This document shows, piece after piece, positions 1 to 64,000 of a stretch of 64,000 nucleotides of DNA. Below the pieces are notes generated by a model. That model was not told where the DNA came from and made no database searches. It saw only the letters and a list, made by a program, of their open reading frames with translations. The stretch is from Diprion similis (taxonomy: Eukaryota; Arthropoda; Insecta; Hymenoptera; Diprionidae): positions 6,000,501 to 6,064,500 of the forward strand of contig NC_060107.1 in NCBI RefSeq assembly GCF_021155765.1, read 5' to 3'. Each line of letters opens with the position of its first letter. Within the stretch, counting starts at the first letter, position 1. The position numbers and the translations under genes are program-made.

Positions 1-2212
1 TGATCGGTTTGAAAAATTTACAGGACAATTCGATATTTTTCTTTTAGTTGCGGTAAAATTTTTTGCGCGTCAATATATGTTCCATTTTTGATTGCTAATT
101 TTTTTTTCGTTTTCTTTTGTACTTAGCAGATACAACTACGGTAACACTATGACTATAAATCTCGTTTAAATCGTATAAATCATCGTTTAATGACGCTTAC
201 GCAATTGCATATAGGTATGTATGACGTAGTGACGATCATAACGAAAATGAAAAAACAAAAAATAACGATAAGGAAATCTAGAATGTGGCTGACACCTGTA
301 ATTTTTTTTTTTTTTTTCACTCTTCTTTAACGTTACATCATGTACCCTCCGTCAAGTGTAACCGTGAAGTGTTTAACCGGCTGTAATAAAGTGCAGCAGA
401 CGATATCACTGCAGAAATCTGTTCTACAGATCTCGATAAATATATCTCGATCATTTGATTGACATGTTTTGCAACCGATGCTTAATATCCCGGCTGTGAA
501 ATAGAGTCTCAAGTAACGGATCATAAACAAAAGAAATTGATAACTGATCTGGGCAATTTACAAGGTTCTGATCCACTTTGGTTATGAGGTTTAGAGTTTG
601 TATAATGCAATAAATTGCACAGTTATTGCAATGATGATTGTGCGCAGGAAATGGCGATGGAGAAATTATTTCAACTAAAGTAGAAGATAGAAAAAAAATG
701 TTTCCTTCTTTCATTCCTCTTACTTTTACAACTGATCAGAAAAAAAGTTATGCCTAGTTTCACGGAAGACTTCCGGTTCACGTCACGACGTTTAACATCG
801 CAAGTCGTTCAGGCTGGTGAGTATTTTCTTTTACGTTAAAAAATTATTATTCTTGACGGCCACGCGTGCTTCGTTTGTCAATTCAAACTTCGAAGTCATT
901 GAGAAAACGAGAAACGAGTATATATAAATTAAAAATTCAAGGTACTTACTGCGTTTCGCGGAAGGTCCAGACCACAATTGCGAAAGCTTGTATCTAACAA
1001 TAAGACGTGTGTGGTATAGACAACGATTAATATTGGGATCGGATTCGATACCCAGAAATAGATTATCAAATGAGAATCACGTCCGTTGATCCTCGTGGCG
1101 ATATTTCCTGATTCCTCCGCATTTATATCGCCAATTCCAAGTAAATCACTGACGTCCTTCTCTAACCGCGTTGAAGAGGATGCTCAAGAAGACTCTGTAA
1201 GACGAGATGGAAATGAATCGCCGGAATTATTCTATCGTCTGCAGTTTTGTCGTGTATTTAATTGCCGCATTACAGTCACGTCATTTATTACATCACTTTA
1301 TTCCCCATCTATGTATATCGGGTAATTCCGGTCTCTTTTTGCCGCAATGTGTCGTCGGATACGTTACACGCAATAATTGCTATATTTTACCCGTATACGT
1401 GGTATAAAAATACTGCAATATATGTTTGTTTATTTACCATTTCAGGATGTGAGGCCGTTTCCTTTTCCTCAATCAAGAATGGAAGCAAAAGTTACGAAAC
1501 CAAGAGTCAAAAGCTGCACTTGAAGTTATTAATAATGTTGATTATTTAATAAGAAATAAATAAAAAATTGACGTAATCCATTTTTCACCTGATAAATAAC
1601 CGATTAATAAAAAATTCTTTTATTTTAAAACCAAAAGCTCATCGTTCGCCCAATTTTGATGGATAGTGAGTAGCTAATTCCATTCATCAATTACTTCTTC
1701 GTGAAACTCCTGAATTCATTTGTGACATCAGTAAACAGTTTTTCCAATAAATCATACGTCATCTATAATACCTATCTGAAATCTAGATATCAAATTCTGA
1801 ACCAATGAAATTATCCCATGTGATCAACGCATCCCTCAAATTCTCAGCGCCGATTAACGAGGGTTGCCAGTGATCGACATGCGAAGTCACGTGACTATTG
1901 GTGCAAAAAATTCAAAGTAAATTAGCACGTGATTTTCACTATTGTACGCAAATTATTACATCCTTGACCTGAAACTCGCAGACCGAAGCCTCGTCGCACC
2001 TGTACGACCATGGCCCTATCGGAAAGTAGGCTTATATGGATCTGGATGGCCGTGTCGAACTCGAATAGGCTCTAAAAATAAATGGCATAACATGCCTTTT
2101 CACGCCCACGGAACGGAACTAGCTTTCGATATTAACAATGGATTTAATTGTGCGTAATGTGCGATGAATTTGACTATTCAGAGCTGTGGACCGCACGGGA
2201 AAATTTTTGTAT

Positions 2213-2355
2213 TAGGGTGGCGCAAAAAAACCGACTATTTTTTTTTTTTTTTTTTTTTTGAGTCTCGTGCGACAAAACGTTAGTTTTTGATGTTTTAAGA
2301 GCCCACTCCAAAGGACAGCTCAAAACAAAAATTTTAAGAGGTCACTCCAAATTTA
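2213..2355. repeat. Candidate dispersed repeat with poly-T tract
   Basis: The segment opens with TTAGGGTGGCGC followed by A-rich sequence, then about 20 T, then two related phrases: 'agagcccactccaaa' near 2299 and 'agaggtcactccaaa' near 2337. The internal near-repeat and low-complexity core look like a piece of a non-coding interspersed element. The 10-mer AGGGTGGCGC recurs near 19495. I cannot assign a family, and no target-site duplication is clear. Confidence 0.35.
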
Positions 2356-4840
2356 AAAAAATGTCAATATATGGAATTGAATTTCAGTTCAATTTCAGTG
2401 ACATTGCCCAAAATCACGCGCGTCCTTCTACATCGGTAATGATTTTTATTTCTTTAATTCCTTTGCTTTTCCTCGACGTGCCAGACTTTTTCCTGGCAAG
2501 TATATATAACTATATAATCAATGGCAGATTCTTCCCTGAGATATCTTATCCTTAACCAATTTATACACACTACCATTGATATCTCTTATAGAATTCCGCG
2601 ACGCATCCTACAGATTGCTGTCAAGGAAAATATTCCTCGTTTATTCGTACCCATGATGCGATGTTTATTTTTTATTCGTATTCCACACTGTCAGTACTCC
2701 AGACACCACAACGTAGCGTCATTCTTCTTGTTGTGCAGGAGCATCGACGTCATTTGCAAAGTGGGAATGTTGCCGTGTTATACAAATGCAGACACAACAC
2801 GCACTCCTTGGTTATCCTTGGCACAAAACAGGTTATTGTGCGGGATTCTTTCTCTACCGGAATCGATTAATCTTGTATTCTTTCCGGGACTCTGCGGTGA
2901 GACGTCATCAACGTCGTTGGATTAACCCTTTAGTCATGGTGGTAAGTATTCTTACCACCTGTTTTATATCCATTTTTTGTATATCTAGAAAATTTTCTTT
3001 ACAAATCTGAAATCAGATTTTAGCAATTGAGTACGACGATTCGTTGGATTTTGAACCTTCAAATCACAAAATGAATTACGAATTCTGTTCAAGTGTTATA
3101 TCAGCTTTTGTTGATACAACAATTCATTCCGTTTCGAACTAAGCCCTGAACTTCGTCAGAGAATTCAGGGCAACTCTGCAGCTGTGTATAAATTACAATC
3201 ACTTCAGAGGAATGCCGAATTATTTCGTAGGATTGCACGGTAGCGAAGGTTTCCTGACGGTGCAATAGCCTATAATTATGGCGGAACGCATTCAAGGACT
3301 ACTCCTCGATTTCTCGGTAACAAGCATTTATTATACTTAAGGCGTTTCCGGAAGCTAATAAAATGTTCATCTGTAGCAGTTGGATGGTTATGTGATGTGT
3401 GTATACGATATAAGAATGCACAAGTTTGATTTATCGTAGTTGCACTACGTCTCATATGACGTTCGGTGTAAACAGTGCAACGTGACGCGTTCAAGTAGAA
3501 CAGGTGTGTCTAAGTCTACAAAAAATCTGCACTGTGAATGACGATGTTATGTTATCTCAGGCACGCGAATAGTTTATTTTTAATCCTTAAAACGCGCGAG
3601 AAAACAAAAATCTGCAGTGCTTTGATTAATTTAGCAGTCACCTGCACCGGAAAAAGTCTTTCTCCTATCAGCGACTTGCAAAGTTTTGGGAATGTGAGAA
3701 ATAAAGTTACGCAATCTGTGTTCAGATAATAAACTTCAAATGTCGTTAAGTACGAATTACACGTCAAGCGTATTATTTTTGGTAGAATGTTTGATGTCGC
3801 AAAATACTGTGAAGGAAATATTTCATAAAAGTCCTTTTTTTTTTGTAGGATTTCAAAAATATTTTTAAAACATTGACACGATCTCGCTGGGATTTTAAAA
3901 TTCAACATTGGACTTGCTGCGGCTGATAATTTGAGTATATTAATAACTGCTGCTTATAAAAGCTGCTAAAAAAACTAGTTTTTGCGACGATGTTGAATTG
4001 ACCTTTAAGAATTACATAAATATATGAGAGTTTAATTTAGAAACCAGTTATTCCCAGGTCAGCACAAAACGAGCAATGAAGAGAGAAGAATTGATGAAGA
4101 TGATAAAAATAAACCCCACTGGGAGTTGTTGAAATTAAAATTGACAAGGTAAGGAACAGCGCAAATACCAGATTAATCTGGTATAACGATAACACGTAGG
4201 CTTCAGCGCGGTTCACACTTGTTGAAAATGAAATGAAGGGAAATGATTCTTCCTCATTAGTCAGCTGCGACGGTGTTCGAGGCGGCTTGCTGCAGCCTTG
4301 GTAAGATTTCACTTTACTTAAGTGCACCGCTTAACTGCACACAACCAGGCTACGGAATCATGTTACTATTGTTTCCTCCTCCCTCCTATCTCCTAAAGAA
4401 CAAGAGCAAATTCCTGCGTGAATGTATAGTATTTCGTCAGTACATGCATGCGGCTCTCAAAATTTGCTTATCCTTGCATTGTAGAGAACAGAAAAGTATG
4501 ATATGAATCTTTCCACACCTTGATCATAGAGTACGGTTAAAAAGTTGTTTAATTTTAACGCATTGATAAGCACTGATAAGTATGTACATTCAAAAAGTAT
4601 TTCATAAAAGCAAGAACTTGCTTCTAAACATCTTCATTCGATTACGAATTTGGTTCTATACGTTCATTCTTTACGTCTACGGAATCCTGCATTACCGATA
4701 TGACCGTTGATAAAGACGGAAACTGTCGATAACTGTGATTAATTGTCGTATGGTATGACAAGGAACATACCAATTGCTTGTCGGCAACGTAGGAACCATT
4801 TTTTTCAAATCGTAGATTCAACAGCTTCGTAAAATGTTCC

Positions 4841-4869
4841 TAACCTCACTTTACCTAAGCTAACCTCAC
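4841..4869. promoter_or_regulatory. Paired TAACCTCAC motif upstream of LYR/MTRFR
   Basis: Two direct copies of TAACCTCAC start at 4841 and 4861, one 20-bp period apart, about 120-150 bp before the first start codon. A related ACCTAAGC lies between them. The position fits a proximal promoter or 5' leader. The same octamer, in either orientation, recurs near the 5' ends of other genes in the window (20317, 42373). The binding factor is unknown to me. Confidence 0.35.
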
Positions 4870-4989
4870 ACGATGAAGTTTTAAAAAGAATATCCCATGT
4901 ACTCGTGGTTAAATTACTGCAAACGATAATTTGAAACCACTTGTGGTTAGCAATAAGCTAAAAGTAAACTTCTGAACGAAATCGTCAGA

Positions 4990-5267
4990 ATGAGAGTAAA
5001 AGTTCTGCGATTGTATAAAGACTTGCTCAGGTACGGACAAAACTTGCAATACACCGATCAAGAATTGTTCAAAAGAAAAATAAAGGGAAATTTTCGAAGA
5101 AGCAAAGATTTGTCGGATCAAAAAGATATCGAATTTCAACTACAGGTAACTGTTGGGCATGGTTTTTGCATTTTTAAATTCACATAACTTATGTACGTTC
5201 GATATTACAGCCCTTTTTTTCATTTCAGAAAGGATTGCAGTTGCTGAAAGACAAGAGAGTGATTTAA
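4990..5267 (+). CDS. LYR-motif microprotein, MIEF1-uORF (L0R8F8/AltMiD51)-like
   Basis: Two coding exons (4990-5145 and 5229-5267) join in phase 0 across an 83-bp GT-AG intron to give a 64-residue protein. It has the LYR-family signature: a basic first helix with LYK near residues 8-10, then RYGQNLQYTD (about 14-23), a conserved Phe in NFRRS, and a C-terminal KGLQLLKDK segment. This matches in order and length the roughly 70-residue product of the human MIEF1 upstream ORF. That protein sits with MALSU1 and mitochondrial acyl carrier protein on late-assembly mitochondrial large ribosomal subunits. The start has A at -3. The stop is 26 nt before the MTRFR start on the same strand with no ATG between, so one mRNA probably carries both. 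The mitochondrial matrix location is inferred from the family. Confidence 0.85.
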
Positions 5268-5293
5268 ACGTTATTGAATTCTTTTGCACAACC

Positions 5294-5842
5294 ATGTTTC
5301 TGAAAACTATGAGATATTTGCAAGTCTTGCAGAGTTTACCCAATAGTCATTTAAAATTATCACTTTTAGGAAGAAACTTTTGCAAAAATCAAACTCCAGA
5401 AAGATGTAGAACAGAAATAGGATTGCTTCAAGTTTCCAGAAACAAGTCACAGTTATGCTTGATAACTCGCTCAATGTCTATAAAAAAGCATTTAGATTAC
5501 ACCAACGTTCCAAAGATAGACGAAGCTGACATCGAAATACAATTTGTGAGAGGTAGCGGCCCGGGGGGTCAGGCAACCAATAAAACAAACAACGCGGTGC
5601 TAATGAAGCACAAACCGACTGGGCTAGTCGTAAAGTGTCACCAGTCTAGAAGTGTTTGGGAGAACAAGAAAACCGCTTTCGAATTGTTGACCATGAAGTT
5701 GGATACCTTGATGAATGGGAAAAACTCGATAGAGGAACAAATAAAAGCCATACAAGCCAAGAAATCCACAGCGCAAGCCAGGAAGAAAAGGAAGCTCGAT
5801 GAATTAAAAGCAGCTTTCAAAGAACGCGAAGGTCTCGATTAG
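5294..5842 (+). CDS. MTRFR: Mitochondrial translation release factor in rescue (C12orf65 homologue)
   Basis: Single-exon frame of 182 residues. The ATG at 5294 is preceded by ACC, a good initiation context, and is the first Met after the LYR stop. An earlier in-frame Met at 5153 lies inside the upstream intron and is rejected. The N-terminal ~60 residues are basic and rich in Leu and Ser, as expected of a matrix targeting sequence. Residues ~66-110 contain the class I release-factor GGQ core: RGSGPGGQATNKTNN with GGQ at 91-93, then KPTGLVVKCHQSRS. The C-terminus is a Lys/Arg-rich helix (QARKKRKLDELKAAF) typical of C12orf65/ICT1 proteins. There is no codon-recognition domain, as in the family. 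In other animals it releases peptidyl-tRNA from stalled mitoribosomes with MTRES1. Human length is 166, so this one is complete. Confidence 0.95.
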   Translation: MFLKTMRYLQVLQSLPNSHLKLSLLGRNFCKNQTPERCRTEIGLLQVSRNKSQLCLITRSMSIKKHLDYTNVPKIDEADIEIQFVRGSGPGGQATNKTNNAVLMKHKPTGLVVKCHQSRSVWENKKTAFELLTMKLDTLMNGKNSIEEQIKAIQAKKSTAQARKKRKLDELKAAFKEREGLD

Positions 5843-5882
5843 TAACAGCAACTTGTTAAGCAAATTTAACGTTCATATGTTG

Positions 5883-5888
5883 AATAAA
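5883..5888 (+). promoter_or_regulatory. Polyadenylation signal AATAAA
   Basis: A canonical AATAAA lies 41 nt after the MTRFR stop, in a suitable place to end the LYR/MTRFR transcript. Cleavage itself cannot be seen from sequence. Confidence 0.5.
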
Positions 5889-7807
5889 AACAATGGGTAG
5901 AAAAATTAGTCATAATAATATGTTTAGCAAAGTGCAAATTCAACATCAATATTGTAGCTCACTTCCTAGCTTGCTCCACATCACGAATCGTGACTTTTTG
6001 TGAATTTCATAGCAATTCGAGATACTATACATGTACGGAATGAAATAATAAACGTTATGGAAAAAGAAATAATGTGTCGTATGTAATTCACTTACGAGTT
6101 TCCAACTAACTTAGACTGGTGATTATGCATTTTGAACTAATGCTGTTGTGAGCAGTGTAGAACCTGAAATAAAAAAAAAAAAAAAACTGAGTATCGAAAA
6201 GAGTAAAAACAAATTTCATATGCTTTACTTACCATGTGTACATGTATATCGCTATTGTCTATGTAGATATTGAGGTATTTAAAACACAACCAAAACGATA
6301 TGAAATACAAGAATAATTAAAAAAAACTTGCACTCATTTTTAGTTAGAAAGTAGTGACGAAGTAGCATAACAGTTACAAAAAATAATACATTATTGACAA
6401 GAGTAATTTCAATAATTCACTATAAAATTAGCATAATCATACTAAAGCTGAAACTTTGATTAGTTTTCAGGGCAGCAATAAGAGATAAATTTGAAATTTC
6501 TCCAAATTTCTAGCTTTTATTGCAGAGTTGATTATTCGGCTTTAAAAGATTATTTCGTAATTTTTGACATAAGAGGAAATACCATCAACTTTTTAAATTT
6601 TACAGTTAGAACGCAGACGTTAAGTGATATTATTTATTTGCAAATATTCTGAGAATTTTGAAGGAACAAAAAAACCACATTCACTTTTGCAGTGAGTTTA
6701 GTGGAAAGCTTATGCTATGATGGCGCAATGCTTATTCGATTACGAATAAAAATTAATAAGTTTCATTTCAATTTCTTTATTCGTATGGCACGGAAGTAGC
6801 AATTTTATGAACGCATTGTTAGATATGCGTTTCCTGGCCTATAACTGGATGAAATTTGACTGATACTAAGCCAAAGAAAATTCTATTTTAAAAAAAATCA
6901 CAAGATTATACCTTCTTTACGTCTAGTACTAAGTTTAAAGACTAATGGAAGCCCGTTGTGAGTGAGATTTACGTAAGAGTAAAAAAGAAAAAGAATATAT
7001 GTAAGAGATAGAAGGACGTTATAATTACAAGACAGTCTTCTGTATGGAAAATTCGTAAGTTTTAATAATCGTAACCCTTTTGGAATTCACGTAAGAATTA
7101 CAACATTTTTTCAAATTTGAAATGAACAAGATTTTTTTTTTGCAGGGGATACTTTCTCATCAGAGTTTAAAATAGATAATATTACAATGTTATTGGTATG
7201 CAGAATAACGGAAAATGGTTATACTATTATAAAGCTATGCATGGAGTCTTGTGTGCTCTGAAGAAATATTTCGCTAGTTATATCCATAAATGATTATGAC
7301 TATATTTCAGTATGTATGTATGCACGTGTGTATCAGGTTGAATTATTATACCTTTGTAACGTTAAATCAGAACTTAAAAACGAAGACTCAGTATTTCAGT
7401 AAAAATGGCAGACTTTTTTTAAATTATTCAAAAATACGCTTGTTTAGAGGGTACGTAGTAAACTATAAAAAGTATCTTACTACAAAACCAATGATTTTCT
7501 TAGAGTACACCAAGACGACATCTAAAGAATGTACAACACAGTGGCTCTTGGCAGCTAAGCCACCAAAAAACGACGGTAATCATTATAATAATATTTCAAT
7601 AATACGTTAATATTAATCATAATAATAATTATACATAATTATAATATTACTAAATATCTACTTCATTAACTGTGTTAAATACTACACTACATACACAAGT
7701 ACCTTCTTTTATACACGCAATGCACCGCTCGCATTAAATATTCAAACTTCGATAGCGTTCTCAAAATTAATATATTTAATACAAGGTGCAAAATTTATCA
7801 AAGTTTT
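5889..7807. other. Non-coding spacer and probable chiffon 3' UTR
   Basis: AT-rich sequence between two convergent genes. The longest open frame (7290-7610, +) encodes a low-complexity 106-residue peptide without known motifs. The part nearest 7807 is presumably the chiffon 3' UTR. I see no RNA gene or mobile-element structure. Confidence 0.5.
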
Positions 7808-10800
7808 TCAACTGTCCTTTATCCACCGACAAAACTTTCCTCTAGTATTTCTATACCATTTTGGTGGCTGAATATTAGATCTAGGTGAAGCAGAACTTCT
7901 TAACCTTCGGTTGCTCGCAACTGTTACCGATAAAACACCATTGTCCATATCAACCTGATCATCGATTTTTGTCATCCTAACAACGGGTTGGAATTCTATA
8001 CTTGATCGCCGATTCTCCAACTCAACCGAAGACACAACAGGGCTAACTCTTTGCGATACCGAAAATGTGAATTCAATGTCCGAATCTCGTGCTTCAGACG
8101 ATAACGTCTGTCTCCGTTGACGTTTTCTGGAATTCTGCTGTTTTCTAGACGTTATATTCAGATTAGTGTCTTTTTTACATGAATTCTCATCCTCGAAATC
8201 AGAATGGTGGATCTCCGAAGAGCTCGTTTCCTCTCGTTGCCTTTTTGTAGATACAGAATTTGAGTTTGACTGTTTTTGGAGCACAGCAATTGACGTAGTT
8301 CCTTTAAAGTCGAGAATTTCCGAACTTTCTTCTCTGTGTTTCATCTCAGAACTCAGCGTGTCGCTGGACATATCTTTACTCAGCCTTTGCCTTTTTAACA
8401 AAGTATTGTTGATTGGCGGCGTTCTCGATCCTATCACCAAATTAGTATCTTTTCGACAAGAACTGCTGAGCCGGTTTTCCTCCTCAATGTCGGAATTACA
8501 TGTTACTGGATGCACATCTTCGTTTTGATGTCGTTTGGAAACATTGTTACAGCTGGATTGTTTTCTCGACGCTCCAACAGGATGACAATCTTTCCTGTAC
8601 ACCTCATCGTGAACTTCGTTCTCAACGCTAGCCTCTTGAAATTCAGATGTAGATGTACTTCTACGTCGAACTTTGCGCGACATGGAGTTTGAGTTAGATT
8701 GTCTCTTGGAGATGTTAGTTTGTCCTGTAGTACACTTGTGGGAATTTTCATGACTTTCACAATCTTTATCAGATAACTCTCTGTTTGATTTTGAAACACT
8801 CGTATCATTTTTATCCGAATTTCGTTCACTTTTCATTAAATTATCAAAGTTCCCGAAATTTTTTGGCAAACATTTCCCCACATCCTCTCTACTCCTATGC
8901 CTCTTAGACGAGTTCTCATCTTTCAAGTAACTGTAAGATATGCTCGAAGTGCAAGTATCTGTACTTTTTCTACCACCCTGTATTCGATCTATCAAATCGT
9001 TGGCAGTTTCATTCTCAGACACAACTTCAGGATGGATTCGACAATCACCATTAGATGCTGCTATTCTTGGATCTGAATCGCGATGTAATCTATTCGAGTC
9101 AGCATCCTCGTTCAATGTTTCTGACAACCTGTTATCCGTCTTATGATCAGGTACATTTTCCGACTCACAATCCACATCAATCGATTGTTTAGCTTGTAAT
9201 TTCTTCCTCATTTTAATACCAGGCCAACCAGTTCTATTTTTTCTACGTTTTCTCCTTTTCATAGGTGATTCAATGTTTGTTGTTTCCCCACATTCTGAAC
9301 TGGCACAAGACGAATTGTCCAAGCAGTTAACGTCTTGGCAATTGTCAAGTAACTCTAATAGATTTGGTGGGGGACCTTTTGGTATTTGAGGGTGCACCAT
9401 ATTCAATTCAATTGAAGTGCTCAATTCAGTATCGAAGGAGTCTTCCAGACCGATGAAATTCTTTCCACAAAGCATGTCATCTATGTTTCTTGCAATTTCT
9501 TTAAGGTCCTCATCAATTTCAGACTTCACATCAGATTTCGCCTCTGATTTAGGGGTGTTTGTTCGCGATCTGTTCGAATGTATTTCTTCCTCAATAATAC
9601 TCAAACTCGGTGGTTGAAATTGCTCTCTTTTCCTAATAATGGTTGACATAATGGCCAAAGTCGACGCATGACATCTTGGACTTTTCCTAGGTAATCTACT
9701 CACACTGCCGCCGCCTCGGCCACGACCCCTCCTCCGATTATTCTCAGACTTGTTGCAACCTCTCAACAGTGTTTCATGAAAATTTTCAATCTCATAAGGT
9801 AATAAAAACGGTTTCTGGCTATCACCTTCACTGAAACAATGCCAGAATTCAGCCCCTTCGTCTTGACGTTGGTAAGTTTGATACCACGGCTCGGATTTTG
9901 GTACAGCTTCAAACGAAAATTGAAGCTTCTCGACTTCCGGTGAAGGCTTGGATGAAAAAGTAGGTTCGGTAACTTCCACTGTTTTCGTATTCGCTGTATC
10001 TAATTTATTATTCTCCTCGCAATCTGGCAATGTGTCAGATTCTTTCACACCTGTTATTGGTGCTTGATACCTCAACCTGCTGCCGGGTGTTTGAAATTTG
10101 TAGTAATCTTCATTGTCTTTTATCAAGGCTTCTGCCTGCGTACGTCGTCTTTTTCTTGCTCGTCCGAGAGACACCGAGTCTTGAGAATCTTCTTCAATTG
10201 TATCCTCACAAACTGAAGAACTAGAGTTCACTGTAGAATTTAAAGCAAAGGAATTTGACGTCAAGTCCCGTTCGCTTTCTGTATCGTTCGGCAAAGTGCT
10301 ACTTTGCTGTTCGCTTTCACTGCAGTCACTAGATTCATCGCGTTTTGGTTCACCAAACATAAAAGACTCAGCTTCATCACTAAGCAAGGAAAGTTCTGAC
10401 TTTCTGACACGTTTGAAACGAACAACAACAGGTTTTTCACTCGAAGGAGCGTCATCTTTCTTCAAATCTTCAGCAGCCTCCTTCACCGGTATTACCCCTT
10501 GCGAATTTGGAATTGTACTGGATCTCAATTTATTTCCTAGAACTTCTACTTTGTAATACGCCCGATTATCTTCAATCAATCGTTCCTCAACAGAGAGTCG
10601 ATTACGGCCTCTGGACATTCGACCTCCTCTTCTACTAGGCTTGACAACCCTCGTATTTTCATCCTTAATATCTTTCTCCACCAAACTCGGAGCTTTGGAA
10701 TCCTTAACATCATTTTGTACTTCATTCGGATTATCATTCGAGCTGCCGTTGAGTCTGTTAAGGTCATTAGGACACTTTTCAGACGTTATCGAATTCTTGT

Positions 10801-13800
10801 AGGATTTTGAACACCGGTGAATACTGTCCGTTGTCTCTTTAGAATAAATATTTTTATTAGCTTTCAATTGTTTATCTTCGATCTTGGCATCTTGTCCATT
10901 AACACGAACCTCTGGCTTGGTCGAATCAACAACCCCACCTTCTTCAGGAATCCTGCTATCCTCTGTGTTTGTGCATCTTTTCCTCCTATCGGGTACCTCA
11001 CAATCCGTCAAACAGTTCAACTCATAAACCTGATTCAGTTCGCACTTTATTTCCTTAAAATTTAAATTGTGTTCGTTGTCTGTTTGTCCACCGTTTATAT
11101 TCTGGCTGTCCTGTTTTACCTTACTGTCAACATCATTACCATTATCAATAGAACCTGTTTTGTTATACTCCTGACTTTTATTTACCTTAAAAGCATCTTC
11201 GTCGACACATTTATCATCCGGATCATCTTCCTCGATCCAAATGGTACCTTTCGCACGTTTTTTTATAGTGAAACCCTCAAACTTATCATAAAACTTGTCA
11301 CTCTTATCCACCTCATGCCAGGGGCTACCTTTCGACCGTAACAAATGACCACTTTCATGCTTAGCTCGAGTCCTCAGATTGTGGGATGGATTTAATTTTA
11401 AATCAAGACTTCTTCGCGCACCATTGCATTGCACCATATCGATATTGCTCGTGTTGTAATTATCCAATTCAGGTTTCGATGTCTTGTCTACCTTTTCTTC
11501 CGGTAACACGACACTCCGAAGGCTGCGGCTGACGTTTGGAAACAAGCTGCAATCCTTGCTGTAGTGGAAATTAACAAAATATAAACTTTCTTTCATCCTC
11601 CATAGCAGTATAGATGAGGGCTATCATGAGCAACTTAAAGATTGCAAAAATATACCGTTGTTGTCATTGAGAATTGAGTTCTTTTTATTGCAGCGGTATT
11701 CTTCGGAAATCTGTAATGGCTGTTCCAATACTTGATTGTGAAGACAGTGCTCCAATACTGTGATTGAGATTCAAAATTGAACAAGATAATAATGCGAGTG
11801 TTAGGTTTTTCATACAAAATACCACAAAGTCGACCTTGGAGCTTCTATATTTGCAAATAAAAATAACTTTAAAAAACTTGTATGCATCTTAGCGTAATTA
11901 ACGCTTTAAACGTCATGGTTAAGTGTCAACAACACTGATTTGTCAATATTTAGTATTCAGAAAAAACACTCACCCAATGTCTTTCGACCTGTTGAATTTG
12001 AGAAAGGCTTCGACACTGGCTCCTGCATTAATCAAGGTATCCAAAGACAAGAAATTGTCATCATTTCGAACAAAGTTTAGGTGCTGATCACTGCGCACAT
12101 GCTTCTTTAAATCTCTATAGTCGATTCGACATATTTCACAGTAGCCAGCAACCAATTGTTCCGTTCTCCGAGTCCGTGTTGCCCCACCACGAGGCCTACG
12201 AGTCATGTCCTTATCCTGCGTCATGAAAAATTGAAAATATAAGATACCCATATAATAGACAAAACGATCTTAATAAACAATCAACAGGTGTGGTTAGCGT
12301 AACACTAAAGTATGTTAGATTATCCCTTCTTTATAGAAATGGGTGTAAACAGCGTTTGATTTCATACACTGAATACTTTTTAGGTATCATAAATCTGATT
12401 AGAAAGAATGGAAATCAACAGACTAAACGATCTGGCCCTTGTAGCTCCGTTCTGGTGAGTGAAAAACTGCTTTATACAGGGTCATGATGGAATAACACTC
12501 CATAATTTGTATTGCAGGCATGAAATACTTAGTTACACCTTTTCCCTAGACGTTCTTTTTGCAAACGACACAATTCTATTTTTCTTTAACAATGAAGTCA
12601 ATTTCTAATTAATCTTGCACTCACTTTATCTTGCTGGTTGAGAATTGAGACCTTTTTGTTCTCCTTAATATCTTTGCTGCTTACTGTAATCTCTTTCTTT
12701 TCACGCTGTTTAGTGTCAAACGGACAAGTGCCAGGTTCACCTTCAAAATTCAGCTGTGGCCAAGCGGATAATTCCAAAAATATAGGTCTAGTGTCTCTGC
12801 AATAAAGATGGAATATTAATTAGGAGGATATTTAAAAAATCTAAAATTTTATATTTTAGTTAAGTGAGATTCATTTAAAATCAATTACAAATTGGTATTT
12901 CAACAGTTATTCGTTGTTGCAATAAAGACAAATTCTAGTCGAGAAATAATGCCAATCATTGTCCTTACTTTGTGAAAAAAATTATTACCTTTGGAAGGAT
13001 TCAAACTTTATATAAGGCGCCTTCAATTGCTTGACTTTTGTATCCTTGCTTACACTGGGTTGTTGAATCTGTTTCAAGTTGTGTGTGCCTTTAAGAGATG
13101 CATAGATCTTGTCCAACCAGATCTGCAATTTACTTGTCGGCCAGATTGGGATTCCCCAGTTCTGAGCGTTCTTCAACGGGTCCACGGAATACTGTTGTGG
13201 TTGCGTCAAGGCACGCTCCAACATTGCATCCGCTCGAGATTTCTGTTGAAGATGAATTAAACACCTCTGCTATTATAAAGGTAGACTTAACATCATCTCA
13301 TTCACCCAATGACATTTCGCTTGAGTAATGGATCCATATGTTACGAAATAACCATTAGATTCTGAATGGTACAATTGTTTCCATGACTGAGACGAAATAT
13401 CTAATTGCTATGCGTCTTGTAAAGTTCAACTTGTCACATACGAATAGTACTCCTCACGCTGAAGTAATACAGAGTGACCAATACAACAGTAAGTAAATAC
13501 GTAATAAAATATCATATGTAACCAGACATCTATAAATACAGAAAACTATGCATTGGCAACACGCTGCAAATGGTATTAATACAATTCATCGATTAAAATG
13601 TTTCAAGCGGCATAATTCCAGCGGCGCAATTTTCTAACCCGTTAAGTGACATGAATACAATTCAGAGTCATGAAGACTGTTATGATTTAATAATTGAAAC
13701 CACAAGTAATCAGAGTGATGCACAAGGTACATTATTTGGTAAAATTTTTAAAGTCGTGTCGATGCTCAGAGACAAATGTATGAATAATTTGTAGAACAAA

Positions 13801-16594
13801 TATTATAAAATTGTTGAAAAATTTGAAACTTGATACAATTCATTACATACAAATTTATGCCTCATAAAAGGAGACATTTAGCGTCAGCCAATTTTGATTG
13901 AGAATAAACATCATGTTTAGTTCAGACATAACGAAATTTTTATACATATTATTTCAGATAATTTCGTATTACCAAAGTTATTTTATATTTTCATTTTCAG
14001 CACTTTAATTAACTAACAGTTAATTTTTAAATACTTTACGACATAGGAAATATTGCTTGAATAAATTTCTGTATCAAATGATTTGGGACAATTGAGTAGT
14101 AGTAGTGAAGATCTTAAAAATTAACTTGCCGATACACTTTCCAGGATAAAAAAAAGCCAACTTAATTACTTCTAATGATACTGCAAAAGATTTGCAGAAT
14201 AATCTGGTTTTATTTTTAATGTCAATGCATGTCATCTGCGGCAAATGTTGCCTAACGATGCGATCTTACTGCATAAACTTACAGGTCTTGAGGTGATGCC
14301 TCGTAAATTAGTTGAATTAGCAAGTGGGGATTCAGCAGCTGGCGACGGAGTTGGGGGAGTTGGTATCGGTGTTGGGACTTCTACGCTCCGCAGCGAGGGG
14401 AGACCCCCGCTCCCTCCGCTGGCCCAGCCCCATTTAACTTTATCTCCGCTTGTCTGTCCCGATTTGTCTGCTCGATCGCTAACTACAAGTGTAACGCTCT
14501 TCCCAAAAAACAGTTCAATTCTCTGTAACAAGACAAAATAAAATGATTAGAAAGAATAATAAAAAGTTTGGCACACGTTTTAAAGTACAATTGATAAAAA
14601 AGAATTATACATATATATGGGGCACCATGTAATCTACTCTACCAACACATATACACTCGTTGATAATATATTTGACTTCAAGAGATATTTGTTTTTTCGC
14701 TTCAAGTAGTGGTGATAATTATTGGCAAGATACGGTGCTGACAAAGCATCAACAGAAAGTGAAATAGGAAAACTGCCAAAACATAAATGTCAGCAGGATT
14801 ACTGACATGTTATACGTAAATAATATGACCATACATATTAAGTGAACTGCAAAATGCAAGTCTGTTAACAATAAGCACCTGCTATAAAGGAATAACATAA
14901 TGAGTTGTGTTTGATCATGTTGTAGAGCTAGCAGTGTTGAAAAATTGTCTGTGGATTTAAGATAATTCTTTTAGTAAAGTGGAAATATATTGTTTTAGAT
15001 ATTCATAATTTACGGGGCCGGGAGGAGATGGCACGAGAATTGGAAAAAGACCGAAAATGAAAAAGAGCAGAGACGAGAAATAAAGTAAAGTAAACACATT
15101 CCTGGTTGGACAACAATGAGAGCTCTCCCATTGTTGTAAGGAATTTAAAATTTCTTCCGGCGATAAATACAAGGAATATTTGACACGCGTATGAGGTGAT
15201 TGAATATTGAATAAAAAATGCGAAGCCCTGACAAGGCTTGAAAGTGTCTAAAATTAGAATAAGGGAGTTATAAACTCCGTAACACACTTACAAGAGGCAG
15301 AGTCACTGGCCCTAGCGGCCTGCTGCTGTCAAGCAATCCCCCGAAACACTAACATTTTCACAAACACTCGTGAGTAAGATTATATCGCGTTCGAATGAAT
15401 TGCGGTTCGCAAATCAAGGGCAAATCGCATCAGCAGTGTTGCGTCGTTTCAAATACGACGCTAAACACGGTGGTAATTTTGTTTGAACGATAAAAATCGA
15501 GGGAATAAAGCGGAGACTCGGGATCGCGGATCCAAACCTGTCAGGCACAAAATGGCCAATCGTCGTTAACAGCTTGCCGCTAGTGCCTAGAGGCGGCGCT
15601 TTGCGCCCCATATTCGCATATTAAACTCTGTAAATGTTTCCGAAAAAAATATCAAATGAATTTCAGGGTTCGTATAGCTATCGTAGCATTATTTTCCTTG
15701 CACATTTTAATATCAAACTTTTGAAAAAGATCGCACCACTTTAAAACTTTCGAAAACAGCCTCAAGATGGCGCTCGGCGTTCTATATTTTTCACCTATAG
15801 ACACACCGTTTTTCGGTTGGTGGTGTGTTTTGTTTTTTTTATCCTCCTCTTCTCTCACTCTGTTTTGTTTCACGTTTCAAACGTCTGTAAACATTCGAAA
15901 TTCAATTTACGAATCGTTCGATCTTTCCTGTGACTCGTAGCGTCCTTCTAACTCTTTAAAAAAGACCCCCCGGCTTTTAGAGACGCGGAATTTAGGGCGG
16001 AGCCCCGCGCAGCTTGGTAACAACTCGACCAGCCAACAGCTTATGCAGCGAGAAACGAGCGAACCGGCCGCGATACAGTGCGTCCGTCAAAACTGTAGAG
16101 AATAACAAGCGCGGAAGAGAATTTTGAACGAAGGTATACAAACTCGAACTCTAGTTCGTGGAGAATCGCCGGGGGTCGGATTTACATTTTTCTCCGACAC
16201 AAATAGTCTCGTAATATTAAAATCCTGTAAGCAGACGTTGGCTGCACATATAATCAAGTCAAACGACCGGAAGTTATGCCGAAGGAACTATGGCTCGTCG
16301 GTTGAAGAAATGGCGGGAAGAACTGACAATGAGAGGTTGTCTGGCCGAAATGTGTTGAAATAATAAGTCAGACGGAGAGCTTGTCGCGAACTTTCATGAA
16401 AAGTGAATGCAATAAATGAGCAAAAGAGACGAAATGGTTGATTTCAGAAAATGCTTTGCTGAACAATAAACTCGTACTCACCCCACCAAGATCCTTTATT
16501 TTAGCTTCTAGCTTATGTGACAGGACATGATTTTTTATATCCAAATAGAAGGTATTTTTCTCCAAGGGTTTGGGTCCTTTCTGAATACGAACAT
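7808..16594 (-). CDS. chif: Chiffon / DBF4, Cdc7 kinase regulatory subunit with long insect C-terminus
   Basis: Six exons, reading right to left: 16594-16482, 14522-14283, 13242-12989, 12796-12625, 12215-11974 and 11558-7808. All joins are GT-AG and in phase, giving about 1588 residues plus an unresolved first exon. Motif N (KNTFYLDIKNH...KDLGG, continuing RIELFFGKSVTLVVSDR across the first intron) is the BRCT-like part. Motif M (LKAPYIKFES then DTRPIFLELSAWPQ...CPFD) spans exons 3-4. Motif C is the DBF4 zinc finger in exon 5, GYCEICRIDYRDLKKHVRSD with C-x2-C...H-x5-H. Motifs M and C bind and activate Cdc7 for origin firing. The last exon adds 1249 Ser/Lys/Arg/Asp-rich, mostly disordered residues. 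By known fly biology this corresponds to the Chiffon-B part that partners Gcn5 in the CHAT acetyltransferase complex; that is inference here. The first exon requires a one-base overhang before position 16594, and I could not place it. Confidence 0.92.
8060..8740 (-). repeat. Degenerate ~45-residue repeats in Chiffon C-terminal region
   Basis: Within the last chiffon exon, the encoded protein carries about four diverged copies of a module: Lys-rich start (KDTNL or KDCHPV), SRKQ or SRTPP, Asn/Ser linker, KRQR or KRHQ, then SSE and an acidic segment (HSDFEDEN, NSDIEEEN, DSDIEF). The spacing is about 40-50 residues. The unit alternates a basic nuclear-localisation-like patch with a Ser/acidic patch that resembles casein-kinase-2 sites. 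Confidence 0.55.
15293..16110. promoter_or_regulatory. GC-richer promoter-like stretch inside chiffon intron
   Basis: This part of the large first resolved intron (16481-14523) is richer in G+C than its surroundings. It contains GGCGGCGC and GGGCGGAGCC blocks near 15590 and 16000. On the minus strand a strong donor (CTT|GTAAGTG) occurs at about 15292, which could end a non-coding first exon. It may be an internal chiffon promoter or the true 5' region of a shorter transcript. No transcript evidence is available. Confidence 0.3.
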
Positions 16595-17090
16595 CTATAA
16601 AAAGAACGATATATTCACAATTGAGCTGAAATCTGGGAGTTCCCGTTTCAGTTGCATATAAACGCCAACTGTTTTCATTTATATAACCTATAATTTGATA
16701 TTTTACCGAATGAGCATCAACGGTGAATGCAAAGACTATGTAAACCGTCGTAAGCAGACCGTGATATAAATAAATACGTATTGTTTCAAGAATTCGATAG
16801 TTGTTGAATGAACTTATTATGTAAATACCGTGTATGTACATTGTTTTATCACATACAGCAAGACAGATTCTGCATCGATTGGAATTCTACGGTTTTAGCG
16901 TGAAACAATAACAAATAATACAAGACAAAAAAAGAGAGAGAGAGAGCGAACGCTTGTTTACACGGAATTGAATATTACATCGAGCGCATACTTCATTCAT
17001 GTATTAATATAATTTACGCAACGTGATTATTATGCTTTGTTTATTCAACGTACGGGAACGTCTATCCGTCTCCCTCGACCTGTTTTCTTG

Positions 17091-17118
17091 TGGCTGCTGC
17101 TGCTGCTGCTGCTGCTGG
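17091..17118 (+). repeat. CTG trinucleotide microsatellite
   Basis: About eight consecutive TGC/CTG units. In one frame they encode a run of leucines that mimics a signal peptide. No gene is supported around it. Confidence 0.8.
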
Positions 17119-18289
17119 GCCTTGGACGGCGATACCATTCCTATGCGATCCCCCGCGCGACCCGCGACACGAATATTTCCTTCTCGCTAAACGTTTTTAC
17201 CGTTAAAACACTTCCCATTCTCACTGTGATCTCACATATCACTAACCGAATTTACGGGGGGGCTGGGCATCACTTCATTGATAAACCAACGTTGATGTGA
17301 CTTTTACTGGATGATTATTCAATGCATATTTTTCTCGGTACCGTAGATGAAAGTTTTCCTTCGCAACAGCTTGCTGTGTACTTTCAGTCTCAAAAACATT
17401 CGCCTTCTGAGAAACGGTGCTGATAACCTGAAAACAAGATATTACCCTAGTTAGGGATTTCGGCATTGCCAACGACGAGTTGACTAGTATATTTTGTAGC
17501 TTTAAGTTTTTCTATTCCTACTATTTTTACTACGGTTCAGCCAATCAGAATCATTTCTATAACCAATCAGCGGGCTCAATGCCTAGTGAATATGTACGAA
17601 TTGAAAAATATATTCTGTTGGCGCCAAGAGTTTCAAACCCGTATCTACTGAAAAAAAAAAAAAAAAATTATGTTACTCGATCTTGAAAGAGTCGAATAAA
17701 CTTTGAGCATATTGAGTATACGATAAAACTTGTACAATCAGAGCTGCCGTGTGGGCAAAAAATGTTAAAACATTTCTTAAAAATTTTAAAGTATGTAATT
17801 GAAAAAAAAAAATACTGTTGAAGATGGTAGTAAACCGTTTATGGACCACAAATTTTTCTAAATGAATAGTGGGAAAGAAGTACGACCAAAATATTGATTC
17901 ACCTGAATTAAGTAACTCTATTGTGAACAGAGTACTCCACATTATATAAATACTTTGCACGAATGCACGTGTACGTCGTCTTATCCAGCCAACATTGAAA
18001 TCGGATACGATTTATGATGTGAGATTTTCGTTATCTTAATTTGACCAATAACTGGGTGAGGTCAACGTAAACTGACGGTGAAGTATTATTACGTACTTCC
18101 ACCATGTTCAACTACCACATGGTCAATGCATTCTATTATCAACTTCCTGATTCAATTTGTTAATGTTTTATGATTTCAAAGCGTCTCGGAACGAAAAGTT
18201 CTTAGGCTGGCCCATTAAAAAATATTTTATTCCCGACATCAACCATGAAGTTAACTTTTTTGACCTGAAAAGTGGGACGAAAGTGGCAT

Positions 18290-18364
18290 ATTTTTCCCGC
18301 TCAACTTTTTACCCTCATTTGCCGGAAAAAATTCCACTTTATTCCCGCTGAATGCGGGAAAAAT
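18290..18364. repeat. Short inverted repeat with CCCGC arms
   Basis: ATTTTTCCCGC at 18290-18300 is the exact reverse complement of GCGGGAAAAAT at 18354-18364, with 53 bp between. It may be the remnant of a small foldback element, or chance in A/T-rich DNA. Confidence 0.4.
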
Positions 18365-18384
18365 GATAGAATACTTACACGGTA

Positions 18385-18428
18385 GAATATGATAATGATG
18401 ACGATGACGATAATGATAATGATGATGA
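18385..18428 (+). repeat. GAT/GAC trinucleotide-rich tract
   Basis: Imperfect run of AATGAT, GACGAT and GATGAT units. On the minus strand it produces an artefactual His/Tyr-rich frame. Confidence 0.7.
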
Positions 18429-18461
18429 AAAAAGAATATTCCTAAGTGGGAGGGGGGCTGT

Positions 18462-18481
18462 CCCCCCCCCCCCCCCCCCCC
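18462..18481 (+). repeat. 20-base poly-C homopolymer
   Basis: An uninterrupted run of 20 C flanked by TGT and AAC, immediately after a G-rich AGGGGGGCTG segment. The length may be unreliable, since such runs are hard to sequence. Confidence 0.85.
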
Positions 18482-18590
18482 AACCCTTGGTGGAGACCCC
18501 AAATTTTTTCATCATTTAGATTTTACTTGCACAACCATGATTCAAGATCGCTGACTTGAAGTACGTTAAAGTCGGTATTGAAGTCAACTA

Positions 18591-18626
18591 GACCCCAATT
18601 AGGTGTTGGGGTCGACTGGACCCCAA
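18591..18626. repeat. Triple GACCCCAA stem set
   Basis: GACCCCAA at 18591-18598, its reverse complement TTGGGGTC at 18606-18613, and GACCCCAA again at 18619-18626. The middle copy can pair with either neighbour, giving two mutually exclusive 8-bp hairpins. Confidence 0.6.
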
Positions 18627-19089
18627 TAAGGAAACCGAAAACGGCAAACACAAACTGACCAAGAAGGGCAACACCCGCTCGCGCTGCGGTCGACATAGAA
18701 TTACTCTCAGCACTCAGCTAAAAGATTCAATATATTCAAGTGAATATAGACGATGAACGCGCGTATATTTGATTAACATCCATTTTTCCGTTGTTTCATT
18801 TCGGCACTCTCCTTGTGCGGAATGTGAAATGTCCACTGATCTGTATTCTGTGTATTCAACTGGATACCGGATGGCAACTTTACGTCCGCAAATGCAAACG
18901 TAGCGTGCAAGCTTGATTTTGGTAGCAAAAAACGCGGGAAGAGAAATCGTTCAACTTTCCGTGTAGCTCTTTTGCTACAAATATTTCACAGATTCAAACA
19001 TTCCAGATCAGGAGGTTTAGTAAACATTACTCTGGTGAAAATTTTTACTACTACGAATCTTTACGAAAATTGAAATATTTTGTATTTTT

Positions 19090-19249
19090 TCGTACAAAAT
19101 AGTAAATATGCATAGTTTTTTGTAAAGAGTGGTTAATGGTTTTTGAAGAATTGTAGTATCTTGTAGATTTATTTACTGAAAAGATACAGATTTTCATGAA
19201 AACATGCAAGTTTTTATTAGAAACTATGCATATTTACTATTTTGTACGA
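19090..19249. repeat. 29-bp perfect inverted repeat, foldback/MITE-like
   Basis: The arm at 19090-19118 (TCGTACAAAATAGTAAATAT and nine further bases) is exactly reverse-complementary to 19221-19249. They are separated by 102 bp of AT-rich non-coding DNA. The whole unit is 160 bp, the size of a small non-autonomous foldback element. No protein is encoded and I do not see a convincing flanking target duplication. Confidence 0.6.
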
Positions 19250-20044
19250 CAACAATTTCTTGTGAAAAATTTGTAGAATTCAACATTTCTTTATTTCGTT
19301 GTCAAATGAAAATTCATTGGACCATTTTTGTTCAGAATTGTGTATAAAATGGGACTGTTGAGCCCTTTTTCGTGTTTGAGATACATGGGCTTCGATGTTT
19401 GGAGATAATACGTCAACATCGAAATTATAGAGTGTATAGAGCAATAAAGGATAACTTAGGATTATAAAAAGTGAGCCTATTTTATGGTGCAAATAAGGGT
19501 GGCGCTATCAAATGAAAGTTGGCCATCTGAAGTTAGCCGGAGTTGAAGTGGACCTGTATGTATATTAACTAAATTCACATTCAATTTTGAATCAATCAGC
19601 CCGACGTTGTTAATCTATGCATTAACTAAGGATAGTGAAGATATATCCTCAGTCAACGTTCTATGTACTCTTATTTGCCGACAGAGTTTGACCCAGTGAT
19701 CTGTATACATATATACATATATAACCACACTTTGAAGGCGCCATCCATTAAAGATTGACCTTTGACATTTGCAGGTCGGAGATATCCACTGGGAAACGAA
19801 GAAGAACACGTTTGCGGACTCGATCTGTCGCACACAAAGTCTATGAAAAATAATCACACTTATACAACGATTTGGGGCGGGAGGGAGCCCCCCCCCGCCA
19901 TCCTTTTACTGACCCTTCACATCACTTCACATTCGCGCCAGTTTTAGTATTAAACCTCGACGAGTGGAGCACGTGGCAATTGGGCTCGATAGACATTTGG
20001 TAGTACAATAGAATCGTAACTGTGATTATCAAAACAAAGACGCA

Positions 20045-21973
20045 ATGCTGTCGCAAATTTATTCGAGGAAAATTATCCAACACGTGGCAGCCGGTGCAAG
20101 AAACTTTTACAGGAACTCATACGATTCAAATCAAGATGCAACGGAAGTTGAAATCCCCGTACCGTGGGGCAAGATAGCTGGTGAGAGGATCAGTTTAAAA
20201 AAAATAAAATCAACTTTCATTTCTACCGTTACAATCATCTATCTTGCGACAACATTAATTCGAATATGGTCAATGTCCGTCTCTATTATCCGCATTTCAG
20301 TTGATGTTCACTGATCTAACCTCAAAAACCCATTTCATCATGGTTATGTTCAAGAAAACGCATTCGTATCGTAACTGTCGTCTGTACAAATAATGACACT
20401 TGACCGTGACCGAATGGATGGAGCTTAAAAATTTGGATAGATACATCATTTATTTGGACTGTGAGTAGTCAAGTCTGCATAACTAGAAACAACGTCTTGA
20501 CACTCATACAGGGTCGTGGCAGTCCAAAAGTGTGATTTGAGCAGGCTCGTCGGAGCAACGTTTGTCAGTTGTTTACAATTACAAATGATCCTAGTCAGCA
20601 TTATTTGAACAAAATACCTTTTTTTGCTTGTGATCTGCAATCACATTCACTTTACGAACTTTCATATCAGCACAAATATACACTGTGCTTCTGTGTACTG
20701 AAGTATCGAGATTGACACAGGACTGTTATGGTTCATTCAATTGCGTACTATCCTGGTGCTTCCGACGGCCCTGTGTGTAAAATTATTTGCTTTCTTAGCC
20801 CATTTGCATTCTCGTTCATAAATGAATACATTTTTCATCCAAATTCAAAAGCAGGATCTCATTAAAAATATTAGAATATTCCTTTATTTCTTTTTTCTTT
20901 GAACTATCGTAATCATCGATGATAGATTCCAAAAAAAAAAAACCAAACGTGCAATTAAGAATTACAATAATTGTATGGGTATGCCAGACGTTGAACATTA
21001 AATTTTGTTTCAAACTTGTGTAATATCGGAATAGATTGCAAATGTTGTATGAGTCAGAGACGAACTGCTGATAACGGTGGTTTATCTTCACTTGTATACT
21101 TGATTGAAAGAAATCTTAAATGGTTCTGCAGGTAAATGGTGGGGGCCAAAAGACCGGCAGCCAATTTTGGCGTTTCACGGATGGCAGGATAATGCAGCAA
21201 CGTTCGATACGTTGATCCCGTTCCTACCCAAGGGAACTTCTGTACTTGCAATGGATATGCCCGGCCATGGATATTCATCCTGGTTACCAGCTGGAATACC
21301 ATATTCATTGATGAACACTGTCCTACTAGTTAAAAGGATAGTCAAATATTACGATTGGAGGAAAGTGAAATTCATGGGTCATTCGATGGGCAGCATGGTC
21401 GTGTTTTTATACGCATCGTATTTCCCTCAAGAAATGGACTTTGGCATCGGTATCGACCTCGTGAAGCCACCCTCTATAGATGTCAATAAATATTCCAAAA
21501 TAATCGCCGAGCATGCAGAAAATATCCTTAGAATAGAGGCTAGGACAACGGATCCACCCACTTACGGTGATGAAGAAATTATGCACAAATGGATAAAGGG
21601 AACACAATATTCTTTGGACGAGGCTGCTTGCAGGCTGCTCATGAAACGAGGAGTTAAAGAAGTTGGAAAGGGCGAATTTATATTCAGTAAAGATCCAAGG
21701 CTGATCACATATACTTCTTTTGACTCAGGCTACACCCATGACCACATCTTAAAGCTAGCCGAACAAATCACTTGTCCATACAGGCTGATTAAAGCTTCGG
21801 ATTCACCTTTTTATCAGGATAAGAACCTGGTTCTCGAAACTGTTGAGAAAATGAGTATAAATAGTTCAGACTTTGCCTATACCGTAGTGCCTGGTAAACA
21901 CCATTTACATTTAACACATCCTGAAAGAGTGACCGAAATACTCAATCCATTTTTAGAAAAGCACAATAAATAG
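20045..21973 (+). CDS. kraken: Kraken / serine hydrolase-like alpha/beta hydrolase
   Basis: Two exons (20045-20180 and 21132-21973) join in phase across a 951-bp GT-AG intron to give 325 residues, the usual length of kraken/SERHL proteins (about 310-330). The start ATG opens a basic, possibly mitochondrial or peroxisomal, N-terminus followed by EIPVPWGKIAGKWWG. Alpha/beta-hydrolase motifs are clear: the oxyanion-hole region FHGWQDNAATFDTLIPFLP (about 60-78), DMPGHGYSSW (87-96), and the nucleophile elbow GHSMGS with Ser at residue 130. The terminal histidine lies in PGKHHLHLTHPERV (His 302 or 303). The third (acidic) catalytic residue I did not fix. The natural substrate is not established for the family. 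It stands alone between chiffon (divergent) and PFKFB (same strand). Confidence 0.93.
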
Positions 21974-23689
21974 GGTTTGTCAGAATGTCCTAATGTATAT
22001 ACAGACTATAGATGTAAATTATTTTCATTGTGAAAATCTAGATAAATCTATTCTACTTTCATTTGGGTAATTAACTAGCATAAATGTACTTCCATTAATA
22101 CTACATTGGATGCGGTACACACTTGAAGAAATGTGATGCTTGTTGAGAAATTTAGAATTGTCAATGGATGAAGTAAGTATTCCAATGACCCGCTATTTCC
22201 TTTATAACAAAGAATTCTGAGTAAGATTAGGGAATACGATTTCACGTTTTCGTTTAAAAATAATTCGATATTCAAATGCATGTAATGGCAGGCGGTCAAG
22301 AAGGGATGTGTAACATCGCCTCATAGTTTGTCGTTATAACACAATGTGTACATAATATATAGAACGATACACCGTACTCTGTAAATTACCCAAAATCCAT
22401 ATGTATTATAGTAAATTAAATTATTTCCCAATTATACGTATATCATGCGTGTCTCGATTATTCGTGTGATTATATAACTGCGTACGCACGAATTGCATTT
22501 TGATCTAATCCAACAATCGTTACAGTCGAACGACGTAGAAGTAAAAGAAAAAGAACAATGCAATTCTGAAAGAGTGCAAGAAGACCGAGTCAGCGTGGAG
22601 ACGACGTCCAAAGATCACAAACCGGCATACTTATGGTAAATCGGTTTTATCATCGATCGCGGGTGTCTTCTCTTGGCAACAGCCTCCCCGTCCTCGAGAC
22701 TCGAGAGGAGCGAGTTTACTGTATCGCCGTCACTCCTCGAAACGTCAGAATCTCGTCGTCGCGGTGGGATAAGAGAGTGACGTAAGTTACGGTCGCGTGA
22801 TCGTCGCAGGGCTTCTCGGAGTGGTCGGAAATCCTCGGGAGGCCTCCACAAGTCCACCCTTTTCCCCGCGTAGCGGCCACGAGGCTTTAGCTTGCCTGCG
22901 TATTGCGATTGCGATTGCGGCTGTGGCTGTGGCTGTGGCCGTCGCAGCCCGGCGCCCCCCTCGATTCACCATTAAAAGTCTCAAGGCTTTCGCCAGACAC
23001 ACGCGCATGGCCACGACTAAACTTTAGACTCCGTACGTATCTACGTTGATTCGTGGAGTTTAGTACGAGCCTGACGCTCGCTGGTTCGTTTTCATTTTCT
23101 CCGTGTCCGCGTCGTGCGTCGAGTAAAGCAAGGCTCTGTCGGCTGCCTGATTATCACACGTATAAGATCTACCTACGTACCTACCTGCTGTATAACGACG
23201 TTTGTCTCGTTGAAGACGGCGCAGACTCGTGAATAAAAGAATTAGAGAGGAGAAGAAATAAAAATAAAAATAAGAAACTTTATACAATATATCTTGATAA
23301 ATTATGCGCTTGTAAAATTATTCGATCAACTATATTCTGTGGCTGGTACACACAAGTTCGTATCGAAGAGTGTCCCTCGAGAGACTAGTTCTCGCTAGCT
23401 ATTTTTCTGTTCTACGAATCGTCATGCGGAAATCAATGACGGAGAAAAGGTCGTACAAACGAGAAGAATATTAGTTTACGGCTGATAAAAGGAAGAGATA
23501 AAGAAACTCGAGTTACCTAGAGGACGTAATTATAATATACTAAATATATACATACACATAGATTTTGATAAAGAAGTGAATTCTACTAGACGGTGATACG
23601 AGAGCACGATTCGTTCTTGGGGTCGAATCTTATTTCAAGTTTTATTGAAACTAAAATAACAAAGAGAGGGAAAAGGAAAGATCGAAAAA
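21974..23689. other. Spacer and PFKFB 5' region
   Basis: After the kraken 3' end the DNA is AT-rich to about 22500. From 22620 to 23110 it becomes markedly GC- and CpG-richer, with hexamer runs (ATTGCG, TGTGGC) near 22905-22945. This island is the likely promoter of PFKFB, whose coding start is at 23690. An exon-like segment at 22526-22635 is described under findings. Confidence 0.5.
22620..23110 (+). promoter_or_regulatory. GC/CpG-rich island upstream of PFKFB
   Basis: It is distinctly richer in C+G and CpG than its surroundings and lies 0.6-1.1 kb before the PFKFB start codon. The position and composition suggest the core promoter and 5' UTR. No TATA box or initiator can be assigned with confidence. 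Confidence 0.4.
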
Positions 23690-30846
<7,157 letters not shown>

Positions 30847-32368
30847 TGTAATGACGCTGTTTTGAGGAGAATGAAAAAATCCTTCCACGCTAATTCGTGA
30901 CGAGAACAAAGCATTACTGGCAGCTGGCTGTCAAATTGAATACGCTGTGATGCTGGAATAATTAAATTCGTTATTATGGGGTAAAAAAAGAAATAGTTAA
31001 ATTTCATTGTTATCTCTAACTTCCTATATTACTAAACTACCTGTCGAGCAAAGGCACGTATGTAAATTGGACAAAAATTTTTATGCAATGGTTACAAATA
31101 TATTGTGACTTCTTTTCATCAAAAATTTTTATGTGATATGAATGCCGATAAAAAAGAAATTTATTCTAAGAATATTAAATTATTGTATTTATGTATGATG
31201 TCTTCTGTATATACCGTTTGTAGATCATTTCAACTTTAATGAGAACAACGTATGATATTTCGAATGAACGTAACTTCACAGATATACCTATATGACGTAT
31301 TTAAATAAAAATGTAGGAAATAAATCAATTTTCTTTCCGACATCTTTAAATCAACATTATTTACAAACGGTAATAAAATTGCTTCATGTTGACCACTTAC
31401 ATATATATAAGTTATACTCAACGTATAGCCTGATTAGAAAGGAGAATAAGATATTATACTTATTGTCTCTTGAATATAATGGAATACGAGCCATACAAAT
31501 GATACATAAAAACATAGGCATAATGAGTATTTAATCTCTTTCGGCTCGTATTCTATCATATATTTTCTTTCAGTAGCCAAGGATAATATTTACCACTTAT
31601 AAGCTATCAGAATCTTCCAAATATATTTTTTATTAAATAAATTATGTAGTTCTTTTTTGCGTATACTTTAATTCACGAATGATAACGATTAACTGCCTCG
31701 TTGTTACGGAAGTTTCAGTCAGATTTCTGTGAAGGTTTTATACATCACATATGAAGTACCCATTTAGTGAAAAGTGGATATGAAAAATTTAATAATATAA
31801 AGAATGAAAACTGAACAGCAAATGTACGCTTATCAAAATGAGGTTGTTGTCAGATTTCTATTTCCAAATTCTGATTATCTTCCTAAGCGATTTTAACAAT
31901 CGTACATCAGAGATTTGCTGACTAACGCCAAGAGAATAACAGAATGAAGAAATAAAATCAGCTAATGAATTATGAATACGACAATTCTCTGGCTTAGTTC
32001 CTTATCTCATCTGTAGTATTTTGTCACGTAAAACTTTTGGGAATATGGGACTGACCTGCGACGAAAGATAAACAAATCAGAAAATTAGCATAAATGCCTG
32101 AACGTGATTTGTTGGATAATAATATGCGAGTTTCCTATTATAATACACTTACTAGTTGGATATAGAAAAAGGTTACAATTTCTGAAAGTTGGTAATTTTC
32201 ATTTTTAGATATCAGTCAATGTCTCGATTTACACCAATTTTGAGCATCAGACGCGCAAGTTTTACTAAAATGCAATGCACTCATGTGTATTATGTACATA
32301 TTTTCTTTACAAAAGAAAAAAAAAAAAAATGGATAATTTACTTATTTACAAGATCACGGATTAATACA
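30847..32368. other. Convergent 3' region of PFKFB and UTP20
   Basis: AT-rich, without coding potential that I can support. It should contain the PFKFB 3' UTR (from the left) and the UTP20 3' UTR (from the right). Several AATAAA-type hexamers occur, but I cannot tell which are used. Confidence 0.5.
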
Positions 32369-35300
32369 CTACGAAGCATCAAGATTGACTTCTCTTCGTG
32401 GTTTTTTACTAAACGACTTCCGACCTTTCATAGTTTCCATTTTCCGTTTTTTTGCCTCCTTTTTCTTTTGCTGTCTTGCAATTTTTCGCTTCGCAGCTAA
32501 TTCCGGGTCCGTAATAAACTGAAATGGAAAATGTAAAGTACAGTATTAGTGTGAACTTGTATCACAAGACCAAGGACGGAAATATCAGAAGACAATAGGA
32601 GACAGAAGGGAAATAGAATAAAAACACGCATGCATTACTTCTTGTGTGCGCGATTTCTTCTTCTCAGCTCTTTTGGTGTCCAATTTTTGTTGAACCTTGC
32701 TCAATAGTTTCATATACTCTTCACTCCCTAAACTTTTCTTGATCATTGTTGCAACATCTTTAGCCAAATGACGCAACGGAGCATTGCTTTCCTCAGTTGT
32801 AGTCATTTCTCTAACCAGCGGTGACATCAAATGAAACAATACTGGATTCAAATTTTCCACGGGTACAGTTGCTACCACCCCTGCGGTCCATTTGAATACT
32901 GCAGTTCTCTAAAAATGTGAAGTTCAACGTTAATTTCATAATTCCTTTGATTTGTGCGATAGTTTCAAGCAACTATCACACAATTAGAGATGTGCGTGCA
33001 TAATAACAAATATTTCTTACTACGTACCATGGCGGTAGATTTGGGTGACTGTGTAACTTCCACATTTACAACTTTTCGCATTCTCTTGACGAGCCAAAAA
33101 AGTGATATTCTATCGCCATCATTTTCTGAGTTGGAATGATTTACAGGTTTTTTCCCATCTTTAACGTGAAAAGATTTCAAAGCGCGAGCAACAAATATTA
33201 GATTTTTCACCACCTGATCAGCTAGATCTTCAAATACAAGTTCGGGCTGTAACTGTGCAGCCAAGTCCAGGGCCAAGCTTTTTATCGTGGCAACTGGGTC
33301 CGCATAAATGTAGCCTTTCTGATCAGCGTATTTCTCTGGGTTTTCAAGAGCATCAGCTACTCTTCCAACATCGATAGCAGCCAAAATAAATCCAATGAGC
33401 TGTGCTGCTGCTAAACGAACCCACAGATGAGGATGTGCCAGTAACGATTGGCTGTGTGCTGTAATTTGAACATTATAGTATCAAGGAAAGTTGAGGCTTT
33501 CCATACTTCATACTTTTCATCTTGTCGCACTATCTTTCTATTCAGCTACGTGCGACCCCCTACTTCTCTCAGCTTCCTCTGATTATCTCCTATTTTGATT
33601 CCTTTATTCACTCAAAAACCTACTCTTTGTAAAGACTTATCTCCAGACCTTCTATTCAATTGCATTCATCAAATTATCGTCGATTCCATTTTTTAAATAA
33701 ACACCTTTGACAAATATCAATCATTATTCAACACCATGTTAACAGCCTTCAAGTGTGATTGTTATGGGCGGCAAAGAACCCATTAAATAGTCCGTAACGG
33801 ATATAATAATCTCATAACGAAAAAGAACATTAGTACAATAACGGGACCAATTGTTAATAATTTTTAGTCGTGGTTTAGGAACTTATACTTCAGGCTGTGA
33901 TGTACTTTGTAATATTCCCAAGGCTTAGAAGAAGTATTAACTCTATGCAAAATAAACTATGAATCAAAATCTGTGTCTTTTTACTGAGCCTCTTAACAAT
34001 AATTGAAAAATATGATATGAAACATTTCTCTATACACTAAAATGCAAATTCAGTTGTCCTTTAATCATATGATCAGTCATACCCTCATTTTTCAAAAAGA
34101 ACAAACTCACAAAAGCTCACCAGCTAATATGCACACGGTATCTTCATATTTTTCATCTTTCAAAAAACTAGGACAATTCGATGATAATTTCAACAACATC
34201 TGTAAAACTTGGAACAAGTGGTGGTCTCTCATTCTTTCTGAATTGCCGAGTTTCATTTTATTCTTTTGAAAATCGCCTGAATCTGGAATGTCTTGTTTTT
34301 TTATCCTCACAAATCGACCTGGTTCTGAGTCATCAGAATCAGTATCATTAAACTGTTTCAGCACAAGTGGAAGCAGGTCGGCAAGATGTGATTCAAATTC
34401 CTCTTTTTCCACGGTAATGAAAATACCACAAAGCTGTGCTGCTAGTCGTCTATGGGAAACCTATAGAAACCGATAAACTTCAGTAATGTCTAATTATTGC
34501 AATTTGTGTAAAATCCATTGCTTAAACATTTTTGAGAGGATTCTGCTTTGAGTTCATAGTATTAAAAGAGCAATTGTGATTTGGAATACCACATTTTCAT
34601 ATTTTACAAGCTCAATTTGTTTGTGAAACAAACTAAATGTTGATATATTACCTTAAGTTCTTTTAGCCACAGGAGTATGATATCAAATAATTTGTTCTTA
34701 TCGTTATGTGGTAGTCGAATAATCATTTCCTTGATACACTTGGCACAAAGTTTTCTGCAGTCTGGATCTTCGTCATTCACTAGCCTTGCACCGACCATCA
34801 AAAAGAACAAACCGGAGTGTTGGGATAGAACCGTCTGAAATTCGGAGAAAGCAAACTAGTATATAACTTTGATCACGATTTTTTACCGAATCTTGTAAAA
34901 GTATGAATAATAAAAGGCCGCAAAGTCTTACCAGAGGAAATCCTGTGATAATGCCATGTATCATTTCCAACGCACTTAATCTTCCCGACTTTACTTCGTA
35001 ACTCAATTGCGTTAGGTAAAAGGAAAGATGCTTTTCAAGGAACTTTCCTAGTGGATATTCCATAAGGAATATATGAAATATAGAACGTGCTTGTTGCCGG
35101 ACGTGATCTAATTCCGACGTTACACTGAGCTTGGCAACTTTCTCCATTACATCGTGCATCTCAGGGACAATTAATTTTCGACTTAGTATGGCCCTGAGTA
35201 AAGTAAACGCAGTTCCTTGCTTATCGTAATCGTGCAAATCTTGTTCAGCGTAGAGAATAAGTATTTTCAACTGTTCTGAAGTTATTGTAAAATCTTTCAC

Positions 35301-38300
35301 ATCTCGTACAAGCACAGACATGCATTTAAACGCTGCCGTTACAAGATCAAAGTTGTCCCCTTTGCTTAATCCAGCAGCAGCATATTTGTGCAGTATATTG
35401 AACATCGATGAACAAATTTCTGTAACATAAGTCTTTACCGATGGAAGATCTGTTTTTAGGATCCAATTCAGGCATTGAAGGGCAAGCGTAGTCAGCTGAA
35501 AAAAAATTTGACTTGTTTTTATCAACATGTGAAATATTGTTCTACTAAGGACTATCTGATTGAATTTTGATAGAAGAAATACATTACTATTCCAAGTTGT
35601 AAGGCTATTAAATTTTTATATCAAATTTTATCATAACGTAAGAGCAATGTATCTTATTACTCAAGTCTTCGGAAGGTGCAACATGAAATTCTTAGAGTTT
35701 AAAAATGAAGATTGATTATTTACCTTGACATGCTGAGACTTTAAACAATCGCTTAATATGGATACGACAGGGTCCAAATAGGATTTGAGTTCTGGTGCTG
35801 ATATGCGATCTCGCTTCAACAAAATATGGTACAGTCGTAGGCCAAACTCCACCATAATGTGAGCATTGGTGTTGCTAGAAGTTTTCGCCTGGGCTTTAAC
35901 ACCCATTCTATTCTTTGGTTCAGGTGCGACGATCAAGCAGTCAGGCTTTTGGCGTGCCTTTATTTCAGCTTCTTTTTCAGTTATTTGTTTAGGTTTAGAT
36001 GCAAGCAAGAGATCAGGTATACTTTCAGAAATAACGCCGTAGAGAAATGTTAGCATTTTATTTATTTCAATGAAAGTATTATCAGCCAGACCCAAAACTA
36101 CCTGTCTCAAGCACTCAACTACCTTACGGATAATTTTATACGAGTGTGTTTTGAGTAATGCATTCTTCAATGGCATAATCAGATCGAGTAAGCAAGATTC
36201 AGTTATAAATTGAGCTAATATATGAAAGATGTCAAAACTTTTAGTTGATTTTGCTTCGGAAACATTCTTTACAATACCAGCGATCTCTTTTTCTTCTCCA
36301 GTCAGACCGAACAGATCAACCTTGCATACCTGTAATGCAACAATTGAATATAAGTTTCAATAATGACCCAGTACCAGAGCGAAAATAGCAAGTAAGTCTC
36401 AGATAATTTCCTTACCGATAAAATGCTGTGCAAATTCTCATTAATATGAAGAGGCTTGTAGTATGGTTTCAAAGAAACAAGTACAGCATGAATGGTATAC
36501 ACAAGAACGTGCACTTGAAAACCCTTTGTCAATATATTGTTCATCTCTTTGAGTAAATGACACAGATATTCAGGCCCCAAAGTTATCATTATTTTTTGCA
36601 TAGTTTCACGTGTGATGCGTCTCACAGAATCCAAACGAGACTTAAGAAATGTGCATAACTTCATCAGGATGCTGAAAGAAAACAATCGATATAAAGAAAA
36701 CTGTCTGAATATGAGCATAATTGAACAAATCTGATAATTATTTATTATTTACCCAGGTAAATTTTCCTCTAGTACACCTGCCGGTAACTTTTGAAGTAGC
36801 TTAACAACAGCAAGTGCAATTGGCACTCGCAAAATCTCTTCTTCCTCCCTTTCGAAGCCCGTCTTTCTTCTGTTCACCTTGTGACTGTTCTCGTGTTGCG
36901 TACGTGCCATGATTGACCGGTTCAACTGAGGCAACAAGCCTTTCGATATACTGAATACTAGTCTTCTGGCAGCAAATTGTGAAAGAATCAACTCTCTTTG
37001 CATTGCTGGTATATTTATCTGTGAACTATTGCCACTTTTCGGCTCCAATTCATCAGGATTTATCGTATCATCAGCCAATGCTTCATCCAACTTCTCATCC
37101 ATATCTGGAATACTATCAAGCACACTATCCTCGTCATTACTAGGTAATGGATCTGGCTGTTTCACCTCCTCTGTATTCGTTATAGCGATTACAGAGCTTG
37201 CAGGCTCCTTGTACTTTGAAAGATTGTAATGGAACGCATCTAGTATAGCAACAACAATTCTTATAGTTTGTTTTTGAAATTCAACTGAAGACCTCAATTT
37301 ATCCAGATAGTATTTGAGAACAACTTCGTACTGATGCCAGGGCAACAGTCTACACACAGTGCCAACTGTTTCGATCGCAGCATCAACGATACTATTTTTA
37401 TTTACAAAAGATTCGGAGCACAAGTAAGAAGACGCGAGCGGTAGTATGAATTGCGTCAATGTTTTTGGATTTGGAGATCTATTCCAGGTTTTTGCAACCG
37501 AGCAAAATTTAAGCAGTGCTCGTGCTTTTCTGTGTAGTTGTAAGTGTTGCAAATTTTCAAAAACGTCCACTTCTGGATCAGCCTTATTACTCAGTGGATG
37601 AAGATCTCGGAGCACTGGATGAACATCGGAACATTCCATTGCTAATTGGCCCAGAAGAGCAATAGACTGGTTGCGTACAATTTCGTTTTTATCCCGAATA
37701 CCCATTCGTACAATTGACAAAATGGTTTCATCAATCAGATAATGCTTCTCTAAGTGCCTGTCCTTGTACTTTCTGACCAATTTCGGAGCAATTGTTTTTA
37801 AGCACTGTCCTGACAAATCTCTAAGCGCAAGATCTTTCTCAGTTTTCAAAAAGAAAAAGCAATTGTATATTATTGCTGCGCCAAACTCAAGTGTGAGAGC
37901 ATTTTCCTCCAGTAACGTGTTTACTTCCTTGAACGCTTCTAGCCTTTTATCAAAGTCTGGTTGATCGATCCATTTACTATCCCAGGCATTCAAATCAACA
38001 AGCAGTTTGCAGTTGCGTATCATAAGATCACGGTGTCGTTCTGATGACCCTTCCGATATAATATTGTACAATCGCATCAGGGATTTTCTAGCTGATACAG
38101 CTGTAATCGCACCGGTAAGTGGAACGATAAGTCGTAAGTGCTTCTCTGGGTGTTCAACAATTTTCATAAGATTAAAGATGGTGGAAACCAGCTGAATTAC
38201 AATCTCTTCGCTTGCACCAGTTGTGGCTTTTTTAACAAGAATTGGCAAAAGCAATGTCAACAGTGTATCGCATGTTTCAGAGTCTTCAACGAATTCGGAT

Positions 38301-41300
38301 ACACGCGATAATACGACCAGTTCGATTCTGTTTACTCCCTTGTTGCTCTTGTTCAACTTCTTCTTTATATACTCCAATATATTTGGTACGTGAGGCAGTA
38401 GCAGAGCTGATCCGTAATTGATATTATCTGTGGGACAACGGGTGCTCCCTTGGTTGATTTCCAGAATATTATTGGTCAATATTATTGGGAAAAACTTTTT
38501 GTCAACGTCCATTTGATTGACATTATTATCAATTATGCCATAATCCTGCAGCGTCAGCATTTTCTCGATCATTTCCATAATCGCGTTTATCACAGAACCG
38601 TGCGTTTTAGGCCCCAACAATAATTGTATAACATATGGCAGAGGTGTTAGTGCCAAATTATTTTCGAAATGTTTTGCGAACAAGGGGTAGTACCTTGGAT
38701 TCTGGCTCCAAGCTATGAAGAGTTTTAAGAGTGCCGTTGGACTGTGGATACCTTCAATTGGTAACTTTTCGAGCCACGGAAAAACAGCAACAGCAAACAG
38801 CGCATCTATTTCGTATTCAGTCCATTCGTAGCTTTCATAATGAGAAAAAAACCTAGATAGTATGTTCAGACAACTGCTACGCAGGTTTCGTATTGAAGAC
38901 ATGTATCCGGGATGAACATCGTCCGAACGTTGTGATATTCCAGTTACTTGTGCTAGTATACAAATTAGTATCCCCAACAAACGAGGTAACAATTTACTTG
39001 ACATTTTACCACCAAACTGTTCGATTACAATTGCCAATAAATTCACGGAGCTTTGTAGTCGTTTCGGTGGAATAATGTTGGATAAATCCAGATTATTAAC
39101 CACATCTCTCACCATTTCGTTCAAATTGAATTCTTCTTCAGAAGCTATTGGTACATATTTATGAAAAAGCTTAAAGGCCATGCTGATGAATATCATCATC
39201 TCGTCTTCTTGAGTTCCAGCCAGGAATCGTAGTACGATAGTTCTTCTAACAAGACCACCGGCCTTTCCCCCGGTTCTCATTCCTGTCCTCATCACCATTT
39301 TAGCATAAATTATTCTCATAAGAATCGGGAGCAATCCTTCTCTGTGATCGTCTTGTATCATGTTACTTTCTTTATCAATATTAAACAAAGCTAACTCATT
39401 CTTCAAACTTTTTTCATCTATTAGATTGTATAGGTGTTCCTTGTACGGCACTAGGTACTTGTGTTTGTAAGTGAACAGACAGTTGAGAGCAGATTTTTGA
39501 ACTTCACTGTTTTTGGAGGCAAGTAGTTCTAAATAAATTTTATACATATCAGCTTCTCGGTACAAAGTTCTTGGATTTTTTACTTTTGAAAATATTTCCA
39601 TCTGCGCCAAGAGAAGCTTGATTTTATGTTTACCGTCAAACGATATTTTATTCGTTGCTAAATCATTCTTAGTGGCTTTCTCATGATCTATGTCATCATC
39701 GTCTTCGTTTTCCTGGACAATTTGATTTGCCAATTCATTGTCACCCTCATGTTTCTTAATACTCCAAGATTTAGCATCTTCGCTGTTAGATTTGAAAAAG
39801 TTACTCTCAACGAAATCGATGAATATTCCAGTTAAATCTCTGTTTTTCATTTCACAAAAGTCAGGAAATAATGCCATACACTTCCAAAGAAGTAAACTGT
39901 AGTTATTGTAATCAGGTTTGTCGTCATTACCAAACACTTGAAACAAGAGCATGGAAGTAATGTCACAATCAAATGTAGGCAAGCTGGTAGTTTTCGATTC
40001 GTCAGGTATTTTGACACTTGTCAATTTTGATATAAATATTGGCCAAAATGCATCGCATTGCTTGTGGGCGTACGAAGCAATTAATTTCATTATTGGATCC
40101 CATAGCAATGAAAAATTTACATACAAATTTCCAAACAGACAATATATAGGAAATTTCAAATACTTTGAATCAAACTTACTTAGCAGAATACTTTCAAACG
40201 CAAGACCTTGCAGGGGTAGCAATTTATCTCTATAGGAATGGACTGTTGACGGCTCAGCCTCAGCTAAATATGGTAGTGCTAAGAAGTTTTTATCACCTTG
40301 ATCATTCGTTGCAAAAATATCTTTTACATTACTGAATAAAGAATAAATGTGGGCTATCACGAGTCTGTCCTTATGGTACGGAGATCCTAATAATGGTGCC
40401 AAACTTTCATTTAGTGAATTGAACAGATCTACATTTATCAGGTCATTTTCGACTTCTGAATTGACAATGTGCGACAAGCACAAATCTACAGCACAGAGTA
40501 TGCTTCTCATTGTCGAATACTTATCTATCAGTTCAGATAAATTTATGTCATGATTGATAATATAGTTGTAAAATTCGTTTGGCTTTAAAATGTGTGCAAC
40601 AGATTCAATCGCCAAGAGGAAAGTGAAACTTAACAAGTCGAGTTTCAGGTCTGAATTACCATCGACGAATGTTTTCAATTTTCTATAAATATTTTTTGTA
40701 GCTTCTAACAATGTTTCCTCACATATCTTTGGCACAGGGCTCAAGTGAGGTAATATTATCAACATTCGCAGTGAATCTTCTGATGGTGCATTATTATTGA
40801 GTCCTGCTAATTTATTTTGCATATAATTCAAACTTTCACCTGGAATATTACGGATATTCAGATTGTACCTGGTCCATTCTTTCAATTTGGTACCGTTAAG
40901 ACAGAGAGGTGATTTGACAACTATTATTTTAGAAAAAAGTCGCAAAATATTGCTGTCGAAGCCAGTTTGAAAACTGTAGGTCATGAAATGTGGTAATACC
41001 AATGTTTCAAATGACGAATAAGAAATTAGTTGCTCCACTACTGAAAGCAAAATCTCGGCATCTGATATGGCCAATATTTTCAGTACAAGTTTATTCGAAT
41101 TTTCCTGCGTAAGTTTTACGTTTTGAGCCAAAAGAACTGATCCAGAAAGTTTAGCCAAGGCCTTCGTGATTACTTTGTCACCACCTACAGTTGTTTCTTT
41201 ATTTTCAAAGAAATCCAGTGCTTTGACCAGCTGGTTTATCAATAGATTGGGATGAACAAGCATCCTTCCATCTTTATGATTCACTACTTCTAGCAATAAA

Positions 41301-42476
41301 GTATAGAGCAGGAATAGTGCATTCTCTTTTTCCGTTTTCAATTCATCCGTATGTTCACCTAATTTTTCATAATTTTCTAAAAACAGATCTGCCAATCGAA
41401 GAGAAACATTCCAAAAATTTTCGCTTTTTTGTGGATGTATGGAGTTGACTAAGCATTGAACAACTTGTTGAAGAATGCCGTATAAAATTTGCTTATTTAT
41501 TGACTCATTTTCTAGGCTGCCAATGTAAAGCGTCAACATTTGTTCAGCGCAGGAATGAAACTGGCCAGTTGTTCCTTGGATGACTTGAAATAATAATTTT
41601 CCGCACCCTGATACTCCATCTGGTCTTTTTTCTAAAGCATTGATTAACAGTTTTAAAAATGCATTCTTATCTTTGACTTTCCTTACTACAAATGCAAAAC
41701 TTTCGGCAGCAAAATTATTGATGTAAGTTGGTTTTGACTCAGCCAGTAATGGTAACAACAAATCAAACACCGCATCAACATTCTTGATCAAGTACCGCCA
41801 CAAGAATTTAAACAGGTAAGCCAATGCTGTAAAAGTATATTCCAGCTGCTCAGCATCGTTTGTATGTAGCAAATCTATTATCACTGTCAAGAATTGAGGA
41901 AAGTATTCATAGAATTCTTTCTGAAGATCTCGTGCAGCAGCGATTACTAATCTATAAACATTAAAAGGGATTATCAATATATTGAAAATGGATTGAGTGA
42001 GAAGAGCCTCCTTTCTGGAGCTAATTTAACGGAGCAGTAAGCATGTATGATACTCACTCAAGTATCGGCTGTAGACAAAGAGTATCCTTTAATCTGAGAT
42101 ATCTCAAAAGAGCATCGATAACGTGTTCTTTGCTGTTCAACAGTTGTGGCAGCGTGACAATGCCTCGAAGTTCTTTTTTCAAATTTGTATAATTCTCTGT
42201 GAGGTTAAGAACGCTCCATTTATGGAGACATTGGTAAAAATGTGTTTCCACCTCGTCACTTTCTGCTTCATTGCGATGGGATACCCGATGAAATACATCA
42301 ACGTCGATGTCAGCTATACGCTCAGAGAAGGGCTTAAACTACGGAAGAGAACGAAGCGTGCAAGTTATAAATTGAGGTTAGATTAGGTTAGGTGAGTTCG
42401 CCTGTGGAGCTAAATGTTTACTTCGACTGACCTTAAAGGTGTTTGATTCCTTATGACGGGTCGGTTTATTCTTCAT
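32369..42476 (-). CDS. UTP20: Small-subunit processome component UTP20 (DRIM)
   Basis: Eleven exons, right to left: 42476-42432, 42338-42058, 41951-36753, 36671-36416, 36329-35724, 35495-34932, 34834-34652, 34460-34121, 33458-33028, 32908-32639 and 32518-32369. They total 2774 residues against 2785 in human, and every junction keeps phase. The N-terminus MKNKPTRHKESNTFK followed by PFSERIADIDVDVFHR matches the conserved UTP20 start. LARDLQ-type and FAAESFAFVVRKVKDKNA blocks lie in the DRIM domain. The rest is HEAT-like helical repeats (SRLDSVRRITRETMQKIM; LTTLALQCLNWIL; AFTLLRAILSRKLIVPE). The acidic insert NEDDDDIDHEKATKND and the Lys/Arg-rich tail (RKIARQQKKKEAKKRKM) are typical. It is a nucleolar scaffold of the 90S pre-ribosome, needed for 18S rRNA cleavage. 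Exon 3 alone is 5.2 kb. Confidence 0.97.
42373..42394. promoter_or_regulatory. TGAGGTTA / TTAGGTTAGG motif cluster in UTP20 intron 1
   Basis: Within the first intron, just after the start-codon exon, TGAGGTTAG is followed by ATTAGGTTAGG. The octamer TGAGGTTA is the reverse complement of the TAACCTCA pair upstream of LYR/MTRFR. The TTAGG units also equal the common insect telomere repeat, but only two or three degenerate units are present. Confidence 0.3.
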
Positions 42477-43212
42477 TATTAGTCAGTTTGATCAGTTCAG
42501 CTTTCTTGTAACTCATGTGATAGTATCGTGGATTGATAATCAATTTGACAGTTATTAACACCTCACTTTCTTATGCTTTCTTGCAACAGACACACTGTAC
42601 CCACGTGGTTGACGCTTCATTCGACGGGTTCAACGATGTTCACGCCGGCACGAGATTAGTACAAATACATAGAATGTTAGAATCTGCTACAGTGGCGCTG
42701 CACGTGAGTTCAATTTTGAGATGAGAGGGATATTACTACAAAACTATCACATATATTAATTTATCGTAAGGTAAAGGTCAATGCAACTCTTAATATGACT
42801 CAAGTTATATTATTGTTATAAGGTTACTCTACATGTAAATAATTTCAATTTTATTTGACGACCTTAAAATTTGTCGAAATACCTGATTTATGAAAAGATA
42901 ATTTCGAATACAAAATTCTTATATAGACAAGCGTATAGCTTCCGTTTACTTATCTTGAATCTTTGAGCTTGCTCAGCGTTGTTGTACTGAAATAAAAATA
43001 TAAATATTCAATAGGAAGGATATGAAGAATTAAATTGTAAGTTATTCGTTCATGTCAAATTTAATTGAGCTACATTTTAATATATCTAGTCCTTCAGGTA
43101 AAAACTCGGATTAGGAATGTACAAAATTATTCATAATGTTTCGTTTAGTTGATAAAATCAAGTGCTTGACTTTCAATATACATTCTGTTTTCTCTATGAT
43201 TCTCGCCGTGTT
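42477..43212. other. UTP20 promoter region / KIF4 3' flank
   Basis: The spacer between two minus-strand genes is only 736 bp, so it must hold the KIF4 3' UTR and the UTP20 promoter. One plus-strand exon-like segment (42590-42703) is discussed under findings. No gene is annotated. Confidence 0.5.
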
Positions 43213-46200
43213 TTAAATTTCGATGGTTTCATCCTGTTGTTTGGATCTCTTTGGCTTAGGTGGAAATGTATTCGTTTCGCTGCAACAAAATCATCTCATT
43301 ACAAATTAGCACATAGATTATCTTATTATCACTCTAATGAAATTAAGCCCGTAAATTCATTAGGTAAAAAAAAATTGCAAGAATCGAAATGAAAAATGAT
43401 CTTGAAAAAGTAAATAACTTTAATGATATTGGGTGGTACTTCTACAAATTATTAAGACCTACAAAAAAGATTGTATATTCACTTACGCTGGTTTCTTAAA
43501 TGAGTCATCACTATCATCCTTGGTAACATCTGGAAACAGGATGGTTCGTCTGATCTGAAATTGAAATAACAATGTTACTAATAGGTTTTTTCAGTTTTTT
43601 GAAAAAACGTTATTTAATAATCCGGTGTTCCTTTTATAACTAACGAAAACATGAATTTAGAAAATATGTTGAAGAAACATTACATTTTCTTGGTCTCTGT
43701 TGCAACATATTTCTGGGTTGCAATTGCAATTTGTGCACGCCAAGTCATTTTTCCGGCAAGTGCATAAACGCGTGTGGCACTTGGATTTACAAGCACATTT
43801 TATATCACCGTCTGATGATCGCTTTGAACCAGCAATTCCACCGTTTGAACGGGATTCTGCAGCAGAGCTCTGTAAATTAGGTAGCATAAATAGTAAAATG
43901 TACCAGAAAAAAATTCAGGTAAACTGTTTAATTATCAAGCACAAGTTTATTCGCGTTTCACTTTTCATAAAAAGTAGAGTTCAGAAAGTTGATATTTGAT
44001 TGAGAAATAAAATTGCACATGTCGTGAAATCGATATTTGCATTTTACAACTAGAAGACTGAAAAATTTAATTTAGAAAGCATGTATTGAAATCTACCAGT
44101 GCAATGTACAGAGGAAGACTGTATTTGGGAGCAACGAAAGGCTTACCACGATTTTGCTAATCCGATTAAACAGAGGCGTTTTGGTCCAATCTGGGTCTTT
44201 TTCAACATCATCTTCTAACAGGCTGTCGTCTGTGAACGGGTAGTCTTCGTAGTGTACAGCATTTGCTGTTGGATATTCTTCGTTTGATAGTTTATTCTCC
44301 TTTTGAGATACCTGTATATGGAGTTTTAAAAAATCGAATAGATACATGAAATATATACATGATGAACAAAGCATATTTCAAATAATATTAAAAACAAATA
44401 TTACGATGGATTTTCGAGGTTCTGCTTCTTTTTTGAGTGCCGCTTCTACAGGTTTAACTCCGCGGAGTTGATCAAGCAGGTGAGCTACCACTTCTTCGTG
44501 TTCGGCCTGCAGCTGTGCCTCTCGTTCTCGCTGTTTCAAATGCTGAAGTTCCATTTGTCGATTTTTCATTCGAAGAGCATCACACTCTTCCTATAACCAT
44601 TGCATAATATATGAAATGTAAATAACTGCGAATTGTGACAAGTTATGAAACATTCTAAAAGTATTGAAAAGCTTATTACTGTTTTTAATACACACCATCA
44701 GTTCATCATATTGATAGGTTTTGGCATACTGGCTTCGACTTTTTTCAGCTGCAATATCAAACAGTGTCTTCAAAGCACACTTTGCGTCTACCATTGTCTG
44801 TATTTGATTCCACCGGGTTTTATTCTTGTTTTCTGGAATAAAAAGATAAGATAATGACCAAAAATTTAAGAATTATTGTCATTTGATCATGATTTACTTA
44901 GATATTTACAGAATATCACATCGTTTGGTAACTATCTATAGGACCATATATATCTATCACTATATTTTTCAGACGACGTATAGACAATTTCATTCCTACT
45001 CTATTTCACAGTGAAATTAAGAAATTACCTTGATCAGAGGCAAGAATCTTTTGCTGCAGGTCGGCAATTTGTGCACTGCGTAACTGTAAATCTTCAGTGA
45101 GTTCTGAAATTTGTTTTGCATAGGTGGCTGCATCATATTTATCTTTATTTCCTTTAATCTTGGTCAAGTTTGATGTGAGTAACGCTCTATCTTGCATCAA
45201 TCGTTCCAACGAACGCTCAGCATCTATCGTACTAGTGAGCACTTCAAGTTCTTGAGTCACCCAAGCTTGTATCCCGACGGTATTGCCTGCTTTGTCTCGC
45301 TTTTGTTGAGCCTTACTCTGCTTCTCTAGGGCTTCCTGCGTTTTTGATGAGTGTGAGGGTTAAAAAGAAAGATAGAAAATGTTCAACATTAAAAAGAATA
45401 CAAAGTGTTGGACTAGATGTGTGTTGTATTCGCATGTAATGTCAGGTGACACTGGGTATTTTGAGATACTTACTTTCAGTCTCTTATTGATTGCGCAGGC
45501 TTCTTCCACTTTACGTTTAAGAACGTTCTGCTGTTTACTATGCTGTGTTTCCATCCGTACAATTTGGTGTTGTCGCTTCCTGTCTTGATCTTTTAATTTT
45601 CTAACCTCCTGTTCTCTTGTGAGCTTCCATTGTCTGAATTTTTCACTTTCTGATCGCATCAGTTGCATGAGTTTTACTTTGTATCGTTTCATCGATTGAA
45701 TTTCAGTCAGCAAACTTTGTATCTTAGCCTCAGACTTTTCTTTCATTTTAATAACCGTTCCCTGCTGCATACATTTGCGAGATAATTCAGATATCTTCTT
45801 CTCAAGCTCTTGAACTTTTTTGCGACGTGTTTCTGCGAGTCTGAAACGAAATAAATGTAATGAAAATAGAACAGTGTGACAACAAATCATACTTCTTTTT
45901 TCAAAGCATTGGCTACTACATCTTAAAATTTCTATGGTACTGTGAAATATTTCATTCTTCCAGTAATAAGTTATAAGACCAACTTTCGGAATTTACCAAA
46001 CTGAAGATCACTCTCCTTCAGTTAATAGTAGTAATACGAAAATATACAAGTAATGTGTGGTTTCTTACTTGGAGCTAGCATTGTTAGATTGAACTGATAC
46101 CAAAACTTTTTGGAGATCATCTTTTTCTGCCTGCAGTTTTTTTATTTCGGACTCCATTTCCTGCATTTCTTTTGAATATTCAACCATTTGCGTCGAGTTT

Positions 46201-48675
46201 GCTATAAGTTTTGCAACCAATTCTTCCTTCAAAGCTAGTTCTCGGTTAATATTTTTCACTTGATCTTTCCTCTCGGCCTGTTGCAATGTATGCTCCTCTT
46301 GTTTTATATCCACATCTTCACCTCCAGTTTCGGTATCATCTGAATTTTCATCCGCAAAATTGGTACCAGCCGGTTCATGATTGACAAATTGTTTCTCTGT
46401 TGATAATTCGTGACATAAAATTTCCCTAGCGGTCTTTTCTTGATCACTTTGAAACTCTAAAAAAGAACAGAACGAAGAGTTTGTCAGTTGGCACATCAAA
46501 TAATAACAGAACTGCATGAATTGATCGAATTTGAATCACACCTAAAATTTTATTGTATATGATTTTTAACGTCGATCGATGTTCTTCAGTGCTATTGGGA
46601 TTTACATCAAAGTCGTCGATAGCTTGCTTAAATTCTCTTAAAAGATCAGCTATATTTTTCCTCAAAGTTTCGCTGGCACTTTCTGCCAAATCGGCACGTT
46701 CGCTCATATGCAAAAATTCAATTAGATTGGCGTGCAGTTGTTCGGTTAGATCCCTATTTTTGACTTGCATCATCTGTATTTTTTCCAGGAGTTCTTTGTG
46801 TTCAGGTGGGCACGCGCCTTCACCATTAACAGTATTTCCTTGCGAAAGAAGAGCCAATCTCAATTCTTGAATTAACTTGTTTAACCTGTTCACTTCAGCA
46901 GCGTGTGGATCTTGATTCACAATGGGCTTATTCTTTATTCTTCTTGCTCTATCGGCATATCGCAGTGTGCTCAAAGTTTCGTCAAGGTTGTAGTCTGAAG
47001 ATAGAAATTCAGTTATGTTACAAGTCAATTTGGAAAATTAAAGCAAAGTTTCCTATTTTTATTATAAAATTTCATCTTTTCGCACTCTACATACTAAATG
47101 ATCAAATGAACAGTCGGGTAGTTTACTGAAAGAAATATTCTTGACCAAAAAGAAAGTCTCTTTGTCAAGTGAAGTTCAAATATTAGTACGTAGCCTTTTT
47201 TCGTGAAAAATAAGGTTCTGAACAGAGCTACTTTTGTTAATACTTCACATACTAACCTGCAGGACTGATACATGCAATAATTAACGTCATGGAGTTTCCG
47301 CCTAGCGAGTCTTGCAACAACCTGGTTAATTTGCTATCACGATATCCAACATAGCTTCCGGAAGTTCCATCTCCCAATTGTGAAATCACATTACCCAAAG
47401 CGAGAAGGCCTTTATTTATATTTACGCCTTCCTTAAATCTTTCACCGGTTGCTTTGGTTTTTTTGCTGCGTTCCGAACCAGCCAGATCCACCAGATGAAA
47501 CTTAGCTGTTGTTGCGGAGTTACTGTCAAAAAATATTCAAAAATTATTAGAAGTTGTTGAATTATGTTCAAAGCCCAATTCAAAGCTTTTTCAGTTTTTA
47601 AACAGTAAACAATCTATTAAAATTACAGTAAAATTCGAATTCAGCTACCCAGATGTCGATCTAATGATTGGTGAACTTGTCAAGTATTTGTGAATCATTT
47701 TTTGTACATTGTATAAAATACTCATTTGCAAACATTGATCTAGTAGTAAGTATATTGATCAATGACTCTGAGAACAGATTCTCATTGGGAAAAGATCAAA
47801 CTAATAAAGTAAAGTAAATTAAATATTTACACATCATCTTTTTTCTCTTGATGTATATTGACAGTAAATATAGCATGGCTCCTGCTACTTTGCGAATTCA
47901 TTGCCGTTGCTCCAGTGGCTCGACCCAGCGAACCTTGACTAAGGCACTGAAAGGTCGCAGTGGCGTTTTCAACTTTGATTTCAGTTAACCCAGGAATTTT
48001 GATGCCTTGTGTATCTTCCCGAATATCAACAATGGAGTTTTCTCGGGATTTTTGGGAGAGCAGGTCGTAAAGTTGTTCTTGATAGAGTTCAATAAAGGAG
48101 ACTGTGATTTGGAAATTGCAGTCCGTTTGGTCTTCCACAATTTGGAAAATGTCATTTATTGCACGAGGAATGACACCAAGCTCTTCACTACCTCCTTTAT
48201 AACACGTCCCCATGGAATGGGTTTTACCACTTCCAGTTTGGCCATATGCCAATATCGTTACATTATATCCTAACAAATAAACACGTTAACCTCGTCACAT
48301 TAAGAGCCATATAATAATTTTTAAAATAGTAAACGAATGATGCAAAATATGATGGCTAAACATAGTGATATGGTTGAGAAATACAGGTCTCATAATAGTA
48401 AGTTAATAAATGCAATTTGTAGTGTATTGTAAGTCTTTCATATTCTTACCTTGGAAGAGATTGTTTATCATTCCTTTGACTGCTGTATTATAAAATGTTT
48501 CCTGGCTAACTTCAGGTGAAAATATGTGATTAAAAGTAAAGGCTTTATCAGTACCCAGGACTTGAACCTGCGGTTGGCCATGAACTGTCGCGACGCATGT
48601 CTGGCAACCTTTCTCAATCTCTGTTTGAACCAAAGGCCTGATTCTCAGGGCTACTTTAACCGAAGCATCAACCAT
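43213..48675 (-). CDS. KIF4: Kinesin-4 chromosome-associated motor (KIF4 / Klp3A)
   Basis: Thirteen coding exons, right to left: 48675-48450, 48269-47831, 47522-47257, 46994-46542, 46456-46069, 45840-45474, 45335-45029, 44832-44696, 44590-44405, 44311-44147, 43869-43684, 43554-43487 and 43279-43213. All are in phase; total 1084 residues (human KIF4A 1232). The motor domain begins [10 protein letters not shown], has the P-loop GQTGSGKT at 85-92, switch I NSQSSRSH, switch II DLAGSE and the [17 protein letters not shown] block, then the neck [18 protein letters not shown] long coiled coil includes KRLK...[12 protein letters not shown] and AKCALKTL. The Cys-rich domain ([20 protein letters not shown] then [10 protein letters not shown]) is the KIF4 hallmark for chromatin and Fe-S binding. 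It organises chromosomes and the central spindle. The ATG follows a splice acceptor directly; a likely non-coding first exon ends near 49413. Confidence 0.96.
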
Positions 48676-50244
48676 CTGCAAAATACATCAAGGTGATAAT
48701 AGAATGACAAAAATGATTAAATTTGCAACAGAAGACAATTACTTCTGTTTTATTGACGCGTCTTTCACAAGCTAGCATAGTTGTATAATAAAGGGGATTG
48801 TAGTTGACAGTAGAAAACAGTGGAAACGTAATATTTTTCCAGTATGTATATAACTTTGCATTAATAGGTGGTAAACTTTTTTATTTTCTTAGCGACATTC
48901 GAGACTATTTTAGAATCATAAATATTTTGTTTCAGCAAAAAAGTCAATGTCAAAAAGCCTATAAAGTTAGAAAGGGAAATGAAAATGATACGCATCTGGT
49001 TTCTAGTATTTTAGCTCCACTTTTTCGACTAGGAAACATACTTAGATGAAGATAGTCTTCAATGTATATATTTTTTTTTGTTTTTTAAATAGGTACTGTA
49101 ACTACCGATAAAATCTAATCCTTAAAAAAAAGTTTGATGAGTAAAATTTTGTTATGAGTTTTTGAAACGTATGTCTTCACTGAAAAAGACAAAGGGCTGA
49201 ATGCTCAAAAAATTATATCAAGAAATTACAGCCATGAAAGAAACCAGGCAAGGGTAAGATCTGCTGCACAGCTCTGATGCACTCCGATTATAAACCTCAT
49301 CAAATTTTTCGTTGCTGTTACTTAATTTGCAATTATCATACCTTGATGCTTTTCAGACGCAAATATATTTCTCTCTTCTTTACAATTCATCCACTTTTTA
49401 TTAGAGACTCACGGGCCGGCCGTTCTTACTTCCGTAACTCCCGTGTCACTCGCATTGAAAGTCACTTTCCGACCGTTGTACGTTTGAAATTTTCGTTTGT
49501 CGACAAGCAGGTAGGGGGGGACAGGTATTTCATCAGTGTTGCCAACTGGGATACATTACGATTCAAGTTGTTCTGGATGCGTTTTATTTCCCAACATAGC
49601 GTTATAGGTCTGAATAAAGCTCCTCATTGGCTGAATTTTTAACACTGCTAATCGTGTGTCTTTTAACTTTTTCATTTTTAAAATGTGGAAAACAAAATAC
49701 ATCCTCTGTTTCTAAATCTGTGCTCTCCGTATCCTTTTCGCTTTCGCGTCTAAAGAAAGAGCCGTGACTAACTTCAGTCGACAGAAGTTGAGATGTATAA
49801 AAAGATAGATCAAAGAATTATAATTTATGAAATCGCCACTAAGGCCTATCGCCTCCAACGAAGTTTAAACAGCGTTAAATTTTTTCTCTATGGTTTGGAA
49901 GTTTCTGTATGAGTATAGGCTGAAGTAATTAGTTTAAACTTTGATTAATTTTGGAGGAATTGGGCCTAAGTTTCGGATCAGGCTTGCCAATATGCTCTAA
50001 GCATCACCACACATGTATGCTCATTTCAGTTATGTCTGGTCATTACAGCCAGTAATCAATGTAAAAGAGAAGTTAGGTTAATGGATGAGGGTACAAGTGA
50101 AAAGTTTGTCGCTCAAGAAGGATAATGTACATGTACAATATTTAATCGTGAAGAAATATTAATTATTCAAATTGGCGGCAACTAGCGTTTTGAAGCTTCA
50201 GAACTATTCCTAGTCCTGTTGTTCCGGTCAAGGGCACCATCTAA
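48676..50244. promoter_or_regulatory. Divergent promoter region between KIF4 and furry
   Basis: KIF4 (leftward) and furry (rightward) are head to head. A minus-strand donor (GGCCC|GTGAGTCT) at about 49413, after an ETS-like ACGGAAGT and GC-rich sequence, probably ends the KIF4 non-coding first exon. The furry leader begins at or before 50245. The 49420-50240 stretch should therefore hold both promoters. The 121-codon open frame at 49277-49642 has no motifs and is not annotated. Confidence 0.45.
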
Positions 50245-51209
50245 ATGCAGAAACGACGGAACGAAACTGTGGAAACCATGGAATTAAACCGAGTGGGACC
50301 ACTCTGGAGCTCTGTCAAAAGTCAAAACGTCAAAACCGTGAAAAATATACGCCAAGTAGTTATTTTACAAACGAGTGATTGTTGTGGCAAGGTAAGTAGT
50401 CGCGTTTTCATTTTTCGCCATATTCTCGTCGTTTTCACTGGCTATTGGCACAACTTTTAGTTCTTTATTTTATGCACGTAACCCGGAATTGCCCTGTTGA
50501 CATGAGAGGTTATGTCGGTGATCACATATCCCGTTTACAACGCAGTAATTCGATTATGTTTATAATTTTAAACTTGTCAGGCGTCATGAGTCACCACTTG
50601 AGACTTTTGTAACTCTGTTATCGTACGTACGCGCATCAAAGTACGACACATCAATTTATCATTCTTACAGCTTTGTGCCAACCATTATTCCGTTTTGTTG
50701 CTATCAACTCGCGTTATTTAGGATTGGCAGACTCGTAGTCGTAAATAATGAACGATAATAGAGTTAGCAAATATTTGTTTTCCTCGTAAACTGCACCACT
50801 TTGTTGCTTTATTTATGTTGAAATTAAACATAGATACGCGTATTTACAACAGCACTAACTGACAGAAGAGGAGGTTCAACATTGTTGTTGATTATCAATT
50901 GAAGAATTCTTTCTTCTTCATTCTTCTGTTTCATTCATTCCAAAAACACACATTAGATGCTACATTCTGTGTTACATTATCGATTACTAGCTGTATGCAG
51001 AAACTTGAAAATTAATAATGGCTTTTATTTAAAACCAATAAAAACCAGACCTAGTTTTAAATTTTCCAAAATCACATACCTATAATAAGACAAAGTAATA
51101 GATTATGTGAACAGTAATTTAGAATACACAGAAATCATCTTTATATTGTATGATTAAATGGTAAATAATATTTTACAGCTATGGTCTGAAGTAACAATTC
51201 AGAGTAAAG

Positions 51210-51220
<11 letters not shown>
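50245..51220 (+). other. Upstream ORF in furry leader (63 codons, spliced)
   Basis: An ATG at 50245 opens a frame through the strong donor AAG|GTAAGT at 50391. If joined to the acceptor at 51178/51179, the frame reads on as KLWSEVTIQSKDVA and stops with TGA at 51218-51220. That is 11 nt past the furry start at 51210, in a different frame. A second in-frame Met is at codon 12. The peptide resembles nothing I know. The exon join is inferred; it could be untranslated leader only. Confidence 0.45.
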
Positions 51221-60854
<9,634 letters not shown>

Positions 60855-61287
60855 GTAAGAGATTTACTCACAAGATAAGAAAATATCTTCAAATCTTATT
60901 GTCAGAGCGTTGTTTACCCGGCGCTTATATCGCATTTGAAAAAATTATCTCTAATGCGAAAGAAGCCTTCTTAAAATCCTTTCAAATTCTCTGGAATTTC
61001 ATTCGTCCAAGGATCTCAATTACCATGTCAATTCAAAGACTGATATTGCTGTTATATTTCGTTTGCTTGTAAATATTTCTTTGACGTTATTCAGAACCGT
61101 TTTTGACGGTATCAAGAATTCCTGGTAAAAATTTTGTATACAAAGTCGTTTCAGTATATATAATACACACAAAAATGCTAATCATATTCTTACGTCTGGC
61201 AGTAACGGCAGTTAAATTGAGCAAACTTTGCAGGAATTTTCCTGAGTATGTACCAACGGTTTTTATTGCCACTTTGGAATTTATATG

Positions 61288-61310
61288 TACATACATACAT
61301 ACATACATAT
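61288..61310 (+). repeat. ACAT tetranucleotide microsatellite
   Basis: Five to six consecutive ACAT units within the furry intron. Confidence 0.8.
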
Positions 61311-61776
61311 AACGTACAAGCCTGCATGTGCTGGTAATCGGATGTTCGAAAACTAAGCTTTCCGTTCCACTTTCTTGATGAATAATTTGCGACGAGTTGA
61401 AACACGGGACATGCATAGAAATCGTCAGGAATCTTTGGAAAGGAATTAAATTCCTGGCATCGAACTCTTGCCATCGGAATTTTACTTTATAAATTGAGTC
61501 GAGGCTGAATGATTAAACTTATTGAAGGGGCTGCCAAGTGTTCGGGTAAATTGATTGGAAAGTTATTTTAAATGAAGTGCAATTGCATTTACCAGATTCA
61601 ATGATGATTAATTAAAGAAATTATCGTCAATCAATTTACATATTTCCTATCCAAGTTCCTTGTACTTAATATTCGAATAATTTGAACCGAAACACTTGGA
61701 CCGTACAATAACGGCTGTTAAATTTTCTCATGCATACTCGCGATGTTATGGTCAGTCCGTGTATCCATATGGGGTA

Positions 61777-61827
61777 GCTGCAAGTCGCCACTGACTTACA
61801 TAAACGCACACAGTGGCGATTTGTAGC
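61777..61827. repeat. 17-bp imperfect hairpin
   Basis: GCTGCAAGTCGCCACTG at 61777-61793 pairs with CAGTGGCGATTTGTAGC at 61811-61827. There are two mismatched positions (one able to form G-U in RNA) around a 17-nt loop. The stem is GC-richer than its surroundings. Confidence 0.55.
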
Positions 61828-63636
61828 CAGCCCAAGGATCCACTATATACATATATATGCGCATTTTGTGTGCGTATATCATATTACGCACATATGCATG
61901 TATGTGTGCGTGTATCGAGCGGCATTACGAGAATGTTACGACTCAGGGTTCCGTATATCTGATGTACGTACAGCCGCGTAGCCGCCCATATAAATACTCA
62001 TTCCACATGTACAGAGGATTTCTATCTCGACAGTTTATTACGGCAGTTTGAGTAGAAAATTTTCTCTCCAAATACCTATATAAACGTTAAAAATCGCTAC
62101 TACTAAACTGTATTTACGAAATTTTGTATATATTTACATTCTTATGCAAAGAAAATATCATACAAAAATTCACTGACTGTGCCATTTGCGTTTTTCCGTT
62201 TTACTTATAGGTTTACTGACGCATAAAGTAGATTATTTTTAAAAATTAGTACTTTGTCTTTTATTTTCTTCTTTAAACCGTTGACAATCGTTCTCAATTT
62301 AATATATTATCAAATTTCTTTAATTGCAAGTGTACTTAATTTATTTGAATTTCAAGGTTTTTTAATCACATTTTTCTCATTCTCGGAGGAACTGAATTTC
62401 TTTTTTGACAAAAAAAAAAAAAAAAAACTTGTTTTACGAAGTTGAATTTAAATTAAAGTAGGTATATTGTATCACAGAAAAATTGATTACAATTCTTACC
62501 TCGTGAAAATAAGAACGAAGAAACAAAAAAGATTCACAATTTCATTGAAAAGGATTTACTTGATTTTTACTCTAATAGGATCACAGAAATATAAAAATGT
62601 TTTCGACTTCGCGTGAACTATAAATTTATATTTCATTTAATTCTACTGGACAATGTATATTTTACACAATTTGTGCTCATTGTATAGTAACTGTGTACTT
62701 CCGGTTTACTGGCGCTTGCCTGTAGTTACATGTTCATGATATTCTGCAGTCCGGTTATTGACCGCTTCATGAATAACTAATTGTATCAGCGCAGATTTCG
62801 CTTGTATTCAATTCGGCATAATTACTTCTCCATATTCTGTTGCCGGATTGCTTCTGTGTATTATATTCCTCTGTATATAGAGAGAAATTGCGTACAATGG
62901 GCAACAAAACGGGGTAATTTGGATCTCCGTGGAGGTTCGGTTCTGATAAACAGGGTCAAATTGTCATACTATATCCGGAAATTATATTGTTCTTGTGTCT
63001 AACTGAACCTTCTCCGCAAAATATTCACCGAAATTCAAAGTCGATCAAGTTTTATGGAGAAAAAATCTGCGGAATGAAAAACAAAGGGGAAAATTTAAAA
63101 AAAAAAAAAAAAAAATCGTTAAAATTCGACCTGAAAATCGTTAATTAATCTCTAAATCACGAATGACAATCGAAGAATTCTATTCGCAAAAATTTTTCCA
63201 ATCGAAAACGTGCGTGACAAAATAAATGATTGGAAAGTGCAATTGGAAGTTGATCAAGTTATTCCAAAAGTTTTCGTGATTGTTTTTTAGCAATGTCCTT
63301 GTTTTACTGTTTATCGGTATAATTCAGTGTTTTATGAATTTATTTCCCGTATGACGGTGATGTTTTTTTTTTTTTTTTTTCTGTTTTTCCTCGGTACAAC
63401 GTAACTAGGTTATGGCTTTTGCTAAAATTTGACAAACTTCTGTTCTCTCAGATTTTTGCTTAAAAAACTTGTATGATCTGGCAGTCCTTGAACTTCCCGT
63501 TTTGGCGTCGCAGGATCCACGTTCTTAAAAGAAAAATTGGATACCGGAGTCGTAATTAGCGTCCTAAAAAATCTTGAGATATGAAATTTCAAGGCCAAGA
63601 AGGGTGTTTTTGGTTTCTCGTCCCCCATATTGGTTC

Positions 63637-63862
63637 CACCATCTTGATTTTTGAAAAATTCAACATCATACTCGTTATCAGTGACTTCGAATTTCGTCCA
63701 AATCGATTTACTTTGGATTTTGGTCCGCCATATTGGATCCGCCATCTTGATTTTTGAAAAATTCCATATCATACTTGTGATCAGTGACCTCGAATATCCC
63801 CGAGTACCGACTTTCGTCCAAATCGATATACTTTGGATTTTGGTCCACCATATTGTATCCGC
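63637..63862. repeat. Two-copy tandem repeat, 'CCGCCATCTTG' family
   Basis: Two copies of a unit starting at ACCATCTTGATTTTTGAAAA (about 63637-63738) and GCCATCTTGATTTTTGAAAA (about 63739-63862). Both run through TCAGTGAC-TCGAAT, TTTCGTCCAAATCGAT and ACTTTGGATTTTGGTCC. Copy 2 carries about 20 extra bases. The minus-strand frame across it (63422-63865) reads as a repetitive WTKIQS-S-IWTK peptide and is most likely repeat-derived. Confidence 0.7.
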
Positions 63863-64000
63863 CATTTTATAACATCTGCAATCTAACCTCGGATTCGTGA
63901 TCAGCGATTAGAAAAAGTTCGGAGTACCAAGGTTTATTAAAATCCTTTGATCCGATCTCAAGGTACCATGATTTTTATTTTATTCTTTAGAATCCTGTTA

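Follow-up and report, generated by a model that had tools for sequence, protein, structure and literature searches.

In the human MIEF1 mRNA, a first frame encoding the LYR microprotein AltMIEF1 (L0R8F8) precedes the frame of MIEF1, a nuclear-encoded mitochondrial protein that acts as a fission factor. AltMIEF1 links MALSU1 to mitochondrial ACP, and its loss reduces MALSU1, the large-subunit proteins and mitochondrial translation (PMC7312649). LYR proteins are also found on assembly intermediates of the mitoribosomal large subunit of trypanosomes, where the chains are named L0R8F8 (PDB 6yxy, 7am2) or Complex1-LYR-like (7aoi). In Drosophila, Hayden and Bosco (2008) reported that CG30100, listed as 'Translation release factor', has a conserved uORF of 70 amino acids, which is the first uORF of its transcript and has a Ka/Ks of 0.08 (PMC2276209). 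Two adjacent frames per mRNA are common in flies, 159 dicistronic pairs being recorded in FlyBase (PMC4528330).

Here, we report on a locus of the pine sawfly Diprion similis, in a stretch of 64,000 nucleotides that was analysed as a whole (the window). This locus is probably a conserved dicistronic gene, in which one spliced mRNA would carry the frame of a LYR microprotein first and that of MTRFR (C12orf65) second, the latter being reached by leaky scanning; the doses of the two products would be linked, and the microprotein would bridge MALSU1 and ACP. As in the human mRNA, an orthologous LYR microprotein comes first and a mitochondrial protein encoded in the nucleus second, but MTRFR is unrelated to MIEF1. 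As in Drosophila CG30100, a short conserved frame lies 5' of a translation release factor, in another species. Two adjacent frames on one mRNA, as proposed for the Diprion pair, are also the mark of the FlyBase genes.

The preliminary description of this DNA was confirmed by direct reading as regards the order of the two frames: the spliced LYR frame of 64 codons ends at 5267, the MTRFR ATG follows on the same strand at 5294, and no ATG occurs in the 26 nt between them (Table 1). The spliced peptide is identical, at 64/64 residues, to an annotated Diprion similis protein. Going 5' from the LYR start, the closest ATG, at 4897, begins a frame of only 10 codons. The description had also mentioned a single poly(A) signal. 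This was correct for the near 3' flank, with its AATAAA at 5883, and incorrect for the wider region 4900-6250, in which AATAAA also occurs within the frames at 5079, 5579 and 5740 and further down at 6047 and 6168, and ATTAAA at 5803, inside the MTRFR frame. Since the spacer contains no poly(A) signal, any LYR mRNA that is not cut within the MTRFR frame carries both frames. The single spliced mRNA would start slightly 5' of 4990 and would be polyadenylated past 5883. No match above threshold was obtained in an Rfam search of 4000-7000, nor any tRNA in a search of the window (bacterial code setting).

Table 1. Features of the LYR/MTRFR locus and protein-family matches elsewhere in the window.
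Feature	Position	Strand	Basis
LYR microprotein exon 1, codons 1-52	4990-5145	+	frame read, Pfam, PDB, fold; ATG at 4990
Phase-0 GT-AG intron, 83 nt (CAG/GTAACT ... TTTTTTTCATTTCAG/A)	5146-5228	+	read directly
LYR microprotein exon 2, codons 53-64 and stop TAA	5229-5267	+	read directly
Intercistronic spacer, 26 nt, without ATG or poly(A) signal	5268-5293	+	read directly
MTRFR (C12orf65 ortholog), 182 codons and stop, GGQ	5294-5842	+	Pfam, PDB; ATG at 5294
First AATAAA 3' of the MTRFR stop, which probably serves a shared mRNA as poly(A) signal	5883-5888	+	consensus match only
Alpha/beta hydrolase match	21104-21973	+	Pfam
6-phosphofructo-2-kinase match	27149-27706	+	Pfam
UTP20 match	36749-42025	-	Pfam
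MOR2-PAG1 cell-morphogenesis N-terminal family match	55027-55464	+	Pfam

The 64-residue peptide was assigned to the Complex1_LYR family by Pfam with an E-value of 3.5e-12, far above chance. When it was compared with the proteins of the PDB, the top four matches were all AltMIEF1 chains, two of them named MIEF1 uORF protein (2.8e-9 and 2.9e-9) and two from mouse, followed by LYRM4 at 0.09. A profile built on 24 sequences from outside the vertebrates (17 named insects and 7 further rows) gave 66.7 bits with AltMIEF1, 37.3 with LYRM4 and 31.2 with the best of the trypanosome chains; the latter are thus matched by the profile, but they are longer (91-126 amino acids) and score below LYRM4. In these 24 sequences L8, Y9, R14 and F35 are invariant, and the third residue of the motif is K in Diprion (LYK). 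The AlphaFold model of the peptide consists of three helices (pLDDT 89.4), and its top three fold matches in the PDB are AltMIEF1 chains from mitoribosome assembly intermediates (9hcd_v, 7o9k_v, 5ool_v), one of which reaches an E-value below 0.001. The fold match is not independent of the vertebrate rows, because these were included in the alignment from which the structure was modelled; the profile of 24 sequences is independent of them.

Conversely, human AltMIEF1 searched against the Diprion similis genome found this locus first, with an E-value of 8.7e-5, the next match being at 0.17. The LYR family search of the same genome gave eight stretches, four of them above the cut-off and the 4990-5267 locus the strongest, and the peptide itself matched this locus only. 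With its 64 amino acids, the LYR motif and the conserved downstream Phe, the peptide agrees with the AltMIEF1 type (about 64-70 amino acids). In place of MIEF1 it is followed by MTRFR, which is a matter of gene context and not a defining trait. The identification made from the DNA letters as the counterpart of AltMIEF1/L0R8F8 was thus upheld by the top PDB match in both sequence and fold and by the reciprocal best match with the human protein: the peptide is an ortholog of AltMIEF1, beyond mere family likeness. By analogy with mammals, the Diprion microprotein would bridge MALSU1 and mitochondrial ACP.

MTRFR acts on the large subunit of the mitochondrial ribosome in rescue, where together with MTRES1 it frees stalled chains, and in human it is a disease gene. 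For the 182-residue product of the second frame, RF-1 was the sole Pfam family above the cut-off (1.8e-23). C12orf65 was its best match in the PDB with an E-value of 1.5e-27, far above chance, compared with 4.4e-13 for the nearest other release factor, in agreement with the first identification of this frame as MTRFR. As is typical of this class, the protein has an RF-1 domain with the GGQ motif (GSGPGGQATNKTNN) and has no codon-recognition domain. One further weak relative was found in the Diprion similis genome (C2:21856326-21856517, 39% identity over 64 residues), presumably an ordinary mitochondrial release factor. In two other insects the motif departs from GGQ: the Orussus abietinus protein P0202 has GGS in its place (GSGPGGSNVNK), and Timema P0135 contains two RF-like stretches, one with GGQ and one with GGS. 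These represent either an altered catalytic motif or sequence errors.

A conserved linkage of the two frames in insects had been put forward as a check on the dicistronic reading, and it was supported in two ways, by fused models and by matches on contigs of equal length. First, a LYR stretch was found at the N-terminus in 5 of the best 120 of 282 MTRFR relatives, namely in models from the ants Trachymyrmex and Ooceraea, the wasps Microctonus and Vespula and the cockroach Diploptera. Both domains were detected by Pfam in four of them and RF-1 alone in Microctonus. Since the junctions differ among the five, we read these models as neighbouring frames run together by gene prediction; even so, they indicate at the sequence level that LYR lies close upstream of MTRFR and on the same strand.

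Taken at face value, the five annotated fusions would point to alternative splicing that joins the LYR donor at 5145 to the frame of MTRFR, yielding a LYR-MTRFR fusion protein, and seven AG sites that keep the frame are indeed available between 5229 and 5600, for instance with an exon start at 5333. We consider a fusion highly improbable: the variation of the junctions over the five models is that expected of gene-prediction errors, the Vespula model is marked partial, and CG30100 was retained by Hayden and Bosco, who dropped the uORFs showing evidence of fusion (PMC2276209).

In the ant and cockroach fused models P0143 and P0205, a single K separates LYR exon 1 from the start Met of MTRFR. 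The junctions read ...Q-K-M and ...E-K-M, as though an AG acceptor lay directly 5' of AARATG.

Second, LYR and MTRFR rows that come from contigs of equal length were paired. The LYR rows were the best 120 of 169, from which 75 judged to be vertebrate by name or sequence were left out and 45 used; the MTRFR rows were the best 120 of 282, of which 117 were used, 3 having no length. Nine exact pairs were obtained among the 45 x 117 combinations; when 200 other offsets were tried, each gave 0.23 pairs on average and never more than 3. The pairs from long contigs belong to Diprion similis, Neodiprion pinetum, Athalia rosae, Venturia canescens and Dufourea novaeangliae; four of them carry one species name on both sides and the fifth is the Diprion similis genome itself. 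For this part, 5 exact pairs compare with 0 within 1000 bases. For whole chromosomes, such a match denotes a shared chromosome and is no proof of adjacency; the 996-kb Dufourea scaffold is a tighter case. For the short contigs (25 x 73 rows), 4 pairs occurred at offset zero and at most 3 at another offset, and these matches, taken alone, are only suggestive. One equal-length pair, P0006/P0176 (1812 nt), is probably due to chance, its LYR N-terminus being unlike that of Hymenoptera and its MTRFR row ant-like.

The intron was compared in 50 sequences that matched the LYR pattern among 125 proteins examined. After residue 52, K or R is found in 31 of them and V in 17. A valine at this point is what readthrough into a GTN donor gives, and thus places an intron at the same position in those 17. 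Among them are the termite Coptotermes, the bee Dufourea and a row that does not differ from Tenebrio before this position. The position of the phase-0 intron, as judged from these proteins, is old and common to other insects. In addition, several partial AltMIEF1 rows of birds, annotated 'MIDUO' (P0068, P0075, P0078, P0084, P0105 and others), break off at ...KGxAFL, suggesting that an exon ends a few residues past the insect intron position. At the DNA level, scans with the LYR alignment yielded 18 pattern matches in genome contigs and 12 in viral contigs, of which not one was confirmed as a relative. The spacing and ATG content reported here are those of one species, Diprion similis. From the protein comparisons, the LYR/MTRFR pairing appears to be old. 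They show that in other species, too, a conserved peptide frame lies 5' of another conserved frame, as is published for flies (PMC2276209), and conservation at the protein level indirectly supports translation of both frames.

For CG30100, the most distant association of the uORF with the main ORF given by Hayden and Bosco is an Ixodes EST (PMC2276209, Table 1). In the main text of that paper the term 'LYR' is absent, and the uORF is named neither LYR nor AltMIEF1. CG42372 is counted among the fly LYR proteins (PMC9585818), and CG42372 and CG30100 are placed downstream of JhI-26 (PMC13401236). The uORF of 2008 is therefore probably CG42372 and the AltMIEF1 ortholog of the fly, and its association with CG30100 is evidence of one mRNA for the fly and the tick, not for Diprion. 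In Drosophila dunni, the Augustus models that follow JhI-26 match CG30100 and CG7747, with no CG42372 model between (PMC13401236); this counts against the dicistron, but the model is perhaps missing on account of the short frame. The pairing is thus partly known, in that it is contained in the 2008 list, the main text of which does not identify the tiny protein. The joining of AltMIEF1 to MTRFR was not found in the titles and abstract starts of the open-licence papers listed (supplements and FlyBase may hold more), and an AltMIEF1-type microprotein as the first cistron of MTRFR in arthropods looks new.

The same pair of frames would also be explained by two overlapping single-gene transcripts, the MTRFR promoter lying within the LYR gene and the LYR mRNA either ending in MTRFR or traversing it untranslated. 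The LYR product is a separate annotated protein in NCBI, which counts against a dicistron, and AATAAA occurs at 5579 and 5740 within the MTRFR frame. Short MTRFR models point the same way: that of Neodiprion (122 amino acids) begins at a residue matching Diprion Met61 and that of Venturia has 120 amino acids, so that either the models are clipped or the MTRFR start may be lower in these species. Single-gene transcripts, moreover, also exist for most of the fly dicistronic pairs (PMC4528330). However, the association of the uORF with the main ORF is published on fly transcripts and the Ixodes EST (PMC2276209), and the AATAAA at 5579 falls in the conserved N-K of TNKTNN and may reflect coding alone. 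We regard two overlapping single-gene transcripts as quite unlikely. As only 45/159 FlyBase pairs are exclusively dicistronic (PMC4528330, the main text of which does not mention CG30100), a mixed output is likely.

For the shared mRNA, leaky scanning is our first choice of route to MTRFR, on modest evidence. It is preferred because the first ATG that a ribosome reaches after passing that of LYR is the MTRFR start, and because the LYR core has few internal Met residues. Most ribosomes would start at the LYR ATG, and some would pass it and start at the next one; the doses of two factors of the mitoribosomal large subunit would thereby be tied to one mRNA. In the 221 nt that lead from the start codon of LYR to that of MTRFR, no further ATG occurs in any frame. 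The probability of such a stretch by chance is 0.36 under synonymous recoding and 0.22 under shuffled codon order, and in the window 418/9112 stretches of 220 nt on the forward strand and 291/9112 on the reverse strand are free of ATG. The lack of ATG in the Diprion sequence alone was therefore rejected as proof of leaky scanning (P 0.36).

Among related sequences, internal Met accounts for 4 of 2457 residues of the LYR core in 49 sequences (44 LYR rows and the 5 fusions; the insect row P0076 was not included), as compared with 219 of 14384 residues of the MTRFR core in 120 sequences, the LYR core being about ten times poorer. This depletion is a stronger argument than the lack of ATG in the single sequence, but the sequences are related. 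The 75 vertebrate-type LYR rows left out of this count are likewise poor in Met, and this rarity may instead come from the fold and from common descent. Position -3 is A at both starts; the LYR start is thus not weak, which counts against leaky scanning.

Reinitiation on the same mRNA is the main rival of leaky scanning. According to this scheme, translation of LYR, or its nascent peptide, represses MTRFR, and the frame is a uORF, relieved by stress, that also makes a useful protein. A 64-codon frame followed by a 26-nt spacer is unfavourable to reinitiation. The human counterpart is what gives the scheme its weight: the MIEF1 uORF represses the downstream frame, in part sequence-dependently (PMC7530721), and MIEF1, which fell below the strict cut-off of the authors, was noted as a candidate bicistronic mRNA resistant to eIF2 stress (PMC4383229). 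We judge this route to MTRFR fairly unlikely.

The pattern proposed in the preliminary description, a microprotein that is the first frame of two unrelated mitochondrial genes, was supported, with MTRFR in the present locus and MIEF1 in human. In a 2023 study of human microproteins, MIEF1-MP was assigned to those that arose in the course of vertebrate evolution (PMC10032668). The insect orthologs and the weaker matches to trypanosome L0R8F8 argue for a greater age of the microprotein and a change of host: contrary to that dating, it appears from these sequences to be older than its vertebrate MIEF1 host mRNA. Consequently, the age of a uORF peptide can be misjudged when it is taken from that of the gene downstream. 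It is possible, and we propose it only tentatively, that well before vertebrates the LYR frame stood before MTRFR or was a gene of its own, and that in vertebrates it switched host to MIEF1 and retained its role on the mitoribosome. It would then be a first cistron that has moved between mRNAs, the setting of a shared mRNA being kept twice, and large-subunit maturation would be tied to ribosome rescue in arthropods and to fission in vertebrates.

The human mitoribosome structure 7a5h contains both an AltMIEF1 chain and C12orf65, so that both proteins can occupy one particle. This is the nearest sign of a coupling, and only a hint of it. A shared arthropod mRNA fits co-dosing of the two proteins, with a putative coupling of anti-association and rescue. 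In the fly, the pairing is a test case for the control of the doses of two large-subunit factors by a single mRNA.

The ATG at 5159 lies in the 83-nt intron and, if the latter is retained, would open a frame of 227 codons in phase with MTRFR (5159-5842, forward strand). Intron retention would truncate the LYR frame. This ATG is probably there by chance; if it were used, the intron would act as a switch. The next coding frame downstream of the pair, arranged tail to tail with it, is an open frame of 1270 amino acids on the reverse strand (7808-11620), which is rich in S, K, R and E and Pfam-negative at 0.001.
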